Positions 1-59,216 of a stretch of 59,216 nt of DNA are shown here, piece by piece; the stretch's first letter is position 1, and every line of letters starts with the position of its first letter. Source of the DNA: Parafrankia elaeagni (GTDB lineage: Bacteria; Actinomycetota; Actinomycetes; Frankiales; Frankiaceae); contig NZ_KB893733.1 in the NCBI RefSeq assembly GCF_000374165.1, positions 1 to 59,216 of the forward strand, written 5' to 3'. The notes beneath the pieces are model-generated. The model was not told where the DNA came from. It searched no databases and was given only the letters and a program-made list of their open reading frames with translations. The translations under genes were made by a program, and so were the position numbers.

Positions 1-343
1 GGTCGCGCTTTCATCATCCGACTGGAAGGCCACTTCCGTCACTACGGCTGGCCACGTTTTCGGTAATTCGGCTGCCGGAGTTTCTCCGGTGAAGCTCTGC
101 GTCGTTTCCTCGGAATTTGATCCGGGTGTGCGTGGCCTTGATTTGTGCGGCCCATCCCGGGCGAGCGTGGCGGGATCGCATCCAACTCGCTCCGCTCCGC
201 GCAAGGCACCTTGAGGCGCCCCACAACGTGGCTACGGAACGTCACTGATCACAACCTGGTGCGATCTCTGCGCAGCCCTGGTATCCGCGGGTGTTCACAG
301 CTACGTCGTCGATCTGGCCACGCCCGACACGCCGACACTGCTC
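1..343. other. left-edge region, no recognised gene
   Basis: The + frame 2 is open from the window edge to a TGA at 212-214, about 70 codons with mixed third-position GC. It could be the 3' end of a gene outside the window, but I recognise nothing in it. From about 265 the same frame reads as SDR sequence (a CAALVSAG helix followed by a VVDL strand) leading into the truncated SDR at 344. The upstream part has no TGxxxGxG motif in any frame, so a breakpoint probably lies near 215-265. Confidence 0.3.
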
Positions 344-865
344 ATGACGCGGGTATGCAGTGAACTCGGGGTACCCCAGATACTCGTGAACTCGGCAGGA
401 GTCTACTTGGCACACAGCCTTCTAGAGACCGAGATCACATATCTGGACGAAGTCTATGCGGTCAATGTACGCGCTCCTATACTTCTCACCCGTGAGATGG
501 TCGCACGTAACATCCACGCCGGCTCGGCGGCGAGGATTGTCAATGTCGCCTCGGTGAGCGGCCAGATCGGCAGCCCAGATGCCGCCTATGGAGCATCCAA
601 AGGCGCCCTCATCGCTTTCACCCGGGGCGCGGGGCGCGCATTCGCCAGTAGCGGCATCCGCATAAATGCCGTAGCACCCGGAATCGTAGACACGGATATG
701 GCTCGCGTGATTCCGGAAGATCGCATCAGCTCCTACCTGTCCGATATTCCACTGCACCGTCTGGCATCTCCGGAGGAAGTTTCTGCGGCGGTCGCCTTCC
801 TCCTTTCCGAACAGGCCAGCTATCTTGTCGGAACGGTTGTCGACGTTAACGGCGGCATGAGCTGA
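344..865 (+). CDS. short-chain dehydrogenase/reductase, N-terminally truncated (probable remnant)
   Basis: This is the C-terminal two-thirds of a classical FabG-like SDR, a family of NAD(P)-dependent oxidoreductases of about 250 residues; only 173 remain from the first ATG. Visible motifs are NSAG after beta-4, the catalytic Ser in NVASVSG, the YGASK form of YxxxK, PGIVDTDM after beta-6 and the C-terminal DVNGGMS. The frame can be extended upstream to about 215 through a plausible helix and second strand, but a TGA at 212-214 blocks it and the TGxxxGIG cofactor loop is absent. Without that loop the protein is unlikely to bind NAD(P)H, so this is more likely a decayed gene than an active enzyme. 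It sits at the left end of the biosynthetic cluster and may once have been its ketoreductase. Confidence 0.65.
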   Translation: MTRVCSELGVPQILVNSAGVYLAHSLLETEITYLDEVYAVNVRAPILLTREMVARNIHAGSAARIVNVASVSGQIGSPDAAYGASKGALIAFTRGAGRAFASSGIRINAVAPGIVDTDMARVIPEDRISSYLSDIPLHRLASPEEVSAAVAFLLSEQASYLVGTVVDVNGGMS

Positions 866-1244
866 CCTCGCACCGGCCGGCCCACCCGGCCCATCCAGAT
901 TCCAGACTCTGACCGAGGTCCGGCCGCCGACGATCCCCGCTCCGCGGACCAGCCACCACCGCCACACGCCGCCTGCCCGCTGAGCAGAGCGGACCCGTCC
1001 AACCACGGGTCCCGACGGCCCGTCTGTCGAACGGATACTCCCCGCCGTGGTTCCTGGCGGGCATCGCGGATCATCGCGCCGCGACATTCACGCAGGCGCC
1101 GAGGGGGATGCCTCCGCCAGCGCGCAGGATTCGGCAGGGCCGCCACACAGTCCAAAGATCGGGGTGCGACCCTCCGACCCTCCCCTGCCTGACCCACACG
1201 TCCGATTCTCCATCCCACTACTCTCCTGCGAGGAAGTTTAACAT
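866..1244. other. intergenic region before the ligase gene
   Basis: This 379-bp stretch holds no convincing gene; the open frames are GC-driven. It presumably contains the promoter of the downstream cluster genes. A Shine-Dalgarno sequence GAGGAAG lies about 8 nt before the ATG at 1245, in a locally AT-richer patch (GTTTAACAT). Confidence 0.4.
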
Positions 1245-2657
1245 ATGTGGCTCCCAACAAGTCCAAAATATCGGGATTTCGTCGAGGAGTATTTTGATCT
1301 GCACGGCCGCTACGTCACGGGTGCGGTCTCCGACCAAGAACTGCACGACTGGTCGGAGAGCCAGCTACGCAAGGTTGTCGCGCTCGCCAAGGAGGGTTCT
1401 ACCTTTTACCAAAAGCAACTTGCCTCGATCGACGCCCGAAGCCTCCAGCTCGGCGACCTTCAACAGCTTCCCTTTACTACTAAGGAGGACCTGCGGAATC
1501 AGATGATGAACATGCTCAGTCGAGACCTGGACGAGGCGTGCTTCTTCTACGAGACGACCGGCACGACCGGCCGCGCCACCCCCTGCCCTCGCGATGCACG
1601 GGAGGTGATGGCAAGCAATGCGCACGTCACAGAATCCTGGCGCAATATTTTCGCGAAGCACTTTCCCGGGCGGAATCCCCGGGTCGGCCTGATGGGCCCC
1701 ACCGAGGTCCACTCCACCGGAGACACCCTTGGCGACATCGCCCGGAACGTAGAGTCGATGGTCGCCAAGATCTGGCCTTATTCGCCTGTCATGGGCTTCC
1801 GCAGGGCACTCGAGCTGATGCATCAGCTCCAACTTGACGTCATATTTTGTACCCCCAACGTCGCTATGACCCTCGCCAAGGCCGCATATTTTTACGGGTT
1901 CGATCCTCGCAAGGATTTCGCAGTGAAGGTCTGGCTAGTTACCGGAGAGCTCTGCACTCCGGCTCTCGCGCGACAGATCGACACCGCATGGGATGCCAAA
2001 ACCTACAACGCATTGTACGGGGCTCAGGAGAGTCTTGTCATCGCCTCGGCATGCGCAAACGGCCGGCTGCACCTGGCCGCACCCAATTACGTAGCCGAGC
2101 TCATCGACCCGGATACGGCGGAGCTCCTCGGTAGCTACGGCAGCGGAGAGCTTGTCGTGACGATGCTGATCGAGGGTGCCAAGCCGCTTATCCGGTATCG
2201 GACGGGCGACTACGTGCATATCGCACGGAACAACTGCGGCTGCGGCATTTTCGGGCCTCTGATCGAAATCGCGGGCCGCACTCTGGATCGGCTTGCTTTC
2301 GGAGGACGCAGCTGGCGTGCGTGGGATGTGGAGGAAGCCGTCCTTCGCGGTGTGGAATCCTGCCTCGGCTACCAGGTCGAGATCGGCCGTGACGAGCATG
2401 GCGGCGATGTGCTGCGGGTCCGGCTCGACGTCCGCCAGCGGCCCGGCCAGGCCGCGGTGCAGGCTCATGCAGCGAGGATCTCCGAACAGCTCGGCGTGCC
2501 AGCGGTGGTCGAGCACGTGGACGAGCTCGACCCGGTGACGACGACAGGGGCCTTCGTGAGCTGGAAGGCGGCCCGCATCAAGGACACACGTCACACGGAC
2601 GACAACGAGACGAAGGCAGCGGTGGCCATGGCCGGCAAGCGGGGATACCGGTCTTGA
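1245..2657 (+). CDS. PaaK-like adenylate-forming ligase (phenylacetate-CoA ligase family)
   Basis: 470 residues, close to the usual 430-450 of phenylacetate-CoA ligases, which activate aryl or other carboxylic acids as acyl-AMP and pass them to CoA or a carrier. The N-terminal helical region contains the family pattern of FYQKQL followed by DLQQLPFTTKEDLR. The P-loop is ETTGTTGRATPCP (about residues 103-115); YGAQE (about 263) replaces the usual YG-x-SE/TE; the hinge region contains RYRTGDY (about 319) with NCGCG and GR-x-LDRL after it. The start is chosen for GAGGAAG 8 nt upstream. The 3' end overlaps the BacA-like gene by TTGA. In this cluster it could load an aryl acid onto CoA or the carrier domain of the NRPS, but that is inference. 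Codons such as AAA, ATA and TTT are commoner here than in the his/trp genes. Confidence 0.8.
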   Translation: MWLPTSPKYRDFVEEYFDLHGRYVTGAVSDQELHDWSESQLRKVVALAKEGSTFYQKQLASIDARSLQLGDLQQLPFTTKEDLRNQMMNMLSRDLDEACFFYETTGTTGRATPCPRDAREVMASNAHVTESWRNIFAKHFPGRNPRVGLMGPTEVHSTGDTLGDIARNVESMVAKIWPYSPVMGFRRALELMHQLQLDVIFCTPNVAMTLAKAAYFYGFDPRKDFAVKVWLVTGELCTPALARQIDTAWDAKTYNALYGAQESLVIASACANGRLHLAAPNYVAELIDPDTAELLGSYGSGELVVTMLIEGAKPLIRYRTGDYVHIARNNCGCGIFGPLIEIAGRTLDRLAFGGRSWRAWDVEEAVLRGVESCLGYQVEIGRDEHGGDVLRVRLDVRQRPGQAAVQAHAARISEQLGVPAVVEHVDELDPVTTTGAFVSWKAARIKDTRHTDDNETKAAVAMAGKRGYRS

Positions 2658-3334
2658 CAGCGCCCGGCAAGATCGTCAAGGCACCGCGAACGGAGGAGAG
2701 CTCGATCCGCTGGGAGCCAAACCTCCTGGCAGAGGATCTGTTCGGCGATGGACTGACCGTACCGATAGCGACGCTCGGCCCCCGGGGAACATCGGCGATG
2801 GCCGCGCTGGACTGGTTCGCGGAACACGTCCAGGCCGTCCACCGGACGGTGATCCAGCCCCGGGCCTACCCGAACTTCGACGAGCTGCTCGAGGCCGTGA
2901 CCAATGGCGGGCCGCGATTCGCCCTGGTGCCCAGCGCAGCGGAATCGGCGACGCGGTTCTTCTGGTCGCCGCGGCTGCGGTTGCTCGGCTCGTTCAGCCG
3001 GCCGACACCACGCTATGGCCTGGCGGTCCGACGTGGCTCCAGCCTTCCTACAGGCTCTGCCCTGCGGGTGTCGTCGTTACCCGAGACTGAGGGGCTCATC
3101 GAGCTCCTAGAGCCCCGGTTCGCGCCTGATACCGCGGACAGCTCGCCCGGTGGCTGGACCGTGGAGTGGGTGACTGCGTCGTCGACTTACCATGCGGCGC
3201 AGCTTGCCCGCCAAGGCGCAGCCGACGTCGCCGTGACGAACGAACCGGCACGAGCAGCCTGCGGCCTGACCTTCCTGAGCAGCCGCTCCGGCATCGCCAT
3301 GATCTGGCTGCTCTTCGGACAGCGTTCTGCGTGA
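2654..3334 (+). CDS. BacA-like prephenate decarboxylase family protein
   Basis: 226 residues. It resembles bacilysin BacA, which decarboxylates prephenate without aromatisation to dihydro-4-hydroxyphenylpyruvate, and more distantly PheA-type prephenate dehydratase. Matches I can place from memory of BacA are TLGPRGTSAMAAL near residue 42, an FDELLEAV...ALVPSAAES segment, PRYGLAVRRGSS, a DVAVTNEPA segment and the C-terminal SRSGIAMIWLLF. The TRF motif of true prephenate dehydratases is absent at the C-terminus and there is no ACT domain, which favours decarboxylase over dehydratase. The TTG start overlaps the ligase stop (TTGA), implying translational coupling. No BacB, BacD or BacG partner lies in the window, so the later route is open. 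A divergent non-decarboxylase role is possible. Confidence 0.7.
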   Translation: MTAPGKIVKAPRTEESSIRWEPNLLAEDLFGDGLTVPIATLGPRGTSAMAALDWFAEHVQAVHRTVIQPRAYPNFDELLEAVTNGGPRFALVPSAAESATRFFWSPRLRLLGSFSRPTPRYGLAVRRGSSLPTGSALRVSSLPETEGLIELLEPRFAPDTADSSPGGWTVEWVTASSTYHAAQLARQGAADVAVTNEPARAACGLTFLSSRSGIAMIWLLFGQRSA

Positions 3335-3399
3335 ACTCGAAACTTACTCCCACCGGCGCAGAAAACGGTGAAGACGTTCTAGGACGTACAAGGAGCACC

Positions 3400-4734
3400 A
3401 TGAAATACGGCCCTCGACTCCTCCTGCACAACGTGACATTGCAGGAAGGATGTGGGACGGTGTCGAAACCCGCCCATTCTGTCCTGCTGGCCGGGGAACG
3501 GATCGAGGCGATCCTTCCGAGCGGCGCCGCACCACGGGACGGCGACTTCCTCTCCTGGGATCTGGCCGGTGCGACGGTGATGCCGGGGATGACACTCGGC
3601 CACACGCACATCGCTTATGTTGATGTCACCAATGCGCGGGAGACGCTGTTCAAGTACCGTGTTCCCGAGCTCGCGCTGCGTGCCGCCGGGCACGCCAGAG
3701 GTCTCCTCGAACGAGGCTACACGGCATTTGTCGGGGCCGGATCGGTGGCCGGCATCGACATGGCTCTGAAGAACGCGATCGAGGCGGGTAGCGTACCCGG
3801 GCCGCGTGTCACCCCCTGTAGTCGGGACCTGATGGTGTCCGGTCCACCGGACCGCCGGACACCTGAACTTTCGAAACGCATGCCAAGGGAACTCATGCCA
3901 GTGGTGGACCTCGTAGGCGACATGGTCACCTACACGAACGAGGAGATCGACCAGGGCGCTGAAATCATCAAAGTCTTCTCCTCCGGCGACGACACCTTCC
4001 CGAATGCCCGTTCCAAGGAGCTGCTGTTCAGCCTCGACGAACTGCGCACCGTCGTGCGGATCGCCGAGGAGCGCGGCGTGCGCGTGCGAGCCCACTCCCG
4101 TGGGATTGCCGGGATACGCAATTCCCTGCTGGCCGGGGTTCATATCATCGACCATGCGAGCTACGCGGATGACGATGCTCTGGAAAAGATTGCCGAGCGC
4201 GGCATCTTCGTCGTGCCGAGCCTTTACCAACCTGTTCGGCTGCTGGCGGCCGGCATCGAACACGGGAAATCTGTGGAGTACCTGGACGGCCTGGATTTCA
4301 ACCAAGAGATCGAGAATACGCTGACTTTCCTACCCCGCGCAGAGAAGCTAGGTCTTCGCATTGTTCCCGGCGACGACTTCGGATTTGCCTGGACACCACA
4401 CGGCACGTACGCGGAGGAACTGATTACCTACGTTGAGAGGGTGGGGATCAGCCCCGAGACGGTACTGAAGTGGGCCTGTAGGAACGGCGCGGCGCTAGCG
4501 GGCAGGGGCAAGGATGCCGGCGTTCTCGCGCCCGGCCGACTGGCCGACATTGTCGTCTGGTCACGGGACCCCGCTACCGACATCTCGGTGCTCCGGGAGC
4601 CCGACGCCCTGCGTTCGGTGCTGATCGGCGGCAGGCACGTGGCTGGACCCGAGGCACCGCCGCGCACAGCACCCGGGCAGACGGCCGATGCGCTGCCTAG
4701 GGCCACGCCCGCCACGATGGCAGCCAGCCACTAA
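3400..4734 (+). CDS. metal-dependent amidohydrolase (imidazolonepropionase/prolidase-like)
   Basis: 444 residues of the amidohydrolase superfamily (cyclic amidase, imidazolonepropionase and dipeptidase-like branch). Metal ligands of the TIM barrel are visible: GHTH (HxH) after VMPGM, a Lys in IIKVFSSG that may be the carbamylated bridging residue, His in VRAHSRG, His in IIDHASY, and Asp in VPGDDFGF. The C-terminal GVLAPGRLADIVVW closing strand of the composite beta-sandwich is also present. The ATG at 3400 is chosen because AAGGAG ends 4 nt upstream; the open frame extends further 5' but there overlaps the preceding gene. It follows the BacA-like gene by 65 bp and precedes the flavoprotein by 35 bp, so all are likely co-transcribed. 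The natural substrate is unknown; it could trim an amide or cyclic intermediate of the pathway. Confidence 0.8.
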   Translation: MKYGPRLLLHNVTLQEGCGTVSKPAHSVLLAGERIEAILPSGAAPRDGDFLSWDLAGATVMPGMTLGHTHIAYVDVTNARETLFKYRVPELALRAAGHARGLLERGYTAFVGAGSVAGIDMALKNAIEAGSVPGPRVTPCSRDLMVSGPPDRRTPELSKRMPRELMPVVDLVGDMVTYTNEEIDQGAEIIKVFSSGDDTFPNARSKELLFSLDELRTVVRIAEERGVRVRAHSRGIAGIRNSLLAGVHIIDHASYADDDALEKIAERGIFVVPSLYQPVRLLAAGIEHGKSVEYLDGLDFNQEIENTLTFLPRAEKLGLRIVPGDDFGFAWTPHGTYAEELITYVERVGISPETVLKWACRNGAALAGRGKDAGVLAPGRLADIVVWSRDPATDISVLREPDALRSVLIGGRHVAGPEAPPRTAPGQTADALPRATPATMAASH

Positions 4735-4769
4735 ACGCTCACAGTACTCCCAACCCCAGGGGAGCAGAC

Positions 4770-5489
4770 ATGCGTTTTACCTTCATTTCCGGCTCGGAAC
4801 GTGCCGGAGGAAACACGGACATGGTGGTCGACTACGCCGCCGAGGTGGTGCACCGCCTCGGCGGCGAGACAGATATAATTTCCCTCCGAGAGTTCCGGAT
4901 AAATCCATGCAGCCCATGCGGGGACTGCAATATCAGGACCACGCCATGCGCGATCGAGGACGACGTCCCAAATCTGCTGGATCGGATGGTCCAGGCAGAC
5001 GCCCTGGTATACGCGGCACCGGTGCACGGATTCGGCTTGTCGCACCTTATGCAGATTTTCCTCGAACGGGCAGGTGTCGGGTATCTGCGTTTCGATCGGC
5101 CGCTGGCCAACAAACTGGCTGGAGTCGTTGTCACCGGACGGCGCTACAGCCACTCCGACGTACATGCCCAAATAATGAACAACCTGCTGCTCAACAGGAC
5201 GATTCTGGTTGGGAGCGGTTATCCGGTCACGTTCACCGGCGGCGCTCCGGGGGATGCACTGCGGGACCAGGAGGGCTTGGACGCGCTGTGCAGCATGATC
5301 GACCGGATGGCCGAGTTCGCCCAACTGCTCGGCACACCGTCGGCCGGTGGTCGGAAAGCCCTGCCAGCACCAGCGGAGCGCAACGAGCGGGAGACCTCCC
5401 GGCTCCGCCATCTGGTTCCGCCCACCAGCAACCTGATCGCCCGGGCGCCGGAAGCGAACGGTGCGAACGTCGCCACTGCGCAGGAGTAG
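4770..5489 (+). CDS. NADPH-dependent FMN reductase / iron-sulfur flavoprotein-like
   Basis: 239 residues of flavodoxin fold (PF03358 type). The N-terminus FISGSERAGGNTD is the FMN phosphate loop (SGS-R-x-GNT). The motif CSPCGDCNIRTTPCAIEDD (about residues 47-65) carries clustered cysteines as in iron-sulfur flavoproteins, and YAAPVHGFGLSHLMQIFLER is the second flavin loop with its dimer helix. Residues after about 190 are low in conservation and rich in Arg, Ala and Pro. The start is supported by AGGGGAGC just upstream. In the cluster it could reduce a quinone, dienone or other unsaturated intermediate, which would suit a BacA-derived cyclohexadienol substrate; that link is inference. Confidence 0.75.
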   Translation: MRFTFISGSERAGGNTDMVVDYAAEVVHRLGGETDIISLREFRINPCSPCGDCNIRTTPCAIEDDVPNLLDRMVQADALVYAAPVHGFGLSHLMQIFLERAGVGYLRFDRPLANKLAGVVVTGRRYSHSDVHAQIMNNLLLNRTILVGSGYPVTFTGGAPGDALRDQEGLDALCSMIDRMAEFAQLLGTPSAGGRKALPAPAERNERETSRLRHLVPPTSNLIARAPEANGANVATAQE

Positions 5490-5683
5490 ACATGGGATGC
5501 CAGCTGGGCGCCGGGTGAACCCGAGAATCGCCCCCCCGGCCGGCTGTGGCGCCGCACGGGCCGCCGGATGCAAATCAGGCCGATGAATTCGGTGCGATTA
5601 CACGCGTCGGCAGAACGGGGCCGCAACGTGCCACCAGAATGCCACTCAGCCCTGCCCTCCGCTCACAATCCCTGGAGACATCC

Positions 5684-6895
5684 GTGCGGCTGCGCCTTGC
5701 AGTTCTCGCCCTGGGTATGTTTATCATCGGCACCGACAACTTTGTTTTTGCCGGCATTCTCGACTCCGTGGCGGACGACTTCGGCATCCCGACAAGCGCC
5801 GCGGGTCAGCTCGTCACAGTCTTCTCCCTTGCCTTCGCGCTGCTGTCTCCCGTGCTCGCCACGTTGACCGCTGGCTGGTCGCGCAACCGAGTCTTGCTGT
5901 GCGCGCTGGTGGTGTTCTCAATCGGCAATGCCGCCACAGCACTCGCCCCAAACTACCCACTCATGCTGCTCTCCCGCGTGGTGGCGGCCGCCGGCGCCGC
6001 ACTCTACACACCGAATGCCGCGGCCTCGGCGACGATGCTTGTGCCCGCCGAGCAGCGTGGTCGTGCCCTGTCCGCGGTCTCCGGGGGATTGGCGGCCGCA
6101 GCCATTCTTGGCGTACCGGCCGGTACCTGGCTGGCAGGGAGGAACTCCTGGCAGTGGGTTATGTGGGCGCTAGTGGGCTCGACGGCGGTTGTCGCGGCCG
6201 CGGTGGCTACGGCCCTGCCGAGGCTGGCTCCAGGACCAGCGGTCGGACTGCGACAGCGCCTACGGCCGCTCCGCGACAGCCGCGTCCTGGCGGTCCTTGG
6301 GGTGACCTTCCTCATCTTTCTCGGTGCGTTCACGGTGTACACCTACATCGGCGACGTACTACGACCCGTCACCGATGGCCGAGGTTCGGTCCTCGCACAA
6401 CTGCTGGTGGTCTACGGCATCGCCGGCGGGGTGGGCACCTTCATCGCCGGCCGTGCCACCGATCGCTTCGGGACGTCGGCCGTACTGATCACCGGATTGA
6501 CCGGGCTCACCGCCGGCCTGCTGCTGCTGCCGGTCACCGGCGATACCTATCCTGGTGCCGTCGTGGCGCTCGCTGTGTGGGGTGTCGCGGGATGGAGCGT
6601 CACGGTGCCGCAGCAGGCGAGGCTCCTCGGCGCCGCGCCCGAGCACGGCCCGCTGTTGATCTCGCTGAACAGCGCAGCTCTCACTCTCGGCGTGGCCGGC
6701 TCAGGCACGCTCGGTGCCTTCGGGATCGAGACGCTGGACGCCTCGTGGCTCGGACTCATCGGCGGAGCGGCCACGGGAGCTGCGCTGCTACTTGCCTGCA
6801 CTACCTACCTGCGCGGACGCATCCCTGTCGCGGCCGCCGCTGCCCCCCCGGTATCGGTGGGAACGGCGGCGAGCGCCCTGCGGGACCGCGGGTGA
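5684..6895 (+). CDS. MFS transporter, DHA1 drug efflux type
   Basis: About 403 residues with 12 predicted hydrophobic segments, the size of AraJ/Cmx-type drug:proton antiporters. The first helix runs LAVLALGMFIIGTDNFVFAG; the loop between TM2 and TM3 (LTAGWSRNR) is a weak form of motif A; later features include AAAGAALYTPNAAAS and the central basic loop RQRLRPLRDSR. The GTG at 5684 is chosen because GGAGA lies 7-10 nt upstream; an ATG at 5639 in the same frame would add 15 residues. It stands between the flavoprotein and NRPS genes on the same strand, so it is the probable exporter or self-resistance pump for the product. Confidence 0.8.
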   Translation: MRLRLAVLALGMFIIGTDNFVFAGILDSVADDFGIPTSAAGQLVTVFSLAFALLSPVLATLTAGWSRNRVLLCALVVFSIGNAATALAPNYPLMLLSRVVAAAGAALYTPNAAASATMLVPAEQRGRALSAVSGGLAAAAILGVPAGTWLAGRNSWQWVMWALVGSTAVVAAAVATALPRLAPGPAVGLRQRLRPLRDSRVLAVLGVTFLIFLGAFTVYTYIGDVLRPVTDGRGSVLAQLLVVYGIAGGVGTFIAGRATDRFGTSAVLITGLTGLTAGLLLLPVTGDTYPGAVVALAVWGVAGWSVTVPQQARLLGAAPEHGPLLISLNSAALTLGVAGSGTLGAFGIETLDASWLGLIGGAATGAALLLACTTYLRGRIPVAAAAAPPVSVGTAASALRDRG

Positions 6896-7065
6896 ACGTC
6901 CGTCCCACCGTTGACGGCTCGCCCCTCCCAGACGTCCCCGGGCCGACAGGTGCCATCAGCAAACGTCCCGTTCCACGCCTCGTGTGACGGCAGTCGTCGG
7001 TCCCCTGGCCGCAGGCTCCTACGCGCCCCCGGAACGGCGCCTCCCCACAACCGAAAGGACGCAGA

Positions 7066-10000
7066 GTGAGTGCAGCATCGCCGGCCATGCCTGATGTCTA
7101 CGTCGACCGTTGGGCAGGCATGACGCCTCGCGCCGCAGCCGTCGTGGACAGAGGCCGTTCCCACGACTGGGCCAGGCTGGCAGCCGACGTTTCCCGGCTC
7201 GCCCACAGTTGCCGGCGGCACGGTCTCGGGCCGGGCGACGTCGTACTCATGACCGGCGTTCGCTCCTACGAGGCGGTGGTAACCATCCTCGCCCTGTGGC
7301 GCGTGGGCTGCGTCTACACCCCCGTCGACGCCGAGGACACCTCCGCACGGACGCGCCAGATCATCCGCGGGGTCGGCGCCCGCGCCATCATCATCCTGAG
7401 TGACCGGCCTGTGGATGACATCGGCCTCATGACGCTGTCCTACCCGGACCTGATGCGCCAAAGCTGGGATGATCAGCCATCGCACCCTGTTGTGTTCCCC
7501 CGACCGAGCTCGGCGGCCTACATCATCCACACATCCGGCTCCTCGGGCGCCCCGAAGGGCGTCGTCAACTCCCGGGAAGGGCTGAGCCGAGCCGTCGACA
7601 GCATGAGGGAGCTTCACCTGCACGCGCGGGACCGTGTGCTGCACCACCTGCCGCTGACCTTCGACGCCTCTCTGTTCGAGATATCTCTGGCCCTCGTCTC
7701 GGGCGCGGCGCTCTGCATCGCGGCACCCGGTGTCCTCCCCGGAAGGCCATTGGAGGAGTTCCTGTCGACGGCCGGTGTCTCCGCGGTGGCGACCACGCCG
7801 TCCATTCTGCGCACTCTTCATGCCGGTCGTCTCCGTTCGGTGCGCACGGTCATCACGGGGGGCGAGCGGTGCGATGCCTCGCTCGTCGATGACTGGGCGT
7901 CAGGAAGGCATTTCTTCAACGTGTACGGACCAACGGAGGTCGCGCTCTGGACGACCTTCGATGAGGTGTTCGCCGGGTCCCCTCCCAGCATCGGAAGGCC
8001 GCTTCCGGGCCTGAAGCTGTCCATCGAGGACCGGGAGGGGCGGGTTCTCAACAACGGCGAGCAGGGCGAGCTCGTGGTCACTGGGCCCAACGTCGCCCTG
8101 GGATATCTTGACCTCGCCCAGACCACGGCCTTCTTTGGTGTCGCCGGGCAGGGCGAGCGCCGATATCGGACGGGAGACTTGGCCGTTCTACGTGACGACG
8201 GTCGATACCAGTACCTGGGGAGAGTGGACCGCCAGATCAAGGTACGCGGCTTCAGGATCGAACCCGCGGAGGTCGAGGCCGTCCTCGGCGAGCTGCCGGA
8301 GGTGCTCCAATGCCACGTGATGGCGAGGCCTGATAACCAAGGCTCGCTCGTCGCGTATGTTACACCCTCTGCGGAGCTTGTCGCGCGGACTCGATATGCC
8401 GGCTACATCGGCGCCGTCCGGAGAATGAGTGACCAGGAGTACAACGGCCGGGATGACGTCGCCGGGAAGGCCCTTGACTGGTGCCCCCCTACAGAGGCAG
8501 AACACAACGGATGGCGGTCTGGCCGGCATGGGACCACACTGCCCGTTTCCGTCGTGTCGGAGTGGCTGGAAGCAAGCACACTCCGCGTTCTGGCCGAACG
8601 GCCCCGGTCGCTCCTGGAGATAGGCTGCGGTGCCGGCTTACTTGGACGGCGGCTGCTCGCCGCATCGCGGTCCTACGTCGGCGTCGACGTGTCCGAGCCG
8701 GGGCTCGACCTTTTCCGATCGTGGCTGGCCAGGAACGGCCGGCCACCGGCCACATTGCACGCTCTTCCCGCACACGACGCCTGGGATGTCGCGGCCGAGG
8801 ACACAGATATGGTCGTCCTGAATTCCGTCGTCCAGTATTTCCCGGACGCAACCTACCTGCGAACAGTCCTTCTGCGAGCCGCCAGCCTCTTCCGAGAACA
8901 GGGCGTCATCTACCTCGGAGACCTCCGGGATATCAGGTCCGCTGCAGCGCAACTGAGATTCCGCGGACGGCTGTGCGAGGACGCCACGGCGGACGAGGTG
9001 AGCCGAACGCTCCGCGAGGAGCAGGAACTACTCGTAAATCCGGCCTGGTTCTACAGGGAACTACCCGACCACTGGAGAGTGCTCTGCCGACCCCGGTCTG
9101 GTACCCGTGACACCGAGATGGGCCGGTACCGCTACGACGTCACGATCTTCTGCCCGTCGCCGGCAGCCGACAACAGCCGGGTAAAGGAGGGTACACAGAC
9201 GCATGACGGATGGGCCTACACCGCGGATATCCCGAACCGGCGGCTGCGCGATGACGCGCTCCGCGACGGCGATCCGTCCGTAGTCGAGCGGACGGCGCTG
9301 CTCGACCCGGACGACGTCACCGCGCACGACCGCCCCGGCACGACGGCCATCGCGGTCACCTCCCTCACCGACCACCGGCTGTTTGACATCGTGCACGCCC
9401 CTCTGGAAGCGGACATGCGCGCCGTTGCAACCTTCTGTCACGAGCGCAATCTTCAGCGGGCTTCCCTCGCGCTCGATGCCGGAAGGCCGGTTGTGACCGA
9501 CCCGCTGGGGGTAGCCGTCGGTCAGGAGCTCAGGGCGACGGTACGCGCGAGTGCGGCCGCCAGACTGCCCCTCCACCTGCGGCCTTCGGTGGTGGTTCCC
9601 CTCCGTTCCTTTCCCATCACCGACCATGGCAAAGTGGATGAGAGAAAGCTTGCGCCGGAGCCAGCCTCGGCGCAACGAACAATAGCCGGCCGGACCCCCG
9701 AGGAACGCGCCCTTGCAGCCGCATGGGAGGACGTTCTCGGGACTACCGTGCCCTCGTTCTCAGCGCTGCTCAGCGATGAGGGCGCCACGTCGCTACAGCT
9801 GGTCGAACTCGTCGACCTACTGGAATCCCAGGGCTACGATTTTTCGGTCCGGGACCTTCTCGAGGATCTGCCCTTCGACCAGACAGCGCGACTGATGGCC
9901 GAATCTGGCCAGCGAACCACCGCCGGCCCACGCTGCATCAGAATGCGCAATGCGAAGGAGGCGGGCGGACCCCATCTGATCTTCGTGCATGCCCTGGGTG

Positions 10001-10617
10001 GATCACCTGTCTGCTACTCCAGACTTGTGGACCTCCTGCCGAGTGACATGACCTGTTACGGAATGGCTGCGTCAGCCCAGAGCGGGAGGCTGGCGATCAT
10101 GGATATCGCCCGGCAGTACCTCGCGATCCTGGAGAAGGAGGTGCCACCGGGCCCGGTTCACCTGGTGGGTTGGTCACTCGGTGGGGTTATCGCCTATGAA
10201 CTCGGGCGTCAGTGGCAGCATGAGGACAGAGAGCTGCGCCTCACCCTCTTGGATGCCCCGGCACCCATGGCCAGCGATCCGGATCGTGAGACCCGGTGGG
10301 ATTGGTTGCGGCGGAGCAACGGTGGACTCGCGCTGACCCTGACGGACGGGCGTCGGGAAAAGCAGGCAAGGGCCTTGGTCGATGCCTGCGATGCCTACCT
10401 GCCACCGTCGTCCACCACACCGATCAACATCGTCGTGGCGGCGGATCGGTCCACGGCGGAGGCCCGTGACCGCCTCTTCCGTCAGGGCCGTGCACTGGGT
10501 TGGGACCAGCACGCTCCCACCCGGGTGTATTCCACGCCTGGCGATCATTTCAGCCTGCTTGAGGATCCGCACGCCGCGGAGCTCGCCCGTCTGATTACCG
10601 CTCTCACCCCCAAGTGA
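7066..10617 (+). CDS. NRPS-like A-MT-A-T-TE enzyme with interrupted adenylation domain
   Basis: 1183 residues in one frame. Adenylation core 1-430: A3 HTSGSSGAPKG (155-165), A4 with Asp200 in TFDASLFE, A5 VYGPTEVALW (287-296), A7 YRTGDL (367-372), A8 GRVDRQIKVRGFRIEP. An embedded class I methyltransferase follows (LLEIGCGAG at 516-524, then ELLVNPAWFYRELP and RYRYDV up to about 695, typical of NRPS N-methyltransferases). The A domain then finishes with LPLHLRPS and ITDHGKVD (A10 Lys near 856). The carrier Ser is S909 in EGATSLQL. The thioesterase (about 955-1183) has GWSLGG with Ser1037, Asp1063 and His1161. No C domain or second carrier is present. A hand-aligned pocket code is about DAFTIGVLW(K); the first Asp implies an alpha-amino acid. 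The GTG start is preceded by AAAGGA. The likely product is an N-methylated amino acid or small derivative released by the TE. Confidence 0.9.
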   Translation: MSAASPAMPDVYVDRWAGMTPRAAAVVDRGRSHDWARLAADVSRLAHSCRRHGLGPGDVVLMTGVRSYEAVVTILALWRVGCVYTPVDAEDTSARTRQIIRGVGARAIIILSDRPVDDIGLMTLSYPDLMRQSWDDQPSHPVVFPRPSSAAYIIHTSGSSGAPKGVVNSREGLSRAVDSMRELHLHARDRVLHHLPLTFDASLFEISLALVSGAALCIAAPGVLPGRPLEEFLSTAGVSAVATTPSILRTLHAGRLRSVRTVITGGERCDASLVDDWASGRHFFNVYGPTEVALWTTFDEVFAGSPPSIGRPLPGLKLSIEDREGRVLNNGEQGELVVTGPNVALGYLDLAQTTAFFGVAGQGERRYRTGDLAVLRDDGRYQYLGRVDRQIKVRGFRIEPAEVEAVLGELPEVLQCHVMARPDNQGSLVAYVTPSAELVARTRYAGYIGAVRRMSDQEYNGRDDVAGKALDWCPPTEAEHNGWRSGRHGTTLPVSVVSEWLEASTLRVLAERPRSLLEIGCGAGLLGRRLLAASRSYVGVDVSEPGLDLFRSWLARNGRPPATLHALPAHDAWDVAAEDTDMVVLNSVVQYFPDATYLRTVLLRAASLFREQGVIYLGDLRDIRSAAAQLRFRGRLCEDATADEVSRTLREEQELLVNPAWFYRELPDHWRVLCRPRSGTRDTEMGRYRYDVTIFCPSPAADNSRVKEGTQTHDGWAYTADIPNRRLRDDALRDGDPSVVERTALLDPDDVTAHDRPGTTAIAVTSLTDHRLFDIVHAPLEADMRAVATFCHERNLQRASLALDAGRPVVTDPLGVAVGQELRATVRASAAARLPLHLRPSVVVPLRSFPITDHGKVDERKLAPEPASAQRTIAGRTPEERALAAAWEDVLGTTVPSFSALLSDEGATSLQLVELVDLLESQGYDFSVRDLLEDLPFDQTARLMAESGQRTTAGPRCIRMRNAKEAGGPHLIFVHALGGSPVCYSRLVDLLPSDMTCYGMAASAQSGRLAIMDIARQYLAILEKEVPPGPVHLVGWSLGGVIAYELGRQWQHEDRELRLTLLDAPAPMASDPDRETRWDWLRRSNGGLALTLTDGRREKQARALVDACDAYLPPSSTTPINIVVAADRSTAEARDRLFRQGRALGWDQHAPTRVYSTPGDHFSLLEDPHAAELARLITALTPK

Positions 10618-10750
10618 CCGCGCAGCGGGGCAGGCGAGAAGGCCGCAGGGCGACATGGTGTTGACGCTGGGCTCCCCGGGCCCCGGCGACCTCAGCCGAA
10701 CGCAGAGGTCGCTAACCGCCCGCGTCGATCGCGCTCGTCAGCAGACCACC

Positions 10751-11578
10751 TCAACGGACGAGCAGCACCACAGCCACGACAACACCCAGTATGACGACGG
10801 CGGTACGCAAAACGGTGGCGGGCAGGAGCCGGGCGGCGCGCGCGCCGAGTACACCGCCGCAGGCCGACGTCACCACCAGGATACCGGCGAACGCCCAGGA
10901 CACCTGTGCGGCAACCAGAAAGATCAAGACACCGACCGCGTTCACCCCGAAGGAGAGTAGCGTTTTGAGCGCATTCGTCCGCTGCAGCTCGTCGACCAGC
11001 AGGATACCGAGAACCCCCAGCAGAAGGACGCCGAGCCCCGCGCCGAAATAGGAACCGTAGACTCCCGCGACAAACACGCCGATTCTCGTCGGCCAGGTGA
11101 TGTCGTTCCCCGCGACAGCCGGCGTGACGGCGGTGGCCGACCTAGAGGCGGTGACCGATGCGGTAGAGGGTGCGGACGCCACCGTGGCCGCGCGCCGCCG
11201 GGCGACCACGGCGGCGAGCCGGGACTGCACCGCCAGGAGCAGACAGGCGGCCAGGACCAGGAACGGCACCGCCCTCTTGAAACCGTCGGACGGCGTGAGC
11301 AGAAGAACGATGGCGCCTACCAGGCCGCCGAACAACGCCGGGGGCGCCAGCGCCCGGAGCCGGTGGGCCTGACCGCGCAGTTCCCTGCGGTAGCCGAAAG
11401 CTCCGCCGGCGTACCCGGTGAGAAGACCGACCGAGGAGGTGATGTTGGCGGTGAGAGCCGGCATTCCGGTGGCGAGGAGCGCGGGGAAGGCGATCAGCGT
11501 CCCGCCGCCCGCGATGGCGTTGACCGCGCCCGCGAGCAGTCCGCCCCCCGCGACCAGAGCCGCGTCGGATGGTTCCAC
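10751..11578 (-). CDS. TauE/SafE family sulfite/anion exporter permease
   Basis: 275 residues with about eight hydrophobic segments arranged as two repeats, typical of TauE/SafE (PF01925), which move sulfite, sulfonates or other small anions across the inner membrane. The first repeat has GAVNAIAGGGTLIAFPALL with the conserved Asn and Gly-rich turn; the second has VAGVYGSYFGAGLGVLLLG. A polar Ala/Ser/Thr-rich cytoplasmic loop joins the halves. The GTG start is preceded by GGAGGA at about 4 nt and, just upstream of that, by a 13-bp inverted repeat. It converges on the NRPS gene and is probably not part of the cluster. Confidence 0.85.
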   Translation of the reverse strand: MEPSDAALVAGGGLLAGAVNAIAGGGTLIAFPALLATGMPALTANITSSVGLLTGYAGGAFGYRRELRGQAHRLRALAPPALFGGLVGAIVLLLTPSDGFKRAVPFLVLAACLLLAVQSRLAAVVARRRAATVASAPSTASVTASRSATAVTPAVAGNDITWPTRIGVFVAGVYGSYFGAGLGVLLLGVLGILLVDELQRTNALKTLLSFGVNAVGVLIFLVAAQVSWAFAGILVVTSACGGVLGARAARLLPATVLRTAVVILGVVVAVVLLVR

Positions 11579-11590
11579 AGGTCCTCCGTC

Positions 11591-11626
11591 GGGTCGTGAC
11601 GAGCCACCGACGACTCGTCACGACCC
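11591..11626. promoter_or_regulatory. perfect 13-bp inverted repeat upstream of the TauE gene
   Basis: The arms are GGGTCGTGACGAG (11591-11603) and CTCGTCACGACCC (11614-11626), separated by 10 nt. The repeat lies 3 nt from the Shine-Dalgarno sequence and 13 nt from the GTG of the exporter gene. It could be a dimeric repressor operator or, in the transcript, a 13-bp hairpin controlling ribosome access. It is not followed by a T run, so it is not an obvious terminator. Confidence 0.6.
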
Positions 11627-11787
11627 GCGGCGACGCGGCGTCCGTCGGAAGGCCGCCGACTTTACCCTGGTCCGAAGGAACCGCTCAAGCCAGGCATTGC
11701 GGCCCAGGTCACGGTCGTGTCAGCCGGAAGGCCCGGTGCGTGACGGAGACACCCGAAAACCCGACGGTGGTCAGAGTCGCGCCCTGG

Positions 11788-12243
11788 TCAGAGGTCGAAC
11801 TCCTCCGGGTTGATTCCCACCGCGAAGCACGCCTCGCGGACGATCGCCTGCTCGGTCTTGTCGAAGTTGCCGTCGGCGCCGCCGATCACGATCCCGATCT
11901 GGATCACCGCGCGCGCCTCGGTCGGCTTCTTCTTGACCTTGCCGATCTCCTGCAGGACGGACACCTTGCCGAAGTCGAAGTCGGCCTGCAGCTTGCCGAG
12001 GTAGTCGTTGAACCGGCGCTGGAGATCGTCCGCGGCGAAGTTGGACAGGACGTCGTTGCTGACGATCAACGAGGCTACCCGCTGGCGCTCGGCCGGGTCG
12101 ATGGTGCCGTCCGCGGCGGCGACGAGCGCGCACATCGCCATGCTCGCGTCCCGGAACGCGCCGCTCTTGAGGTCGTTCTTCTTCGCGTTGAGCTGGCCCT
12201 GCATGCTCTGCGCGGACTGTCGTAGCTGGTTCCAGATCGGCAC
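11788..12243 (-). CDS. TerB-like (tellurite resistance) family protein
   Basis: 151 residues, all-helical, matching TerB (PF05099). Paired acidic motifs appear as ALVAAADGTIDPAERQRV (about 40-57) and IGIVIGGADGNFDKTEQ (about 118-134); these D-G-x-(I/F)-D segments are the proposed metal-binding sites. A single stand-alone TerB is common in actinobacteria and does not by itself show tellurite resistance; it is usually linked to membrane or metal stress. The GTG start has AAGGAG 5 nt upstream. Its only same-strand neighbour upstream is the PLC-like membrane protein, 157 bp away. Confidence 0.85.
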   Translation of the reverse strand: MPIWNQLRQSAQSMQGQLNAKKNDLKSGAFRDASMAMCALVAAADGTIDPAERQRVASLIVSNDVLSNFAADDLQRRFNDYLGKLQADFDFGKVSVLQEIGKVKKKPTEARAVIQIGIVIGGADGNFDKTEQAIVREACFAVGINPEEFDL

Positions 12244-12280
12244 CTGTGCTCCTTTGCCGGTGGCGTGTCCGGTGTCGGTG

Positions 12281-12296
12281 GAGACCCTGCGGTCTC
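12281..12296. other. short inverted repeat between the PLC-like and TerB genes
   Basis: GAGACC (12281-12286), CTGC, GGTCTC (12291-12296) can form a 6-bp stem with a 4-nt loop. It lies 105 nt after the PLC-like stop and about 40 nt before the TerB start. It could be a weak terminator or part of an operator; no T tract follows. Confidence 0.25.
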
Positions 12297-12400
12297 TGAT
12301 ACGGATCAGGTCAGGGCCGGGCCCCGCCCGAGCCAGGTCAAGCGTCCCACGAGGTCAACGTGCGGCAATGGGGCAACGCTCCCCCGCCGCCCTGCCGCGA

Positions 12401-14803
12401 TCATCCCGCACCGTTCAGGCGGTCGATCGCCAGCGAGGCGTTGCCGATGTTCACGAAGTCGACGGCGATGAACGTCGGGCGCCGGCCCTGCGCGGACTCG
12501 CAGGCCCGCGCGCGGCCGAGGATGCTTTCGGCGCTGTTCGCGACCAGCGCCGCCTGCCGGCTCGGCGCCGCGTCCGTCACCCAGTGGTTGAGCAGGAGCA
12601 GCGGGGCGCCCGCGGAGCCGCGTTCCCGGGCGCAGCCGGTGAGTTTGTCCGTCGTGTCGATGGAGAACGGCGTGTCGGAGGCGTAGCGGTAGAAGCTGCG
12701 CAGGAAGGTTCCGGGCAGATCCTGGCTCTCGGTGAAGACGACGAGGCGCCGCCCGCTCTCGATCATCTCCCGCAGGCGGGGCCACCGCTCCCCCTCGGCG
12801 GGCGGCGTGACGACCAGGGGTGACAGGCCGGCCTGCGCCACCGCGCCGGCGATCTCCGGCGCGGGCACCTGGTCCTGGATGAGGAGGGTGACCACCTCGG
12901 TCGGGTTGCGGGCCATCCACTCCCCGACCCGGGCGAGCTCGGCGGAGAGCTCCAGGGCTCCGAGCTGACACAGGTTGTGACACAGCCACAGCCCCGGCCG
13001 CGACGACCGGGCGTTGCGGGTCAGCGGCTCGATCGCGGACCGGGTCGACGGCGGCAGGGTCGCGAGGACCGCGTCGACCTGCTCCGGTGTCGTCCAGTGG
13101 TGGACGTCGATCAGCAGGCCGCGCACGCCGAGATCAAGCTGGTGCACCAGCGACGGGTCCTGGGTCGGGCCGAGGAAGCGGTCCTCACTGGTCGCCATGG
13201 CGTTGTGGGCGGCGAGGTTGGTCACCTCGTCGTAGCGCCGGTCACACAGCACGGTCTGGCTGTTACACAGGTCGCGCGCGTTGGCCGCGGCGCCCGGGAA
13301 CGCGAGCCAGGTCAGCGCAGTCATCACCGGCACGGTCACCGCGAGGCCGGCGACCAGCCGGCGCCGGCGGCCCGCCTGGCTCCACGCCCGCGACACCCGC
13401 AGCAGGAACGCGGCGCCGAGGACCACCCCGCCGACGACCAGCGTCCAGCCGACGATGCGCAGGAAGTCGGCCTCGATGTCGCCGTAGGCGTGCCGGGAGA
13501 AGTCGGCGAGGACGGCGCCGGCACCCGGCGGCAGCGGGCCGCCAGGCTTCTCCAGCGCCAGCAGCGGGTTCGGCAGCGTGATCCGCAGGACGAGCCCGAG
13601 CAGGGCCGCCGCGACGCCGGCGGTGAGCACGGCGCCCGCCACCGCGCGGATCCGCGAGCGCCCGCGCGCGCCCGCGACCATGACGATGCCCGCCCCGATC
13701 AGCCCGACCAGCGCGAGCAGGGCCACCGTCAGCCCGTCGAGCGCCGCCGCCACGTCGTGCAGCCGGGACACGGCGCTGATCGCGGGTTCCTCGCGCAGGT
13801 CGGACAGCCGCAGCCCCAGGTCGAGCACGGCGCCGTCGGCGAGGTGCGTCTGGAGCTGGCCGATCGCCTGCTCGTCGCCCTGGAACAGCAGCGGGCCGAT
13901 CAGCGCCAGGGCGCCGGCGATGTTCCCGGACCGCAGGTCCGCACGCAGCGGGCCGGCCACCTCCTCGCGCTCGGCGGGCGGCAGCCGGCCGAGGACGGCG
14001 TCGACCACCCGGTCGGTGTCCTGCGCCGACAGCTCCATCGTGGGCAGGTCCGCAGGGGGGCGACCAGCCATGATCTCGTCGATGGCGGTCAGCACGGCAC
14101 GGGTGAACTCGGTCACGGACTCGACCCGGTAACTGGTTCCCGACCCGAGCTCACCGGCGATGTACCGGTTGGCGAGACCGGAGATGTTGCCGAAGATCGG
14201 GGTCAGGTCGACGCTGAAGGCCAGGTCGTCCTCACGCGCGGCCAGGTAGTCGACGACCCGCCGGATCTGCTCGTTGGTCATCTCCTCCACCGTCGACGGC
14301 GGGAGGACCGTCCGCAGGTTCGCGGTGACGAGCGTCGAGTCGATCGGCAGGCCGGAGAGCAGCCCGTCCACTGCCGGGTCGGGCAGGACCTCGGTGTAGA
14401 GGCGGTCGTAGGCGTCCGCCCGGCTCAGCGCCTGGGAGTAGAAGTCGGCGCTGAGCACCGTGGTGCGGGCAGTGGTCAGCACGACCACCGGTAGCCACAC
14501 CAGGGCGAGCAGCACGGCGAGGGCCCACTGCGCGGCCCGAAGCCGCTTTCCGCCCGTCGGCGGCTCGCCACCCGCGGCGCGCGGGCGGCCCGGGCTCCCG
14601 CCTCGCCGCGGCCGGCCCTGCGCGCTCTGCCCGCGGCCACCGCCACCAGCACCGGGCCCGGCCTGCCGGCGTGGTTCGGGAACCGCGGCTACCCCGGAGC
14701 CAGGCTCGACCGCGGGGCCGGGTGTCTCTGCCGAGAAGCTCCCGGCGGCGGGTTCAGGCGGCGTGGAGCGACGCAGGAGACGCCCACGGAGCCCAGAAGC
14801 CAT
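12401..14803 (-). CDS. polytopic membrane protein with C-terminal PI-PLC-like domain
   Basis: 800 residues. The first 90 are a low-complexity Pro/Gly/Arg-rich cytoplasmic tail, followed by a TM helix (about 92-112: ALAVLLALVWLPVVVLT) and a roughly 250-residue outside domain. Three or four TM helices lie between about 365 and 520, then a C-terminal domain (about 525-800) resembling the phosphatidylinositol-specific phospholipase C X-type barrel. Its landmarks are the first His in AAHNAMATS, LDLGVRGLLIDVHHW, and a second His in LCHNLCQLG, with a late LLLLNHWVT strand. Both His positions of the general acid/base pair seem present, so it may cleave glycerophosphodiesters outside the cell, but the substrate is unknown. 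The ATG at 14803 is the first in frame. It is monocistronic or loosely linked to TerB. Confidence 0.75.
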   Translation of the reverse strand: MASGLRGRLLRRSTPPEPAAGSFSAETPGPAVEPGSGVAAVPEPRRQAGPGAGGGGRGQSAQGRPRRGGSPGRPRAAGGEPPTGGKRLRAAQWALAVLLALVWLPVVVLTTARTTVLSADFYSQALSRADAYDRLYTEVLPDPAVDGLLSGLPIDSTLVTANLRTVLPPSTVEEMTNEQIRRVVDYLAAREDDLAFSVDLTPIFGNISGLANRYIAGELGSGTSYRVESVTEFTRAVLTAIDEIMAGRPPADLPTMELSAQDTDRVVDAVLGRLPPAEREEVAGPLRADLRSGNIAGALALIGPLLFQGDEQAIGQLQTHLADGAVLDLGLRLSDLREEPAISAVSRLHDVAAALDGLTVALLALVGLIGAGIVMVAGARGRSRIRAVAGAVLTAGVAAALLGLVLRITLPNPLLALEKPGGPLPPGAGAVLADFSRHAYGDIEADFLRIVGWTLVVGGVVLGAAFLLRVSRAWSQAGRRRRLVAGLAVTVPVMTALTWLAFPGAAANARDLCNSQTVLCDRRYDEVTNLAAHNAMATSEDRFLGPTQDPSLVHQLDLGVRGLLIDVHHWTTPEQVDAVLATLPPSTRSAIEPLTRNARSSRPGLWLCHNLCQLGALELSAELARVGEWMARNPTEVVTLLIQDQVPAPEIAGAVAQAGLSPLVVTPPAEGERWPRLREMIESGRRLVVFTESQDLPGTFLRSFYRYASDTPFSIDTTDKLTGCARERGSAGAPLLLLNHWVTDAAPSRQAALVANSAESILGRARACESAQGRRPTFIAVDFVNIGNASLAIDRLNGAG

Positions 14804-14910
14804 CGGTCATCCCCGACCTGTCACCGTGTCCGTCACTGACGGGTCCCAACTTATCCCGCATCTCCCGGTCCGAGATCACCTGACCGGTTTCGGGGCACGG
14901 GAAGGCCACC

Positions 14911-15510
14911 TCAGGGACGGCTGGCCCGTACCTCCGGGTGCGCCACGGCGGCGAGCACCTCCTCGATGCGGGCAGAGACCTCGTCCGGCGACCCGGAGCC
15001 GTCGACGCTGCGCAGCAGGCCCTGCTCCGCGTAGTGGCTGCGCAGCGGAGCCGTCTCCGCGGCGAAGACCTTCAGCCGCCGGCGCGCCGTCTGCTCGGTG
15101 TCGTCGCGGCGGCCCTCGGAGACGGCACGCCGGCTGATTCGCTCGAGCACCTCGTCCTCGCCGACCACGAGGTCGACCACGAGGTCGAGCGGGCCGCAGG
15201 AGGCGCCGAGCATCCGGTCCAGCGCCTCGGCCTGGGGCACCGTCCGCGGGAAGCCGTCGAGCAGGAAGCCCACCTCGCAGTCGACGCTGGTGGTGAGGCG
15301 CTCCGCGACCATGTCGAGCACGATCTCGTCAGGGACCAGCTCGCCGGCCCGGACGTAGTGCTCGGCCCGGCGGCCCAGCGCCGTACCGGCGGAGATCTGC
15401 TGGTCGAAGAGCTGACCTGTCGAGATCGCCGGGACACCGTGCCGCGCGCTGATGCGGGCGGCCTGGGTTCCCTTGCCTGCGCCGGGCGGACCAAGCAGCA
15501 CGAGCCTCAT
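14911..15510 (-). CDS. adenylate kinase-like nucleoside monophosphate kinase (paralogue)
   Basis: 199 residues. It has the adenylate kinase P-loop GPPGAGKGTQ (7-16), the NMP-binding STG, the core DGFPRTVPQ, and a short LID (GRRDDTEQTARRRL), so it should transfer phosphate between ATP and a nucleoside monophosphate in the cytosol. However, the usual STGDxxR of Adk reads STGQLFD here: both the Asp and the AMP-phosphate-binding Arg are replaced. Actinobacteria normally have their main adk in the ribosomal spc operon, so this is probably a second kinase with altered acceptor specificity. The start at 15510 is chosen over an upstream ATG because MRLVLLGPPG is the canonical N-terminus. It lies 239 bp downstream of gltD on the same strand. 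Confidence 0.8.
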   Translation of the reverse strand: MRLVLLGPPGAGKGTQAARISARHGVPAISTGQLFDQQISAGTALGRRAEHYVRAGELVPDEIVLDMVAERLTTSVDCEVGFLLDGFPRTVPQAEALDRMLGASCGPLDLVVDLVVGEDEVLERISRRAVSEGRRDDTEQTARRRLKVFAAETAPLRSHYAEQGLLRSVDGSGSPDEVSARIEEVLAAVAHPEVRASRP

Positions 15511-15749
15511 GGCCAGCACGTTACCGGCAGTTGAGCATGCGGTAGCCGCACGGGAGGAGACCGCCGCCCCCGGACCGGATCCGAGGCGCTCCGACACACC
15601 CTGCTCATCCGGGCGTGAGCACGGCGTATCGGCCGATCTCCCCGGCCGGGACCCGGCCGGGGATCACCCCGCGGGGACGGCGGGGACGCCCGGACAGGTG
15701 GAGCCAGATGGCAGGGCCGGCCGTCTGGACCCGGCCGACCGGCGGTAGC

Positions 15750-17195
15750 TCAGGGACGGCGGGTGGGCAGAATCGGCGCGGGCAGGTCGGTCGACCCGGT
15801 CAGGTAGCGGTCGACAGCCGACGCCGCCGACCGTCCTTCGGCGATCGCCCAGACGATCAGCGACTGGCCCCGGCCCATGTCGCCGGCGACGAACACTCCG
15901 GGGACAGAGGTCGACCAGCCGAGGTCGCGGGCCACGTTGCCGCGCGCGTCCAGCTCGACGCCGAGCTGCTCCAGCAGCCCGGCCCGGTCCGGCCCGACGA
16001 AGCCCATCGCCAGCAGCACCAGGTCGCACGGCAGCTCGATGTCGGTGCCCTCGACCTTCTGGAAGCGGCCGTCGACCATCGCGACCTCGTGCATGAGCAA
16101 CGCCCGCACGTTGCCCTCGTCGTCGCCGAGGAACCGCTCGGTGGACACGGCGAAGACCCGCTCGCCGCCCTCCTCGTGCGCGCTGGAGACCCGGTAGATG
16201 ATCGGGAACGACGGCCACGGGTTCGCCGGCGGCCGGCTGGCCGGCGGCCGGGGCATGATCTCGAGCTGGTGGACGGAGGCGGCGCCCTGGCGCAGCGAGG
16301 TTCCCAGGCAGTCCGCCCCGGTGTCACCGCCGCCGATGATCACGACCCGCTTCCCGGCGGCGGAGATGGTCGTCTCGGCCAGGTCCCCCTGCTGGACCCG
16401 GTTCGCGGGGACCAGGAACTCCATCGCGAGGTGGATGCCCCTGAACTCGCGCCCGGGCACGGGCAGGTCGCGGCCCACCGTCGACCCACCGGCGAGGACC
16501 ACCGCGTCGTAGGAGGAGCGCAGCTCGTCCGCGGTGATGTCGACACCGACGTTGCAGGACGTGACGAACGAGGTGCCCTCGGCCTCCATCTGGGCGAGCC
16601 GGGTGTCGAGGACCCGCTTCTCCATCTTGAACTCGGGGATGCCGTAGCGGAGCAGCCCGCCCACCCGGTCCGCACGCTCGTAGACGACCACCTCGTGGCC
16701 GGCGCGGGTGAGCTGCTGGGCGGCGGCCAGACCGGCCGGCCCGGAGCCGACCACCGCGACCCGCCGGCCGGTCCGCGCGGACGGCGGGATCGGTACCACC
16801 GTCCCGTCCGCGAGGGCGCGGTCGATGATGGTGACCTCGATCTGCTTGATCGTCACCGGGTCGTCGCCGATCCCCAGCACGCAGGCCGCCTCGCAGGGGG
16901 CCGGGCACAGCCGCCCGGTGAACTCCGGGAAGTTGTTCGTCGCGTGCAGTCGCTCGATGGCGTCGGTCCAGTCCGACCGCCGGGCGAGGTCGTTCCACTC
17001 GGGGATGATGTTCCCGAGCGGGCAGCCCTGGTGGCAGAACGGGATGCCGCAGTCCATGCACCGGCCCGCCTGGTCACGCAGCGCCGGCTCCGGGAACGGC
17101 TCGTACACCTCGCGCCAGTCGGTGATGCGCACGTCCACCGGCCGGCGGGTGGGCAGCTCCCGGCGGTGCTTGAGAAAGCCAGTCGGGTCAGCCAT
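15750..17195 (-). CDS. gltD: glutamate synthase small subunit
   Basis: 481 residues, the normal length for the NADPH-dependent GOGAT beta subunit, which passes electrons from NADPH through FAD and 4Fe-4S clusters to the large subunit. The N-terminus carries the cysteine cluster CMDCGIPFCHQGCPLGN, with a second set in LCPAPCEAACVLG. The FAD dinucleotide fold is VAVVGSGPAGLAAAQQL, and the NADPH fold is VVIIGGGDTGADCLG. The C-terminus ends in GVFVAGDMGRGQSLIVWAI. The ATG at 17195 is supported by AGGAG 5 nt upstream. It follows gltB by about 195 bp in the same direction. Confidence 0.97.
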   Translation of the reverse strand: MADPTGFLKHRRELPTRRPVDVRITDWREVYEPFPEPALRDQAGRCMDCGIPFCHQGCPLGNIIPEWNDLARRSDWTDAIERLHATNNFPEFTGRLCPAPCEAACVLGIGDDPVTIKQIEVTIIDRALADGTVVPIPPSARTGRRVAVVGSGPAGLAAAQQLTRAGHEVVVYERADRVGGLLRYGIPEFKMEKRVLDTRLAQMEAEGTSFVTSCNVGVDITADELRSSYDAVVLAGGSTVGRDLPVPGREFRGIHLAMEFLVPANRVQQGDLAETTISAAGKRVVIIGGGDTGADCLGTSLRQGAASVHQLEIMPRPPASRPPANPWPSFPIIYRVSSAHEEGGERVFAVSTERFLGDDEGNVRALLMHEVAMVDGRFQKVEGTDIELPCDLVLLAMGFVGPDRAGLLEQLGVELDARGNVARDLGWSTSVPGVFVAGDMGRGQSLIVWAIAEGRSAASAVDRYLTGSTDLPAPILPTRRP

Positions 17196-17390
17196 GCCGC
17201 TCCTGTCGGTTCCATGTGGCCGCTGTGGCGTCTCCGCCCGGCGACCCGGCGGGCCCGGCCTGGTGCCGGGTCGCCGGAGCCGCGCGTGCTCGGCCGTTCT
17301 GGTCAGTCCTGGTCGTGTCTCGTCTGGCTGGTCGGGCTGTCCGTCCTGAGTGGACAGCCCGACCATCGGTCGGTGCCCGCGGCGACCGGG

Positions 17391-21983
<4,593 letters not shown>

Positions 21984-22388
21984 CCGGAGGTGTCCTGTCC
22001 ATCTTCAGGGGCCGATGGGGGCGGACGACGCTGTCCGGAGGGCGGCACGACTTCGATGACGGGCTGGTCGTCAGCTCCGCGCCTCTCTCGAGTGTGCCAT
22101 GTGTGCGCCCCATCCGCCGTGATCGCTCATGTCCGCCAGGTCACAGGGATATTTCGGCAGATTTCCTGGACGATCAACGAACCTCCGGTAGAAGGCCCGC
22201 CAGGCGAAACATGTCACAGGAACGCAACATTCTCGTCACCGAGAGCACCATCTGGGGGCAGAGCATCCCGAAGTGGGCGGGGAGCGTGAGGATATCCTGC
22301 CCATCCGCAGTGTACGGATCCAGTTTGCCGTAGATCCGCCGCCAGCCCGCCCGATCTTCGCTGTGGACGTCCGGCGGAAGCCCGGGGC
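21984..22388. other. gltB upstream region between lgt and gltB
   Basis: This 405-bp non-coding stretch is AT-richer than its neighbours, in particular around 22150-22330, which fits the gltBD promoter and leader. A GlnR-like site lies inside it at 22213-22250. I see no small gene and no clear terminator for lgt. Confidence 0.5.
22213..22250. promoter_or_regulatory. candidate GlnR box upstream of gltBD
   Basis: On the + strand GTCAC (22213-22217) is followed after exactly 6 nt by GCAAC (22224-22228), then after 6 nt by a second GTCAC (22235-22239) and after 6 nt by a weak CACCA. This matches the actinobacterial GlnR pattern gTnAC-n6-GaAAc in two tandem units, the second one degenerate. It lies 230-267 bp upstream of gltB. 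GOGAT genes are known targets of nitrogen control, so the position is reasonable; the match was made by eye. Confidence 0.45.
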
Positions 22389-23579
22389 CTAGCGCCCGTC
22401 CTGCGCCGCCGGGCCGGCCGGCTCGGCAGCCCGGTCGCCTGGCCGCTCCTCGTCGCTCGAGGCGGTGGCGCCGCCAGCACCCGTGTCCGCGACGGCGGTC
22501 GCACCGGACCCACCCGCCGGCGAGCCGGTCACGACCGAGGTCGCGGTGGACGCCGGAGCGGTGGACGCCGGGCCGCCGGTAGGCGGCGTGACGGTCTTCG
22601 GCGTGGTGGTAGGTGGCGTGGTCCCTGGTGCGGGGTCGGCGGTGCCCGCCGGCGCGGTCTCCGCCCCGGCGGTGTCGGCGGCGGCGTCCTCGGTGGAGCC
22701 GGTGTCGGAACTGTCGGTGCCGCCCGCCTGCTGCCCACCGGTGCGCCTGGCGCCTCCCGCCACGGCCGGGGACGTCCAGCCGATGTCCGGATCGACGGGA
22801 CGGCGGATCAGGGCGAGGACCAGCAGCGCGATCAGGAAGACCACGATCGAGACCCAGATGTTCACCCGGAGCCCGAGGACCTTCTCGGCGGTGTCGATCC
22901 GCAGCGCCTCGATCCACAACCGGCCGGTCGTGTACAGCGCCACGTACAGGAAGAACAGCCGCCCGCGGCCCAGCCGCCACCGGCGGTCGACCAGCAGCAG
23001 CAGCCCGGCGATGGCCAGGTTCCACAGCGACTCGTAGAGGAAGGTCGGGTGGTAGGTCTCGACCCCCGGGATCATCTGGTGGGCCGGGTCGATGCGGACC
23101 GCCCACGGCAGGTCCGTCGCCCGGCCGTACAGCTCCTGGTTGAACCAGTTGCCCCACCGGCCGATCGCCTGGGCGAGGGCCAGCCCGGGGGCCATCGCGT
23201 CCGCGAACAGGCCGAACGGGACGTCCATGCGCCGGCAGGCGAGCCACGCGCCGAGCGCTCCACCCGCGACGGCCCCCCAGATCGCCAGACCGCCGTTCCA
23301 GACCTCGAAGACCGCGAGGGGGTCGCCGTCCTCGCCGAAGTAGGCGTCGGGGCTGCTGATGACGTGGTAGATCCGCGCGCCGACGATGCCGAACGGGACC
23401 GCCCAGTACGCGACCTCGCTGGCGACCACGGGGTCCACTCCGCGGGCCCGCAGCCGCCGGGCGGTCACGACGACCGCCACGATGATCCCGACGACGATCA
23501 TCAGGGCGTAGGCGCGCAACGGGACGGGTCCCAGATGCACGACCCCTCGGGATGGGCTGGGGATAGCTGCGAGCACCAC
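22389..23579 (-). CDS. lgt: prolipoprotein diacylglyceryl transferase
   Basis: 396 residues. Lgt transfers diacylglycerol from phosphatidylglycerol to the lipobox Cys of prolipoproteins in the cytoplasmic membrane. Seven hydrophobic segments are visible; the Lgt signature is QAIGRWGNWFNQELYGRATD, with the conserved Arg and His region in GIVGARIYHV and ETYHPTFLYES. After the last helix (about residue 285) there is an extra tail of about 110 residues rich in Ala, Gly, Thr and Pro, common in actinobacterial Lgt and probably disordered in the cytosol. The GTG start at 23579 follows trpA by 35 bp, and the pair is likely co-transcribed. Confidence 0.96.
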   Translation of the reverse strand: MVLAAIPSPSRGVVHLGPVPLRAYALMIVVGIIVAVVVTARRLRARGVDPVVASEVAYWAVPFGIVGARIYHVISSPDAYFGEDGDPLAVFEVWNGGLAIWGAVAGGALGAWLACRRMDVPFGLFADAMAPGLALAQAIGRWGNWFNQELYGRATDLPWAVRIDPAHQMIPGVETYHPTFLYESLWNLAIAGLLLLVDRRWRLGRGRLFFLYVALYTTGRLWIEALRIDTAEKVLGLRVNIWVSIVVFLIALLVLALIRRPVDPDIGWTSPAVAGGARRTGGQQAGGTDSSDTGSTEDAAADTAGAETAPAGTADPAPGTTPPTTTPKTVTPPTGGPASTAPASTATSVVTGSPAGGSGATAVADTGAGGATASSDEERPGDRAAEPAGPAAQDGR

Positions 23580-23614
23580 GAGCGTCAGGCTATCCCCGTC
23601 CCTGTCCGCGCCTG

Positions 23615-24538
23615 TCAGGCGGATGCCGCGCGCACGCCGGCGGCGAGCTCCGCCGCGAGTCGGGTGACCGCGTCGACACCACCCCCGCCGCCTTCGCCTT
23701 CGCCGTCACCGGTGGCGAGGGCGCGGACGAGCGCGGAACCCACGATCACGCCGTCGGCGAAGCCGGCGACCTCCGCGGCCTGTGCCCCGGTGCTCACGCC
23801 CAGGCCGACAGCCACCGGCAGGGTCGTCACCTCGCGTACCCGGGTGACGAGGTCACCGGCCCGGGCCCCGACCGCCGCCCGGGCACCGGTGACGCCCATC
23901 GTCGACGCCGCGTAGACAAAGCCGCGGCTGTGCGACGTGACCAGGCGCAGTCGCTGCGGAGTCGAGCTCGGCGCGACCAGGAAGACGGGGTCGATCGCGT
24001 GGGTGGCGCAGGCCGCGAGCCAGGGGCCGGCCTCCTCCGGCGGCAGGTCGGGCGTGATCGCCCCGGCCCCTCCGGCCGACGCCAGGTCGGCGGCGAACGC
24101 CTCCAGGCCGTACCTCTCCACCGGGTTCCAGTAGGTCATGACCACGGTGGGGGCGCCCGTGTCGGCGACCGCCTCGACCGTGCGCAGCACGTCACGGGTG
24201 GTGACGCCGCCGCGCAGCGCCACGTCCGCGGCGTCCTGGATGACCGGGCCGTCCATGGTCGGGTCCGAGTAGGGCAGGCCGACCTCGACGAGGTCCACGC
24301 CTGCCGCGACCATCGCCCGCATCGCGGCGATGCCCCGCTCCACGGTCGGGAACCCGGCGGGGAGGTAGCCCACCAGGACAGCCCGCCCCTGTGCCCGGGC
24401 CGCCGCGAAGACCTCGTCCAGCGGGCTGCGCCCGGCCCGGGCCGCCTCCCGCCCGGCCGGGACCGGCCGGGCCGCCGCTGCCGGGCCGCCGGCAGGCTGC
24501 CCCTGGGCCGGCTGGTCGTGTGCCAACTGACTGCGCAC
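23615..24538 (-). CDS. trpA: tryptophan synthase alpha subunit
   Basis: 307 residues. It cleaves indole-3-glycerol phosphate to indole for the beta subunit. Catalytic Glu and Asp are in VEVGLPYSDPTMDGP; the phosphate-binding loops are GFVYAASTMGVTG and VAVGLGVSTGAQAAEV. The first 40 residues are a Gln/Ala/Pro-rich extension not typical of TrpA, so the native start may be later. The GTG at 24538 has GAGGAAC upstream. The frame is open further 5' but there it overlaps trpB. Confidence 0.96.
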   Translation of the reverse strand: MRSQLAHDQPAQGQPAGGPAAAARPVPAGREAARAGRSPLDEVFAAARAQGRAVLVGYLPAGFPTVERGIAAMRAMVAAGVDLVEVGLPYSDPTMDGPVIQDAADVALRGGVTTRDVLRTVEAVADTGAPTVVMTYWNPVERYGLEAFAADLASAGGAGAITPDLPPEEAGPWLAACATHAIDPVFLVAPSSTPQRLRLVTSHSRGFVYAASTMGVTGARAAVGARAGDLVTRVREVTTLPVAVGLGVSTGAQAAEVAGFADGVIVGSALVRALATGDGEGEGGGGGVDAVTRLAAELAAGVRAASA

Positions 24539-24620
24539 CGTGGGTCCGTTCCTCGTCGTGATGATCGGGCGGGGGTGATCGGGCGGAGGTGGGGGCACCC
24601 GGGTCGGGGCCCCCACCCGG

Positions 24621-25988
24621 CTAGCCGGCGTCCGGGTCCAGCAGGTCGAACCAGCGGGCGGCGGTGTCGACGTCCTTGTCGCCGCGGCCGGAGCAGTTGA
24701 CCAGGACGACGCCGTCGGGGCCGAGCTCGCGGGCCACCTCGAACGCGCCGGCGAAGGCGTGGGCGCTCTCGATCGCGACGAGGATGCCCTCGGTGCGCGC
24801 CACCAGCGCCAGCGCCTCCATCGCGGCCGCGTCGTCGACCACCCGGTAGCTGGCGCGGCCGGTCTCGTGCAGCAGCGCGTGCTCGGGGCCGATGCCGGGA
24901 TAGTCGAGCCCGGCCGAGATCGAGTGCGAGACCTGGGTCTGCCCGTCGGCGTCCTGCAGCAGGAAGGTCCGCATGCCGTGCAGCACTCCGGGCGCCCCGC
25001 CGGCGATCGCGGCCGCGTGCCGGCCGCTGGCCACTCCGTCGCCACCGGCCTCACAGCCGATCAGCGCCACCTCGGCGTCCGGGATGAAGCGGTGGAAGAC
25101 ACCCATGGCGTTGGACCCCCCGCCGACGCAGGCGACGACCGCGTCAGGGAGCCGACCGAGCAGGTCGAGGGTCTGCTGGCGGGCCTCGACGCCGATGATG
25201 CGCTGGAAGTCCCGCACCATCATCGGGAAGGGGTGGGGCCCCATGACCGACCCGATGCAGTAGTGGGTCGAGTCGACCGTGGCCACCCAGTCGCGCATGG
25301 CCTCGTTGATGGCGTCCTTCAGGGTGCGGCTGCCCGACGCGACGGCGACGACCTCCGCGCCGAGCAGGCGCATCCGGGCCACGTTGAGGGCCTGCCGGCG
25401 GGTGTCCTCCTCGCCCATGTAGACGACGCACTCCAGCCCCAGCAGGGCGCAGGCGGTCGCCGTGGCCACCCCGTGCTGGCCGGCGCCCGTCTCGGCGATG
25501 ACGCGCGTCTTGCCCATCCGGCGGGTGAGCAGGCACTGGCCGAGCACATTGTTGATCTTGTGTGAGCCGGTGTGCGCGAGGTCCTCCCGCTTGAGCAGGA
25601 TGCGTGCGCCACCGATCCGCTCGGTCAGCCGGGCCGCCGAGGTCAGCGGGGTCGGCCGACCGGCGTAGGACGCCAGCAGGCCGTCGAGCTCGGCGGTGAA
25701 CGCCGGGTCGACCCGGGCGGCCTCGTAGGCGGCCGAGAGCTCGTCGAGGGCGGCGAACAGCGCCTCCGGCACGAACCGGCCGCCGAACCGGCCGAAGTGG
25801 CCGGACGTGTCCGGCACCGCCTGCCAGCTCTCGGCGGCTCGGGCGGGCGACCAGTCTCCGGCGGCACCCGCGGCATGCTGGTCGGCCGCGTCGGCGGCGC
25901 GGGAGGAGTCGGCGAACGTTCCGGTGGGTCGAGCTGTCACGGCCCCGACTGTACCGGCGCCCACCCCCACCGAGGTGGCGTGCGCCAC
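24621..25988 (-). CDS. trpB: tryptophan synthase beta subunit
   Basis: 455 residues. This PLP enzyme condenses indole with serine. The Schiff-base Lys is in HTGSHKINN; other family marks are [32 protein letters not shown], the Gly-rich phosphate loop [10 protein letters not shown], and the C-terminal [12 protein letters not shown]. An N-terminal extension of about 55 residues precedes the usual start of homology ([14 protein letters not shown]), so an internal start is possible. It sits 57 bp after trpC and 82 bp before trpA. Confidence 0.97.
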
Positions 25989-26045
25989 CAGCCGGGCGGC
26001 CGGGGGCGCACTCCGCCGGCCGGTCGGCCGGCGGGCACCCGTGAC

Positions 26046-26852
26046 TCAGTGAGCGATGCGGGTGGCCGGATGGGTTCCGGCGGTCACCAGGTCGGCGACG
26101 AACTGGCGCGGGTCCCCGCCCGTCACGGCGGCCTCCCCGACAAGGACGGCATCCGCACCGGCACCCGCGAAGTGGAGCAGGTCGTGCGGCCCGCGCACAC
26201 CGGACTCCGCCACCTTCAGCACGCCGGACGGAACCATCGGGGCGAGGCGCCCGAAGGTGTCCCGGTCGACCTCGAGCGTCCGCAGGTTGCGGGCGTTGAT
26301 CCCGATCAGCCGGGCACCCGCGTCCAGCGCCCGCACCATCTCGGCCTCGTCGTGCACCTCGATCAGCGCGGTCATGCCGAGCGACTCGATCCGCTCCAGC
26401 AGGCCGATCAGCCGAGGCTGGTCGAGCGCGGCCACGATCAGCAGGACCATGTCCGCACCGTGGGCCCGCGCCTCGAGCACCTGGTACGGAGAGACCACGA
26501 AGTCCTTGCGCAGCACCGGTATGTCGACCGCGACCCGGACAGCGTCCAGGTCTGCGAGCGAACCACCGAAGCGCCGCCGTTCCGTGAGGACGCTCACCGC
26601 CGCCGCACCCGCCTGCTCATAGAGCGAGGCGAGCCCGGCCGGGTCGCTGATCGTCGCCAGCGCACCCTTCGACGGCGAGCGGCGCTTGATCTCCGCGATC
26701 ACCGATACCCGGGGTGCACGCAGCACCGCCAGCGCGTCCCGTGCATCCGGTACGCGTTCCACTCGTTGCTTGAGAGCTGCCAGGGACGTTGCTCGCTCGC
26801 GTTCGGCCAGATCTGCTCTGACCCCGTCGAGGATCTCGTCGAGAGCGTTCAT
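26046..26852 (-). CDS. trpC: indole-3-glycerol phosphate synthase
   Basis: 268 residues, normal for monofunctional TrpC. It closes 1-(2-carboxyphenylamino)-1-deoxyribulose phosphate to indole glycerol phosphate. Key residues are in [13 protein letters not shown], the catalytic Lys region [32 protein letters not shown] and [12 protein letters not shown]. The ATG at 26852 gives [18 protein letters not shown], the canonical N-terminus; an upstream in-frame ATG would add about 97 residues of no recognisable family. Confidence 0.97.
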
Positions 26853-27228
26853 CGCCCCGCGCTCGCGCCACTCACGGCCATGCCGCCGATGGTAGGGCAG
26901 GCACGCGGTGCTGGCCCGCCGCCCCCGCCCATGGCGCCACCCGGTCACCACCCGTTGTTGTTCTCGTGTTGATCCGAACGATGTGCAGGCTCCTGACATT
27001 GACGTCGAGGCCAGACAGAACAGACGTATCCCCCGACAGGTGACAGACCGGGTTACTTCCGTAGTCGTGGGCCCGTTGCTAGTACCACCCGCAGCGACCG
27101 TGCGGACACGCCCCGAAACGGGCACCGATCGGCCGCCCGACACGCCTGCGACCCCATTGCGTTGACGGCCCGCACCCGGCCCGTATCATCGAACACACGT
27201 TCGAAGACAAGTGCTACCGGGAGGCGTG
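26853..27228. other. divergent promoter region between trpC and the coiled-coil gene
   Basis: 376 bp separating trpC (- strand) from the + strand gene at 27229. It must hold the trpCBA promoter and contains the SOS box at 27189-27204. I looked for a short Trp-rich leader peptide on the - strand and found none that ends before trpC, so there is no evidence for classical attenuation here. Confidence 0.5.
27189..27204. promoter_or_regulatory. perfect actinobacterial SOS (LexA) box
   Basis: TCGAAC-ACAC-GTTCGA exactly matches the LexA consensus TCGAAC-N4-GTTCGA of mycobacteria and related actinobacteria. It ends 24 bp before the ATG at 27229, where LexA would block the promoter of the + strand coiled-coil gene. 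It is too far (about 337 bp) from trpC to be its likely operator. Confidence 0.8.
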
Positions 27229-27870
27229 ATGAGGGAACTGGCCGACGTGCCGCGGAGCGACCAGCCGACGGGCCAGGATGCCGCCGTCCCGGCATCAGGG
27301 TCAGATCCGGCCGGTCCGGCGTCGTGGGGCGGCGGGTCCGCGGAGCCCCTGGCGGGGTGGGCCACGGCCGCCTCACGGGTCGCTCGGCGCGCCGGCGCCC
27401 CTCGCGGAGGCTCCTACGGGCGGCCCGGTCCGAGCGGGCCGGAAGGTGGTATGGAGGAGAGGACGGAACGGAATGCACGATCATCGCCGTACCCGCCGGG
27501 CGGGCCGCCGCGCGGCCTCGCGCCCCGGGTTCCGGTGGGTGTCACGGCTGCCGAGCCCTCGGGCGCGCCAGCGCCCGGCGCAGCGGCCACCACGGCCCCC
27601 GGCCCGGTGGCGGGCCCCGCGAAGGCTGCCGGCAGCCCGGCGGACCACACCCGGATCAGGGCCCGGCTCGAGGAGCTCGACCAGCGCATCGCCCGGATCG
27701 ACGTGCTCATCGGTCTGATCGAGGCGGACGTCGAGCGCAACCGTCTGCTGCTCGACGCGGTCGGGGCGGTCGGCGGCTACCAGCCACGCCGGTTCCCGGC
27801 GCCGCGGGTCGCGGGTGGGCCGGGCCCGGGGTCCCCGCTCCGCCCGGGCGGAGCGGAGGTTCCCCGATGA
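27229..27870 (+). CDS. hypothetical protein with C-terminal coiled coil, probably LexA-regulated
   Basis: 213 residues, no recognised family. The first 135 are low-complexity Pro/Gly/Ala/Arg-rich sequence. Residues about 145-180 form an amphipathic helix (ARLEELDQRIARIDVLIGLI then EADVERNRLLLDAVGAV) with heptad-like Leu/Ile spacing, followed by a short GGYQPRRFPAPR tail. There is no signal peptide or TM helix. The ATG at 27229 is chosen for GGGAGG 6-8 nt upstream; an upstream in-frame start would add only 6 residues. A perfect SOS box 24 bp before the start suggests induction by DNA damage. It ends directly at the converging Trp-associated membrane gene. Confidence 0.65.
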   Translation: MRELADVPRSDQPTGQDAAVPASGSDPAGPASWGGGSAEPLAGWATAASRVARRAGAPRGGSYGRPGPSGPEGGMEERTERNARSSPYPPGGPPRGLAPRVPVGVTAAEPSGAPAPGAAATTAPGPVAGPAKAAGSPADHTRIRARLEELDQRIARIDVLIGLIEADVERNRLLLDAVGAVGGYQPRRFPAPRVAGGPGPGSPLRPGGAEVPR

Positions 27871-28518
27871 TCAGGTGGGGTCCTGGCCCCGCTCGATGGC
27901 ATCCCAGGCGTCGACGGGTGCGGCTACACGGGCCTGGTAACGGCCGGACATGGCCGGCCAGGTCCCGGCGCGGGCGACGACGATCGCGCCCGTGACCGCC
28001 AGCACGAGCCCGCCCAGCACCGCGAACCACGGCCCGGCACCGCTCGACAGCCCGAGGATGGCCGGTTCCCCCACGGGCACCACGGCCTGGACCTCGTCCG
28101 TGCCGCGAACTGCCCCCTCAGGGTCGAGAGCGATGCCACCGGCGGTCAGCACGATGCCGAGACCGGCGAGCACGACCAGCACGCCGACCACGATCCGCCC
28201 CAGGCGCCGGGTGGCGATGATCGCCACGGTCCCGGCGAGACCCAGCAGTGCCAGCCCGGTGACGGCCGGCGCCAGGGACCCGCCTGACCAGCTGACGGGC
28301 AACGGCGCCGCCACCACCTCGTTTCCCGCTCCGGTCGCCGCCTGCACCCGGGCGGAGACCCAGGTGGAGCCGGCGCTGAACAGGACGGCGGCGGAACCGA
28401 GCAGGCAGGCGACGACGGCGAGTGCCCGCTCCCGGCGGGCACGCCGGCCCGGCCCGGAGATCGGGGCCGGGCCGGGTGGTGTCGCGCCGGCGGGCGACGA
28501 CCCGGCGGGGGGTGTCAT
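27871..28518 (-). CDS. Trp biosynthesis-associated membrane protein
   Basis: 215 residues. It matches the actinobacterial Trp-operon-associated membrane family (TIGR02234/PF09534 type) in size, layout and position after trpE. Four hydrophobic segments are visible: LAVVACLLGSAAVLFSAG, LAPAVTGLALLGLAGTVAII, IVVGVLVVLAGLGIVLTAGG and WFAVLGGLVLAVTGAIVVA. A conserved TWVSAR-like motif follows the first helix. Its function is unknown. The ATG overlaps the trpE stop (ATGA), so it is translationally coupled to trpE. Confidence 0.85.
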   Translation of the reverse strand: MTPPAGSSPAGATPPGPAPISGPGRRARRERALAVVACLLGSAAVLFSAGSTWVSARVQAATGAGNEVVAAPLPVSWSGGSLAPAVTGLALLGLAGTVAIIATRRLGRIVVGVLVVLAGLGIVLTAGGIALDPEGAVRGTDEVQAVVPVGEPAILGLSSGAGPWFAVLGGLVLAVTGAIVVARAGTWPAMSGRYQARVAAPVDAWDAIERGQDPT

Positions 28519-30125
28519 ACCGGCGGGCGGAGGGACTCCGCCACCTCGACCGCGCGGAGCACCGCGGCGGCCTTGGTCCGGCTCTCCAGGTCCTCCGACG
28601 CGGGCACGGAGTCCGCGACGATTCCCGCGCCGGCCTGCACGTAGGCCATGCCGGACCGCAGCACCGCGGTGCGGATGGCGATGGCGGTGTCCAGGTCACC
28701 GCCGAAGTCGAGATAGCCGACCACACCCCCGTAGAGGCCCCGCCGTGTCGGTTCGAGCTCGTCGATGATCTCCATCGCCCGCACCTTGGGCGCACCGGAC
28801 AGGGTGCCCGCGGGGAAGGTCGCCGCGAGCACGTCGATGGCGCTGCGGTCGGGCTCGACCTGCCCGATCACCGTGGAGACGATGTGCATGATGTGCGAGA
28901 ACCGCTCGACCGCGGCGAACTCGACCACCCGTACCGAGCCGGGAACGCAGACCCGCCCCAGGTCGTTGCGGACCAGATCGACCAGCATGACGTGCTCGGA
29001 TCGTTCCTTGGGATCGGCGAGCAGCTGGGCGGCCAGTTCGGCGTCGCGTTCCGGGGTGCCGCCGCGCGGCCGGCTGCCGGCGATCGGGTGCAGCAGTGCC
29101 CGCCGGCCCGTGACCTTGACGTGCGCCTCCGGCGAGGAGCCCACCACGTCGTGATCGGCGAACCTCAGCAGGTACATGTACGGGCTGGGGTTGGAGGCGC
29201 GCAGCACCCGGTAGACGTCGAGCGCGTCCGCGGTGGTGGGGCGCTCGAACCGCTGGGAGATGACGATCTGGAAGCACTCCCCGGCCCGGATCTCCTCGAT
29301 GGACCGCTCGACGGCGCGGTGGAACCCGCCGGGTTCGGTGGCCGAGACGAAGTCGCGGACACCCGTGACCGCCCCCGTGGTGGTCGCGACGGTCGGCTCG
29401 CTCCACTTGCCGAGATCTGCCGTCATCACCTCGATGCGGTGCACCGCGTCGTCATAGGCCGCGTCGAGCTCGGCCCGCCGGGTGGCGGCCTGCCGGGTGG
29501 CGGCCTGCCGCCCCGTCCGCGGGTCGCCCGGTTGGCTGTCGCCCGGCTCCGGCGGCGGATCCGCGGCGCCCCGCGGGCGGGTGGCGCCGGTGAAGACGTT
29601 CGCGACCAGCTGGCAGGAGCCGTCGGTGTGGTCGAGGACGGCGAGGTCCGTCGTCAGCAGCATCCTCAGCTCGGGGATGCCGAGGTCGTCGGCAGCGTTG
29701 GCGGGCAGCCGCTCGATGCGCCGGACGATGTCGTAGGACAGGTAGCCGACCAGCCCGCCGAGCAGGGGCGGGGTGCCCTCCGGGCGCGGCGAGCAGAGCT
29801 GGCGCTCCACCGCGCGCAGAACCTCGAGCGGGTCGCCCCCCTCGGGAACGCCGGGCGGCGGGGCGCCGTCGACCCACACGGCCTGGCCGTCACGCTCGGT
29901 GAGAGTGGCCGCGGCCCGGACGCCGACGAACGAGTACCGCGACCACATGCCGCCGTGCTCGGCGGACTCCAGCAGGAAGGTTCCCGGGCCGCCGGCCAGC
30001 TTGCGGTAGACCCCGACCGGGGTCTCCCCGTCGGCGAGCAGGCGCCGGGACACCGCCACGACGGCCTGCCGGGCCGCGAGCTCGTGGAACTCCTCCCGAC
30101 TCGGGATGATCTCGCCGGTCGTCAT
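28515..30125 (-). CDS. trpE: anthranilate synthase component I
   Basis: 536 residues. It converts chorismate and ammonia to anthranilate together with a glutaminase subunit not present in this window. The feedback-inhibition LLES element is present (about residue 50). The chorismate-binding domain includes [54 protein letters not shown] and [15 protein letters not shown] low-complexity insertion with a duplicated RQAAT lies between the two domains (about 210-225). The ATG at 30125 overlaps the hisI stop (ATGA). Confidence 0.97.
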
Positions 30126-30544
30126 CGAGTCGCTCCCGTCGTCGGCACGGGCGCCTGGCTCGCGGTCGGCGCCGTGTCGGCCCGCTCGGGGCCGAGCGGG
30201 AGCTCTCGGCCGGTGAAGCAGGTCCGCTCCCCGGTGTGGCAGGCGGGGCCGGTCTGGTCCACCCGGACGAGCACGGTGTCGCCGTCGCAGTCGAGCGCGA
30301 CCGAACGCACCTGTTGGACGTGCCCACTGGTGTCGCCCTTGACCCAGTACTCGGAACGGCTCCGGCTCCAGTAGGTGGCGCGGCCGGTGGTGAGCGTGCG
30401 GTGCAGCGCCTCGTCGTCCATCCAGCCGACCATGAGGACCTCCCCGGTGTCGTGCTGCTGGGCGACGGCCGGGAACAGGCCGGCGCTGTCGCGTTTGAGC
30501 CGGCGGGCGATGGTGGGATCCAGACGGGAGGCGCGTGCGGTCAC
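30122..30544 (-). CDS. hisI: phosphoribosyl-AMP cyclohydrolase
   Basis: 140 residues. It opens the adenine ring of PR-AMP in histidine biosynthesis. Family marks are [40 protein letters not shown], and metal ligands in DCDGDTVL and CHTGERTCF. It is the monofunctional form without the HisE domain. The GTG at 30544 gives the usual N-terminus. It shares ATGA with trpE, an arrangement known in Streptomyces-like genomes. Confidence 0.95.
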
Positions 30545-30710
30545 CCGCCCATTCTGCCCGCCGCGGCCCGGCCGGCCGTGTCCCCGCCGGCACCGGCCGG
30601 CCGCAGACGCTGCCGGCCGCCGACCGGACACCCGTCGAGCCGCCTTCCGGGCGGGCCGCCGGAGTCGCGGCCGCCTGCCACGCGGGCCGCCGCGCGTCGG
30701 CCGGCAGCGG

Positions 30711-32474
30711 TCAGCCGGCCGTGACTCCGGCGGCCCAGGATTCGTGCAGGCGCCGGTAGACGCCGGGGACGGCGACGAGATCCGCATGCGCCCCGCGCTG
30801 GACCACCCGGCCGGCGTCCATCACGATCACGTCGTCGGCCGCCTCGGCGGTCGACAGCCGGTGCGCGATCGTGACCGAGGTCCGGTGCCTGGTCAGTGCG
30901 AGGAGCGCCGCGGCGATCCGCACCTCGGTCGCGGGGTCGACGGCGGAGGTCGCCTCGTCGAGGACGAGCAGGTCGGGGTCGGCCAGCTGGGCGCGGGCCA
31001 GCGCGACGAGCTGTCGTTCGCCGGCGGAGAGCAGCTCTCCGCGTTCACCGACCGGTGTGCGGATACCGGCGGGCAGGCCGGCGAGCCAGTCCCCGAGTCC
31101 CAGCTCCACGAATGCCCCCTCGATCTGCGCGTCGGTGGCGTCGGGCCGCCCGTAGCGGGCGTTGTCCGCGATGGAGAGGTCGAACAGGAAGCCGTCCTGC
31201 GGCACCATGACCACGCGGCGGCGCAGCGAGCCGAAGCGCACGTCGGAGAGGGGGACACCGCCGATCAGCACTGTTCCGCTGGTCGGGTCCATGAGGCGGG
31301 TCAGCAGCTTGGCCAGAGTCGTCTTGCCGGAGCCGGTCTCGCCGACGACGGCCACCCGGCCGCGCGGCGCGAGGTCGAGGGTGACCTCGTGCAGGACCGG
31401 AGGGCCGCCGGGGTAGGCGAAGCCGACCCCGTCGAAGCGGACACCGAGCGGGCCGGCGGGCAGCGCGCGGCCCGCGCCGTCCGCGGCCGGGTCACGGATG
31501 TCCGTGGGGGTGTCCAGGACGTCGAGGACACGGCGAAGCCCGGCGAGGGCGTTGGAGCCCTCGTTGAGCACCTCGGTCAGCGACTGGATCGGCATGATGA
31601 ACAGGGTCAGCAGGAACAGGAACGCCACCAGCTGACCGGTGGTCAGCGAACCGTCGACACCGAGCAGCACGCCCACCACGACCACCGCCGCCGTGGTCAG
31701 CGCCGCGACGCCCTCGACGCCCGCGAACACCCCGGCCACCAGCGTCTGCGCGCCGGTCTGCGCGGAACGGTAGTTCTCCACCGTGGTGTCGATGCGGTGG
31801 GCGGTGCGGTCCTGCGATCCGTAGGCCCGCACGACCTGGGCACCGACCACCGACTCGGCGATCGCGCCGAGCATGTCACCGACCCGTTCGCGGACCACGC
31901 CGTACCGGCGGGCCAGCCGCCGCTGGAAGCGGTGGGTGGCCAGGACCAGCGGGACGAAGAAGGCGTACACGAGCAGGGCGAGCTGCCAGGAGTAGACGAA
32001 CATCAGGACCGTGGCGATCAGCATCTGCCCCGAGGCGACGATCAGCATCACGCCGCCGAACTGCAGGAACTGCGACATCGTGTCGACGTCGCTGGTCACC
32101 CGCGAGGTCAGCGACCCGCGCCGCTGTTCGGACTGGCTCAGCATCGACAGGTCGTGGACATGGCGGAACGCGCGGATCCGCAGTGTGGCCAGCGCGCTCT
32201 CCGAGATCCGGTAGAGCCGCACGTTCATCCGGAACGCCGCGAAGCCGGTGACCAGGATCGCGACGGCCGCGACAGCGACGGATGTCCCGACCAGGCCGAG
32301 GTCGGCGCCGTCGTCCCCGACACCGCGGTCGAGCGTCTGCTGGACGACCACCGGGATGACCACCTTGCCGACAGTGGCGAGAGCGGCCAGCGAGAGCGTC
32401 CCGAGGATACCGGCGGTCAGTTCCGGCACCAGCCGACGCAGGCGGCCGGCAGTCGCCACCAGGCCGTCGCTCAT
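30711..32474 (-). CDS. ABC exporter half-transporter, subunit B (canonical Walker B)
   Basis: 587 residues: an ABC transmembrane domain of six helices (1-310) followed by an ATPase domain. Walker A is GETGSGKTT, the signature is degenerate (LSAGERQ instead of LSGGQ), Walker [13 protein letters not shown] keeps the catalytic Glu, and the switch His is in TIAHRLST. The ATG overlaps the upstream subunit by ATGA, so the two are made together and should form a heterodimeric multidrug or lipid-type exporter in the cytoplasmic membrane. The degenerate signature complements the altered Walker B and H-loop of the partner. The substrate is unknown. Confidence 0.9.
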
Positions 32475-34807
32475 CGGACCCCGTCCCTGTCCGCCGCCGG
32501 CACCCGGTGGTCGGCGAGCGGGGCCGGCTCCGCCGCCGGATCCGCGGCCAGGTCCGGCGGCTGCGCCGGTACCGTTCCGTCCGCCGGGTCGGCAGCGGCC
32601 ACGGACGATGCGAGGAGATCCGCCACCTGAGCGGGTGCCGGCGGGACGGGCGGGACGGGCGGGACGGGCGGGACGGGCATCGCCGCCAGCGCGTCCGCCC
32701 GCGCCCGCGCGGCGCCGTCGTAGGCAGTGAGCAGCTCGGCGTAACCGGGCGAGCAGGCCAGCAGTTCGGCGTGGGTTCCCTGGGCTGCGACCCGGCCGTC
32801 GGCGAGGAACACGACCTCGTCGGCGAGCTCGACCGTCGAACGGCGGTAGGCGACGATCACGACGGTGGACGCCCCCGCCCGCTGCCGCAGGTCGGCGAGG
32901 ATCGACGCCTCGATCCGCGGATCGACGCTGGAGGTCGCGTCGTCCAGGATGAGCATCCGCGGCTGGCGCACCAGCGCGCGGGCCAGGCCGATCCGCTGCC
33001 GCTGACCGCCGGAGAGTGTGGTGCCCCGCTCCCCGACCCGGGTGTCGAGGCCGTCGGGAAGGGCGCGGACGAACCGGTCCGCCTGGGCCCGCCGCAGGGC
33101 CTCCCACACCTCGTCGTCGCCCAGGTCGAGCCCCAGGGTGACGTTCGCGCGCACGGTGTCGTCGAACAGGAAGGTCTGCTGGGGGACGAGCGCGACCGCG
33201 CGGGCCACTTCGCCGGCGGCGAGCTCGCGCAGGTCCGTGCCGTCGACGCGGACCGTGCCGGCGTCGGGGTCGACGAGCCGGGCCAGCAGGTTGACCAGAG
33301 TCGACTTGCCGGCTCCGGTACGACCGGTCAGAGCCACCACCCGGCCGGGACGTACCTCGAAGGTGACCGCGGCCAGTGCCTGCCGATCGGCGTCGGCGTC
33401 GGCGTCGGCGACAGCCACTGAGGCGGAGGGGGAGGCGGAAGCGGGGCGGCCGGCCGCGTCGACGGACGGCGCGTCGGTGGCGGGCTCGGAGGGGAGCAGA
33501 TCGGTGGCGAGCGCTTCGGTTCCCGCGGGCGGGGCCGGTGCCGCTGCCGGCTGCGGATAGGCGTAGCCGACGCCGGTGACACGCAGCGTGGCCGGGTCGG
33601 TCCCGTTCAGGGCGGCTGTCCCGTGGCTGAGCCCGCCGCGGGCCGCCAGCACCGCCGCCACCCGCTCGTAGCCGACGACGGACCTCGGAAGCTCGCCGAA
33701 GACCCATCCGATCGACCTGATCGGGAAGGCGAGCAGGGTGAACAGATAGGCGACCCGCACCAGCTCCCCCACCGTGAGGGAGCCGTTGTCGATGCGCACC
33801 GCGCCGACCAGGATCACCGTGAGCACACCCAGGTTGGGCAGCGCCTCCATGACCGGGTCGAACAGGCCACGGATCCGGCCGGCGCGGACCATCGCGTCCC
33901 GCAACTCGTGGGCCTTGCCGGTGAAACGCTCCGTCTCATCGGCCTCCCGGCCGAGGGTCTTGACGACGAGCGCCCCGTCGAACGACTCGTGGGCGACCGC
34001 GCTGACCTCGCCGCGCAGCCGCTGGACCCGGCCGTACAGCGGTGACACCCAGCGGCCGTAGACGATGTTCACCACCCCGAAGGCGGGGAACACGACACAG
34101 CCCACCAGGGCGAGAAGCGGATCGGTGAGGATCAGCAGGACGAGCGCGGCAGCCAGCATCACCAGCACACCGACGGCGAAGGGCAACGGGGCGATCGGCG
34201 CCCAGGTGGCCTCGACGTCCGCGTTCGCGTTCGACAGCAGCGAGCCGGTCGGGTGCCGCTGGTGCCAGGCCAGCGGCAGGTGCAGGTACTGGCGGGTGAC
34301 ACGGCGCCGGTAGGTGGCCTGGAGCCGGTACTGCATCATGCCGGAGACCAGGCGACGGAAGAACAACCCGCAGGCTCGCGCGAGCCCGATCCCGACCATG
34401 ATCGCCCCGACCGCGAGGACGGTGCTCCAGTCGGCGTGCTCGTTCCGGATGCTCGGCACGATCACCTGCTCGGTGATCTCGCCCAGGGCGAGCGAGCTCG
34501 CCACTGTCGCGAGAGCGTAGAGCGAGCTTCCGGCCACCGCCGCGACGAAGATCCGCGGCTCCTCGCGTACCGCGATCGCGAGGACACCCAGCCCGCGCCG
34601 GATCACCCCGTCCTGGGCTCCCCCTGCCGACCTGCCCCCGGCCGAGGCGTCCCCGGGCGTGCTCGGGGCCGTCCGCGGGGTCACCTCGGACACCTCGGAC
34701 ACCTCGGCGGAGCGCGTCACGTGACGAGGAGGCCGGCTGCCGGCGGTGGTGGCGGCGATCGGTGCCCCCTGACCGGGCACCAGGCTGGATGCGGGTTCAC
34801 CGGGCAA
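32471..34807 (-). CDS. ABC exporter half-transporter, subunit A (degenerate ATP site)
   Basis: 778 residues. A roughly 70-residue disordered N-tail is followed by a six-helix TMD (about 75-370), a low-complexity linker (Ala/Pro/Ser and ADADAD), then an NBD with Walker A GRTGAGKST, canonical LSGGQRQRIGLARAL, and Walker B LILDDATSSVD where the catalytic Glu is Asp. The switch motif reads IVAYRRST, with Tyr for His. The C-tail contains VPPVPPVPP, encoded by 9-bp repeats. The TTG start is supported by GGAGGAG 5 nt upstream. With subunit B this gives one hydrolytic and one degenerate ATP site, as in TM287/288-like exporters. Confidence 0.9.
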   Translation of the reverse strand: MPGEPASSLVPGQGAPIAATTAGSRPPRHVTRSAEVSEVSEVTPRTAPSTPGDASAGGRSAGGAQDGVIRRGLGVLAIAVREEPRIFVAAVAGSSLYALATVASSLALGEITEQVIVPSIRNEHADWSTVLAVGAIMVGIGLARACGLFFRRLVSGMMQYRLQATYRRRVTRQYLHLPLAWHQRHPTGSLLSNANADVEATWAPIAPLPFAVGVLVMLAAALVLLILTDPLLALVGCVVFPAFGVVNIVYGRWVSPLYGRVQRLRGEVSAVAHESFDGALVVKTLGREADETERFTGKAHELRDAMVRAGRIRGLFDPVMEALPNLGVLTVILVGAVRIDNGSLTVGELVRVAYLFTLLAFPIRSIGWVFGELPRSVVGYERVAAVLAARGGLSHGTAALNGTDPATLRVTGVGYAYPQPAAAPAPPAGTEALATDLLPSEPATDAPSVDAAGRPASASPSASVAVADADADADRQALAAVTFEVRPGRVVALTGRTGAGKSTLVNLLARLVDPDAGTVRVDGTDLRELAAGEVARAVALVPQQTFLFDDTVRANVTLGLDLGDDEVWEALRRAQADRFVRALPDGLDTRVGERGTTLSGGQRQRIGLARALVRQPRMLILDDATSSVDPRIEASILADLRQRAGASTVVIVAYRRSTVELADEVVFLADGRVAAQGTHAELLACSPGYAELLTAYDGAARARADALAAMPVPPVPPVPPVPPAPAQVADLLASSVAAADPADGTVPAQPPDLAADPAAEPAPLADHRVPAADRDGVR
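32643..32678. repeat. 9-bp tandem repeat (4 copies) in the subunit A tail
   Basis: Four perfect copies of GGGACGGGC, in frame, encoding the Pro-Pro-Val repeat of the exporter C-terminal tail. Confidence 0.85.
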
Positions 34808-35229
34808 TGCTGCTCCTCCGTCTCACCATCGCTACCGGATCGCTACCGCTGTGGGACGCGACGGCCCCGGCTCGTCCCACAACACGGCCAACACGGCCGG
34901 CCAGCGCAAAAGTCCCGCCCACCGGTGAGGACGAGTCAGGGATCCGGCCTGCGGCCGGTGAGCCGCGGTGCTCGTGCCGGCGCCGGTACGAGCCGTCATA
35001 CTGGCCCGGCGGCCGGGCCCTGACCGCCACGATCGGCGAGCTGACCGCTGCTGGACAACCGATGTTCCGTCGGTGTTCGCGGGCCGCTTTCTGGGCCCTG
35101 CGGCACACCCGGCGGCCGGCGGCACGCACGAGCGACCAGCGGCAGGCTCGGGCTGGCAACGGCTGGGCCAGCGCGCCGGAATCGGCACGCCAGGAGGCCG
35201 GCACGCCAGGGCGCCGGCGCACCGGGATG
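34808..35229. other. intergenic region between hisF and the ABC exporter
   Basis: 422 bp without a supported gene; open frames on both strands look like GC artefacts. It probably contains the promoter of the exporter pair. A direct repeat at 34828-34848 lies next to the exporter's ribosome-binding site. Confidence 0.4.
34828..34848. promoter_or_regulatory. direct repeat upstream of the ABC exporter
   Basis: ATCGCTACCG occurs at 34828-34837 and again at 34839-34848, 21 bp upstream of the TTG start. Two copies one helical turn apart could bind a regulator; this is suggestive only. Confidence 0.3.
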
Positions 35230-35994
35230 TCAGCGCACCGGGATGGCCGCGTCCCGCAGGCGCTCCTTCACCTCGGAGATCCGCATCCGGCCGAAGTGGA
35301 AGACGCTGGCGGCGAGCACGGCGTCCGCGCCGGCGCCGACGGCGGGGGCGAAGTGGTCGAGCTTCCCCGCTCCGCCGCTGGCTATCACCGGGACGTCCAC
35401 CACCGCGCGGACCGCGCCGATCATCTGCAGGTCGTAGCCGTCCTGGGTGCCGTCGGCGTCCATCGAGTTCAGCAGGATCTCGCCGGCGCCGAGCTCGACG
35501 GCCCGGGCCGCCCACTCCACCGCGTCGATGCCGGTGCCGCGGCGGCCGCCGTGCGTGGTCACCTCGAACAACGGGCCGCCAGGCTCGCTGGAGCGCCGGG
35601 CGTCGACCGACAGCACGATGCACTGGCTGCCGAACTGCAGCGCGCACTCCCGGACGAGCTCGGGACGGGCCACCGCGGCCGTGTTGATCCCGACCTTGTC
35701 GGCCCCGGCACGCAGGAGGCGGTCGACGTCGGAGACGGCGCGCACTCCCCCGCCGACGGTCAACGGGATGAAGACCTGCTCGGCGGTGCGCCGGACGATG
35801 TCGTAGGTGGTCTCACGGTCGCCACTGGACGCGGTGATGTCCAGGAAGGTCAGCTCGTCGGCGCCTTCGGCGTCGTAGAGACGGGCCATCTCCACCGGGT
35901 CACCGGCGTCCCGCAGATCGGTGAAGTTCACACCCTTGACCACCCGGCCGCCGTCGACGTCGAGGCAGGGGATCACCCGGACGGCGACCGTCAC
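35230..35994 (-). CDS. hisF: imidazole glycerol phosphate synthase cyclase subunit
   Basis: 254 residues. With HisH it makes imidazole glycerol phosphate and AICAR. The catalytic Asp residues are in [15 protein letters not shown] and [14 protein letters not shown]; phosphate loops are [10 protein letters not shown] and [10 protein letters not shown]. The GTG at 35994 overlaps the priA stop by GTGA, so translation is coupled. The frame is open further 5' but there overlaps priA. Confidence 0.97.
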
Positions 35995-36731
35995 GGCGTG
36001 CCCGGGACCGCTGGTTCCCGCGCCGCCACTGCCAGCGCCTCGGGCAGCGTGAACGCGCCTGCGTACAGCGCCTTGCCGATGATGGCGCCCTCGACACCGG
36101 GGACCGCGGCGATCGCGCTGAGGTCCGCCAGGGAGGAGACTCCGCCGCTGGCGACCACCGGGCGGTTCGTCGCGGCGGTCACCGACCGCAGCAGCTCGAC
36201 GTTGGGGCCGGTCAGCGTCCCGTCGCGGCGCACGTCGGTGACGACGTAGCGGGCGCAGCCGTCGGCGTCGAGGCGGGCGAGCACCTCGAACAACTCGCCG
36301 CCGTCGCGCGTCCAGCCGCGGGCGGAGAGGGTGGTGCCGCGCACGTCGAGGCCGACCGCGATCCGGTCGCCGACCCGGTCGATGGCCGCGCGGACCCAGT
36401 CCGGGTTCTCCAGCGCGGCGGTGCCGATGTTGACCCGGGCGGCACCGGTCGCCAGTGCGGCATCGAGCGTCTCGTCGTCGCGGATGCCGCCGGAGAGCTC
36501 GACGGCCACGTCGACGGAGCGCACGACCTCGGCGATCAGGTCTCGGTTGGAGCCGCGACCGAAGGCGGCGTCGAGGTCGACGAGGTGGATCCACTCGGCG
36601 CCGTCGCGCTGCCAGGTCAGCGCCGCCTCGCGGGGGTCGCCGTAGGAGGTCTCGGATCCGGCCTCGCCCTGGACCAGGCGGACGGCTTGGCCGTCGGCCA
36701 CGTCCACCGCGGGTAGCAGCGTCAGCGTCAC
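35991..36731 (-). CDS. priA: phosphoribosyl isomerase A (bifunctional HisA/TrpF)
   Basis: 246 residues of (beta/alpha)8 fold. It isomerises ProFAR in histidine synthesis and, in most actinobacteria, also PRA in tryptophan synthesis. The first catalytic Asp is in [15 protein letters not shown] and the second in [15 protein letters not shown]. Phosphate loops are [12 protein letters not shown] and [12 protein letters not shown]. No trpF lies with trpCBA or trpE here, consistent with the double role. It is the first gene of the priA-hisF pair; on its upstream side an ABC-2 cassette on the other strand separates it from hisH. Confidence 0.95.
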
Positions 36732-36853
36732 GTGACCACCCTACGGGTCCGCCGACGGTGCCGGCCGTGGTCTCCCCCGCGAACACCTGGCCGCCCCGCC
36801 GACATGTTGACCAGAATCACCGGTGTGCCGGACCCGCGAGCCCTACGTTGGCT

Positions 36854-37717
36854 GTGGTGATCTCTGATCCGGCGAGTCCGGTCGCGGCGGCCGCACGCCC
36901 GTTCGGGGGCAGCGCCGCGGGCTGCGCGCGGATGTGGTGCGCGGTCGCGTCCGCCGCCGCGCGCCGGATGCTCTGCTACCGCGCGACGATCGCGGCGTCC
37001 ATCCTGTCGAACATCATCCTGACCGTGCTGCGCGGGCATGTGGCGCTCGCCGTCTGGGAGCAGCGGCCCGGCCTCGCCGGGTACGACAGCACGGCCGCCA
37101 TCACGTTCACCGTGCTCGGGCAGTCGCTGGTGACGACCTTCGCCGTGTTCGGCGGCATGATCGACATGCCGTGGCGGATCCGGAACGGGTCGATCGAGGT
37201 CGACCTGGTCCGGCCGGTGGGGTTCCAGCGCTGGTGGCTCGGGCTGGAGGTGGGCCGGGCAGCGGTGTACTTCGCCAGTCGGGCGGTGCCGGCCGCGATC
37301 GTCGGCGCGCTCCTGTTCGATCTGCGCCGGCCAGGGTCGCCCGGCGCCTGCGCCGCCTTCGCGGTGGGCCTCGGCCTCGCCCTGCTCGTCAGCTTCGGGC
37401 TGCGCTACCTGGTGGGCCTCAGCGCGTTCTGGATGACGGACGCCCGGGGCGTGCAGGCGGTCTCCGCGCTGGTGATGATGTTCTTCTCCGGGGCGGTGCT
37501 CCCGCTCGCCCTGTTTCCCGGGCCGCTCGGCACGATCGCCGGGCTGGCGCCGTTCGGGGCCGTGGTGCAGGTCCCGATGGATCTCTACCTCGGCACGGCG
37601 GACGGCGGAACACTGCGCGCCCTCGCGTTCCAGGCCGTCTGGGCCGCTCTCCTGCTGCTCACCGCCAGGGTGCTGACGACCGCGGGCCTGCGCCGCCTCG
37701 TCGTACAGGGCGGATGA
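36854..37717 (+). CDS. ABC-2 type transporter permease (DUF990/PF06182-like), first subunit
   Basis: 287 residues with about six TM helices. The layout and the motif RNGSIEVDLVRPVGFQRWW (a cytoplasmic loop with a conserved D-L-x-R-P) fit the ABC2_membrane_6/DUF990 family of efflux permeases. It is read with a second permease 6 bp downstream and an ATPase, forming a complete three-gene efflux system. Start choice is uncertain: GTG at 36854 or 36857. It lies on the opposite strand to, and between, priA and hisH. Confidence 0.85.
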   Translation: MVISDPASPVAAAARPFGGSAAGCARMWCAVASAAARRMLCYRATIAASILSNIILTVLRGHVALAVWEQRPGLAGYDSTAAITFTVLGQSLVTTFAVFGGMIDMPWRIRNGSIEVDLVRPVGFQRWWLGLEVGRAAVYFASRAVPAAIVGALLFDLRRPGSPGACAAFAVGLGLALLVSFGLRYLVGLSAFWMTDARGVQAVSALVMMFFSGAVLPLALFPGPLGTIAGLAPFGAVVQVPMDLYLGTADGGTLRALAFQAVWAALLLLTARVLTTAGLRRLVVQGG

Positions 37718-37723
37718 GGGCCG

Positions 37724-38608
37724 ATGAACGAACGGACCGGCGAACGGACCGACAGGCGGACGGGCGAACGGACCGGCGAGCGGGCCGGCGAGCGGATCGG
37801 GCTGCTGCGCACGGAGGCCGGCAGCTACCTGCTGCTGGTCGGCGCGGCGTTCCGCTCGGCCGCGCAGTACCGCGTCTCGCTGGTGCTCTACACCCTGGTG
37901 GAGATGGCGGGCGCGGCCCTGGACCTCGCCACGATCAGCATCATCTTCGCCCACCTGTCGGACCTCGACGGCTTCTCGCTGGCCGAGGTCGCGTTCCTCT
38001 ACGGGACGTCCGCGCTGGCGTTCGCCCTCGCCGAGGCCATGGCCGGCCCACTCGACCAGCTCGGCTGGCACATCAAGGAGGGCAGGATGGACGCGGTGCT
38101 CATCCGCCCGGTCAGCGTGCTCGTGCAGTGCGCGACGATGGACTTCTCACCGCAGCGCCTCAGCCGGATCGTCCAGCCGGTCGCCGTTCTCGCGGTCAGT
38201 GTCGCCGCACTCGACGTCGACTGGACCCCGGCCCGCGTCGCGCTGCTCCCCGCGATGATCGCCTGCGGGACACTGATCAGCATCAGTCTCGCTGTCGGCA
38301 TCGCGGCCGTTCTGTTCGTCGCGCCGGACTCGAGCCTCGCGGTCAGCGCCGTCCGGCAGGGCTCGGCCCTGGCGACGCAGTACCCGCTCACGGTCTACGG
38401 GCGCCGCGCCGCCCTGCTGATGACCGTGGTCCTTCCGATCGCCTTCGTGAACTGGCAGCCGGCGCTGTTCGTCCTCGACCGGCCGGACCCGTTCGGCCTG
38501 CCGGCGTTCACCCGCTTCCTCTCCCTGCCCGTCGCCGTCGTCTGCGCCGCCGCCGCCGCGACGGCGTGGCGGTCGGGGATCCGTCACTACCGCGGCGTGG
38601 GGGGCTGA
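37724..38608 (+). CDS. ABC-2 type transporter permease (DUF990/PF06182-like), second subunit
   Basis: 294 residues, about six TM helices. The first 25 residues are an Arg/Glu/Thr/Gly-rich repeat (ERTGER units) caused by a local DNA repeat at 37730-37797. The internal loop HIKEGRMDAVLIRPVS parallels the first subunit's loop, so the two are ancient duplicates and should form a heterodimeric channel. It begins 6 bp after the first permease, and the ATPase gene starts 5 bp after its stop. Confidence 0.87.
   Translation: MNERTGERTDRRTGERTGERAGERIGLLRTEAGSYLLLVGAAFRSAAQYRVSLVLYTLVEMAGAALDLATISIIFAHLSDLDGFSLAEVAFLYGTSALAFALAEAMAGPLDQLGWHIKEGRMDAVLIRPVSVLVQCATMDFSPQRLSRIVQPVAVLAVSVAALDVDWTPARVALLPAMIACGTLISISLAVGIAAVLFVAPDSSLAVSAVRQGSALATQYPLTVYGRRAALLMTVVLPIAFVNWQPALFVLDRPDPFGLPAFTRFLSLPVAVVCAAAAATAWRSGIRHYRGVGG
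37730..37797. repeat. imperfect 12-bp-type repeat encoding ERTG units
   Basis: Copies of GAACGGACCGGC-like units, partly diverged, lie at the 5' end of the second permease gene. Confidence 0.6.
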
Positions 38609-38613
38609 GCCGA

Positions 38614-39660
38614 ATGCCTGACGGCGACACCGACGGCAACGTCGCGGACGACATCGCGGACGACGTCGCGGACGACATCGCGGACGACATCGCGATCGAC
38701 GTCCGGAACGTCACCCGGACGTTCGTGCTGCGGCGGCGCACCGGCTGGATGCGCCGGGAGAGATCCGTCCTGCATGCCGTCTCGGACCTGTCGTTCACCG
38801 TGCGGGCCGGCGAGATGGTGGGCTACCTCGGGCCGAACGGGGCGGGCAAGAGCACCACGATCAAGATGCTGGTCGGCATTCTCACCCCGTCCGGCGGGCG
38901 GTTGCGGGTGGCCGGGCTCGATCCGTCCCGGCAGCGGCTGCGGCTCGCCCGGCGCATCGGCGTCGTGTTCGGCCAACGCTCGGCGCTGTGGTACGACCTC
39001 CCACTCCGCGACAGCTTCGAACTGGTCCGCCGCATCTACCGGATCCCGCCCGACCGGTACCGCCGGAACCTCGACGAGTTCGTCGACCTGCTGGACCTGG
39101 GGCCGTTCATCGACACCCCGGTGCGCCAGCTCTCGCTGGGGCAGCGGATGCGCGGGACCATCACCGCGGCCTTCCTCCCCAACCCCGAGATCGTCTACCT
39201 GGACGAACCGACGATCGGTCTGGACGTGGTCTCCAAGGCCGCCGTCCGTTCGTTCCTGGAGCGGACGAACCGTGAGCAGGGGACGACGATCCTGCTGACG
39301 ACCCACGACATGGGCGACGTCGAACAGCTCTGCCGCCGGGTGATGGTCATCGACCACGGCCGGCTCGGCTTCGACGGTGAGCTGGCGGCGCTGCGGGCGC
39401 GCATCGGCGGTGTGCGGACGCTGCGGGTCGACCTGGCCGTGCCGATGCCGGCGATGGCTGTGGAGGGAGCTGAGGTCGTGCGCGTGGAAGGGACTCGGCA
39501 GTGGCTGCAGTTCCCGGCGGACAGGAGCGCGGCACCGCTGGTCAGCGAGGTGGCGGCCCGTTATCCGCTGGTGGATCTGACCGTCGGCGAGCCGGCGATC
39601 GAGGACATCGTCGCGCGCCTCTACACGACCGACCGCCTCCCGTTGCCGAGAGTCGGGTGA
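38614..39660 (+). CDS. ABC-2 transporter ATP-binding protein
   Basis: 348 residues. Walker A GPNGAGKST (about 76-84), Q-loop in GVVFGQRSALWYDLP, signature LSLGQRMRG (typical of DUF990-linked ATPases rather than LSGGQ), Walker B EIVYLDEPTIGLD, switch His in LTTHDMGD. A C-terminal domain of about 80 residues follows. The N-terminus is an acidic repeat (ADDIADDVADDIADDIAID) encoded by perfect 12-bp DNA repeats, before the usual ABC strand. The ATG at 38614 follows the second permease by 5 bp. It powers the two permeases; the substrate is unknown. Confidence 0.93.
   Translation: MPDGDTDGNVADDIADDVADDIADDIAIDVRNVTRTFVLRRRTGWMRRERSVLHAVSDLSFTVRAGEMVGYLGPNGAGKSTTIKMLVGILTPSGGRLRVAGLDPSRQRLRLARRIGVVFGQRSALWYDLPLRDSFELVRRIYRIPPDRYRRNLDEFVDLLDLGPFIDTPVRQLSLGQRMRGTITAAFLPNPEIVYLDEPTIGLDVVSKAAVRSFLERTNREQGTTILLTTHDMGDVEQLCRRVMVIDHGRLGFDGELAALRARIGGVRTLRVDLAVPMPAMAVEGAEVVRVEGTRQWLQFPADRSAAPLVSEVAARYPLVDLTVGEPAIEDIVARLYTTDRLPLPRVG
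38644..38691. repeat. 12-bp tandem repeat (4 copies) in the ATPase N-terminus
   Basis: Four copies of GCGGACGACATC (one with GTC at the end) encode Ala-Asp-Asp-Ile/Val; the third and fourth copies are identical, suggesting recent slippage. Confidence 0.85.
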
Positions 39661-39692
39661 GACTCCGCGGCGGGCGGGATCGCGGCGGGCGG

Positions 39693-40307
39693 TCAGTTCA
39701 GGGTGCGCAGCCAGTTCTCCAGGACGTGGGCACCGGCGTCCCCGGACTTCTCCGGGTGGAACTGGGTGGCCGTCAGCGGACCGCGCTCGACCGCCGCGGC
39801 GAAGGCCTCGCCGTGCTCGGCGACAGTGTCCCCGGGCCGCGGCCGGGCGGCGTAGGAGTGCACGAAGTAGAAACGCGTGTCGGCATCGACCCCCGCGAAC
39901 AGGACGGACGCGGGCGGCGGCGCGACGACGTTCCAGCCCATGTGCGGCAGGATGGGCGCGGACAGCCGTTCCACGCTGCCGGCGAGCACACCGAGGCCCT
40001 CAGTCCGCACCCCGTGCTCGTCGCCGAGCTCGTAGAGGATCTGCATGCCGACGCAGATCCCGAGGACAGGCCGCCCGGCCGCGAGCCGCTCGTGCACGAC
40101 AGCCTCGCCACCGACCGCCGTCAGGCCGGCCATGCAGGCCGCGAAGGCACCCACGCCGGGAACGACGAGGCCGTCCGCGGCCCGCGCGGCGTCGAGATCA
40201 GCCGTCACGGTCACCTGGGCACCGACGCGGGCGACGGCCCGCTCGGCGGACCGCAGGTTCCCCGAGCCGTAGTCGAGAACGACGACGTTCGGCTGCCCGC
40301 CGCTCAC
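39693..40307 (-). CDS. hisH: imidazole glycerol phosphate synthase glutaminase subunit
   Basis: 204 residues of class I amidotransferase. The triad is Cys in GICVGMQ and His/Glu in FHPEKSG; the N-terminus [15 protein letters not shown] and the VPGVGAF oxyanion strand are canonical. It feeds ammonia to HisF, encoded about 4 kb away on the same strand. Its ATG overlaps the hisB stop (ATGA). Confidence 0.97.
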
Positions 40308-40891
40308 AGCACACCCTTGGTGGACGGGACGCCGGCCACCCGGGCGTCGAGGGCCACCGCGTCACGCATCGCGCGGGCGACGGACTTGAACTGGGCCTCG
40401 ACGACGTGGTGCGCGTTGCGCCCGGACAGCACCCGCACGTGCAGCGCGATCCGCGCCGAGGCGGTGATCGACTCGAAGACGTGCCGGGTGAGGGTCGTGT
40501 CGTAGGTGCCGATCAGCCCGACCAGCTCCGGTTCGACGTGGACGCAGTAGGGCCGGCCGGACAGGTCCACCGCGGACTGAACGAGCGCCTCGTCGAGCGG
40601 CACGGTCGCGTCCCCGAACCGCCGGATCCCGGCCTTGTCGCCGAGGGCCTCCCGCAGCGCCGCCCCGAAGGCGATGGACGTGTCCTCGACCGTGTGATGG
40701 GCGTCGATGTGCAGATCGCCCTTGGTCCGCACGGTGAGATCGAAGCCGCCGTGCTTGCCGAGCTGCTCCATCATGTGATCGAAGAACGGGACGCCGGTCT
40801 CGGACGACGCCCGGCCCGTCCCGTCGAGGTCGAGGTCGACGAGGACGTGCGATTCCTTGGTGCTGCGCTCGATCCGGGCGGTGCGTGCCAT
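40304..40891 (-). CDS. hisB: imidazoleglycerol-phosphate dehydratase
   Basis: 195 residues, the monofunctional bacterial form. Metal-binding His motifs are [34 protein letters not shown] and [12 protein letters not shown]. The ATG at 40891 has AAGGGAC upstream. It lies 58 bp after hisC and overlaps hisH by 4 nt. Confidence 0.97.
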
Positions 40892-40949
40892 GCGGGTCCC
40901 TTGCGGCTTCTGTCGGGTCTGCGGTGACGGTTTCGGGGTCGGTGTTCGC

Positions 40950-42185
40950 TCAGCCGACCGGCGGGCTCACCGGTGCTGTGCGCAGCAGGGACGGGCGGTC
41001 GGCGAGCACCGTGCGCAGCGCGGCCAGGAAGGCGTCCGTCTCGGCGGGCAGCCCGGCGGTGACCCGCAGCCAGCCGTCGAGGCCCAGATCCCGCACGAGC
41101 ACGCCGGCGTCGAGCAGGCCCTGCCACACCGCGTGCTGGTCGGTGAACCGGCCGAACAGGACGAAGTTCGCGTCGCTCGGCGCCACCTCGCAGCCCAGCT
41201 CCGGCAGGGACCGTACCAGCAGGTCACGCTGGGCCTTGACCGCGTCGACGGTGCCGAGCAGCTCGTCGGCGTGCGCCAGCGCGGTACGCGCGACCGCCTG
41301 GGTGAACGAGGAGAGATGGTAGGGCAGCCGCACCAGCTGCAGCGCGTCGACGACCGCCGGGTGCGCCGCCAGGTACCCGACCCGGGCACCCGCGAGCGCG
41401 AACGCCTTGCTCATCGTGCGGGTGACCACCAGCCGGGGCTGCGCCGGCAGCAGGGTGAGGGCGCTGTGCACACCGGCCCGGCGGAACTCCCCGTAGGCCT
41501 CGTCGACCACCACCACACCCGAGCCGACCTCGCCCATCGCCTCACAGGCGGCGGTGATGACGTCCAGGTCGATCGCGGTGGCGGTGGGGTTGTTCGGTGA
41601 GCACAGGAACAGCAGCGCCGGGCGGTGCCGGTGGATCGCGCCGGCGACCTGGTCGGCGCCGAGGGTGAAGTCCGCCGCCCGCTGCTCGGCGACCCAGCCG
41701 GTGGCCGTGGCCAGCGCGATCAGCCGGTGCATCGAGTAGGACGGCTCGAAGCCGACGGCGCTGCGCCCCGGCCCGCCGAAGACCTGGCAGAGCTGCTGGA
41801 TGATCTCGTTCGACCCGTTGGCGGCCCAGACCTGGGCGGCCGTCACCCCGAAGCCGGCGTCCGGGGTCAGGTAGTAGGCGAGGTCGGCGCGCAGCGCCTC
41901 GGCCTCGCGGTCCGGGTAGCGGTTCGCCTCGGTCGCGGCCAGCGTCGCGGCCTTGCCCAGGGCGTCGACGAGCCCGGGCGACGGCGGGTGCGGGTTCTCG
42001 TTCGTGTTCAGCCGCACCGGGACGTCGATCTGCGGCGCCCCGTAGGGCGACAGCCCGCGCAGGTCATCGCGCAGGGGCAGGTCGTCCAGTGTGACGACCC
42101 GCCTGGCGGCACGTTCGCCACCGGCGACGGCCGTGCCGGCGGCGGCGCCTCCCGCCGCGCTGGTGCTGCTGGTGCTGCTGGTCAT
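40950..42185 (-). CDS. hisC: histidinol-phosphate aminotransferase
   Basis: 411 residues, fold type I PLP enzyme. It makes histidinol phosphate from imidazole acetol phosphate. The PLP Lys is in [15 protein letters not shown]; other marks are [34 protein letters not shown] and DEAYGEF. The first 30 residues are Ser/Thr/Ala/Gly-rich. The ATG at 42185 overlaps the hisD stop (ATGA). Confidence 0.97.
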
Positions 42186-43483
42186 CGCGCCCGAACCTCC
42201 ACCGCATCGACGTGCCCGATCAGATCCTCGGCGCCGCCGAGCGCGGCGATCCGCGGCGCGATGTCGGCGAGCGCCTCGTCCGTGCACTCCACGACGTGAA
42301 CCTGGCGCTGGAACGCGGACACGGCAAGACCACCGGAGTGCCGCGCCGTGCCACCGGTCGGCAGGACGTGGTTGGAACCGGCCAGGTAGTCACCCAGCGG
42401 CACCGGCGCGTACGGCCCCACGAAGATCGCACCCGCGTTCCGCACCCGGGCGGCGACCGCCGCGGCGTCCATCGTCTGGATCTCCAGGTGCTCCGCGGCC
42501 CACGCGTCGACGACGGCCAGGCCTGCGTCGAGGTCCGCGACGAGCGCCACCCCGCCCTGGCCGGCCAGGGCCTCGGCCACCCGGTCCCGGTGTCGGGTGG
42601 CGGGGACCTGCTTGTCGAGCTCGACGTCCACCGTGTCGGCGAGCTCGACCGACGTCGTGACCAGCAGGCACGCCGCCATCGGATCGTGCTCCGCCTGGGC
42701 GATCAGGTCGGCGGCGACGAAGTCCGCCCGGGCCGAACCGTCGGCGAGGATGGCGACCTCGGTCGGCCCTGCCTCGGCGTCGACCCCGACGATGCCGCGG
42801 AGCAGGCGCTTCGCCGCCGTCACGTAGACGTTGCCCGGGCCGGTGACCACGTCGACCGGCGGGCAGCTCTCGGTGCCGTGGGCGAACATCGCCACGGCCT
42901 GGGCGCCCCCGGCCGCGTAGACCTCGCCGACGCCGAGCAGCGCGCAGGCGGCCAGCACGACCGGGTGCGGCAGCCCGCCGTTGTCGACCTGCGGCGGAGA
43001 GGCGACGGCCAGCGACCCCACCCCGGCCTCCTGAGCCGGGACCACGTTCATGACCACACTGCTGGGGTAGGCGACCCGCCCGCCCGGCACGTAGAGGCCG
43101 ACCCGCTCGACCGGAATCCACCGCTCGGTGACCGTCGTGCCCGGAGCGACCTCGACGGCGACCGGTTCCCGCAGCTGGGCGCGATGGACCAGCCGGGCCC
43201 GCCGGATCGCCTCGGTCAGCGCGTCGCGGACCGCCGGGTCGAGCTCGGCGAGCGCCGCGGCGAGGACCTCGGCCGGCACCCGCAGGCCCGCGGGGCGCAC
43301 CCGGTCGAACCGCTCGGCCGCGTCGAGAACGGCCGCGTCACCGCGGTCGCGGACGTCGTCGCAGACGGGGCGGACCGCCTCGATCGCCACGTCGACATCG
43401 ACGGCTGCCCGCGGGAACAGCCGGCGGACCTCCGCGGCGCTGGGAGTCGTGGAACGCAGATCGAGCCTTCTGAGCACGCCCAT
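42182..43483 (-). CDS. hisD: histidinol dehydrogenase
   Basis: 433 residues. It oxidises histidinol to histidine in two NAD-dependent steps. Visible motifs: [57 protein letters not shown] (zinc and catalytic Glu/His) and [14 protein letters not shown]. The ATG at 43483 ([10 protein letters not shown]) matches the normal N-terminus better than one 69 nt upstream. It is the first gene of hisDCBH. Confidence 0.97.
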
Positions 43484-43516
43484 GAGCGTATCGGCCCGGC
43501 CGCCGATCCGAGGAGT

Positions 43517-43535
43517 GGAATTCTTCGGGAATACC
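43517..43535. promoter_or_regulatory. imperfect inverted repeat upstream of hisD
   Basis: GGAATTC (43517-43523) and GAATACC (43529-43535) form arms with one mismatch around a 5-nt centre, in the AT-richer 190-bp gap between hisD and the divergent methyltransferase gene. It is 34-52 bp upstream of hisD and could be an operator. Confidence 0.3.
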
Positions 43536-43672
43536 ACAACACGGCACGACAATGCGTCCGATCCGACAGATTCTCCACGAAGAACGGGTCAGTTCCGTCA
43601 CCTCTCGGCAGCCGCGCCGACCGACCGGTGGGCTTGACGCCGGAGGCAGATCAGGTCCGATAGCCTCGGCCG

Positions 43673-44380
43673 GTGACTGACAGCGCGGACGTCGCCCCGA
43701 CCAGCGGGAACACCGACTCCGGCAAGTCGGGCTTCCTGCCTCCGGCCCTGCGGGGCTACCTGGTCGCCCACGGTTCGCCGCCGGACGACATCCTGGTCGA
43801 CCTCGCCGCCGAGACGGCGGCGCTCGGCGACGCCGGGCGGATGCAGATCCCCGCCGAACAGGGTGCGCTCCTGACGATTCTGACCGCGGCGCTCGCGCCG
43901 TCCCGGGCGATCGAGATCGGGACGTTCACCGGGTACTCGTCGCTGTGCACGGCCCGGGGCCTGCCGCCGGGCGGGCGCCTGCTGTGCCTCGACGTCAACG
44001 ACGAGTGGACGTCCGTCGCGCGTCGCTACTGGGAGCGGGCCGGGGTGAGTGACCGGGTCGAGCTGCGCCTGGGGCCGGCCGCCGAGTCACTGGCGGCGCT
44101 GCCCGAGGAGCCCACCTTCGACCTGGCCTTCATCGACGCCGACAAGCAGTCGTACCCGGCCTACTTCGAGCTGCTGCTCCCCCGGATGAACACCAACGGG
44201 CTGATCATCGTGGACAACGTGCTGCAGTCCGGGCGGGTGCTGGACGAGGAGGACGCGGAGGACAGCCCCAACGTCCTCGCGATCCGTGGCTTCAACGCGG
44301 CGCTCGCCGTCGACGCCCGGGTGCAGGTCGTCGTCCTCCCCGTGGCGGACGGGCTGACGATCGCGCGGAAGCTGCCGTAG
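43673..44380 (+). CDS. class I SAM-dependent O-methyltransferase (CCoAOMT family)
   Basis: 235 residues, PF01596-type, which methylates catechol-like or caffeoyl hydroxyls using a divalent metal. Motif I is AIEIGTFTGYSSL; the SAM-binding acid is in LLCLDVNDEW; metal ligands are in FIDADKQSYPAYFE and IIVDNVLQSGRV. The GTG start lies divergently from hisD across a 190-bp shared promoter gap. No neighbour suggests its substrate. Confidence 0.9.
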   Translation: MTDSADVAPTSGNTDSGKSGFLPPALRGYLVAHGSPPDDILVDLAAETAALGDAGRMQIPAEQGALLTILTAALAPSRAIEIGTFTGYSSLCTARGLPPGGRLLCLDVNDEWTSVARRYWERAGVSDRVELRLGPAAESLAALPEEPTFDLAFIDADKQSYPAYFELLLPRMNTNGLIIVDNVLQSGRVLDEEDAEDSPNVLAIRGFNAALAVDARVQVVVLPVADGLTIARKLP

Positions 44381-44461
44381 CGGCCGGAACAGCCGTCCGC
44401 CGCACGGCCCTGGCCTGGACCTGGACCTGGACCTGGGCCTGTGGGTCCTGGCCCGGGCACA

Positions 44462-45322
44462 TCACAGGTATTTCTCCGGGCGGCCGATCCTGACGCCGAC
44501 GCCCGGCGAGTAGTGCGCGAGCGGGTCGCCCGGCGGCGGGGTGAGTCCGGCCGCCCGCAGCAACCCGTCGTCGAGCTCCGCCACCTGCGCCCGGTACAGG
44601 GGCCACGGGTCGTGGCTGGCCCGGATCGCCCGGTGGGCCGGCCCGGTCGCGCTGTACAGCCGCCAGCGGGCGGTGAGGAAGTGGTCCAGCGGGCCCAGCT
44701 CGTCATCGCGGTAGGCCGCGCCGATCCGCACCCGCAGCCGGCAGGACGCACCTCGCGGGCCGGGCCAGCGGCGACGGCTCCCGTACCGGATCTCGCCGGG
44801 CCCTGGCCCTGGTCGGGGCCCTGGTCGGGGCCCTGGTCCGGGCCCGGACCCGGGCTCCGCGGGCAGCCCGTCAGGTCCGGAGAGCGTCATCGCGGACCAC
44901 AGATAGGGCAACCGGTAACCGTTCCGAGCCACCAGAACGGCGCCGAGCCGGGCCGCGTCCAGAGAGAAGAACCAGACGCCGCGCCGGCCCAGGCGGTCCA
45001 CGACATACGTCCGGACATTCGTCTCCGGAAACGTCGACGCCCACGGAACCGACCAGCCCCGGCCGGTCGCCACCCGCATGGTGAAGGGCACCAGGCTGAC
45101 CCAGGCGCGACCGTCGAAGGCATCGACCTCCAGCTCCGGCGGCAGCAGTGCGCGCACCTGCTCGGGCTCGAACGGCCAGTGCACGAACGTCAGCCGCTCC
45201 CAGCGCTGGAGCGAGGCGGGCCGCTCGACCGTGAACGGACAGACGGGCCCGACAGCGGGCCGCTCCGAGGCCGGCGGAACGGAGCCCTCCACCCCTGCCG
45301 GATTCGTTTCATCCGCGTACAT
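44462..45322 (-). CDS. DUF2071 (YqjF-like) protein
   Basis: 286 residues of the DUF2071 family, related in fold to acetoacetate decarboxylase-like barrels; the function is unknown. Landmarks are FVHWPFEPEQVRALLPPELEV, DGRAWVSLVPFTM, FPETNVRTYV, GRRGVWFFSLDAARL and the late FLTARWRLYS. A Pro-Gly repeat (about 160-177) interrupts the barrel, encoded by a local DNA repeat near 44810-44850. The first 30 residues overlap the 3' part of the upstream gene, so the start may really be nearer 45240. It converges on the O-methyltransferase. Confidence 0.75.
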   Translation of the reverse strand: MYADETNPAGVEGSVPPASERPAVGPVCPFTVERPASLQRWERLTFVHWPFEPEQVRALLPPELEVDAFDGRAWVSLVPFTMRVATGRGWSVPWASTFPETNVRTYVVDRLGRRGVWFFSLDAARLGAVLVARNGYRLPYLWSAMTLSGPDGLPAEPGSGPGPGPRPGPRPGPGPGEIRYGSRRRWPGPRGASCRLRVRIGAAYRDDELGPLDHFLTARWRLYSATGPAHRAIRASHDPWPLYRAQVAELDDGLLRAAGLTPPPGDPLAHYSPGVGVRIGRPEKYL

Positions 45323-46884
45323 AGGGCGATAATGGACGCCCCGCGCTTCTGGATCGCTCCGAACGGTGCCGGCGACCGGTGAACACCGCGATCAGGCGCG
45401 GGCAGACCCATCGCAATCAGACCCGTCGGAGTCGCTCGGCGCAGCCTGGCGTCCACCGGGCGGGCCAGGTTCAGCTGGCCACCACCATGAGGGCCGGGTC
45501 CGCCCACCACCGATTCGTCCTGCGGGCCCTGACCGTCAGCTCTGCCGGGCGGACCGGGCCAGGACCCGCCCTGCAACCCCGGCCCGCCCGGCACTCCCTG
45601 CCAGCCCGGCCAGCCCGGCCAGCCCGGCCAGCCCGGCCAGCCCGGCCAGCCTCCGTGCCACCAGCCCGTCGGCGGGATGGGGCCCGGCGGCCCCGGTGGG
45701 CCCCACGGCACGGCGGGCCCGGCCGCGTACTGCCGCACGTAGAACTCGCGGCGACGGCGCAGCCACCAGAACCCGCCGGCGAGCAGCCCGCCGGCGAGCA
45801 GCGTCAGGGCGGTCCCGGAGACGCCGGTCAGCGGAAGCTCGCCGCCGGGGTCGGCGGTGACGGCGGGCTGCCCGGTCCCCGCACCAGCGACCGCGCCGGC
45901 ACCCGCACCGGCCGCCACCGGCCCGGGCGGCTGCGCGACCGGCACCGGCTCCTCGGCCACGGCCTCCTCCTCGACGGCGGCCACCTCCTCAGCCCCGAGC
46001 AAATCACCCAGCGCGAGTTCCGCCCCCAGGCCGGGCGTTCCCGTGCCGCTCACGACGGCGGAGCCCCGCTGGTTCGCCTGGCTCTGCAGCAACGCGAGCA
46101 GCGCCAGAACATCGGTCGGGGTCAGCCCGCTGGACTGCGGAGGGGGCCAGGCGCCGCCCCGGGCCCCGCTGCCGGCACCGGCACCGGCACCGGCACCGGC
46201 ACCGGCGTCGCCGAGGGCACCAGCACCAGCACGGCCACCAGTGGCCGCGGCATCGGCGACACCGGTCAACCCGATCACGAGCACCGTCACGGACAGGGTG
46301 CGTGGCGCGGCCACCGCCGGCGAGGTTCCCGGCGACACCACCTGTCCCAGCCCCGCCCCCGATCCGGAGGCAGGGGTGAGGCCGGACGGACCCGGCGGCC
46401 CGGCACCTGCGGAGCCGGGGCCCGGGTGGCCCGAGGCCCCCACCGGGGTGAGGCCTGGCGAGGCACCCGACGGCAGCACGGGCGGACTTCCGGCGGCTAC
46501 GGCGGGCGGCATGCCCAGGCCACGGGCAGTGATCAGCCTGACGCCCGGCGACGCGAAGGAGATCTGTGCCGAGACCCGCCCGGCCTCGTCTGCCGTCACC
46601 GCCCGCAACACCCGACCGCCGGAGGCGATCTCGACCACCGTCCCGGGCCCGAAGCCGCATCCGTCAAAGGTCGTGATCTCCCCGACCAGCAGGCGGGAAT
46701 GGCCGACCCGGGCTCCCAGGCACCCCTCGCCGGCGAGGCCCGTCGCCAGCCCGGCCGCGGGAGCGGCACCGGCACCGGCACCGGCGAGGAGCACGAACGC
46801 GGCCAGGACCAGGCAGAGCGCGGCGCCCCGGCGCAGGCGGCCCCGGGGGGGCGGAGCTGCGACCGGCTCCACACATGCGCCCAT
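45190..46884 (-). CDS. secreted or surface protein with LPLTG motif and Trp-Pro-Gly tail
   Basis: About 564 residues from the ATG at 46884. It begins with a signal peptide (basic RGRLRRG, then CLVLAAFVLLAGAGAGAAPA) and a small beta-rich domain containing CLGARVGHSRLLVGEITTFDGCGFGPGTVVEI. A long Ala/Gly/Pro-rich stalk follows. LPLTG (encoded at 45823-45837) is next, then a hydrophobic helix and RRRR, as in sortase substrates. Unlike true sortase substrates, about 190 residues continue after it, with GWPGWPGWPGW repeats from 9-bp tandem DNA repeats. The last 44 codons overlap DUF2071 in another frame, so the true C-terminus is doubtful and a frameshift is possible. Confidence 0.6.
   Translation of the reverse strand: MGACVEPVAAPPPRGRLRRGAALCLVLAAFVLLAGAGAGAAPAAGLATGLAGEGCLGARVGHSRLLVGEITTFDGCGFGPGTVVEIASGGRVLRAVTADEAGRVSAQISFASPGVRLITARGLGMPPAVAAGSPPVLPSGASPGLTPVGASGHPGPGSAGAGPPGPSGLTPASGSGAGLGQVVSPGTSPAVAAPRTLSVTVLVIGLTGVADAAATGGRAGAGALGDAGAGAGAGAGAGSGARGGAWPPPQSSGLTPTDVLALLALLQSQANQRGSAVVSGTGTPGLGAELALGDLLGAEEVAAVEEEAVAEEPVPVAQPPGPVAAGAGAGAVAGAGTGQPAVTADPGGELPLTGVSGTALTLLAGGLLAGGFWWLRRRREFYVRQYAAGPAVPWGPPGPPGPIPPTGWWHGGWPGWPGWPGWPGWPGWQGVPGGPGLQGGSWPGPPGRADGQGPQDESVVGGPGPHGGGQLNLARPVDARLRRATPTGLIAMGLPAPDRGVHRSPAPFGAIQKRGASIIALCTRMKRIRQGWRAPFRRPRSGPLSGPSVRSRSSGPPRSSAGSG
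45601..45645. repeat. 9-bp tandem repeat (5 copies)
   Basis: Five perfect copies of CCAGCCCGG, with a partial sixth, encode Trp-Pro-Gly on the - strand in the tail of the surface protein. Confidence 0.9.
46174..46203. repeat. 6-bp tandem repeat (5 copies)
   Basis: Five copies of GGCACC encode an Ala-Gly run in the stalk of the surface protein. Confidence 0.85.
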
Positions 46885-46977
46885 CGACCGACCACCCCCA
46901 CCCGTCGCGGCTGGCGGCGAAGCCGTCAACAACGGAGAGCTTAGAAAGGACTACTCTCCGTGTCCATAACCTGCGGC

Positions 46978-47949
46978 TCAGAGCCGGGGAAACTCCCGGC
47001 CGGCCTGCTCACCCGTCTCCAGCAGGCCCGCGGCCGGTCCGACGATGCGCGGGTCAGGGTGCCCGATGACCGAGTCGTCCCGGCCGGTGTAGTCAAGCCG
47101 GGAAAGGACATGGCGCAACGCCTCCACCCGGGCGCGGCGCTTGTCGTTGCTTTTGATGACGGTCCACGGGGCCTCGGGAATGTCCGTGTAGAAGAACATG
47201 GACTCCTTCGCCTCGGTGTAGGCGTCCCACCGGTCGAGGGCGGCCAGGTCGACGGGGCTCAGCTTCCACTGCCGGACGGGGTCGATCTGACGGATGAGGA
47301 AACGGGTCTGCTGCTCGCTGCGCGAGACGGAGAACCACAGTTTGATGAGATGAATGCCGCTCCGGACGAGCATTCGCTCGAGCTCGGGCGTCTGGCGGAG
47401 AAACTCGCGGTACTCGTCCTGGGTGCAGAACCCCATCACCCGCTCGACGCCGGCGCGGTTGTACCAGGACCGGTCGAACATGACGATCTCGCCGGCCGTG
47501 GGAAGGTGTGCGACATAGCGCTGGAAGTACCAGGACCCGCGCTCGGTCTCGGTCGGCTTCTCCAGCGCCACGACCCTCGCCCCGCGTGGGTTCAGGTGCT
47601 CGGTGAACCGTTTGATGGTGCCGCCCTTGCCGGCGGCGTCCCGCCCCTCGAAGAGGAGGACCAACCGCTGACCGGTCTCCTTCACCCAGTACTGCAGCTT
47701 CAGCAGCTCGATCTGCAGCAGCCGCTTCTCCTTCTCGTAGGCGTCACGTGACAGCCGCTGCGTGTACGGGTAGTTCTCCCGCCAGGTGTCGATGGAGGTC
47801 CCGTCCGGGCGCAGCAGGGTGGCGTCGTCGGCGTCCTCCTCAACCACCCGCAGTTCGTCGACATTCACGCCGAGATACTCGATCGGCAGCTCGCGGGGAA
47901 GTGTCCAGACAGGCCGCGGACCGGATGTTTCCGTGATCAGTTCGCTCAT
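46978..47949 (-). CDS. ppk2: polyphosphate kinase 2
   Basis: 323 residues, PPK2 family (PF03976), which moves phosphate between polyphosphate and nucleotides. Walker A is LLFEGRDAAGKGGTIKR, Walker B is VMFDRSWYNRAGVERVMGF; the LID region includes KLWFSVSRSEQQTRF and the substrate segment SPVDLAALDRWDAYTEAK. The ATG at 47949 has GGAGG 6 nt upstream; a start at 47982 would add 11 residues. Confidence 0.95.
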   Translation of the reverse strand: MSELITETSGPRPVWTLPRELPIEYLGVNVDELRVVEEDADDATLLRPDGTSIDTWRENYPYTQRLSRDAYEKEKRLLQIELLKLQYWVKETGQRLVLLFEGRDAAGKGGTIKRFTEHLNPRGARVVALEKPTETERGSWYFQRYVAHLPTAGEIVMFDRSWYNRAGVERVMGFCTQDEYREFLRQTPELERMLVRSGIHLIKLWFSVSRSEQQTRFLIRQIDPVRQWKLSPVDLAALDRWDAYTEAKESMFFYTDIPEAPWTVIKSNDKRRARVEALRHVLSRLDYTGRDDSVIGHPDPRIVGPAAGLLETGEQAGREFPRL

Positions 47950-48251
47950 CGCAGCCTCCGGTGGAGTCTCGCTCGGCATCACGGGCGGCGCGCGTCCGTC
48001 AGTTCAGTGCCGTACCCGTCCCGGGCATGCGGAAGGGGCGTGCCGGGCTGGCCCCGGCAGCGCCTGGTCAGGCCCGGATGTGTCGTGGCCCGATCCCATC
48101 ATCAGCCCGGCCGGATGGGTCTGCCCCGAGCTGGGTGTTCATCACCTGTTTGCCGAGGAAGCACCTCGGCGGGCCCGTCCGGGCGCTGGCTCCCGGGCCT
48201 GGGCAGGCCGATGTCGCGCCGCTCCGGGTCGCCCGGGGGGACCGGTCGCTC
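47950..48251. other. intergenic region between ppk2 and the kinase remnant
   Basis: 302 bp with no supported gene and no clear repeat or terminator; it should hold the ppk2 promoter. Confidence 0.4.
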
Positions 48252-49214
48252 TCAGAGGCGCCGGTCCCACACCGTGAACCGGATGGTGCTGACCCTGCCG
48301 TCGTAGGACTGCACCTCTCCCGCGGCGATGAGGGGTGTCTCCGTCCCGAGCAGGCAGAACCGGGCCCCGGGATGGTTGACGAGAGAGTCCACCGGACGCA
48401 GGCGCAGCTCCTGGGCACAGTCGGCGGCGGTCGGCGCACCGGGGGCGTTCCACTCCGCGAGCCGCTTGCCGAGCAGTCGTCCCGACAGCACGTGGAAACT
48501 CGCGGACGCGTCCGTGACAACCAGCGGCAGCGAGTCGATGACCAGCGAATCCCGGTCGTAGGCGTCTTCCTGCAGCAGCAGCACCTCCTCTGCCAGCAGC
48601 CCCGCCTGCGCCGGCCCCGGCGGGGCCGGCGGGGAGTCCGACAGTGCGGCGACCGGCGGATCCGCCGCCGACGAAGCCTGAGCCGGCGAGGGAACTGGAC
48701 CCGCGCCGGGTTCCGCTGCCGCGAGGGGCGCAAGCTGGTAGCGGGTGATCTCACCGGCGACCGTGGCGGGCAGCCAGCCCTCGCCGACCCGCAGCCGTTC
48801 GTCCGTGGACGCCTGCCGGCACAGCTCGATGAGTTCCGCCGGACGCGGACGATCCCCCGGCGCCTTCTCCACGCACCGGGCCAGTACCGCCCGGATCTGG
48901 TCGGGGCAGCGCCGCCAGTTCGGGCTCTCGTACGCGATCCGGTGGAACACCGCGCTGTCGACGCCGAACGGCAGCTCGCCGGTGGCGGCGTAGTAGGCCG
49001 TCGATCCCAGCGCGAACACGTCGCCGGGGGGACCCAGATCGTCGCCGCGCACCCGCTCCGGGGCCATGAACGCGGGCGTCCCGAAAAGGACGCTCGGATG
49101 GGTGCGCGAACTCGAGCCCTCGACAGCCCGGGAGATTCCGAAATCGATCACCCTGGGGCCGTCAGCAGCCAGAATGATGTTTCCTGGTTTCAGATCGCGG
49201 TGGATCAGGGTTCC
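48252..49214 (-). pseudogene. Ser/Thr protein kinase remnant lacking the N-lobe
   Basis: The sequence begins abruptly at the catalytic loop LIHRDLKPGNIIL, then has the DFG motif VIDFGISRA, the APE motif FMAPERVRG, GDVFALGSTAYYAATGELPF and the C-lobe to about residue 160. A roughly 150-residue C-terminal region of unknown type follows. The glycine-rich loop, the VAIK Lys and the alphaC Glu are missing: upstream sequence is the coding 3' end of the thioesterase gene, whose stop (49205) lies inside the first codons of the kinase frame. It cannot bind ATP normally, so I read it as a deletion remnant. The clean C-lobe reading frame suggests a fairly recent event. Confidence 0.75.
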
Positions 49215-49819
49215 ATGACGAGGCAGGTGGTGCTGGCCGTGGCCACGACGCGGCCGTCCACGTCCCGGACGTCGCCTTCGGCAAACGCGGCCCGGCGGCC
49301 GGGCCGCACAATCCATCCGTGCGCGGTCAGCGTGTTCACCCGGCCGGGGATGAGGCGGACGGGACGCACATAACTGACCTTGAGCTCCAGGGAGGTGTAG
49401 GCGACTCCGGCGGCCAGCGTGGTGTGCACCGCGCAGGCGGAGACGGTGTCCAGCAGAGTGCAGACGAGCCCGCCGTGCACAACGCCGATCGGGTTGTACG
49501 CGGACTCGTCCGGCTCGCAGGTGAAGACCACGTCACCGACCTCGACCGAGACCGGGCGGAAGTCGAACACCTGGGAGATGGGCGGCGGCGGAACCGTCCC
49601 GGCCACCATGCCGCGCAGGAAATCCAGGCCGGACATTCCCATACCCAGCGCAGCGGTGGCGGCGGGGTCGTCCCAGCTGATGGTTTTCCGCCGCCGGCCA
49701 GCGGTCCGCTGTTCCCCGATCTCTCCGGGGGGAGACGTTTCCGGTGACACTCCACCCTGCCCCGGCTCGGCGGGCTGCAGCTCGACGGGTACGCGAGTTT
49801 CCGGGGTCTGCGATGGCAT
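49205..49819 (-). CDS. PaaI-type hotdog thioesterase
   Basis: 204 residues; the hotdog fold occupies about 70-204. The motif YNPIGVVHGGLVCTLLDTVSA carries the conserved HGG and the Asp of the active site; VAYTSLELKVSYVRPV and GRRAAFAEGDVRDVDGRVVATAS follow. It probably hydrolyses an acyl- or aryl-CoA. The first 50 residues are Pro/Glu/Gly-rich. The ATG at 49819 is one of several options. The gene ends with a normal-looking STTCLVMEP directly on top of the kinase remnant. Confidence 0.88.
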   Translation of the reverse strand: MPSQTPETRVPVELQPAEPGQGGVSPETSPPGEIGEQRTAGRRRKTISWDDPAATAALGMGMSGLDFLRGMVAGTVPPPPISQVFDFRPVSVEVGDVVFTCEPDESAYNPIGVVHGGLVCTLLDTVSACAVHTTLAAGVAYTSLELKVSYVRPVRLIPGRVNTLTAHGWIVRPGRRAAFAEGDVRDVDGRVVATASTTCLVMEP

Positions 49820-49895
49820 GGTCCGGAGCCTAACCCGGGCCTGCGGGCCCTTCGAACGGATGCGGACAATCATCGGCACCCGCCCGCACGGACCG

Positions 49896-50342
49896 TCAGT
49901 CGGTCGCGGCTCCGGCTCCGGCTCCGGATGCGGCGCCACCAAGTGCCTCGCCACCCGGCATGCCGCCACCCGGCGCGCCGCCGTCGACGGCCGCGATCAG
50001 CCGGGACGTCCTGGCGGTCACGTGGGCGGCGAAGCGGTCAGCCCAGTCATCGGTCACGGAAGCCGCGGCGACCAGTGCGGACAGCGCGACGTCCAACAGT
50101 TCGTCCACCAGATGCTGCTCGGAGGAGAACCCCTTGCGCGGGTTCTGGCCCCGCAACCCGATCAGCGCCGCGCTCGCCTCGCCGCACTCCTCCGCCACCT
50201 TGACCACCCGCAGCGCCAGCGCCTCGTCGGGGCCGATCGACCGCCGGCCGTCGTTCACGTCGAGCGCACGCACGACGGCGTCGATCGCGGCGACAGGCAG
50301 CAGGGCGCCCGGCCTCACCGGACTGCTCGGGGGGATGTCCAC
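49896..50342 (-). CDS. MazG-like nucleotide pyrophosphohydrolase
   Basis: 148 residues, all-helical. The helix VVKVAEECGEASAALIGL carries the EExxE-type metal motif, with a second acidic set in LVDELLDVALSAL; an NPRKGF linker separates them. This is the actinobacterial MazG-like family, predicted to hydrolyse non-canonical NTPs, but the substrate is untested. The tail is Gly/Ala-rich. The GTG at 50342 is chosen from the start of conserved sequence; the longer frame upstream overlaps the next gene. Confidence 0.8.
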   Translation of the reverse strand: MDIPPSSPVRPGALLPVAAIDAVVRALDVNDGRRSIGPDEALALRVVKVAEECGEASAALIGLRGQNPRKGFSSEQHLVDELLDVALSALVAAASVTDDWADRFAAHVTARTSRLIAAVDGGAPGGGMPGGEALGGAASGAGAGAATD

Positions 50343-50391
50343 CGCCCCGACGGTACCGGCCCGGGCAGGTGGCTCAGCCCGAGCAGGTGGC

Positions 50392-51798
50392 TCAGCCCGA
50401 GCAGGTGACGGCGCCCCGCCGCAGCGCGTGGCTGGCGTCGTTGCTGTCATCGGACCAGACGACAGGCTTGCGGCCCGCCGAGCAGGTCTCCGCCGGTGCG
50501 ATGGCGAACCCCTCGTTGTTGTAGTTCGACATGCCGGTGGGACGCGTGTACACCGCGGTGGCGGCGAACCGGCCCTGGGCGTTGACAGCCAGCGTCGCGG
50601 TGCGGCCCTGGCAGGTGTCGTCGCAGGCCGCCCACAGGTGGCCGGTCGCCGGCTCGTACTCCAGGTCCATGACGCCCGCGAGACCACTGGTGATCGTGGC
50701 GATCCGGGTGTAGCCGCCGCCGGCCTGGTCGAGCGCGTAGGCGTAGACCGTCGCGTTGGCCTCGAGCCCGACGAAGTACAGCCCGGTGCCGTGGCCCGGG
50801 TAGGCGACCGGGTTGTAGACGGCGCCGGCATGCTCGTCGTGGAAGCCGTGTGCGGTGAGGTAGGAGTCCGGGATCCAGGAGATGGCCTCGAGCCCGCTGT
50901 TGGCCGCCACCGCGGGCAGATCGGCGGTGAGGTTCCACTCCGCGGTCGCGTTCAGCGAGGTCGCCGTGGAGGCGATGTCGTAGCGGAGCACCTTCAGCAG
51001 GCTGGTACTGCCGCTGCTGTTGTTGCGCTCGGTGGCGACCAGCGCGCCGTCCGGGGTGATGACGACACCTTCCGCGTCGGGGTCGCCGGACCCGTTCGCG
51101 TAACGCAGGGTCTTCCCGCTCCCCCAGCCGCCGGACGTGTCAGGGGCCCAGTTCGTGCCGTTCGTGCCGTTCGGGACGAGACGGTAGAGGCGCCCGGCGC
51201 CGTTCTTGACCGCCCAGAGCACACCGGAGCTCTCGAAGGACAGCCCACTGAGGTTGGTTCCGAACACGTTCGTGCCGTCCGCGACGGCCACGGCGGAATC
51301 GCCGGGCCAGGCAACGACGGGCACCGGGCACACGTTCGCTGCTCCGCGGGTCGGCGCCGTCGTGGTGGCGAAGGTGCCGGTGCCGTCCGGGCACCGCCCG
51401 TAGGTCGTCGACGCATGCGACGTCCAGGAGTACGAGTCCACCAGCGACGTGCCGCCGGCCTGGTACAAACGCACCGAATCCGAACTGCCGAGGCCGAACT
51501 CCGGGTCGACGTCGAGGACCACCCGGCCACCGGACGCGAGCGACGTTCCCGACTCGACCGCGAAAGCATGCGAGTTGTCGTTATCCTTCACGACCCAGCC
51601 GGAAATACTCACCGACGTCCCGCCGGTGTTCACGAGTTCCACCCAGTCGCCGGGCGAACCCCCGCTCGACTCGACCTCGTTGATCCGGACACTGGCCGGG
51701 CCGTCCGCCGAGGCCGGCAGGACAGACAGGCCGAGCGAGACAAAGGCCAGGAGAACAGCGACGGCCAGTCGCGTTCTTCCACGGGAGGATCCGGACAC
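50392..51798 (-). CDS. secreted lamin-tail domain protein with beta-propeller-like C-terminus
   Basis: 468 residues. A Sec signal peptide (RTRLAVAVLLAFVSLGLSVLPASA) is followed by a lamin-tail domain (about 35-140: VRINEVESSGGSPGDWVELVNTG, SISGWVVKD, GGRVVLDV). The C-terminal 300 residues have propeller-like repeats (GLSFESSGVLWAVKNGAGRLYRL, DAEGVVITPDGALVATERN, LEAISWIPDS, GVMDLEYEPATGHLWAACDD), resembling phytase-like or esterase-like secreted propellers. It likely works outside the cell; the substrate is unknown. It has a GTG start. Confidence 0.85.
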   Translation of the reverse strand: MSGSSRGRTRLAVAVLLAFVSLGLSVLPASADGPASVRINEVESSGGSPGDWVELVNTGGTSVSISGWVVKDNDNSHAFAVESGTSLASGGRVVLDVDPEFGLGSSDSVRLYQAGGTSLVDSYSWTSHASTTYGRCPDGTGTFATTTAPTRGAANVCPVPVVAWPGDSAVAVADGTNVFGTNLSGLSFESSGVLWAVKNGAGRLYRLVPNGTNGTNWAPDTSGGWGSGKTLRYANGSGDPDAEGVVITPDGALVATERNNSSGSTSLLKVLRYDIASTATSLNATAEWNLTADLPAVAANSGLEAISWIPDSYLTAHGFHDEHAGAVYNPVAYPGHGTGLYFVGLEANATVYAYALDQAGGGYTRIATITSGLAGVMDLEYEPATGHLWAACDDTCQGRTATLAVNAQGRFAATAVYTRPTGMSNYNNEGFAIAPAETCSAGRKPVVWSDDSNDASHALRRGAVTCSG

Positions 51799-51951
51799 GC
51801 AGCCACTCCTTCTCGCGGGTCAACCGGCAGGAGAAAGCACACTGTGCTCATTGCCGAGCCTCCCGCGCCCCGCGGACCGGAGCCTGAACCCGCGGCCAAC
51901 ACGACCCGCAGTCTGGATGACCACACGTCGCGGCGACGCAGGGTCGGCCCG

Positions 51952-52332
51952 TCAGGCCCGCTGGTTGCGGCGCTGCTCGCGACGAGCCCGGGCGCCGGGC
52001 GGTGCCTGCGGGACCTCGTCGGCGCGGCTCGTCAGGTGCTTGTGGCGGTAGCCGTGCTCGTCCAGCCATGCCAGCGCGCGGGTCTCACCCCGCGCTGCCA
52101 CCGCGGCCGATTCGATGTTGGTGCCGGCGGCGGTGTCGACGTCGACGGTGATCTCGAACCGGAAGGTGAAGAACGGCCGGGCGTCGATCTCGTAGGTGAG
52201 GGTGCCCTCGGAGGTGAAGGCGGCGCGCAACGGCTCATGCTCCGCCGCGTGCGCCGCCAGTTCGGCGCGCTGCTCCGCGGTGAGGTCGGCGAAGGCGCCG
52301 CGGACGATGACTCGGAAGGTTCGGGCACTCAC
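51952..52332 (-). CDS. DUF6204 family protein
   Basis: 126 residues. The pattern ARTFRVIVRGAFADLTAEQRAEL, then HEPLRAAFTSEGTLTYE, FFTFRFEITV and RALAWLDEHGY matches an actinobacterial family known as DUF6204, small alpha/beta proteins of unknown role. The GTG at 52332 is preceded by GAGGCC. Confidence 0.75.
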   Translation of the reverse strand: MSARTFRVIVRGAFADLTAEQRAELAAHAAEHEPLRAAFTSEGTLTYEIDARPFFTFRFEITVDVDTAAGTNIESAAVAARGETRALAWLDEHGYRHKHLTSRADEVPQAPPGARARREQRRNQRA

Positions 52333-52490
52333 CGGCCTCACGGAACCATCCCGGCGCGCTCACGTCCACGGAATTTCGGGCACCCGGAGACGTCCGACGG
52401 GTCTCGGTACGCCGCCCCGGCGCGGGGCAATCGCACAGGCGGGCCACCATCATCGCGGGCTGCAACGGACCGAGAGGAAGATTTCCCGGG

Positions 52491-53393
52491 TCAGGGCAGT
52501 ATGGCCTCAGCAAATCGGCGCAACAACCCACCGAAAGGACCGGAACCCTTGTCGCCACCGGCGTCACCGGTGATACGCAGGACAACCTGGTCAGCTCCGG
52601 CGGCATGGTACTCACGGACGCGGGCGACAATGGAGTCGACGTCCCCCCAGGCGGTCACCGCGTCGAGAAACCTCGGTTCCAGGCCATCGATCTCCGGCTC
52701 CGTGAACCCCATGCGGAGGAAACTGCGCCGGTAGCCAGGTGTGGTGACGAAGAACCGCAGGCTCTCCGCCGCCGTCGCCCGCGCGGTGGCCGGATCGACC
52801 TCGGGAATCACCGCCAACAGCACCGCCAGTGCCGGGCCCGCGCCGAGAGTCGCCCGTGCCTTCCCTACATAGTCCGGGGTGACCAGGTAGGGATAGGCGC
52901 CGGACGCCCGGTCGCGGGCCAGCGCGAGCACGGCCGGACCGAGCGCGGCAAGAACCCGTGAGGACGCGGGCACGCTTCCGGCACTGGTTCCAGCGTCACG
53001 CCCGTCCAGGGTGTCGAGATAGGCATTGAGGGACCGCAACGGCCGGGGCCCGTGCGCGCCGCCGAGACCGACCACGAACCGGCCGGGGAACGACTCCTCG
53101 AGGTCCGCGTAGGTGCGCGCCACCTCGGCCGCCGGCACCACATCTACCGGGATGATGCCGCTGGCCGCCTGGATCCGCCCCGTTGCCCGCACGATCCGGT
53201 CGATGACGGGCAGGTTGTTACCCTGGCCGCCCGCCAGCCACACCGTGGAGTAGCCGGCCGCCTCCGCCTCCCGCGCGAGGACGATCTCCGCGTCGGGCCG
53301 GTCCGCCGCAAGTCCGGATGCCGCGATTCCCAAGGGTCCAAGAGTCACCACGCTCCGCACAACCGCGACCCACCCGGCCGTGTTCCCCGTCAC
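52491..53393 (-). CDS. LLM class F420-dependent oxidoreductase
   Basis: About 300 residues of luciferase-like (beta/alpha)8 fold, actinobacterial TIGR03620-like. Visible: EIVLAREAEAAGYSTVWLAGG, IDRIVRATGRIQAASGII, TYADLEESFPGRFVVGLG, SRVLAALGPAVLALARDRASG, YLVTPDYVGKAR and VTAWGDVDSIVARVREY. It probably uses F420H2 as hydride carrier. The start could also be the GTG at 53360. It begins 10 bp after the Clp-N-like gene and is likely co-transcribed with it. Confidence 0.85.
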   Translation of the reverse strand: MTGNTAGWVAVVRSVVTLGPLGIAASGLAADRPDAEIVLAREAEAAGYSTVWLAGGQGNNLPVIDRIVRATGRIQAASGIIPVDVVPAAEVARTYADLEESFPGRFVVGLGGAHGPRPLRSLNAYLDTLDGRDAGTSAGSVPASSRVLAALGPAVLALARDRASGAYPYLVTPDYVGKARATLGAGPALAVLLAVIPEVDPATARATAAESLRFFVTTPGYRRSFLRMGFTEPEIDGLEPRFLDAVTAWGDVDSIVARVREYHAAGADQVVLRITGDAGGDKGSGPFGGLLRRFAEAILP

Positions 53394-53403
53394 CCGGCCG
53401 GTC

Positions 53404-54096
53404 TCAGCCTGCCTCGTTCTCCCGCGCCTCGGCGAGCAGTGCACGAAGGTCGATGCCCTCCTCCGCGTGCACCCGGCACCGTGTGTTCGCCGTGTCGCCG
53501 GGAAAGTAGCTGATGGCCCACCGCCACTCGGTCCCGGGCGGATGGTGCTGACGCAGCAGGACGAGAAGCGGCTCCGCGGATCCGACGACGTCCAGATGGT
53601 GCTGTCCGCGCCAGGGGCGGTGCCGGGGCGCCGGCACCTCGGGGACCCGCGTCCCTCGCCGGCGAAGTTCCTCGACGACCTCGCCCGCCGAGGTGCCCAG
53701 GTCTACGAGCACACCGCCGATGACGGTCGGATCCGCGTAGAGGACAGCGAGAAGCCAGTGCTCCCGTTCGGTCTCCGGCCACCCCCAGGCAAACGCGAAC
53801 CCCTCCGCCCTGCCCTTGATCTCGTGAGCGCTGGGTCCGAGAGTTGTCGCTCTCCCCGCGTCGCGTTCCACCTCCGCCGGGTCGTATCCGAGCTGTTCAG
53901 ACCGCATGCGGACACGCTCGGCACGTACGGAGCGAAGACGTTCGGAAGTCACCCCGAGATCAGCCAGCAGATCACGGACACCGGACGGCTCGGTCGCGAG
54001 CGCAAACAGGACGTCGAACCCGTCGACAGAATTCCCTGCGCTCTGCCCGGCCTGGGCGAACGCCTGCTGAACGATGGTTACGGACATCCGATCCAT
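53404..54096 (-). CDS. Clp N-terminal repeat domain protein
   Basis: 230 residues with no ATPase domain. Two Clp-N-like helical repeats are visible: VQQAFAQAGQSAGNSVDGFDVLFALATEPSGVRDLLADLGV, and GRAEGFAFAWGWPETEREHWLLAVLYADPTVIGGVLVDLGT. These resemble the substrate- or adaptor-binding repeats of ClpC/ClpA. The C-terminal 90 residues are unassigned. It may act as a stand-alone adaptor. The ATG at 54096 is one of two close choices (also 54087). Confidence 0.75.
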   Translation of the reverse strand: MDRMSVTIVQQAFAQAGQSAGNSVDGFDVLFALATEPSGVRDLLADLGVTSERLRSVRAERVRMRSEQLGYDPAEVERDAGRATTLGPSAHEIKGRAEGFAFAWGWPETEREHWLLAVLYADPTVIGGVLVDLGTSAGEVVEELRRRGTRVPEVPAPRHRPWRGQHHLDVVGSAEPLLVLLRQHHPPGTEWRWAISYFPGDTANTRCRVHAEEGIDLRALLAEARENEAG

Positions 54097-54443
54097 GCGG
54101 GTCACACTATCGCCCGCGGGAACACATCCCGAACCACAGGAATGGGCATCCCGTAAGCGGTCGCGAGCACCGGTCATCCCATGCCGCCGCAACCGGTACG
54201 TCCTCACCCACAGTCGGCCAGAACACCGGTTCCGCGGGACGAACGGGCCGTCCCAGGCGTGATCTACAGCGTCGCGCCGGGGCCGCGCGAGGAACTGTTC
54301 GAGCCGTATCCGGTGGAGGCCGCCAGGCTCCTCGCGGCCGAGCGGGTCCGCACGCCCCTCACCTGAGCCCACCGACCCGACCAGCCCACAGACTCGGCGA
54401 CGCTCGTCCCGGCGCAGTAAGATCATGAGTATATTCTGACGAT
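54097..54443. other. divergent region before the first PadR gene, possible gene remnant
   Basis: 347 bp. A + strand open stretch at about 54240-54366 reads PGVIYSVAPGPREELFEPYP then an AARLLAAERVRTPLT end; it looks like the C-terminus of a protein, but I do not recognise it and it has no proper start. The right end holds the PadR operator. Confidence 0.35.
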
Positions 54444-54452
54444 ATGAGCATG
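54424..54452. promoter_or_regulatory. dyad operator overlapping the first PadR start codon
   Basis: The sequence fits CATG-N3-ATAT-N7-ATAT-N3-CATG, symmetric over 29 bp, and covers the ATG at 54444. It is a good candidate for autoregulation by the PadR dimer. Confidence 0.55.
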
Positions 54453-54788
54453 GAGGAGATCCGTGAGCCGACCTTCCTGGTCCTCGCGGCACTCGCCGAC
54501 GGGGCAAAGCACGGCTACGCGTTGATCAAGGAGGTCGAAGGCATCTCCTCGGGTCGGGTGACACTGCGGGCGGGAACCCTCTACGCCGCCCTCGGCCGCC
54601 TGGCCGAGGGCGGGTTGATACACCAGAGCGGCGAGGAAGTGGTCGACGGACGGCTCCGGCGCTATTACGACCTCACCGAAGCCGGCGCCGAAGCCCTGGC
54701 CGCACAGACCACCCGTCTGCGGCAGAACGTCGTCGAGGCCGACCGCCGGCTACGCGCGCGGGCTCGCCTGGGAAAGGCACCGGCGTGA
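54444..54788 (+). CDS. PadR family transcriptional regulator (first copy)
   Basis: 114 residues. Winged helix: REPTFLVLAALADGAKHGYALIKEVEG, RVTLRAGTLYAALGRLAEGGLI, and the wing VVDGRLRRYYDLTEAG; a short C-terminal dimer helix follows (PadR-s2 type). It should repress its own operon by binding the dyad over its start. The stop overlaps the next gene by GTGA. It is about 85% identical by eye to the second copy at 56105. Confidence 0.93.
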   Translation: MSMEEIREPTFLVLAALADGAKHGYALIKEVEGISSGRVTLRAGTLYAALGRLAEGGLIHQSGEEVVDGRLRRYYDLTEAGAEALAAQTTRLRQNVVEADRRLRARARLGKAPA

Positions 54789-55837
54789 CCGCGCGTCTGG
54801 AGGCGGTCTACCGCCGGCTGCTGCGTTGCTACCCACCCCGGTGGCGGCAGGAGCACGAGGACGAGATCGTCGCCACGCTGCTGGACGTCGCGGACGCCGG
54901 CCAGCGAACCAGGCCGAGCGCCGGTGAGATCGCGAACCTGGTCGCCCACGGCCTGGCCGCCCGACTCGGCGCTTCACGCGGCCTGGTACCCGCCGTGGTG
55001 TGGCACCGGGTCGCAGTCCTGGCCCTCGCCTCGGTGGCCACCCTGTCGTTGAGCCTGTTCATCGTGGCGGAGGTACTGCCCGTGCCGTTCTCGGCGGCCG
55101 GAGGCTACGTACCGGACCGCTCCGGGCTGACCTTCGGCCCGTTCGTCACGCTCGGCGCAGCCTTCTACCCCCTGCCGGTCCTCGCCTTCGCCGCCGCCGT
55201 GGTCGGCGCCCGGCGCACGTCCCGCGCGCTGTTGGGCCTCACCTGCCTCGCGGTGTGCGCCGTTCTACCGGCCGCGGCGTGGAGCGACGCCGAACGGCCC
55301 GTGCTGTACCTGCTCGTGACGTTGGGCCTACTGGCGGGGATGGCTGCGGTCGGCATGCCACCGATGGTCCCCCGCCGCGACCTGCTCGCCACCACGGCGC
55401 TGTTCGGCCTGCTGCTGGCCTGCGCAGCCGTCTACGGTGTCGTGTACTACCGCCCGACCTACCCTGGTAACGGCTGGAACCTGCCGCTCGTCGCCTACCG
55501 CGGCCACTATGGACTTCTCGCCGCGGTCGGGTCGACGGTGCCGGCCGCCGTCATCGTCGGCGCCGCCGTCGCGACCGTGGCCAGTGTGCGGCGTCCCGGC
55601 TGGATCGTGGCGGCTTTCGTGGTCGGCGGGTCGTGGTCAGTGATACCCGTGGCGGCGTCGATCCGCTACCCCCGCTGGGGATGGGGGTACGACAACTACG
55701 CCATCCTCGGCTTCGTGTTCGTCTTCGCCCTCATCGCCCTGGCCGCCGCCGTCGATCTGTTTCGCGCCGCGGACCTGAGAATCGTGCGGAACCCGGGCCT
55801 GTCATCCACCGGCCGCGACGCCGCCGAGCCCGAGTAG
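54785..55837 (+). CDS. HAAS-type membrane protein coupled to PadR (first copy)
   Basis: 350 residues. The N-terminal 70 residues (YRRLLRCYPPRWRQEHEDEIVATLLDVAD) form the cytoplasmic HAAS-like helical domain known in PadR partners; seven or eight TM helices follow. A GTGA overlap with the PadR stop implies coupling. The pair probably senses a membrane or ligand signal and relays it to PadR, but the stimulus is unknown. Confidence 0.75.
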   Translation: MTARLEAVYRRLLRCYPPRWRQEHEDEIVATLLDVADAGQRTRPSAGEIANLVAHGLAARLGASRGLVPAVVWHRVAVLALASVATLSLSLFIVAEVLPVPFSAAGGYVPDRSGLTFGPFVTLGAAFYPLPVLAFAAAVVGARRTSRALLGLTCLAVCAVLPAAAWSDAERPVLYLLVTLGLLAGMAAVGMPPMVPRRDLLATTALFGLLLACAAVYGVVYYRPTYPGNGWNLPLVAYRGHYGLLAAVGSTVPAAVIVGAAVATVASVRRPGWIVAAFVVGGSWSVIPVAASIRYPRWGWGYDNYAILGFVFVFALIALAAAVDLFRAADLRIVRNPGLSSTGRDAAEPE

Positions 55838-56072
55838 TGTGCCGGCGGAACCAGGGTGAAAGTGCATGCCGTACGTCGCTCCTGCCGGGACATACGATTC
55901 ATGGCGTGGGTGGGTCCACGCATAGCCCGCCGCATTTCCTGGACGTCGACGGGCCGCTCATTCCCTTCGGTGGATCGACGACCGACCACCCGACCTAAGG
56001 CCGCGTTCCCGGTACGTCCGGCCGGAACGGCCGTCAGCCATCCGGCCTCGGCGTCACCAGCTACCGGCACCG

Positions 56073-56097
56073 GCATATATCGATCGTCGGTATATGC
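56073..56097. promoter_or_regulatory. perfect inverted repeat upstream of the second PadR gene
   Basis: GCATATA (56073-56079), 11 nt, TATATGC (56091-56097), 7 bp before the GTG at 56105. The TATATGC half may double as a -10 element, which would make the transcript leaderless or nearly so. It is probably the operator of the second PadR. Confidence 0.6.
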
Positions 56098-56104
56098 TGT
56101 CGAA

Positions 56105-56449
56105 GTGGGTATCGAGGACATCCGCGAGCCGACCTTCCTGGTCCTCGCGGCACTCGCTGACGGGGCCAAACACGGGTACGCGGTGATCCGGGAGGTCGAG
56201 GCCATCTCCGACGGCCGGGTGACGCTGCGGGCGGGCACCCTCTACGCCGCTCTCGGCCGACTGGCCGACCAGGGGCTGGTGCGTCAGAGCGGCGAGGAGG
56301 TGGTCGACGGGCGACTCCGGCGCTACTACGACCTCACCGACGCCGGCGTCGAGGTTCTCGCCGCACAGGCCGCCCGCCTGCGACAGAACGCCGCCGAGGC
56401 CGACCGTCGACTTCGTTCACGGCCTCGTCCAGTGCAGGCACCGGCATGA
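56105..56449 (+). CDS. PadR family transcriptional regulator (second copy)
   Basis: 114 residues, near-identical in layout to the copy at 54444 (REPTFLVLAALADGAKHGYAVIREVE, TLYAALGRLADQGLV, DGRLRRYYDLTDAG). The GTG at 56105 is chosen by alignment with the first copy; the frame is open much further upstream without homology. It is a tandem duplicate with its own operator; the stop overlaps the following gene by ATGA. Confidence 0.93.
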   Translation: MGIEDIREPTFLVLAALADGAKHGYAVIREVEAISDGRVTLRAGTLYAALGRLADQGLVRQSGEEVVDGRLRRYYDLTDAGVEVLAAQAARLRQNAAEADRRLRSRPRPVQAPA

Positions 56450-57559
56450 CGGCCCCGCGGCTCGAGATCGTCTACCGCCGTCTGCTGAAGTGCTACCCAC
56501 CCCGGTGGCAGCAGCGGCACGCGGACGAGGTCGTCGCCACGCTCCTGGACGTCGCCGACGCGGAGGGACGCACCAGGCCGAGCCCCGGCGAAGCCGCGAA
56601 CCTGCTCGCCCATGGCCTCGCCGCCAGGTTCGGCGCCTCGCTGGACCTGCTGCCCGCGACGGTGCGGAACCGCGTCGCGGCCATGGCGTTCGCTTCCGTC
56701 GCCACTCTCCTGCGCCCTTTTCGTCGTGGCCGAGGTGCTACCCCGGCCGTTTCCGGCCGACGGGGGTAACTGGCGGGACGAGTCTGGTCTGACCTTCGGC
56801 CCGTTCGTCACCATGGGCGCGGCCCTCTATCCCCTGCCGGTCCTCGCCTTCGTCGCGGCCGCGGCGAAGGCCCGCCGCGTCGCCCGCGCCATGCTGGGGC
56901 TCACCTGCCTCGCGGTCCTCACGATTCTTGTGTTGCCGCTGGCCACCCCTTCGATGGACGCCGAGCGGCCGCAGTTGTATCTGCTCGCCGTGCTGGGCGT
57001 GCTGGCAGCGCTGGCGGCGGGCGGATACTCGGCGGGGGTTTCCCGCCGCGACCTGTTCGGCGCCGTGGCGCTACACGGCCTGCTCCTCGCGGGTGCGACA
57101 GCTCTCAGCGTGTCGCTGTTCCGCCGGACCTACCCCAGCGACCACTGGAACTGGCCTCTTCACGCCTACCGTGGCTACGGCGGCCTGCTCGACACCGTCG
57201 AGATGATCGTGCCGGCCGTCGTCGCCGTCGGGGCTCTCCTCGCGACCGCGGCCAGCGTGCGGCGACCCGGCTGGATCGTGGCGACCTTCACCATCGGCGG
57301 AATCTGGTCGCTTCTCCCGATCGCGGATTCCATCCGCTACGGCCGCTGGGCCTGGGAGAACACCTACGCCGGGCTCGGATTCCTGTTCGTCTTCGGGCTC
57401 ATCGCCCTGGCGGCGGTCGTCGATCTCTTCCGTGCGGCCGGGCTGAAGGTCGTGCGGACCTCGGATCCGCCACACAACACTTCTGGCTCACCGGCCCGGG
57501 CCGAGCCGAGCACCTTCACCACGAGGTCGACGCTGCCGGGCCCGCCACCAGCACCGTAA
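56446..57559 (+). pseudogene. HAAS-type membrane protein (second copy), frameshifted
   Basis: Frame 1 encodes the HAAS-like domain and the start of TM1 (up to FASVATL), then runs into RPFRRG and stops at 56769. The +1-shifted frame picks up at about 56712 with ALFVVAEVLPRPFPADGG and SGLTFGPFVTMG and continues to 57559, matching the first copy throughout. Comparison with the intact copy places the frame change at about 56700-56715 and suggests loss of 2 nt (or gain of 1). A sequencing error or a programmed shift cannot be excluded. The 3' end overlaps the converging lnt gene by 72 nt. Confidence 0.8.
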
Positions 57560-58950
57560 AGCCCTGGCCTCGTCACTCGAACAACGCGATCGGTACCGGC
57601 GGAGCGCCCGCACCGCGGCACCGAGTGCGACGGCCGCGACGACGGCGAGCGAGCCGTGCGGTACCCAGTCGCCGAGGCAGGCGTACAGGGTGCGGGTCGC
57701 ACCGGCCAGCGGCAGGTCGACGACGTAGGCGCCGCGCTCGTCCGTGCCCAGGCGGAACAGCTGCCGGCCCGAGGTGTCGAAGGCGGTGGACACGCCGGTC
57801 AGCGTGGCGTGCAGGACGGGCCGCCCCGACTCCACCGCCCGCAGCGCTGCCAGGCTCGCATGCTGGTCGGGTGCCCAGCTGTCCTGGAATGTCGAGGTGG
57901 CCGACTGGACGACGACCACATCCGCGCCGTCGTTCGCCAGATGACGGGCCAGGTCCGGGAAGGCCGACTCGAAGCAGACCAACGGACCGAGCCGGACCGT
58001 CCTGCCGTTCAGTTCCCCCGCGTCGAGCACGGTGAGCCGGTCACCCCTGCGGCGGTTCTCGGCGGCCGCCTCGGTCACTGCGGTCAGCCAGCCGAGGACG
58101 GGGCGCAGCGGGATGTACTCCCCGAAAGGCACCAGCCGCATCTTGTCGTACCGCCCGCGCGGGCCGTCCGGGCCGACCAGTACCGCCGACTTGTAGATCC
58201 CCCCGCCCCCGTCGTCGGGGCTGGCGTCCTCGCCGGCACGCCGCGCGTCGGTGTTGACCAGGATCTGGACACCGAGCGCACGGGACAGCTCCTCGATCTG
58301 GCGCAGCCGTGCCTGATCATCGACGAGATCGAACCCGACGCTGCTCTCCCCCCACACGACCAGGTCGACTCCGGCGCCGGCCAGGGTCCTGGTGGCCCCC
58401 ACACCGTCGGTGAACCGCGCGTCGGCACCGTGGACGACGCCTGGCTGGACGACGCCGACAGTGAGCGTGCCGGTGGTGGCCGGGATGGGGATGGCCGCCG
58501 CGCATGCCACCATCGTGGTGACGAGGAGGCCGGCGGCGAGCGCGGGGCCGGCCCGCCGCCAGTCCCGGGACGGTCCCCGCCGCGGCGGCCGCGCGCCTGG
58601 CATGACCGCGGCGGCCACCAGCAGGTTGACGGCGGCGAGCAGGAAGCTCAGCAGCCATGTCCCGCCGACGGCGGCCAGCGGCAGGACCGGTCGGGCGTTC
58701 CACTGGCTGGCTCCGAGCAGCGCCCAGGGCCCGCCGAAGCCCTCCCACGACCGGACGAACTCGCCGACCACCCAGGCAGACGGGACGACCAGCACCCAGC
58801 CGAGACGGCACACCCCGGGCAGGCGGGGGGGCAGGCGCGGGCGCAGCGCCGTCCAGACCAGGACGCCCCACGGCATCCAGGTGGCGCCGAGCGCCAGGCC
58901 GAGGAGGACGAGAAACGGACCGGTGGTGGGCGCGAGCCAGTAACAGGTGA
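57488..58950 (-). pseudogene. lnt: apolipoprotein N-acyltransferase, 5' end replaced by an insertion sequence
   Basis: From the first ATG (58876) 462 residues remain; Lnt is normally over 500. Lnt-like sequence continues upstream in frame as CYWLAPTTGPFLVLLGLALG to about 58950, where transposase sequence begins, so about 100 residues with the first TM helices are gone. The nitrilase domain is intact: Glu in VVWGESSVGFDL, Lys in YDKMRLVPFGEYIPL, Cys in GPLVCFESAFPDL. Lnt adds the third acyl chain to lipoproteins at the outer face of the membrane. Translation from the internal ATG is possible but would lack part of the membrane domain. Confidence 0.8.
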
Positions 58951-58959
58951 CTCTGCTGC

Positions 58960-59216
58960 TTAATTCGCGGTCGGGGTTGTGCGCTGCTGGCTGAGGCGGG
59001 TGAGTCTGCTGGTGCGGGGTGTGAAGGGCGGCTGGTGGGGGTTCCAGTGGGCGTCGAGGCGGATGACGTTGACCGCGGTGGCGGAGAAGGCGTGTTGGAG
59101 GCGGGTCTTGGGCAGGCCGCGGTAGCGGGCGTTGCGCAGGCCGGTGACGTCGAGGGCCTGGTTGATGGTTCCTTCGATCCCGGCGCGTAGGGCGTAGCGG
59201 GTCTTCCAGGTGTCGG
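58960..59216 (-). mobile_element. IS1182-family transposase, C-terminal part
   Basis: 85 codons on the - strand running from the right edge to a TAA at 58960-58962. The sequence YALRAGIEGTINQAL with DVTGLRNARYRGLPKTRLQH and FSATAVNVIRLDAHW matches the end of IS1182-type DDE transposases (the catalytic Glu is in the AGIEGT segment). The insertion end must lie at about 58950, between the stop and the lnt homology. The rest of the element is outside the window. Confidence 0.85.

Follow-up and report, generated by a model that had tools for sequence, protein, structure and literature searches.

A probable benzoxazolinate-type gene cluster in Parafrankia elaeagni with a prephenate-dehydratase-like protein and an amidohydrolase as additional enzymes

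Benzoxazolinate helps C-1027 to bind DNA and its carrier protein. In the C-1027 cluster (NZ_CP013739.1) the benzoxazolinate cassette consists of sgcG, a PaaK-family ligase gene, sgcD and a TrpG-like gene. Expression in E. coli and gene deletion have shown that benzoxazolinate is produced by the joint action of a 2-amino-2-deoxyisochorismate (ADIC) synthase, a dehydrogenase of SgcG type and an acyl-AMP ligase of the PaaK family, and related clusters turned up in Proteobacteria and in Firmicutes in a 2022 survey (PMC10098953). In that paper, the benzobactin (pbz) and xsb clusters of Pseudomonas and Xenorhabdus likewise involve ADIC, 3-O-enolpyruvoylanthranilate (OPA), a PaaK-family acyl-AMP ligase and a nonribosomal peptide synthetase (NRPS); its authors infer that PbzD loads benzoxazolinate via a non-amino-acid adenylation (A) domain, and a Cys-His-Cys-Cys Zn tetrad is named in NatL2 and XsbC (PMC10098953). 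Judged from its sequence, the Parafrankia elaeagni locus described here is most probably of the benzoxazolinate type and not simply of the BacA type, and all four genes of the C-1027 cassette have counterparts in it, either in the window (the whole 59,216-nucleotide stretch analysed) or on a second contig, C89.

The genome assembly comprises 7.59 Mb in 135 contigs, of which the window is one in its entirety (C64). The six plus-strand genes that the initial annotation had placed at 1245–10617, with short gaps or overlaps, are all present as described (Table 1); the first two overlap by 4 bases and the later intergenic gaps are, in order, 65, 35, 56 and 170 bases. Five terminator-like sites were counted, compared with 3.9 on average in shuffled sequence (sd 2.2), which is no clear excess. 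Pfam and NCBIfam searches returned a PaaK-type ligase, a weak prephenate dehydratase (PDT), an amidohydrolase, an FMN_red protein, an MFS protein and a protein with AMP-binding, methyltransferase (MT), PP-binding and thioesterase (TE) domains. The family assignments made earlier thus hold for the ligase, the amidohydrolase, the MFS pump and the A-MT-T-TE enzyme, while the supposed flavin reductase is better described as SgcG-like (below), and the feature start at 344 falls within a short-chain dehydrogenase (SDR) gene of which 344–865 is the 3′ part only, the gene being split by an insertion sequence (IS). The mixed base composition noted earlier was also borne out: G+C is 0.60–0.70 across positions 1–11000 and 0.67–0.77, mostly above 0.70, in the remainder of the window, and GC3 is 0.64–0.77 in the called cluster genes versus 0.83–0.96 in the next three genes.

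Table 1. Features of the left part of the window, with the evidence for each.
Feature	Position	Strand	Evidence
IS right end at contig edge	1..280	.	11-base terminal inverted repeat 270-280 matches C89 IS end
10-base direct repeat (target duplication)	281..290	.	Second copy at L036 14847-14856, contig C89
SDR dehydrogenase, 3′ part, IS-split	281..865	+	TGxxxGIG end on C89 (L036 from 14739)
PaaK-family ligase, C-1027 type	1245..2657	+	42.9% identity over 96% to C-1027 ligase; AjiA1 and NatL2 top PDB matches
PDT/BacA-superfamily protein, separate clade	2654..3334	+	
Amidohydrolase-superfamily enzyme, constant partner of core	3400..4734	+	Pfam Amidohydro_1 2.2e-22
SgcG-like flavoprotein, proposed ADIC dehydrogenase	4770..5489	+	48.6% identity over 87% to SgcG; CX2CX2CX6C in translation
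MFS exporter, Cmx/CmrA-like	5546..6895	+	Pfam MFS_1 1.5e-39; NCBIfam NF033135 3e-57, below cut-off
NRPS A-MT-T-TE, MT within A domain	7066..10617	+	Pfam, 5wmm alignment
Adenylation domain to motif A8	7105..8382	+	Pfam range; code by hand
Methyltransferase domain, approximate limits	8578..8985	+	Pfam Methyltransf_12 4.2e-10; 5wmm 5.9e-22
Thiolation domain	9709..9864	+	PF00550 3.1e-5
Thioesterase domain	9973..10602	+	PF00975 7.1e-18

The left end of the locus coincides with the contig edge, and the cluster carries on in C89. C89 terminates in the 5′ portion of the SDR gene followed by one end of the IS, and the window starts with the other IS end, then the identical 10-base repeat and then the remainder of the SDR, which is intact in the relatives L007 and L023. 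The IS encodes a transposase (read by eye), and the contig break at the window edge is explained by its repetition: the C89 IS end occurs at 13 genome places, C89 included, at 100% identity over 250–266 bases (one more, partial, match has 69%). A search for overlap between C89 and the window contig found none, and the evidence for the join is therefore the IS ends, the 10-base repeat and the split SDR; since the two contigs carry the two ends of one SDR-splitting IS, we place C89 directly beside the window. The predicted locus order is then chorismate mutase, TrpG and TrpE in one direction, and split SDR, ligase, PDT-like protein, amidohydrolase, SgcG-like protein, MFS protein and NRPS in the other. 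At least seven of the 13 IS-end places coincide with a contig end or lie some 12 bases or less from one, and the IS is probably the cause of several assembly breaks in this genome.

The benzoxazolinate-type reading follows from two matches in the plasmid collection search to adjacent C-1027 genes, that of the SgcG-like protein to SgcG and that of the ligase to the product of the gene adjoining sgcG (identities in Table 1). By homology, the former is a putative SgcG-type FMN/[Fe-S] ADIC dehydrogenase and the latter a putative PaaK-family acyl-AMP ligase with a Cys-His-Cys-Cys Zn tetrad, its residues being C270, H276, C331 and C333, aligned with the tetrad of AjiA1 and NatL2; the C-terminal lysine is K441. 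The PaaK-like fold and Zn-binding Cys/His tetrad are shared with NatL2 (nataxazole) and AjiA1 (AJI9561), but these are distant from the Parafrankia ligase (105 and 108 bits, with phenylacetate-CoA ligase chains at 97.5 bits or less). In a tree of ligases, the 36 from clusters of this type plus three of C-1027 type are separated from six ligases of a second cassette (type 2, below) with support of 100/100; the C-1027-type ligases sit inside or beside the 36, and long branches, L066 and L067 among them, are flagged. The window ligase clusters with those of L038 and L007 and next with eight Streptomyces ligases (100/100). This grouping fits transfer among actinobacteria, a hint that the initial annotation had taken from base composition and that is consistent with these nearest neighbours.

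The counterparts of SgcD and its TrpG-like partner were found through a relative, G009, which has the identical gene order plus TrpE- and TrpG-like genes 3′ of the NRPS gene (G009 and L038 are the same contig of a Frankia MAG, with an identical ligase, from the same family as the window genome). The closest TrpE and TrpG in the Parafrankia genome are on C89, in a low-G+C stretch; they are 71% and 78% identical to the G009 pair and 49% and 59% identical to SgcD and its partner. After TrpG on C89 lies a chorismate-mutase-type gene (Pfam CM_2 1.6e-20). We dropped the TrpE tree as a means of deciding between ADIC and anthranilate synthesis: a TrpE encoded beside the genome's second trp set (L037) nests in the same SgcD-like clade, in a tree with flagged long branches. 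That second set (L037 3048–10762, contig C2) has, by eye, TrpC, TrpB, TrpA and TrpD, together with this TrpE and, again by eye, a GntR/MocR-like regulator. In L007 (positions 1–600, a Frankia MAG contig) part of a helicase gene 3′ of TrpG is seemingly repeated by eye, perhaps an assembly artefact.

PDTs carry a TRF motif near the end of the catalytic domain, and BacA-type decarboxylases are without it. The PDT-like protein of the window has a PDT-type or BacA-superfamily fold, although its Pfam prephenate dehydratase match (6.4e-5) is below cut-off and covers 57 residues only, and a PDB sequence search with it gave only a chance match. TRF is absent from the last 16 residues of 11 aligned rows, where the profile alignment ends short of the motif, and a literal TRF at residues 100–102 is in a different place from the PDT motif. 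It was first taken for a BacA-like prephenate decarboxylase; the superfamily is right, but the protein lies outside the BacA side of the tree, where 35 PDT-like proteins stand on one side of a 100/99 branch and BacA (a single row) and the type 2 proteins on the other, again with long branches flagged, and its clade has the motif VP[SGA]A[YA]..T.F.W versus VA[NH]AY...FYM in BacA. Bacilysin BacA and the plasmid cluster of Streptomyces sp. Mg1 share with our locus the protein superfamily and MFS and SDR genes, but identity to the Mg1 BacA is 28%, and a search of the seven window proteins with an E cut-off of 0.1 found neither a BacB cupin nor an aminotransferase. A plain BacA-type pathway was thus rejected on tree position and partner genes. 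A small cupin is present in many relatives' loci. Relatives of the PDT-like protein occur in 3 of 36 whole genomes of the family and 8 of 394 of the class (Parafrankia genome included), and of these eight, the cluster is of this type in five and of another in three.

A second cassette, observed in Frankiaceae, Streptomyces and Pseudomonas (L009, L021, L024, L026, L027, L031), encodes a PaaK-like ligase, a class IV aminotransferase, a BacA-like protein, an ornithine-cyclodeaminase-like protein and a Dabb protein, sometimes with DUF2000 and PhzF, and one copy is on a Pseudomonas aeruginosa plasmid. As in Parafrankia, its ligase has a PDT-like partner one gene away, but both proteins fall in separate clades and its six loci have no SgcG, TrpE/TrpG or amidohydrolase matches.

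For the amidohydrolase, ATG 3400 is a more likely start than GTG 3166; numbered from that ATG, its conserved alignment columns set in at residue 8. H68, H70, K191, H232, H252 and D325, which we take to be its metal ligands, are invariant in 5 sequences. Genome contigs were scanned with an alignment of this enzyme (A3), using a pair of short peptide patterns; of 99 confirmed matches the best 80, an undercount, fall in 78 loci of at most 21 kb in which genes were called mechanically. Within these best 80 of 99, the matches at 44–79% identity form 31 loci (L038–L068) from Streptomyces, Micromonospora, Spirilliplanes, the Frankia MAG, Cellvibrio and Gemmobacter, at least six genera; L020, L022 and L023 were left out of the 31 and may overlap counted loci. 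Profile searches place TrpE, TrpG, the ligase, the PDT-like protein and the amidohydrolase in 31/31 of these loci and SgcG in 30, the exception (L050) being cut short by a contig end; such recurrence among the best 80 of 99 is more than chance. In the other 47 loci of the best 80 (L069–L115, 38% identity or less), tblastn at 1e-10 found none of PaaK, PDT, SgcG, TrpE or TrpG. The three C-1027-type loci examined (L025, L028, L029) carry TrpE, TrpG, SgcG and ligase but, by profile search, neither the PDT-like protein nor the amidohydrolase, both of which the Parafrankia locus has.

Accessory genes of the 31 loci were counted from profile scores with hand-set cut-offs (300 bits for the SDR). Again among the best 80 of 99 matches, a TrpB2-like gene is found in 18 of the 31, an ATP-grasp ligase like that of L023 and a B3/4 domain gene in 17 each, a UbiD-like gene (scoring at least 246 bits) and the mutase in 16 each, and the cluster's SDR in 15. 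The 15 loci in which the mutase was not found, within the same best 80 of 99, include all eight class B Streptomyces loci as well as L053, L066 and L067, and contig ends truncate L038, L050, L060 and L064. The class B loci (L039–L045, L047) have a TrpF-like gene, its family confirmed for L040 only, and only weak matches (73–86 bits) to the L023-type ATP-grasp ligase, and Gemmobacter L067 has TrpB, UbiX and LysE-type genes and a weaker UbiD match (145 bits). In class A loci, within L046–L068, the B3/4 gene (tRNA-editing type) adjoins the ATP-grasp amino-acid ligase gene, as seen in 17 of the 31 loci, and it is possibly a self-resistance gene. Candidate partners of these kinds in Parafrankia were rejected: two TrpB matches both score under the TrpB2 cut-off, and two UbiD genes are on other contigs (C88 and C70). 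TrpB-like, UbiD-like and ATP-grasp ligase genes accompany the core in many of the relatives among the best 80 of 99, and two Frankiaceae have the A-MT-T-TE NRPS in their place; this variety suggests that the core yields an aromatic building block put to different uses.

The NRPS gives a strong score only in L038 (the G009 contig, 56%) among the best 80 of 99. Its MT is inserted ahead of the last A-domain motifs and followed by T and TE, as in the interrupted A domain of 5wmm, with which residues 20–862 align, also across the MT and the A-domain end; a Pfam search found no condensation domain. The A-domain code, read by hand, is presumably DAFTIGVLWK. Its first Asp points to an amino acid substrate, with low confidence a hydrophobic one. 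By this hand reading the domain retains the Asp expected for amino acids; for PbzD, by contrast, a non-amino-acid A domain was inferred by the authors (PMC10098953).

We think it probable that the locus encodes an extended benzoxazolinate-type pathway. What is established here is gene content, homology, linkage and conservation, and from them we infer every reaction in Parafrankia as follows: the SgcD-like TrpE/TrpG pair would convert chorismate to ADIC, the SgcG-like flavoprotein would dehydrogenate ADIC to OPA, and the PaaK-like ligase would adenylate the carboxylate of the enolpyruvyl group, allowing the ring amine to close a 1,4-oxazinone ring. The PDT-like protein and amidohydrolase may then remodel this ring, the former (as a guess) by protonating or hydrating the exocyclic methylene and the latter (also a guess) by opening or re-forming the amide. 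The A-MT-T-TE enzyme would load and N-methylate an amino acid, its thioesterase joining or releasing the product, and the MFS protein would export it. The N-methyl amino acid in the product first proposed agrees with this domain order, and the prephenate-derived unit of that proposal probably gives way to a benzoxazolinate-type one on account of SgcG, the ligase and TrpE/TrpG. Against the benzoxazolinate-type pathway, the ligase shares no more than 43% identity with its C-1027 counterpart and may act on a different acid, the L037 TrpE (above) keeps ADIC and anthranilate synthesis from being separated by the tree, and the mutase-like gene by TrpG misfits a simple scheme.

That gene is central to an alternative in which the mutase and BacA-like protein make a non-aromatised dihydro-hydroxyphenylpyruvate-type unit, to which the NRPS joins an N-methyl amino acid, with SgcG and PaaK forming a second branch. 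Pointing to it are the mutase (16/31 loci among the best 80 of 99), a cupin in many relatives, the superfamily fold and the absence of TRF from the last 16 residues, with the alignment limit given above; the separate clade and motif (one BacA in the tree), the seven window genes with neither aminotransferase nor cupin, and the 15/31 loci of the best 80 of 99 in which the mutase was not found (four of the loci being contig-cut) but the PDT-like protein was make it improbable. Equally doubtful, or slightly more so, is a benzoxazole/3-hydroxyanthranilate pathway of the nataxazole/AJI9561 kind, in which the ligase would form an ester and the amidohydrolase close the benzoxazole: an amidohydrolase is present and AjiA1 and NatL2 head the ligase's PDB matches, but the C-1027 ligase aligns over nearly its whole length, the SgcG-like gene points to OPA, and none of 19 other PDB chains matching the amidohydrolase at 1e-5 or better is labelled NatAM, chain labels being the only guide. 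Compatible with any of these pathways is inactivity in Parafrankia itself. The IS ends, direct repeat and split SDR show the first plus-strand gene of the operon to be broken, so the pathway may be impaired and downstream transcription may be blocked; this is possible but not the outcome that we expect, since the remaining window ORFs are open, the SDR scores below 300 bits in 16/31 relatives' loci (best 80 of 99) and so may be dispensable, and the 379 bases 5′ of PaaK could hold another promoter, although a sigma-70 scan of them found none.

More tentatively, the core (ADIC synthase, SgcG, ligase, PDT-like protein and amidohydrolase, often with mutase and SDR) might make a new chorismate-derived N,O-heterocycle, used as an indole substitute in Streptomyces and Micromonospora and coupled to an N-methyl amino acid in Frankiaceae. 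In the former two genera UbiD would remove the carboxyl group, the TrpB-like enzyme would add serine, the ATP-grasp ligase would make a dipeptide and the B3/4 tRNA-editing-type domain would protect the producer. Such compounds would form a class of tryptophan-like antimetabolites not yet described, and in their synthesis an enzyme of PDT fold would act on a substrate other than prephenate.

The initial annotation knew of no described pathway with this gene set. The full combination of benzoxazolinate cassette, PDT-like protein and amidohydrolase was indeed not found in a literature search of partial coverage, mostly of abstracts, but SgcG and the ligase are known from C-1027; what appears to be new is the constant two-enzyme extension of a cassette that is itself known. 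The extension raises an enzymological question, namely the task of a prephenate-dehydratase fold beside a ligase of the OPA-cyclising type. The TrpB-like, UbiD-like and ATP-grasp neighbours let the product class be tested in Streptomyces and Micromonospora, and the cassette with its constant enzyme pair, in at least 31 loci and at least six genera, is a ready family for genome mining.
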